NCBI RefSeq assembly: GCF_003254275.1
Contig: NZ_QKZK01000001.1
Location: 230,940-294,939 of the forward strand
Origin: Breznakibacter xylanolyticus
GTDB taxonomy: Bacteria; Bacteroidota; Bacteroidia; Bacteroidales; Marinilabiliaceae
DNA: 64,000 bases
Direction of reading: 5' to 3'
This document shows, piece by piece, positions 1 to 64,000 of this stretch. Made by a program: the position numbers and the translations under genes. The notes beneath the pieces are model-generated. The model worked only from the letters and a program-made list of their open reading frames with translations, did no database searches and had not been told where the DNA came from. Within the stretch, counting starts at the first letter, position 1, and the number at the start of each line of letters is the position of its first letter.

Positions 1-872
1 TGGTTTGGAGCCACCTCGTTGTGACGGGTTTTTACAGGAATGCCCAATTTGTGCGATTCCACTTCCAATTCCATCATAAAGCGATACACACGCTCAGGGA
101 TAGATGCAAAGTAGTGGTCTTCGAGTTGTTGGTTTTTTGCTGATGTGTGTCCCATCAAGGTACGTCCGGTGAGCATCAGGTCGGGACGGGCATGATAGAG
201 GCTCAGGTCAACCAGGAAATATTCTTGTTCCCAGCCAAGATTGGCTGTTACTTTTGATACGTTTTTATCGAAATATTGGCATACATCAACAGCAGCTTTG
301 TCAACCGCAGCAATGGCGCGCAGCAGAGGGGTTTTGTAGTCGAGTGCTTCGCCGGTGTATGAAATAAACACGGTGGGTACGCAAAGGGTTGTGCCTACAA
401 TAAATGCAGGAGACGACACGTCCCAAGCTGTATAACCACGAGCTTCAAAAGTTTGGCGGATTCCTCCTGATGGGAACGATGAGGCATCGGGTTCTTGTTG
501 AGCCAATAATTTTCCTGAAAAGTCCTCAATGATTTCACCATCCTGACCATAGTCGATAAAACCGTCATGTTTTTCGGCGGTTCCGTCGGTGAGGGGTTGA
601 AACCAGTGGGTGTAGTGGGTTGCGCCATTTTCCATGGCCCATGCTTTCATGCCGGCAGCGACGCTGTTGGCGATTTTGCGATCAATGGGTTCGCCACTTT
701 TCATGGCTTCCAGCACGGCTGAATAGATGTCTTTCGACAAGAAACGTTTCATCACGTCTTCGTTGAAGACCAATTTGCCGTAGTAATCAGAAACCTTTGT
801 AGAAGGTAATTTCACCTCTACCGGTTTTTTTTCTAAAAATTCTTTGAGTGCTTGAAATCTTAAAGTCGCCAT
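1..872 (-). CDS. glnN: Type III glutamine synthetase, N-terminal part (cut by window start)
   Basis: Reading the minus strand from the ATG at 870-872 gives about 290 codons without a stop, running off the window. The product begins MATLRFQALKEF and contains the GSIII-typical stretches THYTHWFQPLTDGTAEKHDGF, QQEPDASSFPSGGIRQTFEA and GWEQEYFLVD, and ends here at KTRHNEVAPN. GSIII (about 730 residues) condenses ammonium and glutamate to glutamine using ATP and is the common glutamine synthetase form in Bacteroidota. The visible part covers the N-terminal domain and the start of the catalytic domain; ATP-binding and C-terminal parts lie outside. Identification is by recognised family sequence; it could equally be labelled glnA. 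A -7-like box lies 38 bases upstream of the start. Confidence 0.95.
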   Translation of the reverse strand, partial: MATLRFQALKEFLEKKPVEVKLPSTKVSDYYGKLVFNEDVMKRFLSKDIYSAVLEAMKSGEPIDRKIANSVAAGMKAWAMENGATHYTHWFQPLTDGTAEKHDGFIDYGQDGEIIEDFSGKLLAQQEPDASSFPSGGIRQTFEARGYTAWDVSSPAFIVGTTLCVPTVFISYTGEALDYKTPLLRAIAAVDKAAVDVCQYFDKNVSKVTANLGWEQEYFLVDLSLYHARPDLMLTGRTLMGHTSAKNQQLEDHYFASIPERVYRFMMELEVESHKLGIPVKTRHNEVAPN

Positions 873-1204
873 ACAAGAGGATATTTAGATTTTTAATGAA
901 TTGACATTGCAAAAATAGGGTTTTTTGAAATAGATTGTCATTTTAAGCTCTGTTTTTTTGAAAAAATATCATTAAAATGTGTTTTAGCCCTATGTTTTGA
1001 AACTGAATTGCGGTTTTTTGCTGTTTTTTTGTCGTTTTTTATTCTTTTCTATTTCAGATTTCATGCGCCTTGTGGGCAATTTGGGGGTCTGTTTGGTTTT
1101 TTAACCCTTTTGGGGTGTTGTGTGTTTAAAAAGCGGGGGTGATTTTGTGTAAGTGTTGTTATTTATTGCAATTGCCTTGCAAAAATCGGTATTGTTTGTG
1201 AAAA
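873..1204. other. Intergenic region upstream of glnN, no gene seen
   Basis: T-rich on the plus strand, with many stops in all frames and no recognisable coding potential. It must hold the glnN promoter (minus strand); the only motif I can point to is the -7-like box at 910-917. No structured RNA was recognised. Confidence 0.5.
910..917 (-). promoter_or_regulatory. Putative -7 box for glnN
   Basis: On the minus strand the sequence is TATTTTTG, a full match to the Bacteroidota -7 consensus TAnnTTTG. It lies 38 bases upstream of the glnN ATG. No good -33 TTTG is seen at the expected distance, so this is a weak call. Confidence 0.35.
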
Positions 1205-1243
1205 AAGAAAGAGGCTGTCATGTTTTTTATGACAGCCTCTTTG
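1205..1243 (-). terminator. Rho-independent terminator after the DUF3109 gene
   Basis: Perfect 14-bp inverted repeat: AAAGAGGCTGTCAT at 1208-1221 and its complement at 1229-1242, with a 7-base T loop. On the minus strand the stem is followed by a T-rich run. It lies just past the minus-strand stop at 1280. Confidence 0.85.
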
Positions 1244-1279
1244 TGATGTGGTGATTAAAAAAATGGGGGGGAGGATGAT

Positions 1280-1864
1280 TTATTTGATGTGTCCCTCGTC
1301 GCGCAGTTCTTTTTCGATGATTTCCATCTGGTCGTAAAATTCGATGCCGTATTTGCGCACGATGGGGTCTTTGAGGAACTTATACACGGGCATGTTCAGT
1401 TTGTGTCCTAACAAGAAGGCGACTTTGCACACTTCCCATTTGTGAAAGTTGAGCGCCTCCATGTTGTTGACCTTGCTGATGCGAATGGGGTAGAGGTGAC
1501 ACGAGATGGGTTTTTTAAAGCTCACCACCCCGTCGTTGTAGGCCTGCTCGATGGCACATTTGCAGGTTCCGTCGGCGTCGAAGATGGCGTACACGCATTC
1601 GCGGCCGTTGATGATGGGCGTTACCTTGTCGTCGTCCCAGTCGATGACCCATTTGCCTTGGGCTTCGATCTCGGCAATGGCATTGGGTAACAGGTAAGGT
1701 TTGATGAGGGGGTAAATCTCTTCGAGCAGCGCCGCTTCGGCATCGTCGAGCGGGGCACCCGATTCGCCTTCTACGCAACACTCGCCCTTGCAGGCACCCA
1801 GGTCGCACACAAACTTCTTCTCGAATACATCGAGGCTGATGAGGGTATCGTCTATTTGTACCAT
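1280..1864 (-). CDS. DUF3109 family cysteine-rich protein
   Basis: Product of 194 residues if started at the ATG at 1864 (MVQIDDTLISLDVFEKKFVC). An upstream in-frame ATG at 1906 would add 14 residues read through a terminator hairpin and an AT-repeat, so it is unlikely. Cysteines occur in a pattern typical of the DUF3109/YkgJ-like group: CDLGACKGECC near the N-terminus, then REC, CKC, SCHLYPIR and WEVC further on, suggesting a bound metal or iron-sulfur cluster. Family function is not established. It has its own terminator downstream. The start codon is directly preceded by an AT dinucleotide tract. Confidence 0.85.
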   Translation of the reverse strand: MVQIDDTLISLDVFEKKFVCDLGACKGECCVEGESGAPLDDAEAALLEEIYPLIKPYLLPNAIAEIEAQGKWVIDWDDDKVTPIINGRECVYAIFDADGTCKCAIEQAYNDGVVSFKKPISCHLYPIRISKVNNMEALNFHKWEVCKVAFLLGHKLNMPVYKFLKDPIVRKYGIEFYDQMEIIEKELRDEGHIK

Positions 1865-1880
1865 ATATATATATGTATGA

Positions 1881-1905
1881 AAAAAGCCACCCGAAGGTGG
1901 CTTCA
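1881..1905 (-). terminator. Terminator of gpmI with TTCG tetraloop
   Basis: On the minus strand: AAGCCACC, loop TTCG, GGTGGCTT, then a T run (stem arms 1884-1891 and 1896-1903). The 8-bp stem with a UUCG loop and U tract is a textbook intrinsic terminator, 57 bases after the gpmI stop. Confidence 0.9.
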
Positions 1906-1961
1906 AAATTAGTTCAAATGGGGTAGAGTATCGACATCTTGCCCCATTGTCTTTTAAAAAA

Positions 1962-3488
1962 TTATGCCATTGTGATGAGTGATTTGCCGGTCATCTCCTC
2001 GGGCTGCTCAATGTTCATCAGTTGGAGGATCGACGGAGCCACATCGGCCAAAATACCATCTTTCACCGTGCCTTTGCGGTCGGTCACCCAAATGAACGGA
2101 ACGGGGTTGAGCGAGTGAGCTGTGTTGGGGCTGCCATCGGGGTTCACCGCGTTGTCGGCATTCCCGTGGTCAGCAATGATGATGGCTTCGTAACCGTTGG
2201 CCACAGCCGTTTCTACCACTTCTTTAAGACAGATGTCAACCGTTTTCACGGCTTTCATGATGGCCTCGTACACGCCGGTGTGACCCACCATGTCGCCATT
2301 GGCAAAGTTGAGGGCAATGAAGTCGTATTTCTGTTTGTTGAGTTCGGCAACCACCGCGTCTTTCACTTCGTAGGCGCTCATTTCGGGCTGAAGGTCGTAA
2401 GTGGCCACTTTGGGAGAGTTGATGAGGATGCGATCTTCGTGCTCGTAAGTGGCTTCGCGTCCACCCGAGAAAAAGAAGGTTACGTGGGCATATTTTTCGG
2501 TTTCGGCAATGCGCAATTGCTTGAGGCCTTTGGCGGCAATCACTTCGCCAATGGTATTGCTCACGTTGTCTTTGTCGTAAAGGATGTGCATGCCCTTGAA
2601 GTTGGCATCGTAGGGCGTCATGGTGCAGTAGTACAGGGGAATGGTTTTCATGCCGTGCTCGGGCATGTCCTCCTGGGTGAGCACCTGGGTGATTTCGCGG
2701 GCGCGGTCGTTGCGGTAGTTGAAGAACACCACCACGTCGCCATCGCTGATGGTTCCCACGGGTTTGCCGGCAGCGTCAACGGCCACGATGGGCTTGATGA
2801 ATTCGTCGGTCACATCGGCATCATACGAAGTCTGAATGGCGTCGAGCACATTGGTGGTGGTGGCGCCTTTGCCCAATACCATCAGGTCGTAAGCTTCTTT
2901 CACGCGCTCCCAGCGTTTGTCGCGATCCATGGCGTAGTAGCGGCCAATGACAGAGGCCACTTTGGCTTTGGTCTCTTTGATGTTGTCGAGCAGTTCGCTC
3001 ATGAAGCCTTTGCCGCTCTTGGGGTCGGTGTCGCGACCATCCATAAAGGCGTGTACAAAGATGTTGGCAATGCCGTAGCTGTTGGCAATTTCGACCAGTT
3101 TATAAAGATGCTCCTGTGAGCTGTGTACGCCCCCTTTGGATACCAACCCGAGGAAATGCACCTGTTTGCCGTTTTCTTTGGCATAGGTCATGGCTTTTAC
3201 CAGTTCGGGGTTTTTGTACATCGAGTTGTCGCGAACGGCAATGTTGATTTTCACCAAATCCTGATAAAGCACGCGGCCGGCGCCAATGTTGAGGTGACCC
3301 ACCTCGGAGTTGCCCATTTGCCCGTCGGGCAGACCCACGTTTTCGCCCGAGGCTTGCAGTTGAGCGTGGGGATATTTTTGTTCCAGACTGTGGAAATAAG
3401 GGGTTTCGCCCGTGGCGATGCAGTCCGATTTGCTTTTGTTTCCGTATCCCCAGCCGTCGAGGATAATCAAGATGGTTTTCTTAGACAT
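1962..3488 (-). CDS. gpmI: 2,3-bisphosphoglycerate-independent phosphoglycerate mutase
   Basis: 508 residues, the normal length for iPGM. It interconverts 3- and 2-phosphoglycerate in glycolysis/gluconeogenesis through a phosphoserine intermediate and needs two Mn2+. The metal-binding Asp11 is in [11 protein letters not shown], the nucleophile is Ser61 in [14 protein letters not shown], the substrate-binding motifs [11 protein letters not shown] and [12 protein letters not shown] are in the middle, and the C-terminal metal site is [10 protein letters not shown]. It is monocistronic: own terminator downstream and a -7-like box upstream. Unusually GC-rich compared with the plus-strand genes in the middle of the window. 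A long plus-strand open frame opposite is only its shadow. Confidence 0.97.
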
Positions 3489-3572
3489 GTTTGTGTATTT
3501 TAATTTTTATATTCTGCAGTAAATGGGTTGCACAGGCAACGCTGTTGAGGTGTCACTGAAAGTGAACGAGCG

Positions 3573-3580
3573 CAAAATTA
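3573..3580 (-). promoter_or_regulatory. Putative -7 box for gpmI
   Basis: Minus-strand TAATTTTG, matching TAnnTTTG, about 85 bases before the gpmI start. No convincing -33 element. Confidence 0.4.
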
Positions 3581-3734
3581 GTTTTTTTGATGTGGATAGC
3601 GACGTTTACCCTTATAAATTAAAGCACTTTAACACCTTGTGAGGATAACAATGCCCTTGTGGGGGTTGTTCATCGGGGGGGATGTTTTCAATTGTTTTTT
3701 TTTGATGATGATGTGGGGCGTTTCCCCCATTTTC

Positions 3735-4079
3735 GGCCGACGGGCTGCCGCAACTTGTCGGCAGACAATCGCCCCCGGCCGACGCATCCTCAAAAGTGGC
3801 GGCAAGGATTCGCCACCGGCCGAAAGGTTGTCGCCGGTTTGCGGGAGCCATTCGGCCGTGGCCGACGCATCCCCTGAAATGGCGGCAAGGTTTTGGCTGC
3901 TGCCTGATTAGGGTCGTGTATTTGCGGAAAAGTTTCCGATGCGTCGGAATGGCTGCCGCAAATGTGCGGCAAGGATTCCGACCGGCCGGATTGTTTGCCG
4001 CAAAGGTGCGACAAGGATTCCGACACCTCGGAATGGCTGCCGCAGGTTGTCGGCAAGGATTCCGACCGGCCGGACGGCT
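3735..4079. repeat. GC-rich array of about eight degenerate 42-bp palindromic units
   Basis: Units begin near 3736, 3778, 3820, 3861, 3903, 3945, 3987 and 4029, so the period is 42 (once 41) bases. The best units (3945, 3987, 4029) share a GCCGCA...GTGCGGCAAGGATTCCGAC core. The 3945 unit folds on itself: outer stem CGGAAT (3945-3950) with ATTCCG (3975-3980), inner stem GCCGCA (3955-3960) with TGCGGC (3965-3970), loop AATG. Units are joined by the palindrome CCGGCCGG. The 5' units are strongly diverged. The array is clearly more GC-rich than its flanks. Because 42 is a multiple of 3, several 80-110-codon open frames run through it on both strands; I regard these as spurious. Confidence 0.8.
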
Positions 4080-4122
4080 TTTTTCACTTCCCGCTCATCG
4101 TAAATGGAGGGTGGGAGACGCC

Positions 4123-4168
4123 AATCCTTCTACGATATAACTCTTTTGAATTATAAAGTAGAAGGATT
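4123..4168. repeat. 11-bp perfect inverted repeat beside the 42-bp array
   Basis: AATCCTTCTAC (4123-4133) and its exact complement (4158-4168) are separated by 24 AT-rich bases. No T run follows on either strand, so it does not look like a standard terminator. Confidence 0.6.
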
Positions 4169-4258
4169 TGAACACAGGTTTAATCGTATCTCAAACGCAC
4201 AACACAACTTCAAAAAAACGGTGTGACTTTGTGCTTCTGTGTTCACAGAAAACTCAGT

Positions 4259-4307
4259 GTCTCTTCAGTCTAATCTGTCTGTCTTTCGTCTAAAAATCTT
4301 CCTGTCT
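4259..4307 (-). repeat. Inverted partial copy of the 157-bp intergenic element
   Basis: These 49 bases match the reverse complement of part of the 5027-5183 element with 5 mismatches (counted by eye), covering the AGAC-rich left half. Terminal repeats are missing, so it looks like a remnant. With the full copy at 5027 it brackets the MBL-fold gene in opposite orientation. Confidence 0.75.
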
Positions 4308-4348
4308 TCCTGATCGAAGGCTTGATTAGCGTCCTCCAAAAGTCGGCG

Positions 4349-4987
4349 TCACAGGTAAGGATTGTGCTTTTTTTCCCACCCGATGGTGGTTTCGGGGCCG
4401 TGTCCGGGATAGACGATTGCCTCGTCGGGCAGGGTAAAGAGTTTGCCGGTGATGCCCTGTTTGAGCAGGTCGAAACTACCGCCGGGCAGGTCGGTGCGGC
4501 CTATGCTGTCGCGAAACAGCACATCGCCGGCCAACAGGCGCTGGCCTTCGGGGTCGTACAGCACCACGCTTCCGGGCGAGTGCCCCGGTACGTGCAGCAC
4601 CTTCAGGTGGCTGTTGCCAAAGGTGACTTCGTCGCCCTCGTTCAAACGATGGTTTACTGCCGGCGGGTTGCTGTTCATGCGAATGCCGTAGCTCAGGGCA
4701 TGGTCAACGGTGTGGGGCAGCATGAACTCGTCGCCCTCGTGCGCCCATATTTCCAGGTTCCAACGATCGGCCACCCAGGCGCTGCCAAACACATGATCGA
4801 GGTGCAGGTGGGTGTTGACAATTTTAACGGGCTTGAGGCCGTTTTGCGTGATGAAAGCTTCCAGTCGTTGCTCCTCACGTACTTCCAAACATCCGGGATC
4901 TACAATGATGCACTCTTTGGTGTCGTCGTGCAAGACGTAGGTGTTGATTTGGAACGGGCTAAATGCAAAGGGTGTGATGTGTATCAT
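4349..4987 (-). CDS. MBL-fold metallo-hydrolase (glyoxalase II-like)
   Basis: 212 residues. The zinc-binding motif THLHLDH is at 59-65, with a further GHSPGSVVLY histidine motif and a C-terminal YPGHGPETTIGWEK segment, the arrangement of short glyoxalase II-like hydrolases. Such proteins usually hydrolyse thioesters such as hydroxyacylglutathione, but Bacteroidota members have no assigned substrate, so no gene symbol is given. The protein is cytosolic (no signal peptide). It stands alone: repeat-rich DNA on both sides separates it from gpmI and pcm, with inverted copies of one repeat on its two flanks. Confidence 0.9.
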   Translation of the reverse strand: MIHITPFAFSPFQINTYVLHDDTKECIIVDPGCLEVREEQRLEAFITQNGLKPVKIVNTHLHLDHVFGSAWVADRWNLEIWAHEGDEFMLPHTVDHALSYGIRMNSNPPAVNHRLNEGDEVTFGNSHLKVLHVPGHSPGSVVLYDPEGQRLLAGDVLFRDSIGRTDLPGGSFDLLKQGITGKLFTLPDEAIVYPGHGPETTIGWEKKHNPYL

Positions 4988-5026
4988 GGTTGTTTTAGTA
5001 TCAAGTATTTAGTGTCAAGTGTCAAG

Positions 5027-5183
5027 GTCGTTAAGTTAGTGCGATTCACAAAAGAGACAAGAAGATGATTAGACGAAAGACAGATAGATTAGACTGAGGA
5101 GACGAAGAAGACACATCTAAATATCTTTCCTAATCTCATCCTCTGTCTCATCGTCTGATGTCTTTCTCTCTTAACTAAACGAC
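5027..5183 (+). repeat. 157-bp MITE-like intergenic element, copy 1
   Basis: Starts GTCGTTAAGTTAG and ends CTTAACTAAACGAC, so the ends are imperfect inverted repeats. The left half is rich in AGAC and the right half in GTCT, so the single strand can fold into one long imperfect hairpin. No open frame. A second copy at 10981-11136 is about 85-90% identical by eye. It lies between the start of the MBL gene and the end of pcm. Confidence 0.8.
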
Positions 5184-5230
5184 ATTGCATCAAGAATTCG
5201 TTTTTTAATGATCTGAATCCATCCGAAACT

Positions 5231-5884
5231 TTATTTCTTTTCAATTCCATTGAGCATGGGCACGAAGGCGCAGTCGCCAAACGCTTCTTTTTCAAAGTCG
5301 ATGTCGGAGAGGCGGCGGATGCGGGTCATCACCTGTCGGTTTTCGCCCACGGGAATCACCATCAAACCTCCGACTTTCAGTTGTGTGAGCAATTCTTTGG
5401 GGACATAGGGGGCGCCTGCCGTGACGATAATTTTGTCGAAAGGCGCCACGTCCGGCAACCCCTGATAACCATCGCCCCAATATTGGCGGAGCAAAAACCC
5501 CAGTTTGGGCAGTAGCGACGCGGTGCGGTCGTACAACTCCTTTTGGCGCTCGATGGAGAACAGTTTGGCACCCATGGCCACCAGTACGGCAGCCTGGTAC
5601 CCGCTTCCGGTACCCACTTCTAAAATCTTTTCGCCCGGCTGCACTTCGAGCAATTGGCTTTGAAGCGCCACCGTGTAGGGTTGCGAAATGGTTTGTCCTG
5701 CCCCAATGGGAAAGGCTTTGTCCTGATAAGCAAATCCGCTAAAGCTGGGGTCGATGAACAAATGACGGGGAACGCGGCCAATGGCCTCTAACACCCGCGG
5801 GTGGGTGATGCCTTTCTTTTGCAACTCTTGCACCAGCCGTTGCCGAAGGCCTTTGTGTCTGAATGAATCCTCACGAACTATCAT
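5231..5884 (-). CDS. pcm: Protein-L-isoaspartate O-methyltransferase
   Basis: 217 residues, standard length. It uses S-adenosylmethionine to methylate isoaspartyl residues formed by protein ageing, starting their repair to aspartate. The SAM-binding motif EVGTGSGYQAAV lies at about 89-100, preceded by the family signatures HLFIDPSF and GAGQTISQPYTVALQ. The post-motif stretches VTAGAPYVPKELLTQLKVGG and MVIPVG are also typical. Cytosolic. It is followed by a MITE-like element and preceded by a short region with an inverted repeat separating it from alaS; all three genes run on the minus strand but are probably separate units. Confidence 0.95.
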   Translation of the reverse strand: MIVREDSFRHKGLRQRLVQELQKKGITHPRVLEAIGRVPRHLFIDPSFSGFAYQDKAFPIGAGQTISQPYTVALQSQLLEVQPGEKILEVGTGSGYQAAVLVAMGAKLFSIERQKELYDRTASLLPKLGFLLRQYWGDGYQGLPDVAPFDKIIVTAGAPYVPKELLTQLKVGGLMVIPVGENRQVMTRIRRLSDIDFEKEAFGDCAFVPMLNGIEKK

Positions 5885-5952
5885 AGCACCCCAAAGTTAT
5901 AAGTTATCGGCATTCACCTTGCGGGTGTTGATAAGTTTCGGGTAAAAAATAA

Positions 5953-6015
5953 CAAAGACGCTAAAGCTCAAAGCTTCTTGTTGCCAAGAGAGATCTTTGC
6001 GCCTTAGCGTCTCCG
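5953..6015. repeat. Intergenic inverted repeat AGACGCTAA / TTAGCGTCT
   Basis: AGACGCTAA at 5956-5964 and its exact complement at 6004-6012, separated by 39 bases, between pcm and alaS. The wording (AAAGACGCTAAAGC...TTGCGCCTTAGCGTCT) resembles short dispersed sequences I associate with Bacteroidota intergenic DNA, but only one copy is in this window. No T run, so it is probably not a terminator. Confidence 0.5.
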
Positions 6016-6040
6016 TTTTTATCAGTTTATCCTGTGGTGC

Positions 6041-8668
6041 TTACAGTTTTGCCTTAATGAGTTCCCCGGCTTTGGCCAGTGCTTGGTCAAGTCCGGCCGG
6101 GTTTTTACCCCCTGCTGTGGCAAAGAAAGGCTGTCCGCCGCCACCGCCCTGTATTTCTTTGGCCGCTTCGCGAATGATGAGTGAGGCGTTGAGGTCGTGC
6201 TTTTGTGCAGTTTCTTCACTTATGATGACGGCGATTTGCGGGTTTCCGCCGGCCATCACGCCCAACACGGCTACCACATCGGCAGCATCGCCGCGCAGCT
6301 GAAACGCGAAATCCTTCAGCACGCCGGCATACATGGGGTCGATGTTGGCCACCACCACCCGGGTGCCGTTCACGTTCATCGCTTTGGCCAGGAGTGTTTG
6401 TTTTTCAACGGCAATCATCTGTTTGCGCAGTTGGTCGAGTTCGCGACTCAGGGCGCTGTTCTCTTCCTGCAGCACTTCGACGCTGCGTTTGAGATTCGAT
6501 GGATTTTTGAGGGTGGTATGGAGGTCGCGCAGCAGGTTTTCCTGTCCGTACACAAACTCCTCGGCCTTGTGCCCGGCCACGGCCTCGATGCGACGCACGC
6601 CGGCCGAGATGCTCGATTCGCCGGTGATTTTAAAGTATCCGATTTGTCCGGTGGCTTGCACGTGGGTTCCACCACACAGTTCAACGCTGTTGCCAAAGCC
6701 AATGGTGCGCACCACGTCGCCGTATTTTTCGCCAAACAGTGCCATGGCTCCCATTTCGCGGGCTTTTTCGATGGGTGTTTCACGTCCTTCGTGCAGCGGG
6801 GCGTTTTCGCGAATGAGTTGGTTGACGCGTTTTTCGATGGCCACAATTTCGTCCTCGTTGACCTTTTGGAAGTGGCTGAAATCGAAGCGCAGGTGGTCGG
6901 CATGTACCAGTGACCCTTTTTGCTCAACGTGCGTGCCCAGTATTTCGCGCAGTGCCTTGTGCAGCAGGTGGGTTACCGAGTGGTGACGGGCAATGGCCAG
7001 TCGTTTGTCTGCATCCACTTTGGCCACGAATGTGGCCGCCGGATTCTCGGGCAGCGCATTGGCAATGTGTACAATGAGGTTATTTTCTTTTTTTGTATCA
7101 ATGATGTCGATGCGCTCGTTGGCATTGGCAATGGTTCCAGTATCACCCACCTGTCCGCCGCTTTCGGCATAAAATGGGGTGACGTTAAACACCAGTTGAT
7201 ATTGTTCTTTGTTTTTGGCTGTGATTTTGCGGTAGCGGGTAATGATGATGTCGGCCTGCAGATGGTCGTAGCCAATGAATTTGACCTGTTCGTCTTCTTT
7301 AAGCACCACCCAGTCGTCGGTTTGAATGGCGGTGGCATTGCGGGCGCGTTGTTTTTGAGCTTCCATTTCGGTTTCAAACTCCCCGCGGTTGAGGGTGAGT
7401 TCGTTCTCTTTCAAAATCAGTTCGGTGAGATCCAGAGGAAAGCCAAAGGTGTCGTACAGTTCAAAGGCCACTTTGCCACTCACTTCACTGCCGCCGTTAG
7501 CACGGGTTTCGGTAATGATCTTGTTCAGGAGTGAAATACCGGTTTCGAGCGTGCGCAGAAACGACTCTTCTTCTTCTTTCATCACCTTGGTGATAAGCTC
7601 TTGTTGTGCTTTTAATTCGGGATAGGCATCGCCCATGCAGGCCACCAGGGCGGGGATGAGTCGATACATGTAACTTTCGCGTGAACCCAAAAACGTGTAA
7701 GCGTAACGTACGGCACGGCGCAAAATACGACGTATGACGTAACCGGCTTTGTTGTTCGATGGCAATTGACCATCGGCAATGGCAAAGGCAATGGTGCGGA
7801 TGTGATCCGAAACCACGCGCATGGCCACATCGGTTTGTGTGCTGCTGCCGTATTTAATATTGGTCAGGCGTTCTTGTTCGGCAATGATGGGGGTGAAGAT
7901 ATCGGTGTCGTAGTTCGACTTTTTCCCCTGAAGCACGCGTACCAGGCGCTCGAATCCCATACCGGTATCGACGTGCTTGCTGGGCAGTTGCTCCAGTTCG
8001 CCCGATGCTTTGCGGTTGTATTGAATGAAGACGTTGTTCCAAATTTCGATGACCTGAGGGTGGTCGTTGTTCACCAGCTCACGCCCGGGTTTGAGGGCAA
8101 TTTCATCGTCATCGCGCAGGTCAATGTGTATTTCGGAGCAAGGGCCACATGGGCCCGATTCGCCCATCTCCCAAAAGTTATCTTTTTTGTTGCCATCGAT
8201 GATGTGGTCGGCGGGCAGGTGTTTGAGCCAAATGTTGTAGGCTTCGTTGTCGCGCTCCAAACCATCACCGGCATAGCCTTCGAAAACCGTTGCATACAGT
8301 CGGCTCTTGTCAATTTTGAGCACTTCGGTAAGGTATTCCCACGCCCAGTCGATGGCTTCTTGCTTAAAGTAGTCACCAAACGACCAGTTGCCCAACATCT
8401 CAAACATGGTGTGGTGGTAGGTGTCATGACCCACTTCCTCCAGGTCGTTGTGTTTGCCCGATACACGCAAACATTTTTGCGAGTTGGCCACGCGTTTATC
8501 CACAATGGGGCTGTTGCCCAAAAATATTTCCTTAAACTGATTCATCCCCGCGTTGGTAAACATCAGGGTGGGGTCGTTTTTGACCACCATGGGCGCCGAT
8601 GGCACAATGCGGTGCTGTTTGCTGGCAAAAAAATCGAGAAAACTTTGTCTAACCTCTGCTGCTTTCAT
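6041..8668 (-). CDS. alaS: Alanyl-tRNA synthetase
   Basis: 875 residues, full length for AlaRS. It charges tRNA-Ala and edits mischarged Ser/Gly. The N-terminal class II core begins [14 protein letters not shown] and includes [11 protein letters not shown] and [18 protein letters not shown]. The editing domain has the zinc-type motif [12 protein letters not shown] and the distal [15 protein letters not shown]. The C-terminal DHHA1-like domain ends with [20 protein letters not shown], the C-Ala glycine-rich element. Bacteroidota AlaRS has this architecture. The nearest plus-strand neighbour (M23 peptidase) is divergent across 275 bases. Very long open frames opposite are shadows. Confidence 0.98.
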
Positions 8669-8862
8669 GGTCGATAGATTGTACTATTGCGATGCCCTTG
8701 GGCATGATTAATTTCGCTTTAAAAAATTGGTCGCAAATATCACAAAAAAAACAATCATTTCCATTATGGATGAATTGCTTCTGAAAAGGTTTTTTCTCTT
8801 TGCATTCCTTTGTTTTGGGGTTATCTTGTTCCGTAAGATGGCTATGATTATCAAAAAAAGAG

Positions 8863-8892
8863 TTGGTTTGTAGGATTATTTAACTAATTTTG
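8863..8892 (+). promoter_or_regulatory. Putative promoter of the M23 peptidase gene
   Basis: TAATTTTG (8885-8892) fits the -7 consensus TAnnTTTG; TTGG at 8863-8866, 18 bases earlier, is a fair -33 element. The ATG is 51 bases downstream of the -7 box. Confidence 0.55.
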
Positions 8893-8943
8893 GCCTGCTT
8901 GCTATAAAAAACAACGTTTTATAGTTACTTAATTCAGAAGTCT

Positions 8944-9918
8944 ATGTCAAAGGTAAAGTACCGATACAATCCCGAGACGCTGAGCTACGACCGCATTAAG
9001 ACTGGGTTTAAATATTATCTCAAACGCGTATTTCTTTTTGGTCTTTCAAGCAATGTTATTGGGTTTGTCATCTTTTTAGGATATAACGAATTTTTTGACA
9101 GTCCTAAAGAAAAGCGTCTTCAGCGCGAAAACATGCAAATGTTGGCGCAGATTGAAGTGATGGATAAAAAGCTGGAACAAGTGCAAACGGTTCTTGGTGA
9201 TTTGCAGCAGCGCGATGAAAATATTTATCGTGTAATTTTTATGGCCGACAGCATTCCCAATTCGATCCGGATGGCCGGGTTTGGTGGGGTAAATCGTTAC
9301 TCGGCTCTTGAAAATCTGAGTAACTCTGAATTACTGGTCAATACGGCGCAGCGGTTAGATATTGTGCTCAAACAGTTGTATGTGCAGTCAAAGTCGTATG
9401 ACGAAATTATTGATTTGGCCAAAAACAAGGACGAAATGTTGCGCTGCACGCCGTCCATCATGCCCATTTCCAATACCGATTTAAAACGTACCGCTTCGGG
9501 ATGGGGATGGCGAATACATCCTATTTATAAGATTAAGAAGTTTCATGAGGGGATGGACTTTACAGCCAGTACGGGAACTGATGTGTATGCCACGGGCGAT
9601 GGCGTGGTTGATGAAGTGGTGTCTTCAAATATAGGTTATGGCAAGCACATTGTCATTAATCACGGGTTTGGGTATAAGACCCTTTATGCGCACTTAAACG
9701 ATTTTAATGTAAAGGTAGGGCAAAAAGTCAATCGCGGTGATGTGATTGGTGCGGTAGGAAATACCGGCACCTCAACGGCTCCTCACTTGCATTACGAAGT
9801 GCATGTGCGCGGCCAAAAGCAAAACCCGCAGCACTATTATTTCCAGGAAGATTTAACTGCCGACGAATATGAGAAGATGATTCAGATTTCGTCCAATTCC
9901 AATCAGACCTTCGATTAA
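8944..9918 (+). CDS. M23 family (LytM-type) metallopeptidase, membrane anchored
   Basis: 324 residues. One transmembrane segment at about 27-47 (VFLFGLSSNVIGFVIFLGY) is followed by a coiled coil (about 52-95, KEKRLQRENMQMLAQIEV), then a C-terminal peptidase_M23 domain. The zinc ligands His201 and Asp205 are in HEGMDF, and His281/His283 in HLHYEVH, so the enzyme looks active rather than an EnvC-like degenerate form. The likely role is cleavage of peptidoglycan cross-bridges in the periplasm. This N-terminal membrane-anchored coiled-coil layout is widespread in Bacteroidota. It faces alaS divergently and shares a bidirectional terminator with nfo. Confidence 0.92.
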   Translation: MSKVKYRYNPETLSYDRIKTGFKYYLKRVFLFGLSSNVIGFVIFLGYNEFFDSPKEKRLQRENMQMLAQIEVMDKKLEQVQTVLGDLQQRDENIYRVIFMADSIPNSIRMAGFGGVNRYSALENLSNSELLVNTAQRLDIVLKQLYVQSKSYDEIIDLAKNKDEMLRCTPSIMPISNTDLKRTASGWGWRIHPIYKIKKFHEGMDFTASTGTDVYATGDGVVDEVVSSNIGYGKHIVINHGFGYKTLYAHLNDFNVKVGQKVNRGDVIGAVGNTGTSTAPHLHYEVHVRGQKQNPQHYYFQEDLTADEYEKMIQISSNSNQTFD

Positions 9919-9931
9919 TGTTCACAGATAT

Positions 9932-9971
9932 AAAAAAGCCCCGTTTGCTCATTGGCAGACGGGGCTTTTTA
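9932..9971. terminator. Bidirectional terminator between the M23 peptidase gene and nfo
   Basis: AAAAAGCCCCGT (9933-9944) pairs perfectly with ACGGGGCTTTTT (9959-9970). The T run on one side and A run on the other let it act for both converging genes. Confidence 0.92.
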
Positions 9972-9972
9972 A

Positions 9973-10821
9973 TTACTTAATGGCTTGTCGTAACCACTTG
10001 ATTTCTTCAGCCCAGCGCGATTCGTCGGGTGTTTCAAGTATGATGGGGATGTTGTTGAACCTTTCATCGTTGATAAATCGTTCAAAAAAAGCGTAGCCCA
10101 ATAATCCGTTACCCAGGGTTTCGTGCCTGTCGACACGACTGCCCAAGGCTTTTTTCGTGTCGTTGAGGTGAATGGCTTTGAGGTAACTTCGTCCTACCAC
10201 TTCATCAAACTTTTGCCAAGTGGTTTGGTATCCCTCATCTGACAGAATGTCGTACCCGGCCGAATAGGCGTGGCAGGTGTCGATGCATATGCCCACGCGG
10301 GTTTTATCTTCCACTCGGTCGATGATGCGTGCCAAATGTTCAAACGAGTAACCCACGTTACTGCCTTGTCCTGCGGTGTTTTCAATCACGGCTGTTACGC
10401 CGGCCGTTTTTGCAAGGGCGCGGTTAATGGAATCGGCGATAACATCCAGACATGCATCTTCGCTGATGGCATTGAGATGACTGCCGGGGTGAAAGTTGAG
10501 CATGGTAAGCCCCAGTTGTTCGCAGCGTTGCATTTCATCGAGGAAGGCGGCACGCGACTTTTCAAGGCCTTCGTGTTCGGGATGACCCAAGTTGATGAGG
10601 TAACTGTCGTGGGGGAGGATGAATTCGGGGCGAATACCGGCGCGGGCAATGCCTGCTTTAAAGCTGTCAATGCTTTCGCGGGTTAAGGGTTTGGCAACCC
10701 ATTGCCGTTGGTTTTTGGTGAATAAGGCAAAGGCGTTGGCTTCTATGGATTGAGCATTGAGCGGGGCGTTTTCAACTCCGCCAGAGGCGCTCACGTGTGC
10801 CCCAATGTATTTATTTGTCAT
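9973..10821 (-). CDS. nfo: Endonuclease IV (AP endonuclease)
   Basis: 282 residues, the usual size. It cleaves the backbone 5' of abasic sites during base excision repair and binds three zinc ions. Recognisable family segments are [14 protein letters not shown] at the N-terminus, [64 protein letters not shown] (split over the active site) and IILETPDES near the end, supplying the conserved His, Asp and Glu zinc ligands. It is single, with the shared terminator downstream. The 375-base gap upstream to lemA contains copy 2 of the MITE-like element. Confidence 0.97.
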
Positions 10822-10980
10822 GTTGTCAGTTTTTTGATTGTTGGTCGATGATTTGTGTTACAACAACCGTTGCGGTTGAGTTGTTTACTGCAAAGCTAAT
10901 CACATTTTTTTGTTGAGCCCTTTGTCTCGTTAAGTGCTATTGAGGGTATCATCTGTGGTTTTGTGAGATTAAATCGCAAT

Positions 10981-11136
10981 GTCGTTAAGTTAGTGCGATT
11001 CATAAAAGAGACAAGAAGATGACTAGACTAAAGACAGATAGATTAGACTGAAGAGACGAAGAGAACGGATCTAAACATCTGTTTTCATCTCATCATCTGT
11101 CTCTTAGTCTGACATCTTTTTCTCTTAACTAAACGA
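10981..11136 (+). repeat. MITE-like intergenic element, copy 2
   Basis: Same orientation as copy 1 at 5027. The first 80 bases differ from copy 1 at only a handful of positions; the right half is more diverged. It starts GTCGTTAAGTTAG and ends CTTAACTAAACGA. Just outside its left end, GCAATGTCGTT equals the reverse complement of the sequence across copy 1's right end (AACGACATTGC). It sits in the divergent nfo-lemA intergenic region, upstream of both genes. Confidence 0.8.
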
Positions 11137-11162
11137 TATTCGATATAATCGTGTTATTTTAA

Positions 11163-11170
11163 TAAATTTG
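11163..11170 (+). promoter_or_regulatory. Putative -7 box for lemA
   Basis: TAAATTTG, a match to TAnnTTTG, 26 bases before the lemA ATG and 26 bases after the end of the MITE-like element. The -33 region would fall at the edge of that element. Confidence 0.45.
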
Positions 11171-11196
11171 AACTTCTTAAAAAAAAACAGAATGCT

Positions 11197-11775
11197 ATGA
11201 AAACATTGAAAAAAATTGCTTTTGCCTTGATGTTGCTGCCATTTTTCACCAGTTGCAGTTATAACAAAATGGTAGAGTTGTCCGAAGGGGTTGATGCGCA
11301 ATGGGCGCAGGTTGAGAATGTGTATCAGCGTCGTGCTGATTTGATTCCGAATTTGGTAAACACGGTGAAGGGCTATGCCGAGCATGAAAAGTCGACCCTT
11401 GATGCCGTGATTTCGGCGCGTGCCAAAGCAACGAGCGTCAATGTCTCGGCCGATAATCTCACTGAGGAGAATATGGCCAATTTTCAACAGGCTCAACAAG
11501 GTCTTTCCGGAGCTTTGTCGCGATTGATGGTGGTGATGGAAAATTATCCTGACCTAAAAGCGAACCAGAACTTTATGGATTTACAAGCTCAGCTCGAAGG
11601 AACCGAAAACCGCATTGCTGTTGAGCGCAACAAGTTCAATGAAGCTGTTCGGATGTATAATACTAAAATCAAGAGTTTCCCTCAGGTGATTTATTCCGGA
11701 TGGTTCGGATTTGAGAAGAAGCCGTTTTTTAAGGCAGACGAGGCAGCCAAAGAAGCCCCAAAGGTTGAGTTCTAA
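11197..11775 (+). CDS. lemA: LemA family lipoprotein
   Basis: 192 residues. A short hydrophobic leader ends in a lipobox-like LPFFTSC (Cys20), so the protein is predicted to be an envelope lipoprotein, not the simple single-helix membrane form. Family segments are AQWAQVENVYQRRADLIPNL (split in the N-terminal helix), NFQQAQQGLSGALSRLMV, NFMDLQAQLEGTENRIAVER and FNEAVRMYN. LemA proteins form a helical bundle of unproven function. The following two genes both encode TPM-domain proteins, the usual lemA partners; spacing is 26 and 39 bases, so a three-gene operon is likely. Confidence 0.93.
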   Translation: MKTLKKIAFALMLLPFFTSCSYNKMVELSEGVDAQWAQVENVYQRRADLIPNLVNTVKGYAEHEKSTLDAVISARAKATSVNVSADNLTEENMANFQQAQQGLSGALSRLMVVMENYPDLKANQNFMDLQAQLEGTENRIAVERNKFNEAVRMYNTKIKSFPQVIYSGWFGFEKKPFFKADEAAKEAPKVEF

Positions 11776-11801
11776 AACATCATGCTAAATAACTGACTTT
11801 T

Positions 11802-12239
11802 ATGTCTGCGATTAATTTATCAACAATCGACCGGGAAACCATTGTCGGTGCCATTCGTGAGGCCGAAAAAGACACCTCGGGAGAAATACGTGTACATCTG
11901 GATAAAAAATGTCCCGAAGATGTTTTAGATCGTGCAGCTTATTGGTTTGAAAAGCTGAAGATGCACAAAACAGCGCTTCGCAATGGCGTTTTGTTTTATG
12001 TGGCCGTTGACGATCATAAGTTTGCCATTTTGGGCGATGCCGGTATCAATGCCAAGGTGCCTGCCGGTTTTTGGGATGACATTAAATGCACACTTTTATA
12101 TTATTTCCAAAAAGGGGACTTGGCAGGTGGATTGGCTGTGGGAATTCGTATGAGTGGTCAGCAATTGAAAGCTCATTTTCCCTATCAGTCCGATGATGTC
12201 AACGAATTACCCGATGATATCTCCTTTGGAAAATCATGA
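11802..12239 (+). CDS. Small cytosolic TPM-domain protein
   Basis: 145 residues, no signal peptide or membrane segment. Most of the length is one TPM domain (TLP18.3/Psb32/MOLO-1 type), with SGEIRVHLDKKCPEDVLDRA and NGVLFYVAVDDHKFAILGD typical of the short, soluble TPM proteins found next to lemA. Plant TPM proteins have been linked to phosphatase or photosystem repair roles; the bacterial function is unknown. Middle gene of the lemA-TPM-TPM operon. Confidence 0.88.
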   Translation: MSAINLSTIDRETIVGAIREAEKDTSGEIRVHLDKKCPEDVLDRAAYWFEKLKMHKTALRNGVLFYVAVDDHKFAILGDAGINAKVPAGFWDDIKCTLLYYFQKGDLAGGLAVGIRMSGQQLKAHFPYQSDDVNELPDDISFGKS

Positions 12240-12278
12240 CGTGGGCATTCGCAGTTTTTAAATCGAAAATGTAATTGT

Positions 12279-13055
12279 ATGAAATATTTCATGTTGGTCG
12301 TTCTGTGCGTCTTGTCCGTTGGTGTAATGGGACAAAATATCCCGGAACGCCCGAATCCACCCCGGTTGGTTAATGATTTTGCCGGAGTGATGACTGCCGA
12401 ACAGGTGCAACAAATTGAAAACGCGTTGGTGAAGTTCTCTACCGAAACATCTACGCAAATAGCTGTGGTAACTGTTTCAACGCTCGATGGTTCTGATGCT
12501 GCCAATTATGCTTTTCAGCTTGGGGAAAAATGGGGCATTGGTCAAAAGGGGAAGAATAATGGGGTTTTAATTTTGGTAAAACCAAAATATGGCAAAGACA
12601 GGGGGCACGCTTTTATTGCGACGGGTTATGGCTTGGAGGGGGCTGTTCCTGATGCCATTGCCAACCGAATTGTCGATTTGGAAATGATTCCGCATTTTCG
12701 TCAAAACGATTATTATGGAGGTATTGCATCGGCAGTGACTGTCATCATGCAGCTGACCCGTGGCGAGTTTACCGCCGATGAATATGCAAAAAAGAAGAGT
12801 TTCCCTGTTGGATTAATCGTGATCATCGTTTTGGTGGTTTTGTTTTTCGTGTTAGGTAATAAAAGTAAATCATCCACGCGGCACTATAGCAGTCGTGGTT
12901 CCGATTTGCCTTTGTGGATGCTTTTGGGCGGCATGGCTGCCGGTTCATCTCGCAGTCGGGGCGGTAGTTTTGGGAGTTTTTCTTCCGGTTCTGGTGGCTT
13001 TGGCGGTTTTGGCGGCGGTGGTTTTGGCGGTGGTGGTGCCGGCGGGAGTTGGTAA
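12279..13055 (+). CDS. YgcG-like TPM-domain protein with Gly-rich tail
   Basis: 258 residues. Cleavable signal peptide (about 1-19, ending VGVMGQ), then a TPM domain (about 28-160) containing RLVNDFAGVMTAEQ and a GYGLEGAVPDAIANR signature, then one transmembrane helix (about 176-193, GLIVIIVLVVLFFVL), and a low-complexity tail made of Gly, Ser and Phe that ends GGGAGGSW. The TPM domain is thus outside the inner membrane. The same layout is seen in YgcG-type proteins. Last gene of the lemA cluster; an intrinsic terminator follows. Confidence 0.9.
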   Translation: MKYFMLVVLCVLSVGVMGQNIPERPNPPRLVNDFAGVMTAEQVQQIENALVKFSTETSTQIAVVTVSTLDGSDAANYAFQLGEKWGIGQKGKNNGVLILVKPKYGKDRGHAFIATGYGLEGAVPDAIANRIVDLEMIPHFRQNDYYGGIASAVTVIMQLTRGEFTADEYAKKKSFPVGLIVIIVLVVLFFVLGNKSKSSTRHYSSRGSDLPLWMLLGGMAAGSSRSRGGSFGSFSSGSGGFGGFGGGGFGGGGAGGSW

Positions 13056-13090
13056 TGTCATTGTTATTTGTTTGATATACAGAAATGAAG

Positions 13091-13130
13091 GATGCCTGTT
13101 GTTCTCCCCGGAGACTTCAGGCTTTTTTTA
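13091..13130 (+). terminator. Terminator of the lemA-TPM operon
   Basis: GCCTG (13094-13098) pairs with CAGGC (13118-13122), with an inner CTCC/GGAG stem, followed by seven T. Confidence 0.7.
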
Positions 13131-13186
13131 TTTGAAAATCTTAGGCGTGTGACATACTTATTAACATCTGCTAACGTTTTTGGAGT

Positions 13187-14617
13187 ATGAAAACACCCAA
13201 GCGTATAAACCGGCGTCTGGTGATGCTGTTGTTGTTGATATTTGACCTGATGGGAGGTGTGGGCATGATGTTGATGCTTCGCCATTTGCATCCTTATCTC
13301 GATATGGTATTTCCCGGATCCATGTCGGGGTTGAATAATCTCTCGTTTTTTGCCGAAATGTCCGTTTTTACCCTTTATTGGATGATGCTTTTTGCATTGT
13401 CCGGCTTTTATCGTCAGATTGTGCAAAAGGGGATCGGGCTGTATATGACCACTTTTCTTGGCGTCTTGATTGTTGGGGAAATCGTTTTCATTTTTTTCTG
13501 TTACCTGCGTAACGATTATTTGTTTTCGTATGGTTATGCGCATTTCTTATGGGCACAAGTTTCGTTTTTGTTTCTGTTTTATGGTTTACCAAGGGTAGTT
13601 TATTATGTTGTGGTTCAGTATCTGACGCGAAAAAGTCATTTGGCCATACATGCCATACTCGTTGGCAATAGTACACGTGCATTCAATCTTAAAAGTGAAT
13701 TGTCCAAATTTATTGATGGTGCTCGTTATCATTTTGTTGGGTATGTCGATGTTGAAAATGGCAAGGCTTTGAGTGAATCGGAAATGCAATTGCCTCGCTT
13801 GGGGATGGTTGATGAATTGGATGGTTTGCTTTCCAATTATCCGGTCGATGAAGTGGTGTTGGCACTCGAATTCAAAGATTCTCGTTTGGTGCAGCATATC
13901 CTAAATGTGGGTAAGCAACGCAACCTGGTTTTGCGTTTTTTGCCCGACATCAATGCCATTTTGGAAGGCGCTGTAAAAATGACGAATCTGCACGGAACCC
14001 CATTGATTACCATCCACAATCGGTTGATGCCCGAATGGCAAATGGTTTTGAAGATACTGATGGATTATTCGATATCGGTTCTTGCCATTCTTTTGGCATT
14101 GCCTTTGATTCCCATTATTGTATTGGGGATTAAGATGACATCGCCCGGCCCGGTGTTATACTTTCAAACTCGGTTGGGGAAGAATCGAAAACCGTTTAAA
14201 ATCATCAAGTTCCGTTCTATGTATGTGGATGCCGAAAAGGATGGACCGGCTTTGTCGTCTGATCATGATCCGCGCATCACTCCCGTTGGGCGCATCATGC
14301 GTAAATGGCGAATCGATGAATTACCTCAGTTTGTAAATGTGCTCATGGGACATATGTCGGTAGTGGGGCCTCGTCCCGAACGACGCTACTTCTTCGATAA
14401 GGTCATTCATCAGGCTCCATACTTTGTGCACCTGTCGAGGGTGAAGCCAGGCATTACATCATGGGGGATGGTGAAATACGGTTATGCCGAAAATGTGGAG
14501 CAGATGATCTCACGTGCTGAATATGACATTCTTTACCTCGAAAATATGACCCTGATGGTGGATGTCAAAATTATCCTTCACACCCTTCGTATTTTGTTGA
14601 CAGGCAAAGGAAAATAA
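13187..14617 (+). CDS. Polyprenyl-phosphate sugar-1-phosphate transferase (exopolysaccharide initiation)
   Basis: 476 residues. The N-terminal half has four predicted membrane helices (between about 10 and 135), followed by a nucleotide-binding-like domain (LAIHAILVGNSTRAFNLK) and a second hydrophobic segment near 285-310 that anchors the C-terminal bacterial sugar transferase domain. Signatures of that domain: KMTSPGPVLYFQTRLGKNRKPF, KFRSMYVDAE, WRIDELPQF.NVL and VVGPRPERRYF. The enzyme should load a sugar-1-phosphate onto undecaprenyl phosphate to start a surface polysaccharide or O-antigen unit. No other polysaccharide genes are adjacent; the nearest is the glycosyltransferase at 17060. 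Convergent with the LptF/LptG gene, with 8 bases between stops. Confidence 0.92.
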   Translation: MKTPKRINRRLVMLLLLIFDLMGGVGMMLMLRHLHPYLDMVFPGSMSGLNNLSFFAEMSVFTLYWMMLFALSGFYRQIVQKGIGLYMTTFLGVLIVGEIVFIFFCYLRNDYLFSYGYAHFLWAQVSFLFLFYGLPRVVYYVVVQYLTRKSHLAIHAILVGNSTRAFNLKSELSKFIDGARYHFVGYVDVENGKALSESEMQLPRLGMVDELDGLLSNYPVDEVVLALEFKDSRLVQHILNVGKQRNLVLRFLPDINAILEGAVKMTNLHGTPLITIHNRLMPEWQMVLKILMDYSISVLAILLALPLIPIIVLGIKMTSPGPVLYFQTRLGKNRKPFKIIKFRSMYVDAEKDGPALSSDHDPRITPVGRIMRKWRIDELPQFVNVLMGHMSVVGPRPERRYFFDKVIHQAPYFVHLSRVKPGITSWGMVKYGYAENVEQMISRAEYDILYLENMTLMVDVKIILHTLRILLTGKGK

Positions 14618-14625
14618 TGTCAGAT

Positions 14626-15735
14626 TTATTTGGGGGCTTTCTTATAGAGATATAAACCAATAAAAGCGAAGACGATATTGGGCAGCCAAACAGCTAATAG
14701 CGAATTCATGCTTCCGCTGATGGCAAATGTGGTCGATACGGTCATGAACAGGATGTAGGTAAAGCTCAATCCGATGCCCGTTCCGATGTGAAGTCCCATG
14801 CCACCCCTGGTCTTGCGTGAAGCCAGGGATACTCCAATGAGCGTGAGGATGAATGCCGAAAAAGGTGATGCAATCCGCTTATATTTTTCTATCACAAATT
14901 CTTCAATATTGCCTACGCCCCGGTTTCGTTGTTCGTCAATGTAAGCGTTGAGGCGCGGATTGGTCATGGTTTCGTAATAGTTGCGTTCTATTTTAAAGTC
15001 AGAAGGTTTCAGGTTGAGCATTGAATCAATTTTTTCACCCTTGCTGATTTTCATCGAGTTGTCAGCATTGAAATCGCGAATCAGGTAGTCCTTCAATATC
15101 CAGCTGCCATCGGTGGTGTCGTACACGATGCTTTGGGCGGTGAGTTTTGATTTAAGGCGTTTGCCGTCAAATGATTCGATGGTGAAGAAATCGCCTGTTT
15201 CGGTGAGCGAATAAAAACGGTACAAATAGATGAAAGTTCCCGGGGAGATTTGCATGTGCAAGTTGCTCAATCCCGATTCTCGCTTGTTTTTGACATAGGT
15301 GGTTTCAAATTTCAAGCGTGTCACGTTGGCGTTGGGAATTACAAAAGCACCCAATGTGAATGAAAACAAGCCAATGATCAATGCCCCCAGGAAGTAGGGG
15401 AACATCATGCGTCGAAAGCTTACACCGCTGGATAAAATGGCAATAATTTCCGATTGATAGGCCATTTTGGAGGTGAAAAAGATGACGGAGATGAAAATGA
15501 AAAGGGGGGTAAACAGGTTGGCAAAGTAGGGGATGAAGTTGAGGTAATAGTCAAATACAATGGCCTTGATTGGAGCTCCCTTTGATATGAAATCATCAAT
15601 TTTTTCGGTGAAGTCAAAAACTACCGCGATGCTCATGATCAGCAAGAGGGAAAAGAAAAAAGTGCCCAGAAATTTACGCAGGATGTATAAGTCTAATTTT
15701 CTCAATGTATTGGCGTTGATGGGTTGTCTGTGCAA
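14626..15735 (-). CDS. LptF/LptG family LPS export permease
   Basis: 369 residues. Begins with a polar stretch then KLDLYILRKFLGTFFFSLLL, the typical start of LptF/LptG permeases. There are three membrane helices in the N-terminal part, a large periplasmic beta-jellyroll-like region (about 130-270), and three helices at the C-terminus (AFILTLIGVSLASRK, ILFMTVSTTFAISG, IVFAFIGLYLYKKAP). These proteins form the membrane part of the ABC exporter that extracts lipopolysaccharide. I cannot tell LptF from LptG. It lies 46 bases after tgt on the same strand, a pairing common in Bacteroidota, so probably one operon. Confidence 0.92.
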   Translation of the reverse strand: MHRQPINANTLRKLDLYILRKFLGTFFFSLLLIMSIAVVFDFTEKIDDFISKGAPIKAIVFDYYLNFIPYFANLFTPLFIFISVIFFTSKMAYQSEIIAILSSGVSFRRMMFPYFLGALIIGLFSFTLGAFVIPNANVTRLKFETTYVKNKRESGLSNLHMQISPGTFIYLYRFYSLTETGDFFTIESFDGKRLKSKLTAQSIVYDTTDGSWILKDYLIRDFNADNSMKISKGEKIDSMLNLKPSDFKIERNYYETMTNPRLNAYIDEQRNRGVGNIEEFVIEKYKRIASPFSAFILTLIGVSLASRKTRGGMGLHIGTGIGLSFTYILFMTVSTTFAISGSMNSLLAVWLPNIVFAFIGLYLYKKAPK

Positions 15736-15781
15736 ATCAAACTAAAAATCTCGGTTTCTGCAATTTCGATGCAATGATGGT

Positions 15782-16912
15782 TTACAAACGAGTGGCTACT
15801 TTTTTAACCATGATTGCTTTCCAGGCTGCAAATGTGCCAGCGGCAATGTGGTTGCGTGCTTCTTCAACCAGCCAAAGATAAAAAGCCAAATTGTGGATGG
15901 ATGCGATTTGCGAAGCCAACATTTCTCCTGCAATGAATAAATGTCGAAGATAGGCTTTGCTATATGCCGTGTCAACATACGATTTTCCATTGGGGTCGAT
16001 GGGCGAAAAATCGTCTTTCCACTTTTCGTTGCGTATGTTAATAATTCCTTCAGAGGTGAACATCATGCCGTTGCGACCGTTGCGTGTGGGCATGACGCAG
16101 TCGAACATATCTACCCCTAAGGCAATGTTTTCAAGTAAGTTGGCGGGTGTTCCAACGCCCATTAGGTAGCGTGGCTTGTCGGTTGGCAGAATGTTGTTGA
16201 CCACTTCCACCATTTCGTACATTACTTCGGTGGGTTCACCCACTGCCAATCCTCCAATGGCATTGCCCTGGCGTCCTTGCGCAGCAATGGTTTCGGCCGA
16301 CTGGATACGCAAATCTCGGTAACCACCCCCCTGAACGATGGGGAAAAATGTTTGTTCGTACCCATAATGCGCTTCGGTGCTGTCGAAACGTTCTAAGCCG
16401 CGCTTTAACCATCGATGGGTGCGTTCCATCGACTTCTTGGTGTATTGATAATCGGCATCGCCCGGGGCACATTCGTCAAAGGCCATCATGATGTCCGAGC
16501 CAATCACGCGTTGAATATCCACCACGTTTTCGGGGGTGAAAAAATGCTTTGAACCATCGATGTGACTTCTAAACATGGCCCCTTCTTCCGATAATTTGCG
16601 GTTTTCGCTTAGTGAGAATACCTGATAGCCGCCGCTGTCGGTGAGAATTGGGCGATCCCAGCCGTTGAATTGGTGCAAGCCGCCTGCTTTATGTAAGATC
16701 TCGGTTCCGGGGCGCAAGTATAAATGGTAGGTGTTGCCCAAGATAATTTTAGCATTGATATCTTCGCGCAATTCTTTAAAATGCACACCTTTGACCGATC
16801 CCAAGGTTCCCACAGGCATGAAAATGGGGGTGGGTATTTGCCCGTGGGCGGTGGTAATGAGGCCGTGACGAGCTTTGCTGCCGGAATCGGTGTGAAGTAA
16901 TTGGAATGTCAT
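15782..16912 (-). CDS. tgt: Queuine tRNA-ribosyltransferase without zinc cysteines
   Basis: 376 residues. It exchanges guanine-34 for preQ1/queuine precursor in GUN-anticodon tRNAs. Present: TPIFMPVGTLGSVKGV, ILGNTYHLYLRPG, the general Asp in ILTDSGGYQVFSLS, GGLAVGEP, and the nucleophile-region VDMFDCVMPTRNGRNG. The canonical C-terminal zinc motif CxCxxC...H (E. coli: PECDCYTC) is replaced by DPNGKSYVDTAYS, with no cysteines, although the later SIHNLAFYLWL histidine stretch remains. To my knowledge other Bacteroidota Tgt proteins look the same. First gene of the tgt-LptF/LptG pair. Confidence 0.95.
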   Translation of the reverse strand: MTFQLLHTDSGSKARHGLITTAHGQIPTPIFMPVGTLGSVKGVHFKELREDINAKIILGNTYHLYLRPGTEILHKAGGLHQFNGWDRPILTDSGGYQVFSLSENRKLSEEGAMFRSHIDGSKHFFTPENVVDIQRVIGSDIMMAFDECAPGDADYQYTKKSMERTHRWLKRGLERFDSTEAHYGYEQTFFPIVQGGGYRDLRIQSAETIAAQGRQGNAIGGLAVGEPTEVMYEMVEVVNNILPTDKPRYLMGVGTPANLLENIALGVDMFDCVMPTRNGRNGMMFTSEGIINIRNEKWKDDFSPIDPNGKSYVDTAYSKAYLRHLFIAGEMLASQIASIHNLAFYLWLVEEARNHIAAGTFAAWKAIMVKKVATRL

Positions 16913-17059
16913 GTTTTTTGTCCTGAAAAATGGCTCACAAAGATATAAAATGTGGTGGAAGACGGGGTTGCAATTATTTTAATTTAGGTTTTCGTTTTTT
17001 TCTTTTTATCATCTTTAAATCCTCCAAAAAAATCGCATTTTTGACAAAATTTGTAACCC

Positions 17060-18202
17060 TTGGAAACAATCTCGCTTATCCCTGAAAATTCCGTCAGTTG
17101 GGTGTTGGCATCTATAGGAGCAGCAGCCTGCCTGGTGCAGGTGCTTTTTTACCTTATTGTGATGAGGAAAGTATCGCGCCCATTTCCTACTGTTCATTCC
17201 TCTCGTTTGCCGGCTGTGTCGGTGGTGGTTTGCGCTAAGAACGAAGCCGCCAATCTCAGTAAATTCCTGCCTATTATACTTACTCAGGATTATCCTCAGT
17301 TCGAGGTTGTGGTGGTGAACGATGCATCTACCGATGATTCCGACATGGTGTTGGCGCAAATGAAAATAAGTTATCCCAACTTGTATTACACAACAATTCC
17401 GGTCGATCGACGCTTTTTGCATTCAAAAAAGTTGGCTGTTAATATTGGCATTAAAGCTGCTAAATATGAGCATTTGCTGTTTACCGATGCCGATTGCATG
17501 CCCGAAAGTGATCATTGGATTCGGTTGATGATGAGTGGCTTTGCCTCACCAGGCAAAGAGTTAGTTGTTGGTTATTCTCCTTATGCACGTCTTAAGGGAA
17601 TGTTGAATTGCTGGGTTCGTTACGAAACGTTTTGGAATGGGTTGCAGTACCTTGGGTTTGCGCTCATGGGGAAAGCATACATGGGAGTTGGCCGAAACAT
17701 GGCTTATACCAAATCTCTGTTTCAGCGCAATAGTGGTTTTTCACGTCATGTTTATCTGGCATCAGGTGACGATGATTTATTTGTCAGAGATGCAGCAACG
17801 CCCGACAATGTGGCCGTTGTTGTTGCCCCGGGCAGTAAAATGCGATCGCAACCGGTGACAAGTTGGGGTAATTGGATGATGCAAAAAGCTCGACATTTGT
17901 CAACGGCTCCTTTATATCAGCCTAAATTCAAATTTCTTCTCAGCTGTGAGCCGGTTTCTCGCGAGTTGTTATGGGGTATTGCGCTTTACTCTGTAATTTT
18001 TAATACTTTTGCGGCTGTCGGGGCTGGTTTGTTATTGGTGAAACTCCTCATCCAGCTTGTTGTTTTGGGGAAAGGAGCAAAAAAACTTGAAGAAGGGAAA
18101 ATTTACTGGTCTTCTTTGTTGTTTGATTTCATCATTCCCATTATCTTAGGTTATATTTATGTGCGGAATTATTTTCGCCCCAATCGAATCAAATGGAAAT
18201 AA
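17060..18202 (+). CDS. Family 2 glycosyltransferase, membrane associated
   Basis: 380 residues from a TTG start; no ATG is available upstream of the first membrane helix (about 10-36), which other starts would cut off, so TTG is preferred with some doubt. The GT-A fold is visible as VVVCAKNEAANLSKFLP, VVVVNDASTDDSDMV and the metal-binding DADCMPE; then a conserved region with YSPYARLKGMLNCWVRYE and DDDLFV. Two C-terminal helices follow (LWGIALYSVIFNTFAAVGAGLLL and LLFDFIIPIILGYIYV, in part). Probably adds sugars to a lipid-linked glycan at the inner membrane. The 3' end overlaps the sigma factor gene by 10 bases, so the two are translationally coupled. Confidence 0.88.
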   Translation: METISLIPENSVSWVLASIGAAACLVQVLFYLIVMRKVSRPFPTVHSSRLPAVSVVVCAKNEAANLSKFLPIILTQDYPQFEVVVVNDASTDDSDMVLAQMKISYPNLYYTTIPVDRRFLHSKKLAVNIGIKAAKYEHLLFTDADCMPESDHWIRLMMSGFASPGKELVVGYSPYARLKGMLNCWVRYETFWNGLQYLGFALMGKAYMGVGRNMAYTKSLFQRNSGFSRHVYLASGDDDLFVRDAATPDNVAVVVAPGSKMRSQPVTSWGNWMMQKARHLSTAPLYQPKFKFLLSCEPVSRELLWGIALYSVIFNTFAAVGAGLLLVKLLIQLVVLGKGAKKLEEGKIYWSSLLFDFIIPIILGYIYVRNYFRPNRIKWK

Positions 18203-18801
18203 ATCCTAATCTTTCGGATAAAGCAAAATATGATCTTGATCTCGTTCAAAAAGCTGTTGACGGGGATCAAAAGGCATTTGCTGAGCTGATGGGAAGGTAT
18301 CGGGATGCCATTTTTTTTATGTTGCTCAAAATGGTCAATAATAAAAGCGATGCCGAAGATTTGACCATCGAGGCTTTTGGAAAAGCCTTTCGTAACATCC
18401 AACAGTATTCTCCTAATTATGCCTTTAGTACGTGGTTGTTTAAAATCGCGTCCAATAATTGCATCGATTTTTTACGAAAAAAGCGTACCAATTACGTTTC
18501 CATTGATGGAGGGATTTCCGAAGACCGTGAAAATGAACCTACCATTCACCTCAAAGATGAAACACCCGATCCGGAAGAGAGTTTGATTAAAGATCAGAAG
18601 GCAGTGTTGATGCGAACCATTGTTCAGAAACTCAAGCCTCGTTATCGTGTTTTGGTCGAATTGCGGTATTTTAAAGAATACAGTTACGAAGAGATTGCCG
18701 AAGAATTAGATTTGCCTATTGGAACTGTCAAGGCTCAATTGTTTCGTGCCCGGGAATTGTTGTTTCAAAGTCTTAAAAATACCGGCGTTAAATTTGACTG
18801 A
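18193..18801 (+). CDS. ECF-type RNA polymerase sigma factor
   Basis: 202 residues. Sigma region 2 spans about 20-95: DQKAFAELMGRYRDAIFFM, SDAEDLTIEAFGKAFRNI and FSTWLFKIASNNCIDFLRKK. Region 4 spans about 135-195 with LVELRYFKEYSYEEIAEELDLPIGTVKAQLFRARELL as its helix-turn-helix (two segments). A charged linker connects them. No anti-sigma factor gene is adjacent, unlike many Bacteroidota ECF factors, so this looks like the constitutive housekeeping-type ECF found in Bacteroidales beside a glycosyltransferase and rsmG. Its start overlaps the glycosyltransferase gene by 10 bases. Confidence 0.93.
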   Translation: MEINPNLSDKAKYDLDLVQKAVDGDQKAFAELMGRYRDAIFFMLLKMVNNKSDAEDLTIEAFGKAFRNIQQYSPNYAFSTWLFKIASNNCIDFLRKKRTNYVSIDGGISEDRENEPTIHLKDETPDPEESLIKDQKAVLMRTIVQKLKPRYRVLVELRYFKEYSYEEIAEELDLPIGTVKAQLFRARELLFQSLKNTGVKFD

Positions 18802-18823
18802 TGCCATTGTATCTAATTTGTAT

Positions 18824-19444
18824 ATGACCATTATTGACCATTATTTTTCCGGCCTTTCTGCGACACAGCAACATCAATTTGCCGAATTATTACAATTGTA
18901 TATCGACTGGAATGCAAAGATTAACGTCATTTCCCGCAAGGATATTGATCAGTTGATGGTGCATCACGTGTTGCATTCGTTGGGCATTGCCAAGTTTATT
19001 CGTTTTTCAGCATCAACACAGATACTTGATGTGGGTACCGGGGGCGGTTTCCCCGGCATTCCGCTGGCGATTATGTTTCCCGATGTTCAATTTCATCTGG
19101 TTGATAGCATTGGAAAAAAAATTAAGGTGGTGCAAGGTGTGGCCGATGCACTGGGGCTCTCTAATGTGACTGCTGAGCAGGCGCGCGTAGAGCAATTGAC
19201 CGGCAAGTATGATTTTGTGGTCAGTAGGGCTGTGACTGCTTTTCCTGATTTTGTGGCCCTTTCTCGTCATGTTATCAATACTGTTCAGCACAATGCGGTG
19301 CCCAATGGAATTCTCTATTTAAAAGGAGGTGATTTTGATGCTGAATTAAAACCCTTTGGACGAAGAGCGGTTGTGGTTTCATTGACAGAATATTTTACAG
19401 AGCCTTTTTTTGAAACTAAAAAGCTCATTCATTTACCATTGTGA
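18824..19444 (+). CDS. rsmG: 16S rRNA (guanine527-N7)-methyltransferase
   Basis: 207 residues from the ATG at 18824 (MTIIDHYFSGLSATQQHQF). An in-frame TTG at 18719 would overlap the sigma gene by 80 bases and add an unmatched leader, so it is rejected. Family signatures: DWNAKINVISRKDIDQL, HHVLHSLGIAKFI, the SAM site DVGTGGGFPGIPLAI, HLVDSIGKKIKVV and VVSRAVTAFPDF. It methylates G527 in 16S rRNA (loss gives low-level streptomycin resistance in other bacteria). Third gene in the glycosyltransferase-sigma-rsmG run, 22 bases after the sigma stop. Confidence 0.95.
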   Translation: MTIIDHYFSGLSATQQHQFAELLQLYIDWNAKINVISRKDIDQLMVHHVLHSLGIAKFIRFSASTQILDVGTGGGFPGIPLAIMFPDVQFHLVDSIGKKIKVVQGVADALGLSNVTAEQARVEQLTGKYDFVVSRAVTAFPDFVALSRHVINTVQHNAVPNGILYLKGGDFDAELKPFGRRAVVVSLTEYFTEPFFETKKLIHLPL

Positions 19445-19489
19445 TGATTGCCTGAGTATGGTAATGTCTTGAAAAAAAAGATTGAAAAA

Positions 19490-19520
19490 TTGGGTTGGTT
19501 TAAAAAAAACTCTAATTTTG
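19490..19520 (+). promoter_or_regulatory. Promoter of rpmH
   Basis: TTGG at 19490-19493 and TAATTTTG at 19513-19520 are separated by 19 bases, matching the Bacteroidota -33/-7 pattern. The start codon is 50 bases further on. Confidence 0.7.
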
Positions 19521-19570
19521 CAGTCCAATTTTGAAGTTATAGACATAAACGACGATAAAAACGTACGACG

Positions 19571-19729
19571 ATGAAAAGGACATTTCAACCATCTAACAGA
19601 AAACGCCGTAATAAGCACGGTTTTCGCGAAAGAATGAGCACCGCTAACGGTCGCCGCGTGTTGGCTGCCAGACGAGCTAAAGGGCGTAAAAAACTCACTG
19701 TATCAAGCGAAGCAAAGCATAAAGCTTAA
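19571..19729 (+). CDS. rpmH: 50S ribosomal protein L34
   Basis: 52 residues, beginning [18 protein letters not shown] and containing [19 protein letters not shown], which is unmistakably L34 with a short Bacteroidota-type C-terminal extension (SSEAKHKA). It binds 23S rRNA in the large subunit. It has its own promoter and a strong terminator, so it is monocistronic; rnpA, its neighbour in many bacteria, is not adjacent here. Confidence 0.98.
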
Positions 19730-19742
19730 TGTGATATTGCTT

Positions 19743-19779
19743 AACGACAAAGAACCCATTAGGGTTCTTTGTCGTTTTT
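19743..19779 (+). terminator. Strong terminator of rpmH
   Basis: Perfect 15-bp stem: AACGACAAAGAACCC (19743-19757) with GGGTTCTTTGTCGTT (19762-19776), four-base loop, followed by a T run. Confidence 0.93.
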
Positions 19780-19999
19780 GCATGTTTCTGTTTGTTGTGT
19801 TTTGATTGACTTGCAATCATCATTTGTAGGTCGTCAGGGGGATGTTTTGCGTTTAAAGAAGTGTGAAGATTTGAGAATCAAAGCGCATGATATAAGACAA
19901 TGCGTTTTGTTAATCATGCTATCGTGTGTTGAAACGTGATACTTGACTCGTTTCATGTGGCAAATTTCTCTCTGGTTTCGTGAATCTCATTATTTTCAA

Positions 20000-20007
20000 T
20001 AATTTTG
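20000..20007 (+). promoter_or_regulatory. Putative -7 box for the PASTA gene
   Basis: TAATTTTG fits TAnnTTTG. A transcript starting a few bases later would begin almost on the ATG at 20015, which supports the later ATG at 20051 as the true start. The -33 is poor. The 220 bases before it hold no recognisable gene. Confidence 0.45.
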
Positions 20008-20050
20008 GGTTGAAATGCAATTTTGTGGCTTGAATGCTAATCTGTTCCGT

Positions 20051-20884
20051 ATGAAGAATTTTTTTCAATTTTTAATCAGCAAGCAATTTCTGAAGCACTT
20101 TGGACTGTCTCTTGTTGTGCTATTTGTTTTGATATTGTTGACTTTTCTATCGCTCAGTTTGTACACACGTCATGGGCAGTCCGGTGAAGTACCTGATTTT
20201 ACTGGGCTCTCTGAGGATCAATTTGCTCAAGTGATCGACAATAATGATTTGCGTTATCTGGTGATTGATTCAGTGCATGTGAAGGGGGTGTTGCCGGGGG
20301 TGGTGGTTGATCAAACACCAAAAGCTGGTGCCCGTGTTAAAAGTAATCGCACCATATTTTTTACCATTAACGCCATGACTCCTGAAAAGGTGTTGATGCC
20401 CCGTCTGATTGATTATTCAAGTCGCAACGCTCAAGTGATGTTGGAATCGTATGGACTAAAAATAGGGAAACTGATTTACGTTCCTTCTGAATATGCCAAT
20501 TTGGTTGTAGGTCAGCATTTTCAAGGTAAACCGGTGGAGCCAGGCACGCCTCTTTTGCGCGGTGCCGAAGTGGATTTGTTAATCGGTAAAGGGCTCAGTG
20601 ATGAACGAACTCATTTGCCTGATTTGACTAATTTGAAGGTCGATGAGGTTCGCATTTATTTGCAGCGTGTGTCGCTCAATTTGGGAATTGTGGCTTATGA
20701 TGCCTCTGTGGTCACAACGGCTGATTCGATGAATGCCTTTGTGTGGAAGCAGAGTCCCGTTTTTTCTCAGGGAACGAAACTTCAGGTGGGCTCTTCCGTA
20801 GATGTTTGGGTGACTGTAGATTCTTCGCGTGTGGCCGCAATGACGGCTCCTGCTGTTGATGAGGATGAAGAGGTTTCTTTTTAA
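20051..20884 (+). CDS. PASTA-domain membrane protein without kinase
   Basis: 277 residues from the ATG at 20051 (MKNFFQFLISKQF); the upstream ATG at 20015 sits at the predicted transcription start and is less likely. One membrane helix (about 16-38) precedes three PASTA repeats in the periplasm (roughly 45-112, 113-180 and 181-258), each opening with a VPDFTGLS-, MPRLIDYS- or LPDLTNLK-type segment. PASTA domains bind peptidoglycan or muropeptides in Ser/Thr kinases and PBPs, but no kinase or transpeptidase domain is fused. An acidic tail (DEDEEVSF) ends it. The RluD gene follows after 19 bases, so they are probably one transcript. Confidence 0.9.
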   Translation: MKNFFQFLISKQFLKHFGLSLVVLFVLILLTFLSLSLYTRHGQSGEVPDFTGLSEDQFAQVIDNNDLRYLVIDSVHVKGVLPGVVVDQTPKAGARVKSNRTIFFTINAMTPEKVLMPRLIDYSSRNAQVMLESYGLKIGKLIYVPSEYANLVVGQHFQGKPVEPGTPLLRGAEVDLLIGKGLSDERTHLPDLTNLKVDEVRIYLQRVSLNLGIVAYDASVVTTADSMNAFVWKQSPVFSQGTKLQVGSSVDVWVTVDSSRVAAMTAPAVDEDEEVSF

Positions 20885-20903
20885 ATATTAATTGTCGTGT
20901 TGC

Positions 20904-21968
20904 ATGGTGTGTGAAGAGAAGGATGTTCTCGAGGATGAGTTGGATGACCTGTCCATTGGTGGAGAAATGTATGAGCATTACCGCTTTGTTGCCGATGCCG
21001 GCCAGGGGATGCTCCGTATTGATAAATTTTTAGTATGCCGAATTGAACATGCCTCTCGTACCAAAATACAGGAAGCAGCTGATGCGGGACGAATTTTGGT
21101 AAATGACCAGCCTGTAAAACCAAATTATAAGGTGAAACCCCTGGATGTGGTTTCGATTGTGATGGCTCATCCGCGGCGTGAATTGGTTATAGTACCCGAG
21201 CAAATTGATCTTGATATTGTTTATGAAGATGATCAGTTGTTAGTGGTTAATAAACAACCCGGTTTGGTGGTGCATCCCGGGCATGGGAATTACAGTGGTA
21301 CTTTGGTGAACGCCTTGGCCTGGCATTTGCGTGACAACCCCATTTTTCAGGCGTCGGATCCGCGTCCCGGTCTGGTTCATCGCATCGATAAAGATACCTC
21401 GGGATTGATGGTGATTGCCAAAACGGAATATGCCAAGCTATTTTTAGCTCGTCAGTTTTTCGATAAAACCACTACACGTACTTATCAGGCCATTGTATGG
21501 GGGGTGCCTTCTCCCCCGCAAGGAACCATTACGGGGCATATCGGTCGTAGTCTCAAAGATCGGATGCAGATGGCCGTTTTTCCCGGTGGCGAGTATGGAA
21601 AACATGCCGTGACGCATTTTCGACTGCTCGAAAATTTGGGATATGTCTCGTTAATTGAGTGTCGTCTCGAAACAGGCAGAACTCATCAGATACGTGCTCA
21701 TATGAAGCATATTGGCCATCCCCTTTTTAATGATGAACGTTACGGGGGAAATGAAATATTAAAGGGAACCACTTTTGCGAAGTATAAACAGTTTGTGCAA
21801 AATTGTTTCGGTGTTTTGCCCCGTCAGGCGTTGCATGCTAAAACGCTTGGGTTTGTTCATCCATCAACTGGAGAGCGATTGTCATTCGATAGTGAATTGC
21901 CCGATGACATGGTATTGGCTGTTGAGCGGTGGCGAACCTATATTGCCGGTCGTGGTGGAGATGAATAA
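20904..21968 (+). CDS. rluD: RluD-type 23S rRNA pseudouridine synthase
   Basis: 354 residues from ATG 20904; a TTG four codons earlier is possible. An acidic leader of about 30 residues precedes an S4 RNA-binding domain (RIDKFLVCRIEHASRTKIQ) and the RluA-family catalytic domain: VVNKQPGLVVHPGHGN, the catalytic Asp162 in HRIDKDTSGLMVIAK, ALHAKTLGFVHP near the end. It should isomerise uridines in helix 69 of 23S rRNA, or be an RluD-like relative of unknown target. The linkage with the upstream PASTA gene is one I associate with Bacteroidota. A terminator follows. Confidence 0.92.
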   Translation: MVCEEKDVLEDELDDLSIGGEMYEHYRFVADAGQGMLRIDKFLVCRIEHASRTKIQEAADAGRILVNDQPVKPNYKVKPLDVVSIVMAHPRRELVIVPEQIDLDIVYEDDQLLVVNKQPGLVVHPGHGNYSGTLVNALAWHLRDNPIFQASDPRPGLVHRIDKDTSGLMVIAKTEYAKLFLARQFFDKTTTRTYQAIVWGVPSPPQGTITGHIGRSLKDRMQMAVFPGGEYGKHAVTHFRLLENLGYVSLIECRLETGRTHQIRAHMKHIGHPLFNDERYGGNEILKGTTFAKYKQFVQNCFGVLPRQALHAKTLGFVHPSTGERLSFDSELPDDMVLAVERWRTYIAGRGGDE

Positions 21969-22004
21969 TGTTGTTTGAATACTTATTTGTAGTTTCATAA
22001 TTCA

Positions 22005-22029
22005 GGGTGTCAGTTTGACGCCCTTTTTT
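22005..22029 (+). terminator. Terminator of the PASTA-rluD operon
   Basis: GGGTGTCA (22005-22012), loop GTT, TGACGCCC (22016-22023), then six T; one G-U pair in the stem. Confidence 0.85.
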
Positions 22030-22041
22030 GTGCCTTTAGTC

Positions 22042-22063
22042 AAACCCCCTGTTTGGGGGGTTG
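22042..22063. other. GC-rich hairpin upstream of the chemoreceptor gene
   Basis: AACCCCC (22043-22049) pairs with GGGGGTT (22056-22062) around a six-base loop. It is 44 bases before the chemoreceptor ATG and 13 bases after the rluD terminator. It may be a second termination hairpin or a 5' leader structure; no T run follows. Confidence 0.5.
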
Positions 22064-22106
22064 CCTTTGCCGAATTGTCGTGGTAAATTATCTCAAAATT
22101 TCGGCT

Positions 22107-23897
22107 ATGACATCCAAAATCGATTTCTTAACCCGGTGGATCGAACGATTTAATCGTTTTAAAATCGGAACACGTCTATCGTTTTCTTTTATGTTGATCA
22201 TGGTGTTGTATTTGATCAACTTGGTATTTCTTCTGTTGGTGATGAATAATTCTTCACAATCCTCATCCGACATTTTTAATAAAAACGTGATGAGTATGAA
22301 TTATTTGCTCGAAGCAGATAGGGATTTTTATCAATCTAATTTAGCACTCTCTCACGTGATTAGTGCTCAGCTTGCCCAAAAAACAGAGGGGGTTGATAAA
22401 TTGTGGGATGATGTTTTCGCCAACATGGAACAAGTTCAAACCCGATATGGAAAGTTTAAGTTGTTGTTTGATTTGGGAGCCAAGCAATCTTATTTGGATA
22501 ATGATTCTCTTTTCCAAATTGAAAGTGTTGATGTTTTAAAGTTTGCCACTCAAATTAAAGAAGCATTAAATGCCAACCAAATTGAAAAGGCAATGGCTTT
22601 ATATCAAGAGAGTTATCTGACTACGTTTGAAGATGCTCGTGAGATTATTAATTTATTTACCGAGGAGTTGATGAATACGGCTCAAGCAGAGCAGAAAAGT
22701 ATTGAGGCGGCTTCATCACGTTCCATCAAGCTCTCAATTCTGATTTGTGTGATTGTGCTCATTGTGATGATTGTAGCGGCTTATTTTGTGACACAAAGCA
22801 TATTACGACCATTAATGCAAGTGTGGCATCTATCCGGGCAGGTGGCGAAGGGTGATTTGTCTGAAAATGTGGAGGTGTTTGGTAAAGATGAGTTGTCTCA
22901 AATGATGCAGTCGTTTCACGAGATGATTGACAAATTGAGGGCTACGATTCAGAATATTCGTCAAAGTGCCAATGAATTGGTTGCAGCCAGTGGTGAGTTG
23001 GCCAATGCTTCGGGGAATATCTCATCGGGTGCCAGCGAGCAAGCCGCAGCGGCTGAGCAGGTTTCTGCCAGTGTGGAACAGATGTTTGCCAGCATCATGC
23101 AAAACCTCGAGAATTCGAAAATGACCGAAGAAATTGCCGTTCGAGCAGCAAAAACCATCGATAAAGGAAAAGATGCCATGGATTTGACCATTCATGCCAT
23201 GCAGGAAATTGCTCAAAATATCACCATCATCAATAGTATTGTTTATAAAACCGATTTGCTCTCTATTAACGCGACTGTTGAAGCTGCACGTGCGGGTGAA
23301 GCCGGGAAAGGTTTTGCTGCCGTGGCTGCTGAGGTGCGTAAGTTGGCTGAACTTAGTCGCTCATCGGCCGATAAAATTGAAAAGTTGGTGTCTGACAATA
23401 CACGCCAGGCAATAAACTCGGGAGAAGTATTAGCCAACATTGTACCTGATGTGAATAAGACTGCCGATTTGGTGCAGGAAATTACCTCTGCCAGTAATGA
23501 GCAGCACACCAATGCGACTCAGATTAATGCGTCGGTGATGCAGTTGAGTCAGTTGGCTCAAAACTATTCAGCACTTTCAGAGGAGTTAGCCTCCAGTTCC
23601 GAAGAGGTGGCTGCTCAGGCAATGAATCTGAAAGGTGCTGTCAATTTCTTTATGCTCGAGAAAACTGAAAAGTCTGGAAGGATTGATGGTATTAAAACAC
23701 AAATCAGTGAATTGCTTAAGGCTATTGAAACTCTCGAAGGAGTTTCCTTTGAAGGCAATGAAGATTCTAATGTGCTGAAGTCATTTCGTTCTAAAGTTGA
23801 GGTGAAGTCTCAGACAGATGCTTCATCTGTGGAGCAACTAAATAAAAATAGAGAGGTGATTTCTAAGTTTGATGAAGACGAATTTGAGTCGATTTAA
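22107..23897 (+). CDS. Methyl-accepting chemotaxis protein (orphan in this window)
   Basis: 596 residues from ATG 22107; an upstream in-frame start at 22053 lies inside a hairpin and is rejected. First membrane helix about 22-44, a periplasmic four-helix-bundle type sensor (about 45-205), second helix about 208-230 (LSILICVIVLIVMIVAAYF), HAMP domain with the PLMQVWHLSGQVAKGDLSE segment, then a long cytoplasmic coiled-coil signalling domain. The hairpin tip reads IVYKTDLLSINATVEAARAG (continuing EAGKGFAAVAAEVRKLAE), close to the CheA/CheW contact consensus. No C-terminal CheR pentapeptide. No che genes are nearby. Confidence 0.93.
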   Translation: MTSKIDFLTRWIERFNRFKIGTRLSFSFMLIMVLYLINLVFLLLVMNNSSQSSSDIFNKNVMSMNYLLEADRDFYQSNLALSHVISAQLAQKTEGVDKLWDDVFANMEQVQTRYGKFKLLFDLGAKQSYLDNDSLFQIESVDVLKFATQIKEALNANQIEKAMALYQESYLTTFEDAREIINLFTEELMNTAQAEQKSIEAASSRSIKLSILICVIVLIVMIVAAYFVTQSILRPLMQVWHLSGQVAKGDLSENVEVFGKDELSQMMQSFHEMIDKLRATIQNIRQSANELVAASGELANASGNISSGASEQAAAAEQVSASVEQMFASIMQNLENSKMTEEIAVRAAKTIDKGKDAMDLTIHAMQEIAQNITIINSIVYKTDLLSINATVEAARAGEAGKGFAAVAAEVRKLAELSRSSADKIEKLVSDNTRQAINSGEVLANIVPDVNKTADLVQEITSASNEQHTNATQINASVMQLSQLAQNYSALSEELASSSEEVAAQAMNLKGAVNFFMLEKTEKSGRIDGIKTQISELLKAIETLEGVSFEGNEDSNVLKSFRSKVEVKSQTDASSVEQLNKNREVISKFDEDEFESI

Positions 23898-23924
23898 ACA
23901 GGGTTTGACTGTCATTGTTATTAT

Positions 23925-23959
23925 GCCTGTCGGGATTCAATGCCCCGGCAGGTTTTTTT
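23925..23959 (+). terminator. Terminator of the chemoreceptor gene
   Basis: CCTGTCGGG (23926-23934) pairs with CCCGGCAGG (23944-23952) with one G-U pair, followed by seven T. Confidence 0.85.
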
Positions 23960-24068
23960 ATGTGGGGTGTCGTGTTGTTGCCTTTGATATGGCTTAAATT
24001 GTAGCGGGACGCGGTTTGCCAAGCCAAAAGAATGTGTTACTTTTGCGCCTAAATATAAAAGATTGACA

Positions 24069-25238
24069 GTGAGTTCTGAATCAAGGTATAATCAACGGGG
24101 CGTTTCGGCATCGAAAGATGATGTGCACAATGCCATAAAAAATATTGACAAGGGGTTGTTCCCGCAAGCGTTTTGCAAAATTGTTCCCGATATGCTGGGC
24201 GGCGATGAGGAGTATTGTAATATCATGCATGCCGATGGTGCAGGTACCAAGTCGTCATTGGCTTATCTTTATTGGAAGGAAACCGGTGATTTGTCAGTTT
24301 GGCAAGGGATTGCTCAGGACGCCATTGTGATGAACCTCGATGATTTGTTGTGTGTGGGGGCAACTGAGAATATTTTGCTTTCATCTACCATCGGACGCAA
24401 TAAAAACTTGATTCCTGGTGAGGTGATTTCGGCCGTGATCAATGGAACTGAAGAGTTATTGGCGCAACTGCGCGAGTTGGGTGTGTCCATTTATAGCACC
24501 GGAGGCGAAACCGCCGATGTGGGTGACTTGGTACGTACCATCATCGTCGACAGTACTGTAACCTGTCGCATGAAGCGTTCTGATGTGATTTCTAATCACC
24601 GTATTCAGGCTGGTGATGTGATTGTGGGTCTTTCTTCGAGTGGTCAGGCAACATACGAATCGTTCTATAATGGCGGGATGGGAAGTAACGGATTGACTTC
24701 GGCCCGACATGATGTCTTTGCTAACTATTTGGCGCAAAAGTATCCCGAAAGCTATGATCCGTCGGTTCCTAAATCGTTAATTTATTCCGGTGGTTACCAG
24801 TTGACGGACGCTGTTGATGGTAGTCCTGTTGATGCAGGTCATTTGGTGCTTTCACCCACGCGTACTTATGCCCCGGTGGTGAAAAAAGTCCTTGATGAGC
24901 TTCGTCCTCACATTCATGGGATGGTGCATTGTTCGGGAGGAGCACAAACCAAAGTGATGCATTTTGTTGATAATGTGCATGTGATTAAAGATAATCTGTT
25001 TGAACTCCCACCATTGTTCCGTATTATTCACGAGGAGTCTAAAACCGACTGGGCAGAAATGTACAAGGTGTTCAATATGGGGCATCGATTTGAAATTTAT
25101 ACCTCGCCCGAGCATGCGAACCGCATCATTGAAATATCTCAATCGTTTGGAATTGATGCAAAGGTTGTTGGACGTTGTGAAGCCTTTGCTGGGAAAAAGC
25201 TCACCATTCGCAGTGAATTTGGAACTTTTGAGTATTGA
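24069..25238 (+). CDS. purM: Phosphoribosylformylglycinamidine cyclo-ligase, Bacteroidota long type
   Basis: 389 residues from the GTG at 24069, which gives the expected leader (SSESRYNQRGVSASK); a TTG at 24063 is the alternative. AIR synthase closes the imidazole ring in purine synthesis using ATP. Family segments are KIVPDMLGGDEEYCNIMHAD followed by GAGTKSSLAYLYWK, DDLLCVGAT, IYSTGGETADVGDLVRT, GLSSSGQATYESFYNGGMG and MVHCSGGAQTK. This form is about 40 residues longer than E. coli PurM and is the type I know from Bacteroides. It is followed after 6 bases by prfA and then pyrF, a conserved order in Bacteroidales. Confidence 0.93.
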   Translation: MSSESRYNQRGVSASKDDVHNAIKNIDKGLFPQAFCKIVPDMLGGDEEYCNIMHADGAGTKSSLAYLYWKETGDLSVWQGIAQDAIVMNLDDLLCVGATENILLSSTIGRNKNLIPGEVISAVINGTEELLAQLRELGVSIYSTGGETADVGDLVRTIIVDSTVTCRMKRSDVISNHRIQAGDVIVGLSSSGQATYESFYNGGMGSNGLTSARHDVFANYLAQKYPESYDPSVPKSLIYSGGYQLTDAVDGSPVDAGHLVLSPTRTYAPVVKKVLDELRPHIHGMVHCSGGAQTKVMHFVDNVHVIKDNLFELPPLFRIIHEESKTDWAEMYKVFNMGHRFEIYTSPEHANRIIEISQSFGIDAKVVGRCEAFAGKKLTIRSEFGTFEY

Positions 25239-25244
25239 TTTGAC

Positions 25245-26333
25245 ATGGCAAACGAAAATTCGTTGTTGATTCAGTTGCAGGGCATTCGTCTTCGTTTTGA
25301 AGAAGTGGCCACGCAAATCACTGATCCATCTGTGATTGTTGATCAAAAAAGGTTTGTGAAACTTAACAAGGAGTATCGCGAACTTGAAAAAGTGGTGGCT
25401 GCCCAAGATGAATATCGAAATGTGCTGGATAACATTCAGTCGGCGCGTCAGATTCTGAAAGACGAAACAGACGAGGAGCTTCGGGAGATGGCAAAAGCCG
25501 AGTTGGATGAATTAGAAGCTCGTCTACCCGAGATGGAAGAAAACATCAAGTTGTTACTCATTCCGGCTGATCCAGAGGATAGTAAGAACGCTGTGGTGGA
25601 GATACGTGCCGGTACAGGCGGTGACGAGGCCAGTATTTTTGCCGGCGATTTGTTTAGAATGTACACCAAGTTCTGCGAAAGTCGAAATTGGAAAATCGAG
25701 GTCACCAATGTGTCGGAGGGAACGGCCGGTGGATACAAAGAAATCGTCTTTAACGTGACCGGTGACGGAGTTTATGGCATTTTGAAATACGAATCGGGGG
25801 TGCATCGGGTGCAGCGAGTGCCTCAAACGGAGACGCAGGGACGTGTGCATACGTCGGCTGCATCGGTGGCTGTGCTGCCCGAGGCTGAAGAGTTTGATGT
25901 GGTGGTTAAAATGGAAGATATCCGTAAGGATACATACTGTTCGTCGGGCCCCGGCGGACAGAGTGTTAACACGACCTATTCGGCTATCCGACTAACGCAC
26001 ATTCCTACCGGGATTGTGGTGACATGTCAGGATCAAAAGTCTCAGTTGAAAAACTTTGATAAGGCATTGGTGGAGTTGCGAACCCGAATTTACAACCTCG
26101 AGTATCAGAAGTATCTGGACGAGATATCTTCTAAGCGTAAAACGATGGTTTCAACAGGTGATCGCTCTGCGAAAATTCGTACTTATAATTATCCTCAAGG
26201 TCGCATTACTGACCATCGCATTAATTTTACTTTATATAATTTGGCTGCTGCCATGGATGGTGAGATACAGTCGATTATTGATAAATTGATTATAGAGGAG
26301 AATGCTGAGCGTCTGAAAGCAAGTAGTTTGTGA
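25245..26333 (+). CDS. prfA: Peptide chain release factor 1
   Basis: 362 residues, normal length. RF1 recognises UAA and UAG stops and triggers peptide release. The GGQ catalytic motif is at 237-239 (CSSGPGGQSVNTTYSAIRLTH, split here as CSSGPGGQ and SVNTTYSAIRLTH). The codon-recognition domain lies before it, with the RVPQTETQGRVHTSA segment; the PxT tripeptide region matches RF1 rather than RF2. The C-terminus has the usual KIRTYNYPQGRITDHRIN. The ribosome would translate it from the same mRNA as purM (6-base gap); pyrF follows after 34 bases. Confidence 0.97.
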   Translation: MANENSLLIQLQGIRLRFEEVATQITDPSVIVDQKRFVKLNKEYRELEKVVAAQDEYRNVLDNIQSARQILKDETDEELREMAKAELDELEARLPEMEENIKLLLIPADPEDSKNAVVEIRAGTGGDEASIFAGDLFRMYTKFCESRNWKIEVTNVSEGTAGGYKEIVFNVTGDGVYGILKYESGVHRVQRVPQTETQGRVHTSAASVAVLPEAEEFDVVVKMEDIRKDTYCSSGPGGQSVNTTYSAIRLTHIPTGIVVTCQDQKSQLKNFDKALVELRTRIYNLEYQKYLDEISSKRKTMVSTGDRSAKIRTYNYPQGRITDHRINFTLYNLAAAMDGEIQSIIDKLIIEENAERLKASSL

Positions 26334-26367
26334 TGTTTTTTATTGAATTTATTAAAACGATAATGAT

Positions 26368-27195
26368 ATGACCCGGAGTGAATTGTTTGAACAAATACGC
26401 CGTAAGCGCAGCTATTTGTGCGTAGGCCTGGATACCGACATCAATAAAATTCCCCGTTATTTGCTCGATACGAGTGATCCGGTGTTTGCCTTTAATCAAC
26501 AGATTATTGATGCAACCCATGATTTGTGTGTGGCCTATAAACCCAATTTGGCTTTTTATGAGAGCTTGGGGGTAAATGGGTGGAACAGTCTTGAGAAGAC
26601 GGTCAATTACATCCGTTACAATTATCCCGATTTGTTTATTATCGCCGATGCCAAGCGTGGCGACATTGGAAACACTTCGGGTATGTATGCCAAAGCGTTT
26701 TTTGATGCCATGGATTTTGATGCTGTTACGGTGGCTCCCTATATGGGGGAAGATTCGGTGACTCCTTTTTTGACTTACGTGGGGAAATGGGTGATTTTGT
26801 TGGCTTTGACTTCCAATAAGGGAGCCTTCGATTTTCAGTTGATGACCGAAAATGGTGAAAAGCTCTACGAAAAAGTGTTGAAAACCTCTCAGTACTGGGG
26901 TACGTCCGATAACCTGATGTACGTGGTGGGGGCTACCAAGGCTGAAATGATTGCTGACATTCGTCAATTGGTTCCTGATCATTTTCTGTTGGTGCCGGGT
27001 GTCGGTGCTCAAGGCGGAAGCCTGCGCGAAGTGACCGAAAAGGGAATGAATGATCAGTGCGGTTTGTTGGTGAATTCGTCACGTCAGATTATTTATGCTT
27101 CGGATGGTGAGGATTTTGCTGCAAAAGCTCGTGAGGCTGCAAAAGAGGTGCAGATAGAAATGGAGGCGTTACTCGATGCACATCGTTTATTGTAA
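26368..27195 (+). CDS. pyrF: Orotidine 5'-phosphate decarboxylase (long, type 2)
   Basis: 275 residues. It makes UMP from OMP, the last step of pyrimidine synthesis. The type 2 family (about 270 residues, as in Bacteroides and mycobacteria) is shown by [30 protein letters not shown], the catalytic [39 protein letters not shown] and VPGVGAQGG. Third gene of the purM-prfA-pyrF run. Confidence 0.96.
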
Positions 27196-27261
27196 ATAAG
27201 TGGGTTTGGCATTGTTGTTGTATCGGTTTTGCCATTTTTAATCCTTTTAAATGATCTGTTT

Positions 27262-27912
27262 ATGCGTTTATATTTTAGTATGATGCTGATGGTTGTCTTG
27301 TTGCTTGCAGCAGAGAATCTGAGTGCACAGGTTGATCAAAAATATCGCATCGGGATGGTGTTTACCCCCCAGATTTCATGGTTGAAAACTGATAACAACA
27401 GTGCTGATAATGGTTCTGGTTTGTTTGGGTACAATTTTGGGGTTTCTGTCGATCGGTTTTTTACGCCCAATTATGCCATTAATACGGGGTTGACTATCAA
27501 TACCACCGGTGGTGTGTTGACTTATGGCCAAGGATTGTTGATGAATATCGGAGATAAGACCGAATTGTTGAAAAAAGTGACCTATCGCCTTAAATACATT
27601 GAAGTTCCGGTGGCACTCAAGTTGCGCACCAACGATTTTGGCCGTTTGGCTTATTATGGTGTGTTTGGGATGAGTGCCCAAATTGGCATCAAAAGTACCG
27701 ATGGGAACGATAATGAAATCAGTGATTACGTGCGTGATTTGAATACCGCTTACCATTTTGGCGGAGGTGCCGAATATTCGTTAGGGGGCTCTACTTATTT
27801 GTTGTTTGGGCTGCAGTTTCATAATGGATTGAATGACATTACCAAACATCCAGATTTTAGAGACAAGGCCATCCTGAACCGATTGGTGTTCAATATGGGG
27901 CTGATTTTTTAA
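27262..27912 (+). CDS. Outer-membrane beta-barrel protein (porin-like)
   Basis: 216 residues from ATG 27262 (MRLYFSMMLMVVLLLAAENLSAQ), giving a clean signal peptide cleaved after LSAQ; an in-frame ATG-less upstream extension to 27229 is unlikely. The mature part alternates polar and aromatic residues in short strands (TPNYAINTGLTINTTGG, VTYRLKYIEVPVALKLR, YHFGGGAEYSLGGSTYLLFG) and ends in the aromatic-type terminus NRLVFNMGLIF, as expected for the PF13568-like outer-membrane barrel group. Substrate unknown. A terminator hairpin follows at 27949. Confidence 0.85.
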   Translation: MRLYFSMMLMVVLLLAAENLSAQVDQKYRIGMVFTPQISWLKTDNNSADNGSGLFGYNFGVSVDRFFTPNYAINTGLTINTTGGVLTYGQGLLMNIGDKTELLKKVTYRLKYIEVPVALKLRTNDFGRLAYYGVFGMSAQIGIKSTDGNDNEISDYVRDLNTAYHFGGGAEYSLGGSTYLLFGLQFHNGLNDITKHPDFRDKAILNRLVFNMGLIF

Positions 27913-27948
27913 CGTTGGCTTCCTTTTTTTATGGGATAATGATTTGTG

Positions 27949-27980
27949 AATGGGCAGTTTTAAATAAGCTGCCCATTTTT
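27949..27980 (+). terminator. Terminator after the barrel gene
   Basis: AATGGGCAG (27949-27957) pairs perfectly with CTGCCCATT (27969-27977), followed by T residues. Confidence 0.82.
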
Positions 27981-27990
27981 GCTGCGTTTA

Positions 27991-28021
27991 TTTGGCAGAT
28001 GGTGAGCTTTTCGTATTTTTG
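27991..28021 (+). promoter_or_regulatory. Promoter of the Crp/Fnr regulator gene
   Basis: TTTG (27991-27994), 19-base spacer, TATTTTTG (28014-28021): one of the best -33/-7 pairs in this window. The ATG is 38 bases after the -7 box. Confidence 0.75.
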
Positions 28022-28058
28022 AAATGTTTTAGAACATAGTTTTAAAACACAAAAATTT

Positions 28059-28763
28059 ATGGGGAACAAGAAAAAAATAGTCGAGAAAGAACATACCATT
28101 AAGGACATACCACAAGTTTTTAATGTGTTGACGACCGAAGAACAGGCGTATTTGTTGCAAAATCATCAAACTCTCCGATTCAAAAAAAACGAGATTATTT
28201 ACCACGAAGGAGAACCTCCTTTGGGCTTGATGTGTTTGAGTGACGGTAAAGTCAAGATATTTAAAGAGGGAGTCGGAGGGCGTGATCAAATTGTGCGCAT
28301 GGCCAGTGGTGGATTCATTGGGTATCGTGCTTTTTTTGCCGGCGAAAGTCACATCGCTTCGGCTTTAGCCATGGAGTCTTGTGTGATTTTTTTGATCCCC
28401 AGTGATGTGATATATAAGCTTATGGAGTCGAATAATAAGCTTTGTATGAATATTATCCGATCGTTTGCATCGGAGTTGGGATTTACGCGTTATCGCATTG
28501 TGACCCTCACACAAAAGCATATTCGAGGTCGATTGGCCGAGAGTCTGGTGTTTTTGCGCGATATCTATGGGTACGAGGAAGACAATTGTACGCTTAGTAT
28601 CTATTTGTCACGTGAAGATTTGGCCAATTTCTCAAACATGACCACATCTAATGCCATCCGGACTTTATCCAATTTTGTCAATGAAAATGTGATTGCTGTT
28701 GACGGACGCATCATTAAAATTCTTGATGAGGCAAAACTGGAACGCATCTCCAAACTTGGTTAA
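28059..28763 (+). CDS. Crp/Fnr family transcriptional regulator
   Basis: 234 residues. An N-terminal cyclic-nucleotide-binding fold (about 25-145) includes LRFKKNEIIYHEGEPPLGLM and VKIFKEGVGGRDQIVRMAS; the long linker helix is followed by a winged helix with LSREDLANFSNMTTSNAIRTL as the recognition region. No Fnr-type cysteine cluster is present at the N-terminus, and the arginine/glutamate pattern of true cAMP binding is not convincing, so the ligand is unknown. The HTH core SNAIRTLSNFV differs from the Crp consensus RExxxR. Its stop codon directly abuts the stop of murF-alr on the other strand, with no base between. Confidence 0.9.
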   Translation: MGNKKKIVEKEHTIKDIPQVFNVLTTEEQAYLLQNHQTLRFKKNEIIYHEGEPPLGLMCLSDGKVKIFKEGVGGRDQIVRMASGGFIGYRAFFAGESHIASALAMESCVIFLIPSDVIYKLMESNNKLCMNIIRSFASELGFTRYRIVTLTQKHIRGRLAESLVFLRDIYGYEEDNCTLSIYLSREDLANFSNMTTSNAIRTLSNFVNENVIAVDGRIIKILDEAKLERISKLG

Positions 28764-31226
28764 TTATTCCTGGAAATAAACCCGAGGAACTCGTCGGCTA
28801 ATGCCGGTGAGCACTTCGTACGGAATGGTTCCAATGGCTTGCGACATCTCCCAAAGCGGGTTTTGGTCGCCAAATATAATCACTTCGTCACCCTCCCTTG
28901 CTTTGATGTTGGTGATATCCAACATGCAAATGTCCATGCAAACATTCCCCACAATGGGAGCTTCCTGCCCATTAATCATCATCTTTCCTACGCCGTTACT
29001 CAATCGTCTATCCAGTCCGTCGGCATACCCAATGGGAACTACGGCAATGGTGCCTTTCGAGGGCAGTTTGCCGCGTCGCCCGTAGCCGATGGTTTCGTCG
29101 GAATTAACCTCTTTGATTTGTGATATGTACGATTTAAGCGTGGCCACATTACGCATGCCCCGATGGTTGACGGCGCTGATGCCATACAATCCGATGCCCA
29201 AACGCACCATGTCGTACTGAGCCTGGGGGAATCGTTCGATACCCGACGAGTTGAGGATGTGACGCCAAAAATGGTAACCAACGGCCTGTTCGATAAGGCT
29301 GGTGGCTTGTTCAAATCGTTCTATTTGTTGTTGGGTAAATGCATCATGTTCGGGGGCTTCGCTTCCGACCAGGTGCGAGAAAGCGGTTTTGATTTTTAAT
29401 CGCGGATGATGTTTTAATTGTTCCGTAAGTTGAGGTATCTCAGTGGGCAAAAAACCCAATCGATACATTCCTGTATCTATTTTTAAATGAATGGGATATT
29501 CGTCAATGCCTTCGTTTTCGATGCACTGGGCAAATTCTGAGAGTAGTTTAAAGCTATATACTTCCGGCTCCAGGTCGTATTGCACCATTATGGGGAAGCT
29601 GCGTTTCTCTGGATTCATTACGATGATGGGCAAGGTGATGCCTGCACGGCGCAGTTCGATGCCTTCATCGGCAAAAGCCACGCCCAGGTAATCAACCTTT
29701 TGGTGTTGCAGCAGACCTGCAATTTCATACGAGCCGCTCCCGTACGAAAAGGCCTTGACCATTGCCAGTGTGCGGGTGCCGGGTTTGAGGCACGATCTGT
29801 AATAATTAAGGTTCGATGCAAGTGCATCCAGGTTGATTTCCATTACGGTCTGATGAAGCCTTTGTTCAAGATGCTCGGTGATGCGTTCGAACGTGAATTC
29901 CCGCGATCCTTTAATTAGTATCACTTCCCGATTGATTTTTTCACAAAGTTTTGAGCCTAAAAAATCGTCGGTAGAATGAAAAAACGATGTATTGCCGGTG
30001 AAAAGATGCGAGCAGGCTGATAGTTCATGACCGATGCCAATGAATCGGGTCACGCCTTTCTTTGCAACAAATTCTGCCACTCGCTTGTAGAGTTCCGTTT
30101 GTGGTAACCCGCTTTGGCGAATGTCCGACAGGATTAATGTTCGCGGCATCTCCTTTTGTCTGGCTTGCTGATTGAGGAAGTCAAGGGCGATTTCCAGCGA
30201 GGTGAAGTCCGAATTATAGGTGTCGTTAATGAGAAGACAGCCGTTTCGACCCTCTATTTGTTCCAATCGCATGGCTACGGGTTTGAGGCGTGCCACACGC
30301 TTGGTAAGCGTTTGAAGGTCGATGCCCTGATGTAGCACAAAGGTAACCGCATGCATGGCGTTTTCATACGATGCGGCATCGGTATAGGGGATGGTTAGTG
30401 TTGCTTGTCCTTCTGGTATTTCTATGTTGATTTCGGTGCCCGATGGTGTGATTTTTTTTGATTGAATTCTTAACCAGGCTTCGGAGGCAGTGCCCCAGCT
30501 AATTAGTTTTTTGTCATGAAAATGATTGACTATGGCTTGGTGGATGGGGGCGTGATCGCGACAGTAAAATAAGGTGTTGCAATCGACAAATAGCTTTAGT
30601 TTTTCGTCCAGCTTTTCTTCAATCGATTGGAAGTTTTCCTGATGTGCTTGCCCAATGTTAGTAATGAGTCCATACCCGGGCTGTATCATTTTTTGCAGGC
30701 GAATCATCTCGTTTTGGAACGAAATCCCTGCTTCAATGATGCCCAGTTGTGAACTGTTTTCAAGCAACCATAACGACAATGGCACCCCAACCTGGCTGTT
30801 GAAGCTGCGTGGCGAACGCGAGATGGGCATGTCGTCGCCAATTAGCTGTGCAATCCATTCTTTGACAATGGTTTTGCCGTTGCTGCCAGTGATGGCCATG
30901 ATGGGGTATGGCATTTGCTGACGATGCGCTTTGGCTATGTTTTGCAGGGCCGTTAGTGTGTTGTTAACTTTGATGAAGCAGATATTTTCAGCCCATTCGT
31001 TGGTGTCGAAGTCGTTGTTGACGACAAAATGGGTGATCCCTTGTGCAATGAGGTCGTTGATGTATTGATGTCCATCGTGGCGCTCGCCTCTGATGGCAAT
31101 GAAAAGGGTTTCGGGTGATGTAATGGGTTTGCGACTGTCGATGGAAAGGCGCGTGATGACCGATTGTGGAGTGCCAACAATGCGACCGTGTGCAAAGTCG
31201 GCTATTTGTGAGATGGTGTATGACAT
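28764..31226 (-). CDS. murF-alr: MurF-alanine racemase fusion (bifunctional)
   Basis: 820 residues. The N-terminal half (about 1-455) is a MurF-type ligase that adds D-Ala-D-Ala to UDP-MurNAc-tripeptide, with the ATP-binding GSNGKT at 114-119 and NDTYNSDFTSLEIAL further on. The C-terminal half (about 465-820) is a PLP-dependent alanine racemase that makes D-Ala, with the PLP lysine Lys491 in AMVKAFSYGSGSYE, the C-terminal tyrosine region IGYGRRGKL and MDICMLDI. Fusion joins production of D-Ala with use of the D-Ala dipeptide in peptidoglycan synthesis; I know it as a lineage trait of Bacteroidota. Downstream of tdk by 31 bases on the same strand, so likely co-transcribed. Confidence 0.96.
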   Translation of the reverse strand: MSYTISQIADFAHGRIVGTPQSVITRLSIDSRKPITSPETLFIAIRGERHDGHQYINDLIAQGITHFVVNNDFDTNEWAENICFIKVNNTLTALQNIAKAHRQQMPYPIMAITGSNGKTIVKEWIAQLIGDDMPISRSPRSFNSQVGVPLSLWLLENSSQLGIIEAGISFQNEMIRLQKMIQPGYGLITNIGQAHQENFQSIEEKLDEKLKLFVDCNTLFYCRDHAPIHQAIVNHFHDKKLISWGTASEAWLRIQSKKITPSGTEINIEIPEGQATLTIPYTDAASYENAMHAVTFVLHQGIDLQTLTKRVARLKPVAMRLEQIEGRNGCLLINDTYNSDFTSLEIALDFLNQQARQKEMPRTLILSDIRQSGLPQTELYKRVAEFVAKKGVTRFIGIGHELSACSHLFTGNTSFFHSTDDFLGSKLCEKINREVILIKGSREFTFERITEHLEQRLHQTVMEINLDALASNLNYYRSCLKPGTRTLAMVKAFSYGSGSYEIAGLLQHQKVDYLGVAFADEGIELRRAGITLPIIVMNPEKRSFPIMVQYDLEPEVYSFKLLSEFAQCIENEGIDEYPIHLKIDTGMYRLGFLPTEIPQLTEQLKHHPRLKIKTAFSHLVGSEAPEHDAFTQQQIERFEQATSLIEQAVGYHFWRHILNSSGIERFPQAQYDMVRLGIGLYGISAVNHRGMRNVATLKSYISQIKEVNSDETIGYGRRGKLPSKGTIAVVPIGYADGLDRRLSNGVGKMMINGQEAPIVGNVCMDICMLDITNIKAREGDEVIIFGDQNPLWEMSQAIGTIPYEVLTGISRRVPRVYFQE

Positions 31227-31257
31227 GTATGTATTGTCGTTGAAATACGCAAAAGCG

Positions 31258-31848
31258 TTAGGATGGTTTATTTGACTGAATGGCTTTGTGGTAACAAGTC
31301 CTGCAAAGGGGTTCGTAGGTAGATGTTTCTCCCAAAAGTAGTAATTGGTCGTTATTGGTGAGTCGGTGCGAGTAATGAGCCAAGTCGCCGCAGTGCATGC
31401 AAATGGCGTGAACCTTGGTGACGTATTCAGCCATGGCCATTAAAGCCGGCATGGGGCCAAATGGTTGCCCTTTAAAATCCATGTCAAGACCGGCAACAAT
31501 GACGCGAATGCCCTGATGTGCCAACAGGTTGCATACTTCCGGAAGATTGGGGTCGAAAAACTGAGCTTCGTCAATGCCCACTACGTCAATGTTTCCACAC
31601 AACAAGGGAATGTTGCCCGATGCGTCAACCGGCGTGGAGGCAATGCTGTTGGCATCGTGCGATACCACATGGGTTTGGCTGTATCGGATGTCGATGTTGG
31701 GTTTGAAAATTTCGACGGTCAAACCGGCAATACGCGCCCGCTTAAGACGCCTGAGCAGTTCCTCTGTTTTGCCCGAAAACATGGAGCCGCAGATGACTTC
31801 AATCCATCCTTTGCGGCGATCGCGCGGGGAGGTCTTTTCGAGAAACAT
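31258..31848 (-). CDS. tdk: Thymidine kinase
   Basis: 196 residues, the type II (TK1-like) size. It phosphorylates thymidine with ATP for nucleotide salvage. P-loop GSMFSGKT at 21-28; Walker-B like [11 protein letters not shown]; lasso-region zinc site from CMHCGDL and a distal LCRTCYHKA; substrate loop with TSTYEPLC. The first ATG gives a basic leader SPRDRRKGW as in other Bacteroidota Tdk. Transcribed from a divergent promoter region shared with the 31925 gene. Confidence 0.96.
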
Positions 31849-31859
31849 GGGCTGACAGA

Positions 31860-31896
31860 TTGTTTTTTAATGACTATCGTTAACTTTGCAAAAGTA
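31860..31896. promoter_or_regulatory. Back-to-back divergent promoters (tdk and the 31925 gene)
   Basis: Plus strand: TTG at 31860-31862, 18 bases, TAACTTTG at 31881-31888. Minus strand: TACTTTTG (31896 to 31889). The two -7 boxes touch and form the near palindrome TAACTTTGCAAAAGTA, so both polymerases would compete for the same 16 bases. No clear -33 for the tdk side. Confidence 0.6.
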
Positions 31897-31924
31897 TAAA
31901 AACTGAGGGTCGAAAATTGTCATT

Positions 31925-32767
31925 ATGGAAAAAGATGTGTTGTTGTCTGTCATCATAAGCAATCTCAAGGAGGTTGAGATGATGGTGGATTCCTTTAAAG
32001 GGAAGGAGTTGGTGATTCCCGCTTTCGTAAAAGTCACCCTTACCAAACTTGATAATATTCGTCAGGAAATCGAACTTTTTGAACAACTGAATGCGATATC
32101 ATCTCAGCCGGTAAATATGCCCGATGTGGTTCATACTCCAGCTGTGCCGGTCGTATCGGAAGGTGCTGTAGCCGAAATAACTGCTGAAGTGCCCAATGTG
32201 ACTGTATCAGCATCGACTCCTCATCGTTCCGAAATGCTTCTTGAAGTGGTTTCTGAAGAACCAGTTGCTGAGACTAAGATTATTGATGCACCTTCCATTC
32301 ATATCGAAATTGATAAGCCCGAAATCATGGCGCCGACGATACCTTCGGTGCCTGTTGATGATACTCCAACGGTCGAACCTTCTGCACCCAAGCCTATAAT
32401 TGAGAAGCCATCTTATCATCAGGAGCCTTCAGTCAAATCCAAACACACTTCTTTGGGTGATACCTTAGGTGGTGATAAGACGTCGTTGATCGATAAAATG
32501 GCGTCAGGACGTGATAGTGCCGGTTCAGCCACACAGGGAGCCCGTGTTGATGACATTCGTAAGGCCATTGGGATTAACGATCGCTTTTTGTTCTCCCGCG
32601 AGTTGTTTGGTAGCAATAATAGTTTGATGGAGCAGACAATTTTACAAATCAATGGTTTTAAAACCTACGATGAGGCCATGCAATTTCTGATTGCCAATTT
32701 TAACTGGCAAAGTAGCGACAGTACAGTGATGGCGTTTATGAATGTCGTGAAGCGGCGTTTTATTTAA
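31925..32767 (+). CDS. Conserved Bacteroidales hypothetical protein
   Basis: 280 residues, function not recognised. Three parts: an N-terminal helical segment (about 1-60, SNLKEVEMMVDSFKGKEL), a long Val/Pro/Glu-rich and probably disordered middle (about 62-165), and a conserved C-terminal region (about 175-280) with VDDIRKAIGINDRFLFSREL, LMEQTILQINGFKTYDEA and FLIANFNW. I associate the C-terminal block with uncharacterised Bacteroidales proteins found beside tdk and rsmI, as here. No signal peptide or membrane helix. It is 18 bases upstream of rsmI, so likely co-transcribed. Confidence 0.85.
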   Translation: MEKDVLLSVIISNLKEVEMMVDSFKGKELVIPAFVKVTLTKLDNIRQEIELFEQLNAISSQPVNMPDVVHTPAVPVVSEGAVAEITAEVPNVTVSASTPHRSEMLLEVVSEEPVAETKIIDAPSIHIEIDKPEIMAPTIPSVPVDDTPTVEPSAPKPIIEKPSYHQEPSVKSKHTSLGDTLGGDKTSLIDKMASGRDSAGSATQGARVDDIRKAIGINDRFLFSRELFGSNNSLMEQTILQINGFKTYDEAMQFLIANFNWQSSDSTVMAFMNVVKRRFI

Positions 32768-32785
32768 TGTGTTAATTTTTTTTCT

Positions 32786-33469
32786 ATGTCAGCACGGCAA
32801 CCGCGCTTGTTTTTGGTTCCTACTCCCATTGGAAACCTTGAGGATATGACTTTTCGGGCTGTTCGGATTCTGAAAGAAGTCGATTTTATTTTGGCAGAGG
32901 ACACTCGTACCAGCGGGGTGTTATTGAAGCATTTTGGAGTTGAAACCAAGATGTTTTCTCATCACAAATTCAATGAGCACGCATCTTTGAATGTCATTAT
33001 TCGGAGACTGGAAGCCGGTGAGCGTGCTGCTTTGATTTCCGATGCCGGAACGCCCGCGATTTCCGATCCCGGTTTCTTAATTGTCCGTGCCTGTCTCGAA
33101 GCGGGTCTTGAAGTGGAGTGTTTGCCGGGTGCCACTGCTTTTGTGCCGGCCTTGGTCACGTCGGGTCTCCCCAACGATCGGTTTTGTTTCGAAGGTTTTT
33201 TGCCTCAAAAAAAAGGTCGTCAAACCCGTTTCGAGCTTCTTCGAGAAGAATCTCGAACCATGATTTTCTATGAATCCCCTTTTCGGTTGGTCAAGACACT
33301 TGAGCAGTTAGCTTTGGTTTGTGGTGATGACCGAAAGGCTTCTGTGTCGCGTGAAATCAGTAAATTGCACGAAGAAAATAAAACAGGTACCTTGGCTGAA
33401 TTGGTGCAATATTTTAATTCAAAAACCGTTAAAGGTGAAATTGTCATTGTTGTTGATGGCAAACATTAA
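32786..33469 (+). CDS. rsmI: 16S rRNA (cytidine1402-2'-O)-methyltransferase
   Basis: 227 residues. RsmI uses SAM to 2'-O-methylate C1402 in the ribosomal P site. Tetrapyrrole-methylase-type fold with LFLVPTPIGNLEDMTFRAV, FILAEDTRTSGVLLKHF, LISDAGTPAISDPGFL, CLPGATAFVPALVTSGLP and GFLPQKKGRQTRF. It lacks the extra C-terminal domain of the E. coli enzyme (286 residues), which agrees with Bacteroidota homologues. Between the 31925 hypothetical gene and a lipoprotein gene 26 bases downstream; likely one operon. Confidence 0.95.
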   Translation: MSARQPRLFLVPTPIGNLEDMTFRAVRILKEVDFILAEDTRTSGVLLKHFGVETKMFSHHKFNEHASLNVIIRRLEAGERAALISDAGTPAISDPGFLIVRACLEAGLEVECLPGATAFVPALVTSGLPNDRFCFEGFLPQKKGRQTRFELLREESRTMIFYESPFRLVKTLEQLALVCGDDRKASVSREISKLHEENKTGTLAELVQYFNSKTVKGEIVIVVDGKH

Positions 33470-33495
33470 TTAATCCATAAAACCACTTTTTTAAA

Positions 33496-34365
33496 ATGAA
33501 GAACTTATTCTTATTAGCAACTGTGTTGCTGGGTGTATTGGCCTCATGTTCAGGCCCCAGTTCTAGTGAATTGAAACAAAAAAACGACTCCCTCATTTTA
33601 GTGATGGCCGCAAAAGATCGCGCTCAAAATGATTTGGTGAATTCGTTGGTCGAAATTGATGAGAACCTTTCACAAATTAAAGAAAAGGAGAACATCATCA
33701 CTTTGAATGCGGCTGAAGCCGGAACTAATCCGGATATCAAAGAGCGAATCAACAAGGATATAAAGTTGATTTACGATTTAATGGTTCAAAACCAGGAGAA
33801 AATTGCCAAATTGGAGAAACAACTGAAATCAACCAATGTGGACAATGCCAACATGAAAAAGCTCATCGCCAGTTTGAATGAGCAAATTCGTGAGAAAACT
33901 GAAGAAATCATGCGATTGAACGATCAGTTGAAAGAGAAGAATATTGAAATTGAGTCGTTGAATCTCACCTTGGGCAATATTCGAACCAGTTTGGATTCGG
34001 TGTCTACCGTTAGTCGCGAAACCGCTGATAAGTTGACTCAAACAACCGATGAATTGTATACTGCTTATTATGTGATTGGTACATCTAAGGAGTTGGCTTC
34101 AAGAAATATCATCAACAAAGAAGGTTTCTTAAACACCAAAACTGCAGTGTTAAAAAAAGATTTTGATGCCCAATATTTTACAGAGGTTGACATTCGTCAA
34201 ACCGATGAAGTTGTATTGTACAAGAAAAAAGTGAAAGTGCTCACCAATCATCCTCAAAGCAGTTATGAATTAAAAGTTGGTGATGATGAAAATCTTACTC
34301 TGGTTATCCTCAATAAAAATGAGTTTTGGAGTGTTTCTAAATATCTGGTTATTCAGGTGAATTAA
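33496..34365 (+). CDS. Coiled-coil lipoprotein
   Basis: 289 residues. Lipoprotein signal with Cys18 (LLGVLASC). Residues about 25-190 are almost all coiled coil (KDRAQNDLVNSLVEIDENL, KIAKLEKQLKSTNVDNANM, IREKTEEIMRLNDQL), followed by a compact C-terminal domain with AYYVIGTSKELASRNII, DFDAQYFTEVDIRQTDEVV and ending EFWSVSKYLVIQVN. The C-terminal block is strongly conserved in Bacteroidales. Some relatives have, I believe, been named Cbp1-like collagen-binding adhesins; that is from memory and not supported by the sequence itself. A terminator follows. Confidence 0.87.
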   Translation: MKNLFLLATVLLGVLASCSGPSSSELKQKNDSLILVMAAKDRAQNDLVNSLVEIDENLSQIKEKENIITLNAAEAGTNPDIKERINKDIKLIYDLMVQNQEKIAKLEKQLKSTNVDNANMKKLIASLNEQIREKTEEIMRLNDQLKEKNIEIESLNLTLGNIRTSLDSVSTVSRETADKLTQTTDELYTAYYVIGTSKELASRNIINKEGFLNTKTAVLKKDFDAQYFTEVDIRQTDEVVLYKKKVKVLTNHPQSSYELKVGDDENLTLVILNKNEFWSVSKYLVIQVN

Positions 34366-34382
34366 TTATCTTTGTTTCTCAT

Positions 34383-34412
34383 AAAAAGCCTGCTGTTGCG
34401 GGCTTTTTTTTT
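34383..34412 (+). terminator. Terminator of the 31925-rsmI-lipoprotein operon
   Basis: AAGCCTGC (34386-34393), loop TGTT, GCGGGCTT (34398-34405), T run to 34412; one G-U pair. Confidence 0.87.
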
Positions 34413-34423
34413 ACATGTTTGCT

Positions 34424-35119
34424 ATGTCACGTCGCTATAAGCATCTTTTTTTCGACCTCGACCACACACTGTGGGATTTTGATACCAATGCCTCTCTGAC
34501 GCTTCGCGAGTTATTCGTGCGTTATCAATTGGAGCGATTCTTCGATTCTTATGAGCAGTTTTTTGAGGCTTATCAACCTGTAAATGCCGATTTGTGGGCT
34601 CAGTACCACCAGGGGCTAATCAAGAAATCGTTTCTTTATGTCGAACGTTTTGCGGCTCCTTTTCGAATGTTTGGATGTGAGGATAGGGCTATGGCAGAGC
34701 GTTTTGGTTCCGATTTTCTTGCCGAGTGTGCGCTGAAAACGGCTTTGATGCCACATGCCATTGATGTGCTCGATTATTTGAAGCCTTTTTATCAGATGCA
34801 CATCATCACGAATGGTTTTAAGGAAGTTCAGTATCAAAAAATGGAAAAGAGTGGATTAGCTCCTTATTTTACAAAGGTGTTTATTTCCGAAGTGGTTGGA
34901 GCTCAAAAACCCAGCAAGGTATTTTTTCAATACGCCGTCAAGAGTGCCAATGCACGCAAAGTTGAGAGTCTGGTGATTGGCGATAACCTGGATGCCGACA
35001 TTCAGGGAGCCAAAAATTTTAATCTTGACCATGTTTTTTATAATCCTCATTGTCATTCTCATGCGCATGAGGTGATGAATGAAATTTCGTCACTTCTTGA
35101 TCTGAAACTTCTGCTTTAG
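34424..35119 (+). CDS. HAD-family nucleotidase, YjjG type
   Basis: 231 residues from ATG 34424. An earlier in-frame ATG at 34415 is only 3 bases from the terminator T run, so the later start is preferred. HAD motifs: nucleophile Asp in HLFFDLDHTLWDF, motif II Thr in MHIITNGFKEVQY, motif III Lys in GAQKPSKVFFQYA, motif IV in LVIGDNLDADIQGAKN. YjjG-type enzymes dephosphorylate (non-canonical) pyrimidine nucleotides; the exact substrate here is inferred from family only. DUF2851 follows on the same strand. Confidence 0.9.
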   Translation: MSRRYKHLFFDLDHTLWDFDTNASLTLRELFVRYQLERFFDSYEQFFEAYQPVNADLWAQYHQGLIKKSFLYVERFAAPFRMFGCEDRAMAERFGSDFLAECALKTALMPHAIDVLDYLKPFYQMHIITNGFKEVQYQKMEKSGLAPYFTKVFISEVVGAQKPSKVFFQYAVKSANARKVESLVIGDNLDADIQGAKNFNLDHVFYNPHCHSHAHEVMNEISSLLDLKLLL

Positions 35120-35188
35120 TCTTGTTGACTCTTGTGGTTGGTTTCAGATTTAGGTAATTTGTCCGTTCCTAACTTAACCCAGTCTACT

Positions 35189-36478
35189 ATGTTGACAGAG
35201 ATGTTGTTGCAGTTTTTGTGGAAGTTTAGATTGTTTGCACATCCTGTTGTGCGTACTTCCGATGGGGAAACCGTGGAGATTATTCATCCGGGTTTTCAAA
35301 ATTTTGATGCCGGTCCTGATTTTTTTAATGCCAAGGTAAAAATTGGGGACACGATGTGGGCCGGAAATGTTGAAATTCATCACAAAACATCTCAGTGGAA
35401 CGATCATCGCCATCATCTCGACAAAGCTTATAATAATGTGATTTTGCACGTGGTGATGGAACATGATGACTGCGTAGTGACTGAAAACGGCCGTGTTGTT
35501 CCAGTAATGGTGATGCCGGTGATGCCTGAGCTTGAAAACCGTTATCGCGAGATGATGGATCAAAGCCAATGGCTTTTATGCTCTGGCAGTCGATTTACTT
35601 TACCTGAGGTTGAATTGTCAGTTTGGTTGGAATCCTTGCTCATTGGTCGATTAGAAGATCGTTGTTCTAAAATTCAACAATTGTTGACGTATTTTCATGG
35701 CGACTGGGATCAGGTTTTTTTTGTGATGCTTGCCAGAGCTTTTGGCTTTGGGGTGAATTCCGATGCTTTTGAGGCCTTGGCACTCCTGACGCCTGTCAGG
35801 CGTTTGATGCAGCACGCCGATCAAATTGAGCAATTGGAGGCGATGTTGATGGGACAGGCAGGTTTTTTGGACGAGCGTGTTGGTGACGACTATCAGGATC
35901 GGTTGAGTTCTGAATATCTTTTTTTCAAGGAAAAATATTCATTAAAAACCATGGGCAGTCATCGTTGGAAGTTTCTTCGTCTGCGCCCCAAGAATTTCCC
36001 CACAGTACGGTTAGCTCAATTGGCTCAATGGGTACATCGACATCCGCAAGTGACCGGAGCAATTTTAGGGGTTCAACGTGTTGATGATTTGCGTGCTCGT
36101 TTTCAAATTGTGGCTTCTGAACCATGGTTGACTCGTTATCGTTTTGGGGATCGAGATGTACCGCATGAGAAAACGTTGGGTGTTTCGTCTCAAAATTTGT
36201 TGCTTATTAATGGCATTATTCCTTTCTTGTTTGCTTATGCTCGTCATCGAGGTGATTCGCATGGGATGGATTTGGCCATTGATATGATGGCTCAGTTGCC
36301 TCCCGAACGCAATCATATTGTGCATGATTGGGAAGCACGTGGTGGGATAGTTGCCTGTAATGCGGCTCAGTCTCAAGCTTTAATTTACCAGTATAATCAC
36401 TATTGTTTGCCCCGTAAATGTTTGCAATGTCGGGTGGGAATGGGATATTTGCAAAGTGCTTGTTCGTTTCAGTCATAG
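35189..36478 (+). CDS. DUF2851 family protein
   Basis: 429 residues from ATG 35189 (MLTEMLLQFLWKFRLF). A start at 35132 would add 19 unsupported residues. Recognised by the DUF2851 opening: FLWKFRLF, IIHPGFQNFDAGPDFFNAKV, VEIHHKTSQWNDHRHHLDKAY and VVMEHDD. The histidine-rich beginning (H...H..D) suggests a metal site. The C-terminus carries CLPRKCLQCRVG followed by CS, a possible zinc knuckle. Cytosolic; function unknown. Family found mainly in Bacteroidota. Confidence 0.88.
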   Translation: MLTEMLLQFLWKFRLFAHPVVRTSDGETVEIIHPGFQNFDAGPDFFNAKVKIGDTMWAGNVEIHHKTSQWNDHRHHLDKAYNNVILHVVMEHDDCVVTENGRVVPVMVMPVMPELENRYREMMDQSQWLLCSGSRFTLPEVELSVWLESLLIGRLEDRCSKIQQLLTYFHGDWDQVFFVMLARAFGFGVNSDAFEALALLTPVRRLMQHADQIEQLEAMLMGQAGFLDERVGDDYQDRLSSEYLFFKEKYSLKTMGSHRWKFLRLRPKNFPTVRLAQLAQWVHRHPQVTGAILGVQRVDDLRARFQIVASEPWLTRYRFGDRDVPHEKTLGVSSQNLLLINGIIPFLFAYARHRGDSHGMDLAIDMMAQLPPERNHIVHDWEARGGIVACNAAQSQALIYQYNHYCLPRKCLQCRVGMGYLQSACSFQS

Positions 36479-36649
36479 TTGCTCCTTTTTGGTTCGATAT
36501 TTGTAATTATCACACCTATTTTGTTGTTAATGCTTGTGATACTCATATTTTATCATCTCAATTCAGTGATTGCTTTGTGTTAGTTTGTTATATTTACATA
36601 TTGTTGTAGTTTTTTATAACGTTAAATAATCCCACCTAAATTGTTCTTT

Positions 36650-37234
36650 ATGAGAAAAATGTGTTACTCATTGATGATGCTGACGATGCTTGTTTCTTTA
36701 GCATTTGTTGGTTGTAAATCAAAAAAAACTGTCAGTGCTAAGAGTGAAATCGGAAAAGTGTTGGATGATGTTCCTTGCGAAAGTGCCGGTCGATCGGATA
36801 AGAAATTTTTTCGCGCCAGTTCTTTGGCCACAAGTTCCGATTTGCAGTTAGCCAAGGAAAAAGCTCTTTTGCTGGCCAAGCAACGTTTGGTGACCCTCAT
36901 CAATTCCAATACCAAATCGGTGACCGATCGCTATGTGAATGAACGTGAATTTGGCGAAGCGTCAGAATTTGAGCAAAAATTTGAAAACCTGACCCGCGAG
37001 GTGGCCGACGAAACCCTCTCGAACATTGTGGTGACTTGTGAAAAGGCCAGTGTGCTTGACGATAAAAAATATCGTGCTTTTGTAGCCATCGAAGTGAGTC
37101 GCGAGGATGTTTTAAATGGTATTGAACGACGTGTCACTCGTGATCAGAAGCTTCAGGTCGATTATGACAAGAAGAAATTTGAAGAAATCTTTGATCAGGA
37201 GATGGAAAAAATGGCGAAAGAGCGTGGTTATTAA
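36650..37234 (+). CDS. LPP20-like lipoprotein
   Basis: 194 residues from ATG 36650 (MRKMCYSLMMLTMLVSLAFVGC), lipid attachment Cys22; an upstream TTG at 36641 is less likely. The mature part looks like the LPP20/DUF4384-like fold of short outer-membrane lipoproteins: SSDLQLAKEKALLLAKQRLV, SVTDRYVNERE, EVADETLSNIVVTCEKAS and YRAFVAIEVSREDVL, then a charged helical tail. Homologues occur across Bacteroidales but the role is unknown. It is single, immediately upstream of the rpsO promoter. Confidence 0.85.
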   Translation: MRKMCYSLMMLTMLVSLAFVGCKSKKTVSAKSEIGKVLDDVPCESAGRSDKKFFRASSLATSSDLQLAKEKALLLAKQRLVTLINSNTKSVTDRYVNEREFGEASEFEQKFENLTREVADETLSNIVVTCEKASVLDDKKYRAFVAIEVSREDVLNGIERRVTRDQKLQVDYDKKKFEEIFDQEMEKMAKERGY

Positions 37235-37252
37235 AAAAAAACAATAAATCTG

Positions 37253-37281
37253 TTTGGGGTATTTAAAAAATCATATCTTTG
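37253..37281 (+). promoter_or_regulatory. Promoter of rpsO
   Basis: TTTG (37253-37256), 17-base spacer, TATCTTTG (37274-37281), matching the Bacteroidota consensus. The ATG is 29 bases after the -7 box. Confidence 0.75.
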
Positions 37282-37309
37282 CACTCTCAATTTTTTAGAT
37301 ACGAAAGAT

Positions 37310-37579
37310 ATGTATTTGACAAAAGAAGTTAAACAAGAAATCTTCGCGAAACACGGAAAGTCTAACACTGATACTGGTTCTCCCGAGGGCCAGATTGCTT
37401 TGTTTTCCCATCGTATTTCGCATTTGACTGAGCACCTCAAGTCAAATAAGAAGGATTATAGCACTGAGCATGCGCTCGTAAAATTAGTTGGTAAGCGTCG
37501 TAGCTTGCTCGATTATTTAAAAGCTAACGACATTGAGCGTTACCGTAGCATCATCAAAGAACTGAATATCCGTAAGTAA
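37310..37579 (+). CDS. rpsO: 30S ribosomal protein S15
   Basis: 89 residues, standard. Family segments: KHGKSNTDTGSPEGQIALF, HRISHLTEHLKSNKKD and KLVGKRRSLLDYLK. S15 binds the 16S central domain early in 30S assembly. It is followed by pnp, as in many bacteria, but here a terminator and a new promoter box lie between them, so they are probably separate units. Confidence 0.98.
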   Translation: MYLTKEVKQEIFAKHGKSNTDTGSPEGQIALFSHRISHLTEHLKSNKKDYSTEHALVKLVGKRRSLLDYLKANDIERYRSIIKELNIRK

Positions 37580-37600
37580 TTTGATGTTGAAAGACAAAAA

Positions 37601-37629
37601 AAAGGCAATCCATTGGGTTGCCTTTTTTG
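37601..37629 (+). terminator. Terminator of rpsO
   Basis: AAGGCAA pairs with TTGCCTT, with inner CC/GG and one bulged T, followed by six T. Confidence 0.85.
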
Positions 37630-37688
37630 TTTTGCTTCGCCATCATGAAAATATCCGATTTTTACGGTTCTCTCTTTCGATATTCTAT

Positions 37689-37696
37689 TATCTTTG
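37689..37696 (+). promoter_or_regulatory. Putative -7 box for pnp
   Basis: TATCTTTG, 29 bases before the pnp ATG. The same spacing as at rpsO. -33 region is weak. Confidence 0.5.
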
Positions 37697-37725
37697 GTGC
37701 GATTTTATAGAAATGATTAAGAAAT

Positions 37726-39852
37726 ATGATTAAAGCAATTGAAAAGGTCATCGACCTGGGTGATGGACGGTCCATCACCATCGAAACCGGAAAGCTGGCC
37801 AAACAAGCCGATGGGGCTGTGGTGGTACGGCAAGGAAATACTTATATTTTGGCAACCGTGGTGTCGGCTCAGGAGGCAAAGCCTGATGTTGATTTTATGC
37901 CGTTGACTGTTGAGTATAAGGAGAAATTTGCATCTGCCGGTCGTATTCCCGGTAGTTTTACTCGTCGTGAGGCGCGTGCCTCTGATTATGAAATTCTGGT
38001 GTCTCGTTTGGTTGACAGGGCTTTGCGTCCTTTGTTTCCCGACGATTACCATGCAGATACTTTTGTGACCATTAACCTCATTTCGGCTGACAAAGAAAGT
38101 ACTCCCGATGCATTGGTAGGCTTGGCTGCTTCGGCAGCGTTGGCTGTTTCTGATATTCCGTTTAACGGACCTATTTCAGAGGTGCGTGTGGCTCGTGTAA
38201 ATGGACAGTTAAAGGTGAATCCTCCTCTTTCTGAGGTGAAAGCTTCTGATATTGATATTATTGTGGGTGCTACCTATGATAATATTTTGATGGTGGAAGG
38301 CGAGATGGATGAGGTATCTGAGGCCGAATTGCTAGAGGCTATGAAAATGGCTCACGATGCCATTAAGGTACAATGTAAAGCTCAAATGGAGTTGGCCGAG
38401 ATGGTTGGTAAAACCGCTAAGCGCGAGTATTGCCATGAGGTGAACGATGAAGATTTGCGTAAGAAAGTGTGGGACGAAACCTATCAAAAGGTTTATGAAG
38501 CAGCCAAATCGAGCACTGCTGATAAGCACAAACGCATCGAAAATTTCGCCACGATTCTAAGTGACTTTATTGCTGCAAACTACGAAGGTGTTGAAGCCGC
38601 AGAGATTCCAACAGGCCTTATCAAAAAATATTACCACGATGTGGAAAAAGAGGCCATGCGCCGCATGATTCTTGACGATAAAGTGCGTCTTGATGGTCGT
38701 AAAACACACGAAATTCGTCCAATCTGGAGTGAAGTTGGTTATTTGCCGGGACCTCACGGTTCTTCAATTTTCACACGTGGTGAAACTCAGTCGTTAACCA
38801 CTGTTACATTGGCGACGAAGCAATCAGAGCGTTTGATTGACGAAGTGTTGCAGCAAGGTACTGACCGTTTTATGTTGCATTACAACTTTCCTCCGTTCTC
38901 AACCGGCGAAGCTAAGCCTTATCGTGGAGTAGGACGTCGTGAGGTTGGGCACGGTAATTTGGCTTTACGTGCTCTTAAGCGCATGGTTCCTTCCGATTTC
39001 CCTTATGTGGTTCGTATTGTATCTGATATTCTTGAGTCAAACGGTTCATCATCAATGGCTACTGTGTGTGCCGGTACGTTGGCTTTGATGGATGCCGGTG
39101 TGCAAATGCGTCGTCCTGTTTCGGGGATTGCCATGGGCTTGATTACCGATAAATCAGGTAAGTTTGCAGTGTTGTCTGACATCTTGGGAGATGAAGATCA
39201 CCTGGGTGACATGGACTTTAAAGTCACCGGTACCGAAAAAGGGATTACTGCAACCCAAATGGACATCAAAATTGATGGCCTTTCATACGAAGTGTTGGAG
39301 CAGGCGTTGAATCAAGCCAAAGAAGGTCGTATGCACATTTTGGGAAAAATTCTCGAAACCATGCCAGCGCCACGTGAAGATTATAAGCCTCACGCGCCTC
39401 GTATCGTGACCATTCGTATTCCTAAGGATATGATTGGTTCGGTTATAGGCCCTGGTGGTAAAATCATTCAGGAAATTCAGGCTTCAACAGGCACTATTAT
39501 CGTGATTCAGGAGGAAGGAAACTTCGGAATTGTGGATGTGGCCGCTGATAACAAAGATTCTATCGACCGTGCCATGGCTCGTATCAAAGCCATTGTTGCT
39601 GTACCCGAAGTGGGTGAGATTTATCGAGGTAAAGTGAAGTCGATTGTGCCATTTGGTGCATTCATCGAAATTATGCCCGGTAAAGAGGGGTTGTTGCACA
39701 TCTCTGAAATTGAATGGCGACGTCTCGAAAAAGTGGAAGATGCATTGCAAGAAGGTCAGGAAGTGGAAGTGAAGCTTTTGGAAGTTGATGCGAAGTCCGG
39801 TAAACTCAAACTTTCTCGTAAAGTGTTGATGCCTCGTCCCGAGAAAAACTGA
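37726..39852 (+). CDS. pnp: Polyribonucleotide nucleotidyltransferase (PNPase)
   Basis: 708 residues, full length. It degrades RNA 3' to 5' using phosphate. Order: first RNase PH-like domain (about 10-145, with [20 protein letters not shown]), all-helical linker, second RNase PH-like domain (about 310-545, with [44 protein letters not shown]), KH domain ([20 protein letters not shown]) and S1 domain ([20 protein letters not shown]) to the C-terminus. The GGK of KH and the phosphate-binding SSS are intact, so the enzyme should be active. A weak terminator follows. Confidence 0.97.
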
Positions 39853-39878
39853 TTTGTTTTCTATCAATAATAATTAAA

Positions 39879-39909
39879 GGGCTGCCTGCAAGGGTGGCTC
39901 TTTTTTTTT
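39879..39909 (+). terminator. Weak terminator of pnp
   Basis: GGGCTGCC pairs with GGTGGCTC using several G-U pairs, then nine T. Confidence 0.6.
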
Positions 39910-39972
39910 ATGGCTTGCTGGCACATCCCGTCAGATGGTGTATCTTCGGTGTCAAATAAATCACGAAGGGTT

Positions 39973-40491
39973 ATGGCAGTTCCTCTTTATCAGTCTGAAG
40001 ATTATTGGCGGCAAGTACATGCATTGGGCGACGAATTGGGCATGCGTTTGGCGGGCTCCTCGCGTGTCGAAGCTCGTTTAATGGGATTGGATGTGTTGCC
40101 TCGATTGCTGGTTTGCCTTGGCAGTATGTCGGGGCAATGTGCTGAGTGTAAGCACTACGAGCGTGAATTGCAGGTGTGTGTAGAGCAATTGCCCGAGTTG
40201 GTTAACCCCGATAACAAAACCATGCAAAAGAAGTTTGAGCAATTGACCATGGAGATATTATTGCATTTAAAAACTGAACACTCGATGCAACCCAAAGGAA
40301 AGGTTTTTTCGCGAATGGTTCTGTGGGGCATGGCGTTGGGAGTGGCAACTTCAGCCTTTGTGTGGTTGTTTATGAATGATAAGTCGTTAATGGGTTTGCT
40401 GCTGGCAGGATGGTTGTGTGGAATGATGAGTGGTTATGTTGCCGGACGCATCACCGAAATGAAGATGATTCGTCAAAACAGGTTGTTTTAA
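39973..40491 (+). CDS. Hypothetical membrane protein
   Basis: 172 residues from ATG 39973 (MAVPLYQSEDYWRQV). Upstream in-frame codons back to 39910 begin right at the pnp terminator T run, so they are rejected. Four cysteines in the soluble N-terminal part (CLGSMSGQCAECKHYERELQ) may bind metal. Two C-terminal helices (about 116-134 VLWGMALGVATSAFVWLFM and 141-161 MGLLLAGWLCGMMSGYVAG) suggest an inner-membrane anchor with a cytosolic N-terminal domain. Not recognised as any named family. The prolyl oligopeptidase gene follows after 12 bases, so co-transcription is likely. Confidence 0.75.
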   Translation: MAVPLYQSEDYWRQVHALGDELGMRLAGSSRVEARLMGLDVLPRLLVCLGSMSGQCAECKHYERELQVCVEQLPELVNPDNKTMQKKFEQLTMEILLHLKTEHSMQPKGKVFSRMVLWGMALGVATSAFVWLFMNDKSLMGLLLAGWLCGMMSGYVAGRITEMKMIRQNRLF

Positions 40492-40503
40492 AACGGTTGG
40501 ATA

Positions 40504-42639
40504 ATGCAATGTGTAAAGTGGTTATTTGTTTGTATTTTATTGTTGGTTGTAATGATTGTTAGCGGATGTGATACAAAGAATGGGGAGCGCTTACGTTACC
40601 CCATGACGGCAAAGGTTGATACGGTGGATAATTATTTTGGGGTGCAGGTGCCCGATCCATACCGTTGGCTCGAGGATGATCACAGTGAAGCAACCCGGGA
40701 GTGGGTGGACGCTCAAAATAAAGTGACTCAACATTATTTATCCTCCTTTCCTTATCGAACTAAGATTTCTCAGCGTTTAACCGAGGTCTGGAATTATCCA
40801 CGTATGGGTGTTCCGTTTCACAAGGCCGGGATGCGTTTTTATAGTCGTAATAATGGACTTCAAAATCAAAATGTTTGGTTTGTTGAAAAACAAGGTGTTA
40901 TTAAGGAGTTAATTGATCCTAATAAATTGTCTTCCGAAGGAACCACTGCTTTAACTCAATTGTCAGTATCGAGCGATGGTCGGTATGTGGCATATGCTGT
41001 TTCGCATGGTGGTAGTGATTGGAATGAGATATTCGTGAAAGAGATAGAGACTGGCAAGCAATTGGATGATCACCTTTTGTGGGTTAAATTTTCTGACATT
41101 GCCTGGCGGGGAAATGGGTTTTATTACAGCCGTTATCCTGAACCTGTTCATGGACAGGCGTTGACTGGGGAAAATTTAAATTGTCGGTTGTATTACCATC
41201 GTTTGGGAACTGCGCAGGCTGCCGACGAGTTGGTTTTTGAAGATGCCGATGCTCCCGCGCGAGGTTTTTTTGCGCAAACGACTCACAACGAACAATATTT
41301 GGTGGTTTCGGTGTCTGAAAGTACATCCGGGAATGGGGTTTATTGGAAAGACTTGATGAGTTCTGATGCTCTGATGATTAGAGCCATCAATAAGTTTGAT
41401 TCTGATTTTATTTTCGTAGGGCATGCTGAGGGACGATTGATGTTTTTAACCAATTATCAAGCACCTCGTTATCGCTTGGTGGCCATCGATCCTAAGCAAT
41501 GTCAGGAGGCTGATTGGACGGAAATTATATCCCAGCATCCTGTTGATGTAATGCGTGATGTGAGTTATGTTGGGGGGCGTTTGGTGGCTCGTTATGAGCA
41601 TGATGCGTGTTCGCGTGTGGATGTGTACGCTTTGAATGGTGAATTGTTGTTTCCTGTTCAATTGCCTGGACCGGGTACGGTTGAGGGCTTTGTGGGGGAA
41701 CCCGACGATGCCCATCCTTTTTTTTCTTTCTCGTCCTTTACCCATCCGGCAGTCATTTGTCAATATAATTTGCAAGAGAATCAATCAGCAATTTTTTATC
41801 AAACGTCACTGGATTTCCCGTTTGATCAATATGAAACCCGTCAAGTGTTTTATAAAAGTGCTGACGGAACCACCATTCCCATGTTTTTGGTTCATCAAAA
41901 AGGATTAGTGCCCAACGGCACACACCCTGTTTGGTTGTATGGTTATGGCGGTTTCAATATTAGTTTGACCCCTTGGTTCGATGTCAAGCGGTTGTTGTGG
42001 CTCGAAAATGGGGGAATCCTTGCGGTTCCAAATCTCAGAGGTGGTGGTGAATATGGTGAAAAGTGGCACCAATCGGGGACTTTGCTGCAAAAGCAAAACG
42101 TTTTTGATGATTATATTGCTGCGGCTGAATATTTAATTTCAAATGATTATACATCTGCAGGACGGATTGTTGCTCAAGGCGGAAGTAATGGTGGATTGTT
42201 GGTGGCTGCTGTTGCCAATCAGCGACCCGATTTATTCGGAGCAATGATACCGCAGGTTGGGGTGCTTGATATGTTGCGGTATCATAAGTTTACCATCGGA
42301 CGTTATTGGGCTGTTGATTACGGTATTAGTGAAGATAGTGAGGAGATGTTTACCTATTTAATGAGTTATTCACCCATTCATAACGTGTGCTCAGGGGTGG
42401 CTTATCCGCCTATATTGGTGACCACAGCTAATCACGATGATCGGGTGGTGCCGGCTCATTCCTTTAAATATGTAGCCACCCTGCAGGCAAATTATATCGG
42501 TTCGAATCCGATTCTAATTCGTGTGGATGTTAATGCCGGGCATGGTGCCGGCAAGCCTGTTGCTAAAACCATTGATGAATGGACTGATATTTATTCCTTT
42601 GTTTTTAAAGCGTTCAATATTCAACCTTGCTATAAGTGA
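40504..42639 (+). CDS. Prolyl oligopeptidase (S9A), predicted lipoprotein
   Basis: 711 residues. Signal with lipobox VMIVSGC (Cys22), so it is probably anchored on the periplasmic or surface side. The N-terminal beta-propeller region (about 90-430) starts after VQVPDPYRWLEDD, a typical POP entry motif. The catalytic domain has Ser561 in GGSNGG, Asp645 in ANHDDRVVP and His680 in NAGHGAGKP, so the triad is complete. It should cleave short peptides after proline. Preceded by the small membrane protein gene and followed by a 326-base gap. Confidence 0.95.
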   Translation: MQCVKWLFVCILLLVVMIVSGCDTKNGERLRYPMTAKVDTVDNYFGVQVPDPYRWLEDDHSEATREWVDAQNKVTQHYLSSFPYRTKISQRLTEVWNYPRMGVPFHKAGMRFYSRNNGLQNQNVWFVEKQGVIKELIDPNKLSSEGTTALTQLSVSSDGRYVAYAVSHGGSDWNEIFVKEIETGKQLDDHLLWVKFSDIAWRGNGFYYSRYPEPVHGQALTGENLNCRLYYHRLGTAQAADELVFEDADAPARGFFAQTTHNEQYLVVSVSESTSGNGVYWKDLMSSDALMIRAINKFDSDFIFVGHAEGRLMFLTNYQAPRYRLVAIDPKQCQEADWTEIISQHPVDVMRDVSYVGGRLVARYEHDACSRVDVYALNGELLFPVQLPGPGTVEGFVGEPDDAHPFFSFSSFTHPAVICQYNLQENQSAIFYQTSLDFPFDQYETRQVFYKSADGTTIPMFLVHQKGLVPNGTHPVWLYGYGGFNISLTPWFDVKRLLWLENGGILAVPNLRGGGEYGEKWHQSGTLLQKQNVFDDYIAAAEYLISNDYTSAGRIVAQGGSNGGLLVAAVANQRPDLFGAMIPQVGVLDMLRYHKFTIGRYWAVDYGISEDSEEMFTYLMSYSPIHNVCSGVAYPPILVTTANHDDRVVPAHSFKYVATLQANYIGSNPILIRVDVNAGHGAGKPVAKTIDEWTDIYSFVFKAFNIQPCYK

Positions 42640-42965
42640 CGATTTTTGTTTTTGAAGGATGAATAATGACTCTTTTTCCTTTATTTTTAAAGGAATCATT
42701 GCGATTATATTAGTTAATGTGTAAATTCATGCAAATTTTACAGCCCTTTGATGGAATGACAGAGGTTGGTTTTTAAAATTATTGTCATTTCAGATAATTT
42801 TAATTGATGTGAAAAATCTGGATATAACTTTCTTAAGCCATGAAAGGGTTTGAGAGGTTTCATTATTTTTGAATTAATTGAAAAGAAAACTTTTAATTCT
42901 TGAAATCATTAATAAATTTGTAGTTTCTTGAAAACAAGTTGAAAACAAATAATCGAGTAAACATT
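42640..42965. other. AT-rich intergenic region before the OmpA/TPR lipoprotein
   Basis: No gene seen. A small hairpin TTCCTTT/AAAGGAA (42676-42695) follows the peptidase gene but lacks a T run downstream. AAAATTAT/ATAATTTT (about 42776-42802) is a second short inverted repeat. The -7 box of the next gene is at 42913. Confidence 0.45.
42913..42920 (+). promoter_or_regulatory. Putative -7 box for the OmpA/TPR lipoprotein gene
   Basis: TAAATTTG fits TAnnTTTG, 45 bases before the ATG. No good -33. Confidence 0.45.
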
Positions 42966-44684
42966 ATGAAAAAAACAACATTTAATCTCTTTGCTACGAT
43001 GGCACTTGGTTTGGCTTTGGCCAGCTGTGCCGGAATCGACAAAATGAAAGAAGCTGCCAAAAATGTGAAGTATTCTGTAACACCAGAGGTGTTAGAAGCT
43101 CATGGCGGCAAAGTGGATGTAAGCATTAAAGTGCAAATTCCCGAAAAATTCTTCGACAAAAAAGTTGTTCTTGAAGCAACTCCCGTATTGGTTTATGAAG
43201 GAGGTGAAACTGCTTTTGCTCCTTATGTATTGCAAGGTGAGTCTATTCAGGGTAACGAAAAAGTGATTTCTTACCTTAATGGTGGTTCTTTCACTTATAC
43301 CGGATCGGTACCTTACAACTCAAACATGCGAGTGTCTGACCTAGTGGTTCGTATTAAAGGAACTAAAGGCAATCAAACTGCTGATTTTGATCCTGTAAAA
43401 ATCGCTGATGGTGTGATCGCTACTTATGCTTTGGTACAGGAAAAAGGTGCTGCCACTGCAATTGGTGCTAATCAGTATCGTCGTGATATTACTGAGCAAC
43501 AATTGGCTGACATCTTCTTCTTGATTCAACAAGCTCAGTTACGCGATAGCGAATTGAAGAAAGATGAAATTAAAAACCTGAAAGATTATATTGTTGCATC
43601 TCAGTCTGTTGCTAACAAAACCATCAAAAACATTGAAGTATCCGCTTATGCTTCTCCCGATGGTGCTCAAGACTTGAACACTCGTTTGGCTAGTCAACGA
43701 GAAAAAGTGGCCAAAGATTATTTGGACAAAGAATTGAAAAAAGCTAAAGTTGACAGCAAAGCAGAAGGTTTCTTTACCTTGAACAGCACTCCTGAAGACT
43801 GGGAAGGTTTCAAAAAATTGATGGAAGCTTCAGATGTTCAGGATAAAGAATTGATTTTGCGTGTGTTGAGCATGTATTCAGATCCTGAGGTTCGTGAAAA
43901 AGAAATCAAGAACATGTCTGAAACTTTCAAAGTAATTGCTCAGGACATTCTTCCCAAATTGCGTCGTTCTAAATTGATCGTGAACGCTGAAATGAAAGGT
44001 AAGACTGACGAAGAAATGAAAGCACTCTTGGCTTCAAATCCTGATAGCTTGAATGTTGAAGAACTTTTGTTTGTAGCTACTTTGGTTGAAGGTGACGATC
44101 AGTTGAAAGCTTATAAAGCTGCAGCGACTCAATATCCTAACGATTGGAGAACTTTGAATAACGTAGGTTGCGAATTGTTTGAGAAAGGTGATGTTGATGG
44201 TGCTGCTGCATCGTTCAACGCTGCCAACGCTGTTAAAGCCAACGTTCCTGAAGTGTTGAACAACTTGGGTGTGATTGCTTTTGCTAAAGGTGACCTCGCT
44301 AAAGCCGAAGAATTGTTCGGACAGGCTGCCGGTGCCGGTGAAGCTTTGGATAACAACCTGGGTGTGATTGCCATTTTGAAAGGTGACTATGAAGGTGCCA
44401 TTCGTTACTTCGGTAACAGCACCAGCTGCAATGCCGGGTTAGCTAAAATTTTGGCTGGAAAATACGATGCTGCTTTGTCAACATTGAATGCCAATACTGC
44501 TGAAGTAGGTCTGAAATATTACCTCAAAGCCATTGTAGGTGCAAGAACTGCTCAAAAAGATATGATGTTCCAAAACTTGCAAAAAGCATGTGAATTGGAT
44601 GCTGCTTTGAAAAACTATGCTAAAAAAGACATGGAGTTTGGTAAATTCTTCGAAGATGCCAACTTTAAAGCTGCGATTCAGTAA
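42966..44684 (+). CDS. Large lipoprotein with OmpA-like segment and TPR repeats
   Basis: 572 residues from ATG 42966; lipid attachment at Cys21 (LGLALASC). The first part (about 25-170) is beta-rich. The middle (about 215-290) contains IKNIEVSAYASPDGAQDLNT followed by LASQREKVAKDYL, which looks like a diverged OmpA-type peptidoglycan-binding domain. The C-terminal third (about 375-572) has tetratricopeptide-like helices (LNNLGVIAFAKGDLAKAEEL, LDNNLGVIAILKGDYEGAI). Codon use is strongly biased toward GCT, GGT and AAA, unlike most neighbours, which suggests high expression. Similar proteins are common in Bacteroidales; likely an abundant envelope protein of unknown role. A strong terminator follows. 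Confidence 0.87.
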   Translation: MKKTTFNLFATMALGLALASCAGIDKMKEAAKNVKYSVTPEVLEAHGGKVDVSIKVQIPEKFFDKKVVLEATPVLVYEGGETAFAPYVLQGESIQGNEKVISYLNGGSFTYTGSVPYNSNMRVSDLVVRIKGTKGNQTADFDPVKIADGVIATYALVQEKGAATAIGANQYRRDITEQQLADIFFLIQQAQLRDSELKKDEIKNLKDYIVASQSVANKTIKNIEVSAYASPDGAQDLNTRLASQREKVAKDYLDKELKKAKVDSKAEGFFTLNSTPEDWEGFKKLMEASDVQDKELILRVLSMYSDPEVREKEIKNMSETFKVIAQDILPKLRRSKLIVNAEMKGKTDEEMKALLASNPDSLNVEELLFVATLVEGDDQLKAYKAAATQYPNDWRTLNNVGCELFEKGDVDGAAASFNAANAVKANVPEVLNNLGVIAFAKGDLAKAEELFGQAAGAGEALDNNLGVIAILKGDYEGAIRYFGNSTSCNAGLAKILAGKYDAALSTLNANTAEVGLKYYLKAIVGARTAQKDMMFQNLQKACELDAALKNYAKKDMEFGKFFEDANFKAAIQ

Positions 44685-44704
44685 TTAGATAGCAGGTTAA
44701 AAAT

Positions 44705-44741
44705 AAAAAAGAGGATGGTCGTTGATCATCCTCTTTTTTTT
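44705..44741 (+). terminator. Strong terminator of the OmpA/TPR lipoprotein gene
   Basis: AAAAAAGAGGATG (44705-44717) pairs with CATCCTCTTTTTT (44727-44739), 9-base loop, T run. It could also serve the converging TrmH-family gene at 44778. Confidence 0.9.
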
Positions 44742-44777
44742 GCTTTTGTATATTTTTGATTGCAATGTAATTCGCCT

Positions 44778-45305
44778 TTAATGTATTTGTTTAAAAATTT
44801 CCCATAAAACAATTCCTGCACTTACCGATACATTAAAGGAATGTTTAGTTCCGTATTGAGGAATTTCAATGCAGTAGTCGCTCATGTTGATGACATGTTG
44901 TTGAATGCCTTTGACTTCGTTACCCATGATAAATGCATATTTTTTATTGGGAAAAGCATTGATATCGGTGAGCATGGTACTGTTTTCGACTTGTTCGACG
45001 CTGCAAATGATGTATCCTTGCTCTCTTAGCCGGGTCACAGCGTCTTCGGTTTTTTCAACGTATTCCCAGTCCATGGCATCTTCGGCACCCAGAGCTGATT
45101 TGTGGATTTCGTTGTGTGGTGGGGTGGCCGTGATACCGCACAAAAATACTTTTTCGAGCCTGAGTGCATCACATGTTCTAAAGATGCTGCCGACATTGTG
45201 TAAGCTGCGTATGTTGTCGAGAATGACCACAATGGGGAATTTCTCCGATTCTTTAAACTCTTTTAACGATAATCTGTTTAATTCTGTAAGGTGTAATTTT
45301 CTCAT
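44778..45305 (-). CDS. TrmH/SpoU-family RNA 2'-O-methyltransferase
   Basis: 175 residues from the ATG at 45305 (MRKLHLTELNRLSLKEF). An upstream start at 45377 is in frame but would add 24 non-conserved residues, so it is rejected. SPOUT knot motifs: VILDNIRSLHNVGSIFRTCD (motif 1), FIMGNEVKGIQQHV (motif 2) and IPQYGTKHSFNVSVSAGIVL (motif 3). It should methylate a ribose in tRNA or rRNA; the short form lacking an N-terminal RNA-binding extension leaves the target undecided. Divergent from sucC across 84 bases. Confidence 0.92.
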   Translation of the reverse strand: MRKLHLTELNRLSLKEFKESEKFPIVVILDNIRSLHNVGSIFRTCDALRLEKVFLCGITATPPHNEIHKSALGAEDAMDWEYVEKTEDAVTRLREQGYIICSVEQVENSTMLTDINAFPNKKYAFIMGNEVKGIQQHVINMSDYCIEIPQYGTKHSFNVSVSAGIVLWEIFKQIH

Positions 45306-45389
45306 TTTGGTGTCTCTCTGTTTGTTGACACAAAAGTAATCGTTCAGTTTACAATTTGGTTGTGTTGTTGAATGCAAAATATTTGAAAG

Positions 45390-46589
45390 ATGAACCTACA
45401 CGAATATCAGGCAAAAGAAATTCTTAAGCAATATGGGGTAGCGGTTCCAGGTGGAATTGTTGCCGATTCGGAAGATTCGGCCATCGATGCAGCGCGTATG
45501 GTTAAAAGCATGACCGGATGTGAGCGTTGGGTGGTAAAGGCTCAGATTCATGCAGGCGGAAGGGGGAAAGGAGGAGGTGTGAAATTGGCAACTTCTGAGC
45601 ATCATATCGCTGAGCTTGTTCGTTCAATGCTGGGCATGAATTTAGTAACGCCACAAACCGGTGTTCATGGAAAGACTGTATTGAAGGTTTTGATTGCGCC
45701 GGATGTGTATGGTGACAATATTTCTGCTATTCGTGAATTTTATATGAGTGTGTTGTTAAATCGCACAACAGGGCAGAATATGTTGGTTTATTCGCCTCGC
45801 GGGGGGGTAGATATTGAGGCTGTTGCTGTAAGTGAGCCCGACCAGTTATTCCGTGAAATCATATATCCCGGAATGGGATTGCTCGATTTTCAAGCTCGCA
45901 AAATAGCATTCCGCATGGGTTTGTCCGGTTTGGCTTTTAGCAATATGGTTGTTTTTGTAAAAAAATTAGTGATTGCCTATGAGCAATCGGATGCGTCATT
46001 GATCGAAATTAATCCGGTTGTAAAAACTGTTGATGACCATATTTTGGCAGTCGATGCTAAGATGACCGTTGATGACAATGCCCTTTTTCGACATACTGAT
46101 TATGATCATTTGCGAGACTTGACAGAAGAAGATCCGGCGGAGGTGGAAGCATCTCGTCATCATTTGAATTTTGTAAAGCTAAATGGTAATGTGGGATGTA
46201 TGGTCAATGGTGCCGGTTTGGCTATGGCCACGATGGATATGATACAGTTGGCCGGCGGTCGTCCTGCCAATTTTTTGGATGTGGGAGGTGGCGCCAGTGC
46301 TGCCACTGTACAGGCCGGATTACGCATTATTTTAAGCGATGAGCGTGTGAAAGCGGTGTTGGTGAATATTTTTGGGGGCATTGTACGATGTGACCGTGTG
46401 GCAGCTGGAATTGTGGAAGCATGCAGGCAATTGGGTGCAATTCCTGTTCCCATTATTGTTCGTCTGCAGGGGACCAATGCACGCGAAGGCAAAGAGATTA
46501 TTGATCAATCGGGGCTAAAAGTGTTTTCGGCCATAACCCTTGATGAAGCAGCGCATTTGGTGAATGATTTGGTAGGACAGTCAGATTAA
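45390..46589 (+). CDS. sucC: Succinyl-CoA synthetase (ADP-forming) beta subunit
   Basis: 399 residues. The ATP-grasp beta subunit interconverts succinyl-CoA and succinate with nucleotide phosphorylation. Opening MNLHEYQAKEILKQYGVAVP is diagnostic; then WVVKAQIHAGGRGKGGGVK in the ATP-grasp part, IEINPVVKTVDD and the C-terminal CoA-ligase segment with NGAGLAMATMDMIQLAGG, FLDVGGGASAATVQAG and NIFGGIVRCDRVA. The alpha subunit gene sucD, normally next, is absent: the gene is followed by a gldB-like gene with its own promoter. Confidence 0.95.
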   Translation: MNLHEYQAKEILKQYGVAVPGGIVADSEDSAIDAARMVKSMTGCERWVVKAQIHAGGRGKGGGVKLATSEHHIAELVRSMLGMNLVTPQTGVHGKTVLKVLIAPDVYGDNISAIREFYMSVLLNRTTGQNMLVYSPRGGVDIEAVAVSEPDQLFREIIYPGMGLLDFQARKIAFRMGLSGLAFSNMVVFVKKLVIAYEQSDASLIEINPVVKTVDDHILAVDAKMTVDDNALFRHTDYDHLRDLTEEDPAEVEASRHHLNFVKLNGNVGCMVNGAGLAMATMDMIQLAGGRPANFLDVGGGASAATVQAGLRIILSDERVKAVLVNIFGGIVRCDRVAAGIVEACRQLGAIPVPIIVRLQGTNAREGKEIIDQSGLKVFSAITLDEAAHLVNDLVGQSD

Positions 46590-46605
46590 ATTCATTCTAT
46601 AAGCA

Positions 46606-46633
46606 GGTTGTTGGCAAACTCCTTTTAAATTTG
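46606..46633 (+). promoter_or_regulatory. Putative promoter of the gldB gene
   Basis: TTG at 46608-46610 and TAAATTTG at 46626-46633, spacing 15; a second TTGG overlaps. The start codon is 26 bases after the -7 box. Confidence 0.55.
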
Positions 46634-46659
46634 TGGTTCACCATTAAAAAGGATGAAGG

Positions 46660-47661
46660 ATGAAACACATTAAGATTTTTCTTTTAATTGTCACGTTTGC
46701 CGGTGGATGGTATTCCTGCCGTAAAGGGCCGGATGTCAGCAGCGTTACAGTCGATTTTCGTTTGATTCCTTTCTACGAATCACTTCATGGCACTCCCCTC
46801 GATAGTATTGAAGCTCGTTTGCCCATGTTGCGACAAACCTATGGTCGATTTTTTGATGCTTATTGTATGGGCGTGATTCGGGTCGGGGATGTAGATGCGC
46901 CCGACTTTGCATTGAATTTAAAGAGTTTTCTGGACTATCCACCCAATAAGGAAGTGTATGATACCTGCAAGGTCGCGTTTGCTGATTTGACCTCTTTGCA
47001 GGCACAGATGCATGATGCTTTTCGTCATTATCGTTACTATTTTGAAGATGCAATCATTCCCGATGTTTATTTGCATCTGTCGGGTTTTAACCAGTCAATG
47101 GTGGTTGATTCCGGATTTGTGGGGGTAAGCATTGAGAAGTACTTAGGAGAATCTTGTGTGTTTTATGAGTGGCTTTCTTATCCGGTGTATCTTCGCCGAA
47201 AGATGGTTCCTCAAAAGTTAGTTCCCGATTTGATGAAAGCCATTGCCATGACTGAATTTCCTTATAACGATTCTGTTGACGATGTGCTGAATCACATGGT
47301 TTATCAAGGAAAAGTGGCTTGGTTTGTTCAGCAAATGGTGCCTGAAATACATGATTCATTGTTGTTTGATTATTCTGAATATGAATTGGAGTGGTGCAAT
47401 GACCATGAATCGCAAATGTGGTCGACAATGGTGGAGAATAAGCACTTGTTCAGTACTGACCGCATGTTGATCCAAAAATATACCGGTGATGCACCTTTTA
47501 CGGCTCATTTTGGCCAGGACTCTCCCGGTCATGCTGCCATTTTTATAGGGTATCGCCTCATTCAATCGTTTGTGTCGCAACATAAGCACTTGACACTTCG
47601 TGAATTGATGAGCCAGTCGGATGCCCGATTGATTTTATCACGCTCTGCTTATAGGCCTTAG
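46660..47661 (+). CDS. gldB: GldB-like gliding motility lipoprotein
   Basis: 333 residues. Lipoprotein signal with Cys20 (FAGGWYSC). The segments FRLIPFYESL, YGRFFDAYCMGVIRVGD, VYLHLSGFNQSMVVD, GVSIEKYLG and SRSAYRP, together with the order of these blocks, match the GldB/DUF2268-like family. GldB is required for gliding in Flavobacterium, but homologues occur in many non-gliding Bacteroidota, so motility is not implied. The nitrilase-family gene starts 1 base after its stop, so the pair, and probably the next gene, form an operon. Confidence 0.85.
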   Translation: MKHIKIFLLIVTFAGGWYSCRKGPDVSSVTVDFRLIPFYESLHGTPLDSIEARLPMLRQTYGRFFDAYCMGVIRVGDVDAPDFALNLKSFLDYPPNKEVYDTCKVAFADLTSLQAQMHDAFRHYRYYFEDAIIPDVYLHLSGFNQSMVVDSGFVGVSIEKYLGESCVFYEWLSYPVYLRRKMVPQKLVPDLMKAIAMTEFPYNDSVDDVLNHMVYQGKVAWFVQQMVPEIHDSLLFDYSEYELEWCNDHESQMWSTMVENKHLFSTDRMLIQKYTGDAPFTAHFGQDSPGHAAIFIGYRLIQSFVSQHKHLTLRELMSQSDARLILSRSAYRP

Positions 47662-47662
47662 C

Positions 47663-48454
47663 ATGGATAAAACAGTTTGCATTGTTCAGTTTGCACCCAT
47701 TCTGGGGGATGTGGCTGCCAATATTCAGTTGCTGAGTCAACGTTTTCAATCGGCATGGGAAAGTGATTTGGTGGTATTGCCCGAGTTGGCCTCTTCGGGT
47801 TACCGTTTTTCGTGTCGCGATGAAGCGATGGCTTGTGCTGGAACATTGCAAGACAGTGCTTTTGTCGAATTCCTAAAGCAGCAGGCCGAAACTAACGGTT
47901 GTTGCATTGTCAGTGGTTTTAATGAGCGGTATGGTGATGATTTGTTCAATTCGTCTATTTTGGTTCAGCCCGATGGCGTGATTCATCTATACCGTAAATT
48001 GCATCTCTTTTGGGATGAGAAAGACATATTTACTCCGGGTAATCTTGGCGTTAACGTGTTTGACACGCCGGTAGGGCGCGTGGGGATGTTGATTTGTTTT
48101 GATTGGATGTTTCCCGAAGTGTGGCGCATGATGGCTTTGAAAGGTGGTCAGGTCGTTTGTCATCCATCCAATTTGGTGTTGCCATCATGTCAGTCTGTCG
48201 TTCCCTCGTATGCTTTGGTAAACCGTTATTACGTGGTGACTGCCAATCGCATTGGTAAGGAACGCGATTTGTTGTTTACCGGTGGTTCACTTATTTGTTC
48301 GCCCATAGGCAGTGTGATGGTGTCGGGAAGTTCTGATCAGGAGCATGTTTTATTTGCCGGTATATCTCCAAGTTTGTCAGATGATAAACAGGTAACGCCT
48401 CGAAATCATGCCCTTGATGATCGTCGAACGGATGTGTACGGTAATTTTGAATGA
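47663..48454 (+). CDS. Nitrilase-family (carbon-nitrogen hydrolase) amidase
   Basis: 263 residues. The nitrilase superfamily triad is present: Glu41 in VVLPELASSGY, Lys112 in LYRKLHLFWDEKD, Cys145 in LICFDWMFPE. This family hydrolyses amides such as omega-amides or N-carbamoyl compounds; the substrate here is not predictable. Cytosolic. It overlaps the next gene by 4 bases (ATGA) and starts 1 base after gldB, so translation is coupled. Confidence 0.9.
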   Translation: MDKTVCIVQFAPILGDVAANIQLLSQRFQSAWESDLVVLPELASSGYRFSCRDEAMACAGTLQDSAFVEFLKQQAETNGCCIVSGFNERYGDDLFNSSILVQPDGVIHLYRKLHLFWDEKDIFTPGNLGVNVFDTPVGRVGMLICFDWMFPEVWRMMALKGGQVVCHPSNLVLPSCQSVVPSYALVNRYYVVTANRIGKERDLLFTGGSLICSPIGSVMVSGSSDQEHVLFAGISPSLSDDKQVTPRNHALDDRRTDVYGNFE

Positions 48455-48993
48455 TGATGCCAGATAAATACTCAGTCCGTAAAGAGGTTCGAGAGAGACT
48501 TCAATTGATTTCTAAGGATGACCGACTTAGGAAAAGTCAGGCAATTTTTGAGACGTTAGAGCAATCTGATGATTTTAGAAACGCAAGGCATGTTTTGTTG
48601 TATTGGGCACTGCCCGACGAAGTGATGACGCATCCGTTAGTTCAGAAATGGGCGCTGTATAAAACTGTATATTTACCCGTTATGGTTGGGGATGACTTGC
48701 AAATAAGGCAATATCATTTAGATGACGATTTGCGACCTGATGCCCGTTTTGGAGTGGGAGAGCCCACAAATGGTTTTGTTCCAGATGATGAATTGATTGA
48801 TTTGGTGGTAGTTCCGGGAAGAGCTTTTGATGGTAAAGGGAATCGTTTGGGGCGGGGGAAGGGGTATTACGACCGTTTATTGGCGCGCTTGGTGAATGCC
48901 CGTAAGATCGGAATATGTTTTAAAGAGCAACTTTATGATTCAATTCCGGTTGACGATCATGATGTGCTGATGGATAGGGTGATTTCATCGTAA
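48451..48993 (+). CDS. fau: 5-formyltetrahydrofolate cyclo-ligase
   Basis: 180 residues from the ATG overlapping the upstream stop; ATGs two and one codon later are equally possible (it begins MMMPDKYSVRKEVRERL). The ATP-binding and substrate motif GNRLGRGKGYYDRLLARL is typical, with LIDLVVVPGRAFD and VLLYWALPDEV before it. It converts 5-formyl-THF to methenyl-THF. Last gene of the gldB operon; a terminator follows. Confidence 0.93.
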   Translation: MMMPDKYSVRKEVRERLQLISKDDRLRKSQAIFETLEQSDDFRNARHVLLYWALPDEVMTHPLVQKWALYKTVYLPVMVGDDLQIRQYHLDDDLRPDARFGVGEPTNGFVPDDELIDLVVVPGRAFDGKGNRLGRGKGYYDRLLARLVNARKIGICFKEQLYDSIPVDDHDVLMDRVISS

Positions 48994-49025
48994 AAAAAGA
49001 GGCAACCCCAATGGGATGCCTCTTT
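48994..49025. terminator. Bidirectional terminator between fau and the ferredoxin gene
   Basis: AAAGAGGCA and TGCCTCTTT pair, with an inner CCC/GGG; A run before and T run after let it serve both converging genes. Confidence 0.8.
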
Positions 49026-49045
49026 AAACATTTTTCGGTTGCTAA

Positions 49046-49213
49046 TTATGCAGGGTGGATTGCCTCTGTGGGGCAAACATCAGCACAGCTACCACAGTCA
49101 GTACATGCGTCTGCATCAATTTTATAGATAGAACCTTCGCTGATTGCGTTAACAGGACACTCGTCGATGCAAGTTCCGCATGCGATGCAATCGTCACTAA
49201 TTACGTATGCCAT
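49046..49213 (-). CDS. 2[4Fe-4S] ferredoxin
   Basis: A 55-residue protein from the ATG at 49211-49213: MAYVISDDCIACGTCIDECP, then VNAISEGSIYKIDADAC and TDCGSCADVCPTEAIHPA. Two CxxCxxCxxxCP motifs bind two [4Fe-4S] clusters, as in clostridial-type ferredoxins. It should carry electrons at low potential in the cytosol, for example to or from pyruvate:ferredoxin oxidoreductase or hydrogenase; neither is in this window. A plus-strand open frame opposite is a shadow. Confidence 0.97.
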   Translation of the reverse strand: MAYVISDDCIACGTCIDECPVNAISEGSIYKIDADACTDCGSCADVCPTEAIHPA

Positions 49214-49245
49214 TTTTGTATTGTTTTTAGGTTTTTAACTAAAAA

Positions 49246-49253
49246 CAAAAATA
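49246..49253 (-). promoter_or_regulatory. Putative -7 box for the ferredoxin gene
   Basis: Minus-strand TATTTTTG, 33 bases before the ATG, matching TAnnTTTG. The -33 is weak. Confidence 0.5.
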
Positions 49254-49389
49254 ATGGGGTTTTTGAATAAATAAAAGACCTTTGGAGTGATTCAGGTAAT
49301 TTGTATCTGATTTAAATAATGATGGCATGTCATTTCTTTGAATGCCAGAGTCTTTTTAGTGAGTGGCGTAAATAGGTGTTGAACCGGTG

Positions 49390-50598
49390 CTATTGTTTTA
49401 CGAAGTTCTGGGTGTCTTTGAGGGTGGCAATGGCCAGCCACGCCATGAGGCCACCTGATGTCATCAATGCCTTGTCGTTGAGGTTGAAAATGGGTGTGTG
49501 CAGCGACCCGGTAGTTCCATCGGGCTGTTTCACGCCAAAACGATAAAATGAGCAGGGATATTGCTGAGTGTAGTAGCCAAAATCTTCGGCTGTCATGCGG
49601 ATATCCATGGTTTCGACTTGCTGGTCGCCCAGGTATTTTTTTGCGAAGGCAGAAAGATGTTGGGTCAAAGCCTCGTTGTTGAACACCATTGGGTAGCCGT
49701 CGTTAATCAGGATGTCGCAAGTGGCGCCCATGCTATGGGTGATGGCGGTGGTGATGTCGCGTATTTTTTGTTTGGCCACGGCGCGCCATTTTTCGTCCAT
49801 GGTGCGCAGTGTGCCTGATATTTCAACCTTTTCGGGAATTACATTGGTGGCGCCGTTGGCCACAAACCTACCGAACGAGAGCACCGATGGAATGTTGGCC
49901 GGGATCACACGGCTCACAATTTGTTGCAAAGCCACCACCACATGTGACGCGATGAGCACCGAGTCGGTGAGGGAGTGTGGCATTGCGGCGTGGCCTCCTT
50001 TACCGTGTATGGTGATGTGCACTTCATCGCCCGAAGCCATGTAGATGCCTTCTTTGAAGCCAACATGTCCTGTTGGCATGTCGGGTAAGACGTGTTGGCC
50101 GATGATGAGTTCAGGTTTTGGATTATCCAGTGCTCCCTGTTCCATCATGAGTTTGGCGCCTCCGGGGAATTTTTCTTCTCCGGGTTGAAAAATCAGCAAC
50201 ACTGTGCCTTCCCACTCGTTGGCGAGTTGTTTGAGAATGCGCCCTGACAACAGTAGAGATGCCGTGTGGGCATCGTGACCGCAGGCATGCATCACCCCTT
50301 GGTTGATCGATTTGAACGGAACTTCAGTGTTTTCGGTGATGGGCAACGCGTCCATGTCGGCGCGCAGGGCAATGATGCGTTTATGTGGATTTTGACCTTT
50401 CACTTCTGCCACAATGCCATGTCCGGCATATCCGCTGCGGAAGGGGATGCCGTATTCGGTGAGTTTGCTGCAAACAAATGCGGCTGTTTCTTTTTCCTCG
50501 AACGAGAGTTCGGGGTGTTGGTGCAGATGATGGCGAATGGCCAACGTGTCTGCATTGTATTGTTGTGCCAGTGATTTTATTGTCTCAATGATTGCCAT
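49390..50598 (-). CDS. M20 family amidohydrolase / peptidase
   Basis: 402 residues. Metal-ligand and catalytic regions of the M20D amidohydrolase group: IRHHLHQHPELSFEE, ALRADMDALPI, MHACGHDAHTASLL (ligand Cys106/His108), FQPGEEKFPGGAKLM, and the dimerisation domain with VHITIHGKGGHAAMPH, then MTAEDFGYYTQQYP and a final HTPIFNLND. It removes N-acyl groups from amino acids or peptides (hippurate/N-acetyl-amino-acid-type). Cytosolic. A single gene with a -7-like box upstream at 50645. Confidence 0.94.
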   Translation of the reverse strand: MAIIETIKSLAQQYNADTLAIRHHLHQHPELSFEEKETAAFVCSKLTEYGIPFRSGYAGHGIVAEVKGQNPHKRIIALRADMDALPITENTEVPFKSINQGVMHACGHDAHTASLLLSGRILKQLANEWEGTVLLIFQPGEEKFPGGAKLMMEQGALDNPKPELIIGQHVLPDMPTGHVGFKEGIYMASGDEVHITIHGKGGHAAMPHSLTDSVLIASHVVVALQQIVSRVIPANIPSVLSFGRFVANGATNVIPEKVEISGTLRTMDEKWRAVAKQKIRDITTAITHSMGATCDILINDGYPMVFNNEALTQHLSAFAKKYLGDQQVETMDIRMTAEDFGYYTQQYPCSFYRFGVKQPDGTTGSLHTPIFNLNDKALMTSGGLMAWLAIATLKDTQNFVKQ

Positions 50599-51178
50599 GG
50601 TAGGGATTTTGTTGTTTTAGGTATTTGTGTTTAAATGATGCGTTCAAAGATATGGCTTGTTATACAATTCTTGTCTGCCTTGATGGCATTATTGTACCAA
50701 GAGAGGATATCTGTTGATGCTTTTGTGTTTTGAGAAACTCGTGCCTTGTAATTGATTGATGAGCAAAATGAACGAAAAGAGAGGGGCTTTTACGGAGTGA
50801 TGAGATATATTTTCTTAGCTTTGTGTGAGAGTAAAGTGACATAGCCAGGGTTGAATAAGTATGTTTAAGCATTTGATGTGATGTGATTTTCTTCAGTCGC
50901 TTCCCTTTTTGTGGTAATAAATCTGCTTGAACCGATGATTCTTTGATTTGGTTAGTTTGAATGAGCGTTTTTTTGACTTTAAAATACCCCATTGTAAGAA
51001 TATTCTACAGTAATACCCTATGTGTGTTTCTTAGTGATGTTTGTGAATGATTGAGTGTTTTAAAAGAATTAAATAATAAACTATTAATAAGTGGAATGAG
51101 CCATGGTTTACCCTTACTTAAATAGGAAGATATCTATTGGTGAGTTCCATCAGACCATTAATAATAAATTGTAGAAAG
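50599..51178. other. Intergenic region, 580 bases, no gene recognised
   Basis: AT-rich DNA between two divergent genes. A 110-codon minus-strand frame (50660-50992) has unlikely composition and no family resemblance. Minus-strand TATCTTTG at 50645-50652 could be the M20 gene -7 box; plus-strand TAGCTTTG at 50816-50823 resembles another. No tRNA or known structured RNA was recognised. Confidence 0.4.
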
Positions 51179-52264
51179 ATGAAAAAAGTTGTTATGTCGT
51201 TAGGCCTTGGATTAATGGCGACACTTTTTGTTGCCGGGCAACAATCTAAACCCTTTATCAAATTCAGCGAAACAGTTCATGATTTCGGTGATATCAAAGA
51301 AGAAGCGGGTCGTACTGCGTATTCGTTTGAATTGACCAATAGCGGAGGTCAACCTCTGGTGATTCATAATGTGACCGCATCGTGTGGTTGCACAGCACCC
51401 GATTGGTCACGCACTCCAATCCCTCCCCGAGGTAAGGGATTTGTAAAAGCAACTTACGATCCGGCCAATCGTCCAGGTCCATTTAATAAGACCATTACCG
51501 TGGCCTCTAATGCTCAGGAGTCATCAGTGATTCTTCGTATCACAGGTAATGTGATACCCCGCGCTAAAACAGTAGAGGATATTTATCCAAAAGCCATGGG
51601 GGCTCTTCGGTTGAAAGCCGGTCATCTGTCAATGACGCGAGTGGCTCCTGGAACTCAAAAGGTTGAGAGATTGGAAATGATTAATACATCGGATAAGCCA
51701 ATCAAAATTAGTTTTGAAAGGGTTCCCGCACATTTGACTCTTGTGGCGCAACCCGCGGAACTGAAACCTCAGGAAACCGGTGTCATTACCGCTACATTTG
51801 ATGCGTCAAAGAAGAACGATTGGGGGTTTGTGTCCGACATGGTGTTTGTTTTGGTTGATGGTGTAAAGGATATGAACAACAATCGATTGAGTGTGAGTGC
51901 GACCATCGAAGAAGATTATTCTGTGTTGACCCCTCAGGAATTGGCCAGTGCCCCTAAGGCTGAGTTTGCGGATAAATCATTTAACTTTGGTCAAATAAAA
52001 GAAGGAACTAAAGTGACTCATAATTATGAGTTGAAGAATGTGGGCAAGTCCAATTTGATTATACGTAAGGTCAAAGCCTCATGTGGTTGCACGGCCGTGC
52101 AGCCTGCAAAAATGATGTTAGCTCCCGGTGAGTCAACATCTATTAAGGCAGAATTTGATTCGAAAGGCCGTACCGGTCGTCAATCAAAAGGTATTACCGT
52201 CATTACGAATGACCCCACGGCATCCACCACAATTTTGCAGTTTACAGCAGAGGTGGTTAAATAA
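51179..52264 (+). CDS. DUF1573 protein with two Ig-like repeats
   Basis: 361 residues from ATG 51179; it carries a signal peptide (about 1-19, ending FVAGQ). Two DUF1573 domains, each with the SCGCT signature: TASCGCTAPDWSRTPIPPRG near residue 80 and KASCGCTAVQPAKMMLAPGE near 305. The middle region (about 130-260) appears diverged from the same fold. DUF1573 proteins are common exported proteins in Bacteroidota and are thought to have Ig/ASH-like folds. Function unknown. Terminator downstream. Confidence 0.9.
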   Translation: MKKVVMSLGLGLMATLFVAGQQSKPFIKFSETVHDFGDIKEEAGRTAYSFELTNSGGQPLVIHNVTASCGCTAPDWSRTPIPPRGKGFVKATYDPANRPGPFNKTITVASNAQESSVILRITGNVIPRAKTVEDIYPKAMGALRLKAGHLSMTRVAPGTQKVERLEMINTSDKPIKISFERVPAHLTLVAQPAELKPQETGVITATFDASKKNDWGFVSDMVFVLVDGVKDMNNNRLSVSATIEEDYSVLTPQELASAPKAEFADKSFNFGQIKEGTKVTHNYELKNVGKSNLIIRKVKASCGCTAVQPAKMMLAPGESTSIKAEFDSKGRTGRQSKGITVITNDPTASTTILQFTAEVVK

Positions 52265-52276
52265 TTGAATCGTATG

Positions 52277-52311
52277 AAGGCTTCGTCTCATGTTGGGCGA
52301 AGCCCTTTTTG
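52277..52311 (+). terminator. Terminator of the DUF1573 gene
   Basis: GGCTTCG (52279-52285) pairs with CGAAGCC (52298-52304), then T run. Confidence 0.85.
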
Positions 52312-52330
52312 TTCATTTAGATTGTAATTT

Positions 52331-53458
52331 GTGACAACACAACATTCCGATTCTCACGATCATATTGAAAACAACCCTCAATTTAAGGGGCTGAGTGTGA
52401 ATAAAGGTATTCCGGCACCGCCACCGGTGAGTGTGGAGGCAACGCAACGTTTTTTAAATATCCGTCGTTCGCAGCTTTCGGTCGACGATTATGTAACCGG
52501 CATTTTGGCCGGCGATATCACCATCTTAAGCCGTGCTGTGACTTTGGTTGAAAGTTCTCGAACCGAACATCAGGTGATTGCGCGTCAGGTGATTGAGAAG
52601 TGTTTGCCCCATGCCGGTCGTTCCATTCGTTTGGGCATTACGGGGGTTCCCGGTGCTGGAAAAAGTACTTTCATTGAGTCGCTGGGGATGCACATCATTC
52701 GTCAGGGGGGGAAGTTGGCTGTGTTGGCCATCGACCCCAGCAGTGAGCGATCAAAGGGGAGCATCCTTGGTGATAAGACCCGGATGGAGTTACTCTCGGC
52801 TGAAAAGAATGCTTATATCCGTCCTTCACCATCGGCTGGATCATTGGGGGGCGTGGCTCGTAAGACACGCGAAACCATTGTGTTGTGCGAAGCAGCCGGA
52901 TTCGATCACATCATCATCGAGACCGTTGGAGTGGGACAGTCTGAAACTGCGGTGCATTCGATGGTCGATTTCTTTTTATTGATCATGCTGGCTGGTGCCG
53001 GTGACGAGTTGCAAGGCATCAAGCGTGGCATTATGGAGATGGCCGATGCCATTGCCATCAATAAAGCTGATGGAAGCAACGTGGTAAAAGCTCAGCAAGC
53101 ACAGGCGCAATACACCAGTGCGTTGCATCTTTTTCCGCCTTCGCGATCGGGCTGGACGCCTTTGGTGAAAACCTGTTCAGCACTCAATCATCAGGGAATT
53201 GATGAGATGTGGAACATGGTTCTCGATTATGTGTCGCTCACCAAAGGGAATCACTTTTTTAAATCGAATCGTAACAGCCAGTCTTCCTATTGGATGTACG
53301 AGACCATCGATGAGCAATTAAAGCACCATTTTTTTCATCATCCGAAAATTAAGGAGCTGTTGCATACCTATCAGCATCGGGTAAAGCATAACGAGACCAG
53401 CTCCTTTGAAGCCGCCCGTGAACTGTTGGATTTGTATTTTCAGAATATTGACAAATAA
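52331..53458 (+). CDS. meaB: Methylmalonyl-CoA mutase-associated GTPase MeaB
   Basis: 375 residues from a GTG start at 52331, supported by homologous leaders with KGLSVNKG. A G3E-type P-loop GTPase: Walker A GVPGAGKS at 105-112, LAIDPSSERSKGSILGDKT, the switch-type FDHIIIETVGVGQSE, and the guanine motif NKADG (AIAINKADGS). It protects and reactivates adenosylcobalamin in methylmalonyl-CoA mutase, so it points to the succinate-propionate pathway. No mutase gene (mutA/mutB) is visible in this window. The thioredoxin-like lipoprotein follows after 21 bases. Confidence 0.95.
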   Translation: MTTQHSDSHDHIENNPQFKGLSVNKGIPAPPPVSVEATQRFLNIRRSQLSVDDYVTGILAGDITILSRAVTLVESSRTEHQVIARQVIEKCLPHAGRSIRLGITGVPGAGKSTFIESLGMHIIRQGGKLAVLAIDPSSERSKGSILGDKTRMELLSAEKNAYIRPSPSAGSLGGVARKTRETIVLCEAAGFDHIIIETVGVGQSETAVHSMVDFFLLIMLAGAGDELQGIKRGIMEMADAIAINKADGSNVVKAQQAQAQYTSALHLFPPSRSGWTPLVKTCSALNHQGIDEMWNMVLDYVSLTKGNHFFKSNRNSQSSYWMYETIDEQLKHHFFHHPKIKELLHTYQHRVKHNETSSFEAARELLDLYFQNIDK

Positions 53459-53479
53459 TAATCAATTAAAAATTAGCGA

Positions 53480-54577
53480 ATGAGAAAGTTTATTTTGGGT
53501 GCGGCGGCTTTGATGATGCTTGGCGCCTGTGCAGAGAAGGGCGTTAATATTTCGGGCAACATTCAGGGGCTTGCCGATACCAAGGCGGTGCTGAATGTGT
53601 TGGAATCGGGCACGCCCACACCCATTGATACCGTGGAGGTGAAAGGTGGAAAGTTTAAGTTTCATGTTGACTCGCTGGATGCCCAGTTGTTGATTGTGAT
53701 GTTTGAAGGCCAGCAAGCCCCTGTGGTGTTCTTTGGTAGTGAGGGAACCATTAATGTCAGCGGGTCGAAAGACAGCATTGATAAGGCAGAGATTAAAGGA
53801 ACTGAATTGACCGATTTGTTTGTAAAATTCAATAAAGAAATTCCCGGGTTAGAGCGTCAAAAAGCGCTTCAGAATGATTTTGTGCAGGCACAAATGACAC
53901 AGGATGCAGCCAAAATGGAATCGTTGCGTGCCGAAGCCATGGAGATTTCGCAGGGACAGGAGAAATACTTCAGTGAGTTTATGGAAGCCAACACCGGTAA
54001 TGCCATTGGTGCCTTGTTGTGCATGAGTTTTTCGGCATCTTATGATGTGGAAAAGTTAAAAGAAAAAATCACGGCTTTTGAAACCTCTTTGGGCGATCAC
54101 GTGTACGTGGGCGAGTTAAAGAAAATTCTTGACATGAAGGAAAAAGAAGCTGCTGCCATTGCCGCCTTGGAAGTGGGTAACGCAGCACCCGATTTTACGC
54201 TTAAAACCGCCGAAGGAACCGATGTTGCTCTTTCATCATTCAAAGGGAAAGTGGTTTTGGTGGATTTTTGGGCGTCATGGTGTCGTCCTTGTCGCGAAGA
54301 AAATCCGAACGTGGTAAAGGCTTACAGCAAGTTTAAGTCAAAGGGCTTTGATGTGTTGAGTGTTTCTACCGATCGTAATGAAGAGGAGTGGTTGAAGGCC
54401 GTGAAAGAAGATAAGCTCACCTGGACGCAAGTGCGTGATGACAGCGGAGCTGCGTCTATTCTTTATATGATTCGTGCCATTCCCTCAACATTTTTGCTCG
54501 ATAAGGAGGGGGTGATTGTTGCCCGTGACTTGCGTGGTGAAGAGTTGATGAACAAATTGGCCGAATTGCTGAAGTAA
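53480..54577 (+). CDS. TlpA-like thiol-disulfide lipoprotein with DUF4369
   Basis: 365 residues. Lipoprotein signal with Cys17 (LMMLGAC). N-terminal DUF4369 beta domain (about 22-110), helical linker, C-terminal thioredoxin-like AhpC/TSA fold with the active-site Cys268-Arg-Pro-Cys271 (WASWCRPCREENP). Expected as a periplasmic reductase or disulfide exchange protein facing the cell envelope, a type amplified in Bacteroidota. The protein partner is unknown. Terminator downstream. Confidence 0.93.
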   Translation: MRKFILGAAALMMLGACAEKGVNISGNIQGLADTKAVLNVLESGTPTPIDTVEVKGGKFKFHVDSLDAQLLIVMFEGQQAPVVFFGSEGTINVSGSKDSIDKAEIKGTELTDLFVKFNKEIPGLERQKALQNDFVQAQMTQDAAKMESLRAEAMEISQGQEKYFSEFMEANTGNAIGALLCMSFSASYDVEKLKEKITAFETSLGDHVYVGELKKILDMKEKEAAAIAALEVGNAAPDFTLKTAEGTDVALSSFKGKVVLVDFWASWCRPCREENPNVVKAYSKFKSKGFDVLSVSTDRNEEEWLKAVKEDKLTWTQVRDDSGAASILYMIRAIPSTFLLDKEGVIVARDLRGEELMNKLAELLK

Positions 54578-54599
54578 TTTTTTTTGACAATTGATATAG

Positions 54600-54633
54600 A
54601 TGCCCCGGGTTTAACATCCGGGGTTTTTTTTTT
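54600..54633 (+). terminator. Terminator of the thioredoxin-like gene
   Basis: CCCCGG (54603-54608) pairs with CCGGGG (54618-54623), then ten T. Confidence 0.88.
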
Positions 54634-54831
54634 GTCTGTTGCGAGCCGTGGATGGCTTTGTTGGAATGTCCATTTTTAGATGCCGATGTGGCGACGTTTA
54701 TTATTGAAATGAACCTCCCGGCAAACAAACCGTCGAAACGATTGTTATTTACATGAATCTGATGATGTGAGGGTGATGGAAAATCATTCTCGATCCTTGG
54801 GCTATTGATGTGTTATTAAAAAAATAATGAT

Positions 54832-56223
54832 ATGAATTTTGATCTGGTGGTTGTCGGAAGCGGGCCTGGTGGTTATGTGGCTGCCATACGCGCCTCACAA
54901 CTGGGAATGAAAGTGGGTGTGATTGAAAAAGCCGAGCTGGGCGGCGTGTGTCTCAACTGGGGATGCATTCCCACCAAGTCGCTCCTCAAAAGTGCGTCGG
55001 TGTTTGAGTATTTGACCCATGCAGCCGATTATGGTATTGAGGTGAGCGGGAGTGTGAAGCCCGATTTTGCTGCCATGGTGAAACGCAGTCGCGATGTGGC
55101 CGATGGCATGAGCAAGGGCATTCAGTTTTTGTTTAAGAAAAACAAAATCGACATTGTGTCCGGCTTTGGTAAACTGCTCCGCAAGGGAGTGGTGGAAGTG
55201 ACCCGGGCCGACGGCAGCAAAGCAGAGGTGACCGCTAAACACATCGTGCTGGCCACCGGGGCACGCAGTCGCGAGTTGCCCAACCTGCCTCAGGATGGCA
55301 AGCGCATCATTGGATACCGCCAGGCCATGACCCTCGACAAGCAGCCCCAAACGATGGTGGTGGTGGGTTCCGGTGCCATTGGCAGTGAGTTTGCTTATTT
55401 CTACAACGCCATTGGCACCAAAGTGACTCTGGTGGAGTATCTCGATAATATTGTTCCTTTGGAGGATGACGAGGTATCGAAACAGTTGGCGCGTTCCTTT
55501 AAAAAGGTGGGTATTGATGTGCACACCTCAACCGAGGTGACCGCAGTGGATGCTTCGGGTGATAAATTGAAGGTGACGCTGAAGAGTAAAAGTGGCGAGC
55601 AGCAGATTGAGGCCGATGTGGTGCTGTCGGCGGTGGGCATTACGCCTAACCTCGAGGGCATCGGCCTTGAAGCGGTGGGCGTTGCCGTTGATAAAGGGCG
55701 AGTGAAAGTCGATGAGTTTTACCGCACCAGCGTGGATGGCGTTTACGCCATTGGCGACATTGTGGCCGGACAGGCTCTGGCGCATGTGGCATCTGCCGAA
55801 GGCATAATTTGTGTTGAGAAAATTGCCGGCCTCAAGCCCGAGCCCCTCAATTACGGCAACATACCGGGATGTACCTACACCACGCCCGAAGTGGCCTCGG
55901 TAGGCATGACCGAAAAAGTCGCCAAAGAAAAGGGCTACGACATTAAAGTGGGCAAATTTCCGTTCACGGCGTCTGGCAAAGCCAGTGCGGCAGGGCAAAA
56001 AGATGGTTTTGTGAAGCTGATTTTTGATGCCAAATATGGCGAACTGCTCGGCGCTCACCTCATAGGCGCCAATGTGACCGAGATGATCGCCGAACTGGTC
56101 ACCGCCCGCAAGCTCGAGACTACAGGTCACGAGCTCATCAAGGCCGTACATCCGCACCCCACCATGAGCGAAGCCATTATGGAAGCTGCCGCAGCGGCCT
56201 ATGGCGAGGTGATTCATATTTGA
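54832..56223 (+). CDS. lpdA: Dihydrolipoyl dehydrogenase
   Basis: 463 residues. E3 subunit of 2-oxoacid dehydrogenase complexes (or glycine cleavage); oxidises dihydrolipoamide with FAD and NAD+. FAD motif VVGSGPGGYVAAIRASQLG; redox cysteines Cys40 and Cys45 in GGVCLNWGCIPTKS; NAD-binding VVVGSGAIGSEFAYFYNAIG; C-terminal His-Glu in HPHPTMSEAIMEA. No partner lipoyl or E1/E2 genes are nearby. Its codon use is more GC-rich than that of the AT-rich genes following it. Terminator downstream. Confidence 0.95.
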   Translation: MNFDLVVVGSGPGGYVAAIRASQLGMKVGVIEKAELGGVCLNWGCIPTKSLLKSASVFEYLTHAADYGIEVSGSVKPDFAAMVKRSRDVADGMSKGIQFLFKKNKIDIVSGFGKLLRKGVVEVTRADGSKAEVTAKHIVLATGARSRELPNLPQDGKRIIGYRQAMTLDKQPQTMVVVGSGAIGSEFAYFYNAIGTKVTLVEYLDNIVPLEDDEVSKQLARSFKKVGIDVHTSTEVTAVDASGDKLKVTLKSKSGEQQIEADVVLSAVGITPNLEGIGLEAVGVAVDKGRVKVDEFYRTSVDGVYAIGDIVAGQALAHVASAEGIICVEKIAGLKPEPLNYGNIPGCTYTTPEVASVGMTEKVAKEKGYDIKVGKFPFTASGKASAAGQKDGFVKLIFDAKYGELLGAHLIGANVTEMIAELVTARKLETTGHELIKAVHPHPTMSEAIMEAAAAAYGEVIHI

Positions 56224-56280
56224 CGTTTTTCCGTGTTTTTCAGATAGATTTTTGCCGATTCAGTTTAGTGTTTGACAATG

Positions 56281-56313
56281 AAAAAGGAAGGTCCCTTGTG
56301 GCCTTCCTTTTTT
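56281..56313 (+). terminator. Terminator of lpdA
   Basis: AAAAGGAAGG (56282-56291) pairs with CCTTCCTTTT, T run. Nearly identical to the hairpin at 61660-61690. Confidence 0.88.
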
Positions 56314-56649
56314 GTTGTTGTGTTGTGAGTATTGTTGCTTTTGTGTATGATGTAGTTATGATGGTTGTGTTTTATTAATAAAGACAGTGTTCTGATTTTT
56401 GTGTTGTATTAGTCAGTTAATCAGAGTATATAGGTCTGGTTATTTTTTTTTTTTGAGAAATTTATTTTTCATGTTGAATATTTAATTTATAATTGCAATG
56501 TAAATGATAATATTGTTGTCAACACAGGTGAAGTAAAGTAGCTTGTTGTTGCGGGGATAAAAAAAAGCCCCCTCCTCGTTACCGAATCAGGGGCTGAAAT
56601 AGAATTTAATAATAATCGGGAGTTGCAGCTCCCAATGAACTGTAAAATT
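56314..56649. other. AT-rich intergenic region with an isolated hairpin
   Basis: No gene seen. AGCCCC at about 56568 pairs with GGGGCT at about 56591, and on the minus strand the hairpin is followed by a T run, so it would terminate leftward transcription; yet no minus-strand gene lies upstream of it within several kilobases. It may be a remnant of a deleted gene. Confidence 0.5.
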
Positions 56650-57561
56650 ATGAGATTTTTTTCGAAATTGAGTTTGATGTCACTGTTTTTAGTAGCACTT
56701 TCTTGGCAGAAAGAAAGTGATAAAAATACAATTGATTCTAGCATGTCGGAAATACCTGAATCAGTTGCAAAAATTGAGATTGTTGACGGAATGTTGTCTT
56801 TCCCCAATGATTCAATGATGTATGATGGTATTATTGCGCTTTCATCAATGAGCTCAGATGTGCGAGCAGAATGGGAAGTAGATAATAATTTTGAATCTAT
56901 GCAAACTCTTTGCGATCGTATCACAAGCGAACTTGAGCAGGTTGAAGATGAAGAGGGGTTTTATGAAGTTCGAAGTGTTTATGATGATTTCGTTTTTTTT
57001 TGGGAACCGAATACCAACGATCAGGCTTTTTATGTGCCATTGGATAAAATGTTTTATTCTCAGGTTGTTGATATTAATGGTGATGTAAAAGTGGGAAATG
57101 AAATCCGGAGTTATAAGTCTGATTCGTTGATGAATCGAATATAATCAATGGATTGTGGGTTGAAATCATATGGAGATGATTTAGATTATTGTAAAAAGTT
57201 TCGGTCTAAGGATCGACAATTGATATGCTTGCTAGAGGAGTTGGAACATCGAAATTTTGTGCATTTATACGTTTCCTCACAGAAGCACTCTTGGTGGAGA
57301 GGATGGATTAATAATTCATCTTTAAAAAGAGTGAAGAATACAGGAAGAAATGCGGTTTATTTTGCAAGTAGTCGGAACTATGGAGAAAATTATTATAACG
57401 ATGAAGTATTGCCAGAAAGATACACGGGGGGAGATGTAGAGTATTTGCATAAATATTTTGTGCGTGAACAAGGTAAAGCATATTCATTTTTAGTTTTTGG
57501 AAATAGTTTTGTTGAGAGTGAAGCTTGTACTTTGTCTCTTGCGCCAATTTGGAATTATTAA
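56650..57561 (+). pseudogene. Probable broken lipoprotein gene (in-frame stop and altered lipobox)
   Basis: Two consecutive open frames are in the same reading frame: 56650-57144 (164 residues) and 57148-57561 (137 residues), separated by a single TAA at 57142-57144 and one Ser codon. The first begins with a lipoprotein-like leader (MRFFSKLSLMSLFLVALSW) but has Trp19 (TGG) where a lipobox cysteine (TGC/TGT) would be expected before QKES. The second lacks a signal peptide and ends with IWNY. No family was recognised with confidence; the first half may belong to a DUF4848-like group. The simplest reading is one secreted protein of about 303 residues interrupted by one nonsense codon. Two separate real genes remain possible. 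Confidence 0.55.
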
Positions 57562-57633
57562 ATAAATATCTGTGAGGTGCTATGATTTAGCACCTCATGT
57601 TTTTATGTGTAGATTATTATTAACGATAGTTGT

Positions 57634-58239
57634 ATGGTTAAATATATTTGGATTGTTCTTGTTTTGCTATGTCAGGTTGGTTTAGCTCAGGATACGAATG
57701 GCCTGGAGGGAGGTGTTAATTATAGTTGGTATGATCATGTCCGTGACGATGAAAGTCAGACGGCGGATTTTGGATATTTTATCGGGTATAAATACGAATG
57801 GCATATTTGGTCAAGGTGGCAGTTGTCAGCTGGTGCCCGGTTGTCGTTGCCTAATGTTTCCCGAAAAATATTACACCACGATTGTAGTCAATCGATCGTT
57901 TATGGATCAATTCCATTGACCGTGTCGTATGGCATGATGAAGCGTTGGGGGCCTGTCGTCGGTTATTCGTTTAGTTATTTGTTAGATAAAGAAACCAGTA
58001 CTGTGAATCACATAGATCATTCGGGTTTGATAGGGATGTATTATGATTTTAATTTTTTTAAAGCTTCCCTTTGTTATCAGCATAGTTTTAATACTGAGAG
58101 GTATGATGATACTTCTGTTTGGGGGAGCGATGGCGAAGTTATTCAGGAATACAGATATCCTCATCAGCGATATAAGCTTAGAAGTATTCAGTTTAGCTTA
58201 TATATTCCCTTAAATAAGCGTGTTGGAGATGGTAGATAA
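57634..58239 (+). CDS. Hypothetical outer-membrane beta-barrel protein
   Basis: 201 residues. Signal peptide (about 1-18, cleaved near VGLAQ). The rest has repeated amphipathic strands rich in Tyr and Trp (GYFIGYKYEWHIWSRW, SIVYGSIPLTVSYGMM, LRSIQFSLYIPL) typical of an outer-membrane barrel. No family assigned. AT-rich codon use, like the adjacent broken gene. No obvious operon partner; followed by 197 bases without a gene. Confidence 0.75.
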   Translation: MVKYIWIVLVLLCQVGLAQDTNGLEGGVNYSWYDHVRDDESQTADFGYFIGYKYEWHIWSRWQLSAGARLSLPNVSRKILHHDCSQSIVYGSIPLTVSYGMMKRWGPVVGYSFSYLLDKETSTVNHIDHSGLIGMYYDFNFFKASLCYQHSFNTERYDDTSVWGSDGEVIQEYRYPHQRYKLRSIQFSLYIPLNKRVGDGR

Positions 58240-58436
58240 TGTCAGTGCGTGGTTGTAATTATCTTTAAATAGTCGCTTGCAAGGTTCGATTATCATTTTT
58301 TTTTCTGCGGTTTGATTTGTGTGCTGTGCTGTTTACATGAGCTGATATTGATGGCGTAATATTCGATGATTTTATCAATTAGTCATTAACGGATTTATTT
58401 ACCTGTATTCTTTTGAATTGAAAAATTAAACGATTG

Positions 58437-59327
58437 ATGAAGGGGTTGTTTTTTAGATGGTTAAATGCCTGTCTATTTGTGGGAGTATTGCCTAGTGCTT
58501 GTGAGAGTGCTTATAATGGTGATTTTCCGGAGGGGCAGAAGTTGCCTGTTGTTCATTCCTTACTGGCTGCTGACAGCACTTTTAAACTTGGGTTAAGTTG
58601 GCCTGTTTCATCGTCCAGTACCAATGATTTTCCTGTGATTGATGACGCCAGGGTTGTATTGTGGGAGGATTCTGTTTTATTGGGTCTTGCCACATCTTTG
58701 GGGGATGGGCAGTATTCTCTCGATTCAGTTCTGAAGGCGGGGAGTCGTTATCGGGTGGATGTGAGTATTCCATCCTTAGGGACAATTACTGCAAATACGA
58801 TCATTCCGTTTGATCCGGCAGTTGAGTTAAATTATGAAAAGATTAAAGGAGACTTTGGCGGGATTGATAACTATCAGCTTCAGTTGGGGCGCCCGGATTT
58901 ACATGCTTCCGGGATTTGGTTGTTTGTCACTGAGCGCAATGTTGATGAATCGCTCAATGAACAACCCATGATGTTATATAGCAATAGTGCGTTGTGTGAT
59001 AATTTCAATAGGTCGTTAAATTTTGATGCGCAAGGAGGGTATTCGTTTTCTTATGATTATTTCATTCGCCTTTCTACATCTCTTTTGGTGTTCGATGTGA
59101 ATCGCATTGATTTGGCATCATGGGTGAGTATGAAGAAATCGCAGTTTGCAGTTGTGACTGCATCTTGCGATTACGACCAGTATTTTCGTGCGGCTTTTTT
59201 GCAAAAATATTGGTCCCCGTCTTCTGATTTGCCTTTTACCTATCAGCCAATTACAATATATTCTAATGTGAATGGGGGGTATGGAATTTTTGCCGGTTAC
59301 AATGTGGCGGCTTATCATTTTAATTAA
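58437..59327 (+). CDS. DUF4249 family lipoprotein
   Basis: 296 residues from ATG 58437 (a TTG one codon earlier is unlikely). Lipoprotein signal with Cys22 (LPSACES). The region VVHSLLAADSTFKLGLSWPV, VVLWEDSVLLG, YRVDVSIPSLGTITANTIIP is characteristic of DUF4249, a family normally encoded beside a TonB-dependent receptor with a carboxypeptidase-like N-domain. It is therefore probably a surface-exposed partner of the following transporter. Its ligand is unknown. 40 bases upstream of that gene on the same strand. Confidence 0.85.
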   Translation: MKGLFFRWLNACLFVGVLPSACESAYNGDFPEGQKLPVVHSLLAADSTFKLGLSWPVSSSSTNDFPVIDDARVVLWEDSVLLGLATSLGDGQYSLDSVLKAGSRYRVDVSIPSLGTITANTIIPFDPAVELNYEKIKGDFGGIDNYQLQLGRPDLHASGIWLFVTERNVDESLNEQPMMLYSNSALCDNFNRSLNFDAQGGYSFSYDYFIRLSTSLLVFDVNRIDLASWVSMKKSQFAVVTASCDYDQYFRAAFLQKYWSPSSDLPFTYQPITIYSNVNGGYGIFAGYNVAAYHFN

Positions 59328-59367
59328 TTGTTGCTAAAAGATTATTCCAATTGAGATTTTATGTGAT

Positions 59368-61656
59368 ATGATAAGTTCGGCTCGTGTTGTTGCTGTTTTA
59401 TTGTTGCTGTTATTCGTTCATCAGAATTTTAAATCACAGGTGAAAGTCAGTGGTTTTGTTCGTGACGCCACATCCGGAGAAATTTTGCCCGGAACAAGTG
59501 TTTATGTCAATGGGGGGGAGGTGGGAACTTCTGCCAATGCTCATGGTTTTTTTTCGATGAATCTCCCATTCGGGAAATATAAATTGGGTGCATCTTTTGT
59601 TGGTTATGCGCTGAGTTGTGATTCGATTTATTTATTGCAGGATACGGTTTTAGTGCTGCGTTTATATCCCGGAGTGGTGATGGATGAAGCGGTTGTTGTC
59701 GCTCGTCAAAGATCGGGGTTGTTGAGCCGGACTAAAGCCGGTTATTTACAATTGTTGGGTGTTGATTTTTCACGGGCAGGCGTTTTATTAGGTGAGCCTG
59801 ATTTGATGAAAGTTTTACAGACATTACCCGGTATTGCCGCAGGCAAAGAAGGGAGTAGTGAAATTTATGTTCGAGGAGGAGGCGCTGACCAAAATCTTTT
59901 GTTACTTGACGGGGCTCCTGTTTATAATTTAAATCATGCATTTGGAATGTTGTCGCTGTTTAATAGTGACGCCATACAGCAAGTGACGGTTCAAAAAGGT
60001 GGCATTGAAGCGCAATATGGCGGCCGTTTGTCTTCGGTTGTAGATGTGATGGTGCGTGAGGGGAACGATACAAAGCACAATGGCAGTTTTACAATGAGTC
60101 CTTTGGGGGGATCTTTATTGGTGGAAGGGCCAATTACTCGTGAAAAATGTTCTTTTTTATTATCGGCACGTCGTTCGTGGGCTGATTTGGTGTTGGCGGG
60201 TGCCACCTTTCCGGGGATTTCTTTTTATGATGTCAATGCAAAATTCAATTATAAGTTTGCTAATCACAATCAGTTGTTTTTGAGTTTATACATTGGTGGT
60301 GATAAGTTTTATGTGAACTCCGATTCAGAAGGTAAGAAAAGTAATTTCTCCTTCGGTTGGGGGAATCATTTGGCCTCTGTTCGCTGGAATCACTTGGTGG
60401 CACCATCTGTTTTTGGGCGATTTCAACTGCATGCCAGTTCGTATTACGACAATGAAAAATTCTCCAGTCAATCCGGGGGCGTTGATAATAGTGCTTCCCG
60501 TTTTTCTCGTTTTGATGAGTTGGGGATGCGTTATCATCTCGATCTTCATTTAATCAGTCACCATCTAATCTCATGTGGCATTGAACCTCAGTTTCGTTTT
60601 TTTCAGCCCGCTGAGATTGAACAGCGTTTGGGAGGCCAGGATGCCGTTCAGTCGTCCGGACATATCTCATTAATGCAAGTGGCAGGGTATGTCGATCATC
60701 AATGGCACGTGGGTGCATGGCAATTTAATCCCGGTGTCAGGTTACAGTATTCCGGGGCGTCTGCTTTTACGCATTGGGGGGTTGAACCTCGAATGTCATT
60801 GTCCTATTTGGCAACTTCATTTTTGTCGATAAAAGCATCGGCAATGATGACGAATCAGCCGTTGCATGCCATCCGGAAAAGCACCATGGGATGGCCCGGT
60901 TATTTCTTTGTTCCTTCAACCGAACGGCTAAAACCTCAGCAAGCCTGGCAGATGTCTGTTGGTGCGCTTTATCAACCGGTATCTGCCATCCGCATCGATG
61001 TGGATTGTTGGGTCAAAAAGATGGATAATTTAGTGGCTGCTTACGATGTGCCGGCATCTGCTTTTGCTTCGGCCGATTGGGAAAAAATGGTGGTGCAGGG
61101 GAGGGGTAAAGCTGTTGGACTGGATTTGCTTGTTGATTATTCGGGGCGGGTTTTCACTTCTCGTTTTTCGTATACTTTATCGAAAGCGATGTCTGCATTT
61201 GATGTCTACTATCATGGTGACTGGTTCAGTTTTGATTACGATCGTCGTCACGACTTAACGCTTTCATCGTCGGTTCAATTGGTTAAGAATGAGAGGGTGA
61301 GTCGTGACGTTTCTACGTCGTTTACATTTCGGTCGGGTGCTCCATTTATGCTGCCATCTTCTCAGATACAGGGCGCTTATCCTTTTGTGGGTGAAAAGGC
61401 ATACGATTATGATTTGTCGCGTTTAGATCAGTATGATGGCCCTAATAACATGCGGATGCCTGATTATCATCGGCTGGATGTTTCTTACCAAACAACGCTG
61501 TATAAAAAGAGGGGATCTCGATCCTGGACATTAGGTGTTTATAATGTGTACAATCAGCAGAACCCATATCTGGTTTATAATGATGGCAAAAACGGATACA
61601 AGCAGATGACTTTATTTCCGTTGATGCCCTATGTGTTATTTAAACGGGTGTTTTAA
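59368..61656 (+). CDS. TonB-dependent receptor with CarboxypepD_reg-like domain
   Basis: 762 residues. Signal peptide (about 1-22). Carboxypeptidase-regulatory-like domain (about 25-105, KVSGFVRDATSGEILPGTSV), plug domain (about 125-235, with PGIAAGKEGSSEIYVRGGGA and LLLLDGAPVYNLNHAFGM), then a 22-strand-type barrel to a C-terminus ending MPYVLFKRVF with a final Phe. It should import a ligand across the outer membrane using TonB. With DUF4249 upstream it forms a small uptake locus. No SusD-like protein is present, so this is not a classical polysaccharide locus. A terminator follows. Confidence 0.92.
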   Translation: MISSARVVAVLLLLLFVHQNFKSQVKVSGFVRDATSGEILPGTSVYVNGGEVGTSANAHGFFSMNLPFGKYKLGASFVGYALSCDSIYLLQDTVLVLRLYPGVVMDEAVVVARQRSGLLSRTKAGYLQLLGVDFSRAGVLLGEPDLMKVLQTLPGIAAGKEGSSEIYVRGGGADQNLLLLDGAPVYNLNHAFGMLSLFNSDAIQQVTVQKGGIEAQYGGRLSSVVDVMVREGNDTKHNGSFTMSPLGGSLLVEGPITREKCSFLLSARRSWADLVLAGATFPGISFYDVNAKFNYKFANHNQLFLSLYIGGDKFYVNSDSEGKKSNFSFGWGNHLASVRWNHLVAPSVFGRFQLHASSYYDNEKFSSQSGGVDNSASRFSRFDELGMRYHLDLHLISHHLISCGIEPQFRFFQPAEIEQRLGGQDAVQSSGHISLMQVAGYVDHQWHVGAWQFNPGVRLQYSGASAFTHWGVEPRMSLSYLATSFLSIKASAMMTNQPLHAIRKSTMGWPGYFFVPSTERLKPQQAWQMSVGALYQPVSAIRIDVDCWVKKMDNLVAAYDVPASAFASADWEKMVVQGRGKAVGLDLLVDYSGRVFTSRFSYTLSKAMSAFDVYYHGDWFSFDYDRRHDLTLSSSVQLVKNERVSRDVSTSFTFRSGAPFMLPSSQIQGAYPFVGEKAYDYDLSRLDQYDGPNNMRMPDYHRLDVSYQTTLYKKRGSRSWTLGVYNVYNQQNPYLVYNDGKNGYKQMTLFPLMPYVLFKRVF

Positions 61657-61659
61657 TGT

Positions 61660-61690
61660 AAAAGGAAGGTCCTTGTGGCCTTCCTTTTTT
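61660..61690 (+). terminator. Terminator of the TonB-dependent receptor gene
   Basis: AAAAGGAAGG pairs with CCTTCCTTTT (61660-61690) around a short GTGG-containing loop, followed by T run. Almost identical to the lpdA terminator. Confidence 0.87.
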
Positions 61691-61698
61691 GCTATACA

Positions 61699-61727
61699 CC
61701 TTACAGGTTTTAAAAAAACCTGTAAGG
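61699..61727. repeat. 12-bp perfect inverted repeat
   Basis: CCTTACAGGTTT (61699-61710) and AAACCTGTAAGG (61716-61727), loop TAAAA. It lies between the TonB-receptor terminator and the end of the nucleoside kinase gene; on the minus strand T residues follow, so it may terminate the kinase transcript. The sequence resembles a common dispersed Bacteroidota intergenic palindrome. Confidence 0.7.
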
Positions 61728-61746
61728 TTTGGAGTAGTACACTTTA

Positions 61747-63420
61747 TTAATACGAAAAACTACTTCCCCCCACAAACTCCCGCAAGATGGATGTGGGCGG
61801 AATTTCGTTGATTCGAAGGATGGGTTTAAAATAGCTGAAGAATTTGAGCAGTCGTTTGGCCTCGCTGTATTCGGGCTGGTTGGGCTGCACCTCCAGCAGA
61901 ATGGGTTCCACCAGGGGCTTGAGCACGGCCAGTTCGTACAGCAGGGCGGTGTTAATCATCACGTCGGCCTCTTCCTGAAAGGGGAAGATGTGCTTGTCCT
62001 CGCCGCGTCGCACGCTGGGCCAGCGCGAAATGGTTTCCTGAGCCGGGTATTTGCGGTACTTGTAGTCGCGTACAATGCGTCGCACCAGGCGGTTGTCGGT
62101 GGTGTTGATGCGGTTGTGGTCGTCGAGGTTGATGGTGGTGAGTGCCGAGATGTAAATTTTGAACTTGGCCGAGGCATCAATCAGGTGCGTGAGCTGTGGG
62201 TTGAGGGCGTGAATGCCCTCGATGATGAGGATGTTGTTTTCGTGCAGTTGCAGCACCTCGCCGTCGTAAACGCGCTGGCCGGTTTGGAACGAAAACTTGG
62301 GAATCTCCACCTTTTTGCCGTCGAGCAGGTCAATGAGGTTTTGGTTGAACAGGTCGATGTCCAGCGCCTCGAGTGCCTCAAAGTCGTAGTCGCCGTTTTC
62401 ATCGAGGGGCGTGTGTTCGCGATCCACAAAATAGTTGTCGAGCGAGAGGTTCACCGGGGCAATGCCCGACACGAGCAGCTGAATGGCCAGGCGCTTGCTA
62501 AAGGTGGTTTTGCCGCTCGACGAAGGGCCGCTGATGAGCACGATTTTGAGTTTGTTGTGGTGGTTGGCAATTTTATCGGCAATCTGGCTGATTTTTTTCT
62601 CGTGCAGTGCTTCCGATACCTTGATGATGGTTTCGCTTTTGCCGTTGTGTGCCTGATTGAGGTGACCCACGTGGGTAATGTTGAGCACCCGGTTCCATTG
62701 GGCGTGTTCGCGGAATATGTCGAACATCTTATCCTGAATGATGAGTTCGGCCACCTCCTCGGGGTTGTCGGTGCGGGGCAGTTGCAACAGCATGCCTTTG
62801 TAGTATTTGTTAAGGTCGAACACCTGCAGGTAGCCGGTGGATGGCACCAGGTAGCCGTAAAAGTGGTTGGCCAGCGTGTCGAGCCAGTAAAAGGAGGTGT
62901 ACATTTTGCCGCGATGCCGCAGGATGTCCGATTTGTCGGTGAGGTGTTGCGCCTCTAAAATGTCGATGACCTCGTTGGTTTCGCGCTGATCTTTGATAAA
63001 GGGGATGTTCATCTCCACAATTTCGCGCATGCGCTGGCCGATGGCAAACACCTCCTGAATGTCGATTTCCTTGCGGTCGTCCTTTTTTATTTCGCAGTAG
63101 ATGCCTTTGGAGACCGAGTGCTCGATGGTGAGTTTGGCGCCAGGGAACAGATCGTTCACTGCCTTATAAAGCACAAAGCAGAGGCTTCGCATGTACATGC
63201 GCATGCCGTCGGGGTGAGTCACGTCCACAAAGCGGATTTGTTTGGGATGATACACTTCGTAGGCGAGGTCGGCCATGTGGTTGTTGACCAGCGCGCCCAA
63301 TATGGGGGCTTTGAGCTGAATGTGTTGGTCGTCGGCAATCTCCCGAAGGGTGACAGATTTATGGTAGCTTTTGGTGGTGTTGTTGTTCAAACACTTGATT
63401 TTGATTTTCTGTTGCGTCAT
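61747..63420 (-). CDS. udk: Nucleoside kinase (uridine kinase family, TGS N-terminus)
   Basis: 557 residues, much longer than E. coli Udk (213). The N-terminus resembles a TGS domain (TLREIADDQHIQLKAPILG). A helical middle region includes a ThrRS-like second-additional-domain pattern, and the C-terminal uridine kinase/phosphoribulokinase domain carries the P-loop GPSSSGKT at 298-305 with ILIIEGIHALNPQL as a later motif. Such two-part proteins are known from Bacteroidota. Substrate is likely a nucleoside, but not proven; the gene symbol is tentative. GC-rich compared with the preceding AT-rich stretch. Confidence 0.88.
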   Translation of the reverse strand: MTQQKIKIKCLNNNTTKSYHKSVTLREIADDQHIQLKAPILGALVNNHMADLAYEVYHPKQIRFVDVTHPDGMRMYMRSLCFVLYKAVNDLFPGAKLTIEHSVSKGIYCEIKKDDRKEIDIQEVFAIGQRMREIVEMNIPFIKDQRETNEVIDILEAQHLTDKSDILRHRGKMYTSFYWLDTLANHFYGYLVPSTGYLQVFDLNKYYKGMLLQLPRTDNPEEVAELIIQDKMFDIFREHAQWNRVLNITHVGHLNQAHNGKSETIIKVSEALHEKKISQIADKIANHHNKLKIVLISGPSSSGKTTFSKRLAIQLLVSGIAPVNLSLDNYFVDREHTPLDENGDYDFEALEALDIDLFNQNLIDLLDGKKVEIPKFSFQTGQRVYDGEVLQLHENNILIIEGIHALNPQLTHLIDASAKFKIYISALTTINLDDHNRINTTDNRLVRRIVRDYKYRKYPAQETISRWPSVRRGEDKHIFPFQEEADVMINTALLYELAVLKPLVEPILLEVQPNQPEYSEAKRLLKFFSYFKPILRINEIPPTSILREFVGGSSFSY

Positions 63421-63496
63421 GTTGTTCTGTTTAAATTAAGGCGTAAAGCGTCTTAAAGATATATCAATCCGTTGGATTGTGGGCATGAGCGGTGCC

Positions 63497-63787
63497 TCAA
63501 AGCTGCCAAATCAGGATCAATGCCAATGCGGCAACCAGGCCACAGAGGGCGATGGCCAACGGTTTCATGCAGCCATTTTTCTTTTTCTCGTACGATACGA
63601 CGCGAAAGGTGAATTTGTCGGGATGCGATTGGCGAAGTTTCGCTTCCATGGCATCGATGACCTTTTTGGCATGTCGCAGATCGCAGCCGGTGTGTTCTTT
63701 ATAGGTCTTGATGGCGACCAGTTTGCTGCTGTTGAAAATGTAGTTTTCCAGTTCTTTAATCAATCCGGAGGGGAGGTTCTGTGGCAT
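63497..63787 (-). CDS. Small L7/L12-C-terminal-like membrane protein
   Basis: 96 residues. The first 65 residues contain KTYKEHTGCDLRHAKKVID, which resembles the ribosomal L7/L12 C-terminal fold (AIKxxxExTGxxLxxAKxxVD), followed by a short basic linker and a C-terminal hydrophobic helix (about 75-94, PLAIALCGLVAALALILIW). So a soluble L7/L12-like domain tethered to the membrane by a C-terminal anchor. Similar short proteins exist elsewhere without known function. 76 bases upstream of the nucleoside kinase on the same strand, so possibly co-transcribed. Confidence 0.78.
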   Translation of the reverse strand: MPQNLPSGLIKELENYIFNSSKLVAIKTYKEHTGCDLRHAKKVIDAMEAKLRQSHPDKFTFRVVSYEKKKNGCMKPLAIALCGLVAALALILIWQL

Positions 63788-63934
63788 ATAACGTGGGGTT
63801 TAGGTTGATGAGCGGGTAAAGATAATAGAATAATCATAATGCGGGACGGGTTAAGTGAATGAGGCGTTTGTAAAGATGCCCCATTGTTTGGCGAAGGCCA
63901 ATGAATGACGCTTTACTGTAAGGCCTACGAAAGC

Positions 63935-63965
63935 TTGTTTCCTGCAAGGGACACATCTATCTTTG
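63935..63965 (+). promoter_or_regulatory. Putative promoter at the window end
   Basis: TTG at 63935-63937 and TATCTTTG at 63958-63965 (spacing 20). It should drive a plus-strand gene beginning after the window; the ATG at 63967 opens only a 9-codon frame. Confidence 0.5.
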
Positions 63966-64000
63966 TATGAAAAAGAAAAGTGACCGGACGATTTAAGGTT

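Follow-up and report, generated by a model that had tools for sequence, protein, structure and literature searches.

Among the described systems closest to the array reported here, REP elements come first. In the passages of PMC3733652 on which we draw, REPs lie mostly between convergent and unidirectional genes, and the CGTC-REPs are made of an unpaired CGTC tag, a stem of 8-9 bp starting with AT, a loop of 4-5 and a CCA tail; clusters are rare in the CGTC families. REPtrons are treated in PMC6006769, which in the part available to us reports atypical secondary structures flanking such genes in Bacteroidetes. The BrickBuilt minisatellite/MITE of Porphyromonas gingivalis, as presented in the relevant sections of PMC4596501, is intergenic and consists of tandem 23-nt units in variable copy number, with one A+T-rich consensus, a leader and a tail, and 18-19 elements per strain in those reported. 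The tandem repeats of Borgs are described in the pertinent passages of PMC9879509 as head to tail, virtually all with their own unit sequence and of independent origin; they are perfect A-rich direct repeats, about half of them within genes, with examples of 18-21-nt units. Because sequence is the usual basis for grouping tandem repeats, arrays that are alike only in period and symmetry pass unnoticed when they are met singly, and in the portions of the open-licence literature that we searched we found no paper on arrays common in period but not in sequence.

How does a single palindromic array compare with these systems? The array lies in a window of 64,000 nucleotides from Breznakibacter xylanolyticus, by which we mean the whole stretch of DNA analyzed. 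It separates gpmI, encoding 2,3-bisphosphoglycerate-independent phosphoglycerate mutase (1962-3488, minus strand; Pfam iPGM_N and Metalloenzyme), from a gene for an MBL-fold hydrolase (4349-4987, minus strand; Pfam Lactamase_B), the same two neighbours that a preliminary description had named. The start codon of gpmI is about 245 bp from the array and the stop of the MBL-fold gene about 270 bp. Delimited by lag-42 identity and G+C content, the whole palindromic tandem array extends over about 3733-4076, neither it nor its parts being assigned to a strand. Lag-42 identity over 3733-4079 is 0.541, while the best lag between 18 and 66 in 1000 dinucleotide shuffles has a mean of 0.323 and a maximum of 0.370. 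The array is real as a tandem 42-bp structure and, as had been noted, is far more GC-rich (62.6% over 3735-4079) than its flanks (39.8% over 3489-3734 and 41.3% over 4080-4348). An A+T-rich inverted repeat with 21-nt arms, 86% complementary, lies outside it at 4123-4168, between the array and the MBL-fold gene.

Eight strict 42-base units had been proposed. The 42-bp tandem period holds; strictness is confined to three units, 6-8 (3943-4068), each with two alternating palindromes. Unit 6 is identical to the consensus of these three (42/42), and units 7 and 8 match it at 34 and 36 of 42 positions. Units 2, 4 and 5 match at 19, 19 and 22 of 42, and units 1 and 3, read in the same register, do not rise above shuffles (p 0.78 and 0.37). 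The older, diverged part of the array (3733-3942), of about five units, is one base out of register with the young part; this one-base phase shift gives its best fit (0.448 of bases, against an all-phase mean of 0.266). It also contains an 83-bp higher-order repeat, in which 3734-3816 and 3817-3899 are 71% identical. Tandem Repeats Finder limits its call to 3945-4074, with 3.1 copies. Divergence toward the 5' end, another early observation, is thus borne out; the growth at the 3' end that had been suggested with it fits the gradient, and the array would then be a young 3' expansion on top of an older one. The joint sequence CCGGCCGG, supposed to stand at every joint, occurs at two places only, 3982 and 4066.

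The palindromes that had been recognized in the units fall into two types. In the young units a palindrome A (TTCCGAC..GTCGGAA type) alternates with a palindrome B (TGCCGCA..TGCGGCA type). Palindrome A is TTCCGATGCGTCGGAA at 3934-3949, with further A-type copies at 3977-3990, 4017-4034 and 4062-4077; palindrome B is TGCCGCAAATGTGCGGCA at 3954-3971, with a second copy at 3995-4014 and a third, degenerate one recognized by eye near 4037-4056. They span 14-20 bp within a two-palindrome unit of 42 bp. Five successive centres, at 3941.5, 3962.5, 3983.5, 4004.5 and 4025.5, follow at steps of 21.0 bp, and the next two that were detected, 4057.5 and 4069.5, fall off this lattice, owing to the degenerate B palindrome in the last unit. 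Read as a periodic sequence, the 42-bp unit is 0.81 self-complementary at its best centre (2000 shuffled units: mean 0.48, maximum 0.67); the unit may thus be viewed as a module of 21 nt and, after it, the same module inverted. Since any periodic sequence that has one dyad has another at half its period, the spacing of 21 bp is no independent evidence beside the 42-bp period.

Does the array belong to a family that is dispersed by sequence? Barely. A DNA search of the whole 4.38-Mb genome at E<=0.001 recovered one other array, C2:127568-127698, 81% identical over 131 bp; to judge from the sequence, one of its neighbours is a gene with a terminator-like hairpin behind it and the other a gene in convergent orientation. 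The exact B pattern matched only the window's own copy in the genome, and the window palindromes were not found there as dispersed singles. The consensus search called for at the outset thus yields a second copy and not the many copies envisaged, and by sequence the window array is nearly unique in this genome, the one that represents its genus. At least two of 71 genomes matched in a family search and at least two of 393 in a sample of the order, own genome included in both; up to ten and two candidates, respectively, were scored per genome, so that misses are a weak sign of absence. The second family match, a 20-bp stretch in G023, looks like chance. The second match in the order, in G337 (L018), is an array of 42-43 bp with the same plan and another sequence.

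A covariance model (R1) built from ten units, with up to 14 candidates scored per genome, matched at least eight of the 393 genomes at E<=0.001, own included. It also pointed to further places in our own genome, where the palindromes are others: C1:142083-142224 (E 4.6e-6), in which TTTCGCCCCGGGGCGAAA recurs every 42 bp, and sites on contigs C6, C8 and C22, for which the model reached only E 0.4-1 but inspection showed 41-42-bp arrays. In the alignment of ten rows, 80.9% of cells pair, as against 75.1% in shuffles, and 12 cells are altered on both sides, as against 5.5, values that none of 500 shuffles reached; pairs with two-sided change (6 vs 4.3) and further pair types (9 vs 8.1) are not unusual. 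The alignment was framed by hand, and its pairing signal is therefore weak support.

Within a collection of named genomes the exact 26-base consensus had no match. A looser pattern matched 14 stretches, with arrays of lag 41-42 that include Bacteroidales, Tannerellaceae and Chitinophagaceae assemblies; the B core, as in the window array, is also found in arrays of assemblies labelled Tannerellaceae and Chitinophagaceae. Since the looser pattern itself fixed the spacing, these named records are not counted toward the result on periods. Two of its matches are without an array, L058 (best-lag z 4.0) and L066 (best-lag z 4.5); they were excluded from the named Bacteroidota records, as was L060 (CAMYMN010000028.1, a MAG labelled Gammaproteobacteria), in which a 40-bp array with a B-type palindrome lies at about 7830-7890. 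This last array could reflect a binning error or a true presence beyond Bacteroidota.

Do the period and symmetry recur where the sequence does not? Intergenic regions no shorter than 130 bp were searched for repetition at any lag from 18 to 66, with no model, a threshold of z 6 and four shuffles per region. Our own genome was represented by 36 consecutive stretches of contigs C1-C3 (720 kb) and E. coli K-12 by a sample of 200 kb. Across five genomes of the order, 47 tandem arrays were found in 508 intergenic regions: 28 in 227 regions of our own genome, 5 in 88 of G019, 14 in 116 of G287, and none in 36 of G024 or in 41 of G110, despite the arrays that G110 has in other parts of its genome. 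The E. coli sample had none in 56 regions. No shuffle passed z 6 in the main scan; one did in an earlier run, at z 6.02, and all 34 arrays of our own genome listed in that run exceed this value. Periods of 21-23 or 41-44 bp, classes picked after seeing the data, account for 35 of the 47 arrays (16 of 28 in our own genome, all five in G019 and all 14 in G287). The sample was not blind: that contigs C1 and C2 carry the window array and its relative was clear from the start, L167 (a stretch of G287) was chosen for its arrays, and G287 and G110 were selected because of covariance model matches. If the window array, its relative and the array of L167, all three familiar before the scan, are set aside, the two classes account for 32 of 44. 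Shuffled regions of our own genome and G287 have their best lag in these classes in 40 of 343 cases, against 49 expected. At least two arrays, C1:142035 and C2:67375, are absent from the count of 47, probably because the simple gene caller put frames over them. Four more stretches of our own genome, chosen with the model, have arrays in six of 27 regions; these lie outside the 47 and inside a set of 53.

By ungapped comparison the 53 arrays fall into 39 sequence families, 33 of which belong by majority to the 21-23 or 41-44 class. Dyad symmetry of the whole unit, at p<=0.01 uncorrected, is present in 11 of the 53 and absent at that level in the other 42. Nine of the 21 arrays at 41-44 bp are symmetric (all at 41-42), as are one at 46 and one at 63, and none of the 20 at 21-24 bp, where short units lower the power of the test. 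A stricter measure, perfect palindromic arms, places 11 of 50 arrays above all 60 shuffles, with both period classes represented. Several 42-bp arrays that lack the dyad consist, to judge by eye from their units, of two similar direct 21-mers. Direct 21-mers on the one hand and inverted units on the other led us to describe the arrays in terms of a roughly 21-nt module, repeated either in one orientation or with every second copy inverted. The window array is thus one of many by architecture, sharing a step of about 21 or 42 and not a sequence, and the dispersed palindromic family that had been considered for it exists in this architectural form. Nine intergenic arrays of another kind, tandem DNA with a purine/pyrimidine skew (ACTCCTCCACTCTTCC type), cluster into a dispersed family of their own, and the periods of eight fall in neither the 21-23 nor the 41-44 class; the sites of this family include L094 19066, L099 4774, L104 10869, L108 4684 and L110 13467.

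Gene orientation adds a further regularity. The share of regions with an array is 11 of 56 where the flanking genes converge, 32 of 321 where they are codirectional and 4 of 131 where they diverge (convergent vs divergent p 0.0004, without correction for length). The 11 dyad-symmetric arrays do not follow this convergent bias, with four in convergent, four in divergent and three in codirectional regions. What the data show is that certain periods are in excess in the sample, that some arrays of the 41-42 class have dyad symmetry, that each array has a sequence of its own and that the arrays as a whole favour convergent over divergent regions.

We give about an even chance (roughly 0.5) to the reading that the window array is a BIME-like palindromic minisatellite acting at the DNA level, built of modules by a process blind to their sequence whose step is close to 21 bp. 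Head-to-tail joining of roughly 21-nt modules would give a period of 21-23, and inversion of every other module a period of 41-42 with two palindromes per unit. Replication slippage, or fold-back of a hairpin on single-stranded DNA, would multiply a local piece. Such a process, indifferent to sequence but favouring a step of roughly two turns of the helix, would keep a short array homogeneous and let separate arrays drift apart. Arrays would persist where they do little harm, and any effect they had would be exerted on DNA. What we infer beyond the regularities themselves is this building process, its fold-back step, persistence by tolerance and action at the DNA level.

A wider proposal, which we advance tentatively and at somewhat less than even odds, is that Bacteroidota carry a sequence-blind array builder with a step of about two turns that can use any starting piece of 21-23 nt, direct or alternating. 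What fixes the step would be an enzyme or the geometry of DNA, not the sequence, and some genomes would accumulate dozens of unrelated arrays of like period. If unrelated arrays do keep a step of about 21 bp, the cause would be physical, be it an enzyme footprint, helical geometry or a limit on hairpin length, and such a step, if true, would bear on how REP and BIME arrays start.

The strongest rival makes the array a fossil REP or BIME array, the work of a Y1 (HUH) transposase, IS200/IS605-type or RAYT-type, that has since been lost or lies at a distance. A known palindrome-array system of just this kind, its period almost equal to that of the window array, is present in the genome. At C9:130796, a Y1 transposase gene assigned to IS200/IS605 by NCBIfam above the cut-off has on both sides tandem arrays of a 20-nt palindrome with lags at 43 bp or near multiples of it (L153, about 1047-1325 and 1948-2140; G000:C9, about 130340-131440). 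The pattern of this palindrome occurs at 22 sites in the genome, nine at C9 and 13 elsewhere, and a control pattern at none. Among three Y1 genes tested, two score best with a model of REP-associated tyrosine transposases, below its cut-off (72.4 and 49.3 of 80 bits), and the REPtrons and flanking structures of Bacteroidetes, as far as PMC6006769 was available to us, point in the same direction. Against such an origin, none of the seven Y1_Tnp matches in the genome is near the window array, whose palindromes are not dispersed as singles and which has neither GTAG nor CTAC in 3733-4079; seven matches are also fewer than the sequence families of arrays in just part of the genome. We consider a Y1 fossil unlikely as the source of the window array.

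Could a protein account for the spacing? Dimers bound to palindromes on one face of the helix, as in an operator cluster, a nucleoid or looping site, or a roadblock, would suit centres 21.0 bp apart, or two turns of B-DNA, and dyad symmetry beyond chance; equal mismatch classes on the two strands also fit constraint at the DNA level. The spacing argument weakens beyond this array. Pooled palindrome spacings of our own genome and G287 peak at 10.5, 21, 42, 63 and 84, a pattern that is partly forced since an array with one dyad has another half a period off. With one vote per intergenic region, the genome-wide 10.5-bp phase reaches z 0.5 in our own genome and z 2.7 in G287 (null maximum 3.5); it is not significant, and we dropped a genome-wide helical phase of palindromes. 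Periods of 22-23 bp are not exactly two helical turns and lose the helical face; like the missing phase, they also tell against the two-turn step of our own preferred reading. Moreover, the 39 families have no detectable similarity and mostly like periods, so no single sequence-specific protein explains the arrays.

Comparison of G287 with G367 bears on the same question. At one orthologous locus, in a region whose aligned blocks have 83-90% identity, two adjacent arrays differ in conservation: the second has 2 differences in 182 bp, which favours a bound protein, but the first has 15 in 183 bp, which does not. Constraint, gene conversion and recent exchange could each account for this single case. 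Array and flanks at another locus (L037 vs L044) seem by eye to be similarly conserved. We regard the protein-binding account, for the arrays as a whole, as rather unlikely. Homology between G287 and G367 ends at the end of the second array (G287:C3:363739-363920), and about 2 kb of extra DNA in G367 (L168, G367:C334) start exactly there. By eye, this extra DNA may code for an AAA-ATPase-like protein and a partner, possibly a defence pair. Such arrays may mark insertion points.

A structured RNA, likewise suggested at the start, would place the hairpin array in a transcript running from the MBL-fold gene to gpmI, with a role in 3' end protection, termination or control of gpmI. The minus strand, that of both genes, does fold beyond shuffles (z -8.1; plus strand z -4.8), but folding of both strands is to be expected of any array of palindromes. 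When consensus units were compared with shuffled ones, fold energies gave a mixed outcome that carries no weight in the argument. Rfam had no match in the window at the gathering threshold; the best within 3600-4200, taken as chance, scored 15.4 bits (gathering score 44; E 0.99), and no terminator-like or promoter-like site was found in 3450-4400. The greater frequency of array regions between convergent than between divergent genes would suit such an RNA, but the dyad-symmetric arrays, divided 4 and 4 of 11, do not follow it. Within codirectional regions, the arrays (26, the skewed ones left out) are not shifted toward the upstream gene's 3' end (mean 0.54). Stem cells, read on the strand inferred to be transcribed, number 416 standard, 26 G-U, 27 A-C and 70 other; they come from the 14 of 35 codirectional arrays whose consensus has enough pairs, the cells are not independent, and the power is modest. 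Constraint on RNA would favour G-U, and 26 G-U against 27 A-C shows no wobble bias. Foldability apart, nothing speaks for a structured RNA, and we judge it improbable.

A repeat-containing protein gene, already disfavoured, is very improbable: six frames of 64-114 aa are open over much of the array, but five of them, when searched against Pfam at E<=0.1, had no match, the array changes register by one base, and arrays elsewhere have frame-breaking periods of 22, 23 and 41. The array is non-coding as far as searched, and the early warning of false genes was apt, since such arrays give spurious frames in practice.

Where, then, does the array stand among known systems? The window array is REP/BIME-like in build: it is intergenic and G+C-rich, with alternating palindromes, and REP and BIME elements share with it a palindromic unit of 20-40 bp in intergenic DNA. 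It departs from REP families in dispersed copies and in the tag. Those families have many dispersed copies of one palindrome and a GTAG tag, whereas the window array has a single relative array at E<=0.001, is without that tag or its complement, has no transposase match beside it and shares its period with unrelated sequences. The stems of the young units begin ATTCC..GGAAT, which recalls the CGTC-REPs, as do, by eye, some G287/G367 arrays and our own C1:142035 array that start with CGTC and end with GACG or GAC. In these arrays, however, CGTC is partly in the stem and is not an unpaired tag, and the one CGTC of the window array lies inside a palindrome (3942). In C1:142035-142311, G287:C3:363575-363920 and G287:C5:274420-274560, the CGTC start and GACG or GAC end replace inner TTTC/GAAA or TTCC/GGAA, and to the eye it looks as if the array ends were marked.

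The recurrence of both halves of the 42-bp unit speaks against a CRISPR array, in which unrelated spacers of one size separate identical repeats and cas genes are present. BrickBuilt is also an intergenic element of Bacteroidetes with short tandem units; its 23-nt consensus, AGAYCATARTATCCTCTCRTRTG, has no match in the window at up to three mismatches. Borg repeats differ in belonging to archaeal extrachromosomal elements, and the passages that describe them mention no alternation of palindromes. The arrays that flank C9:130796 resemble the window array in combining palindrome and linker outside genes at nearly the same period (lag 43), and differ in a palindrome that also occurs elsewhere (13 of 22 sites) and in the transposase gene between the two arrays. 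A minisatellite has tandem units of 10-60 bp in a number that differs from strain to strain; the window array shows the tandem structure in the one genome of its genus.
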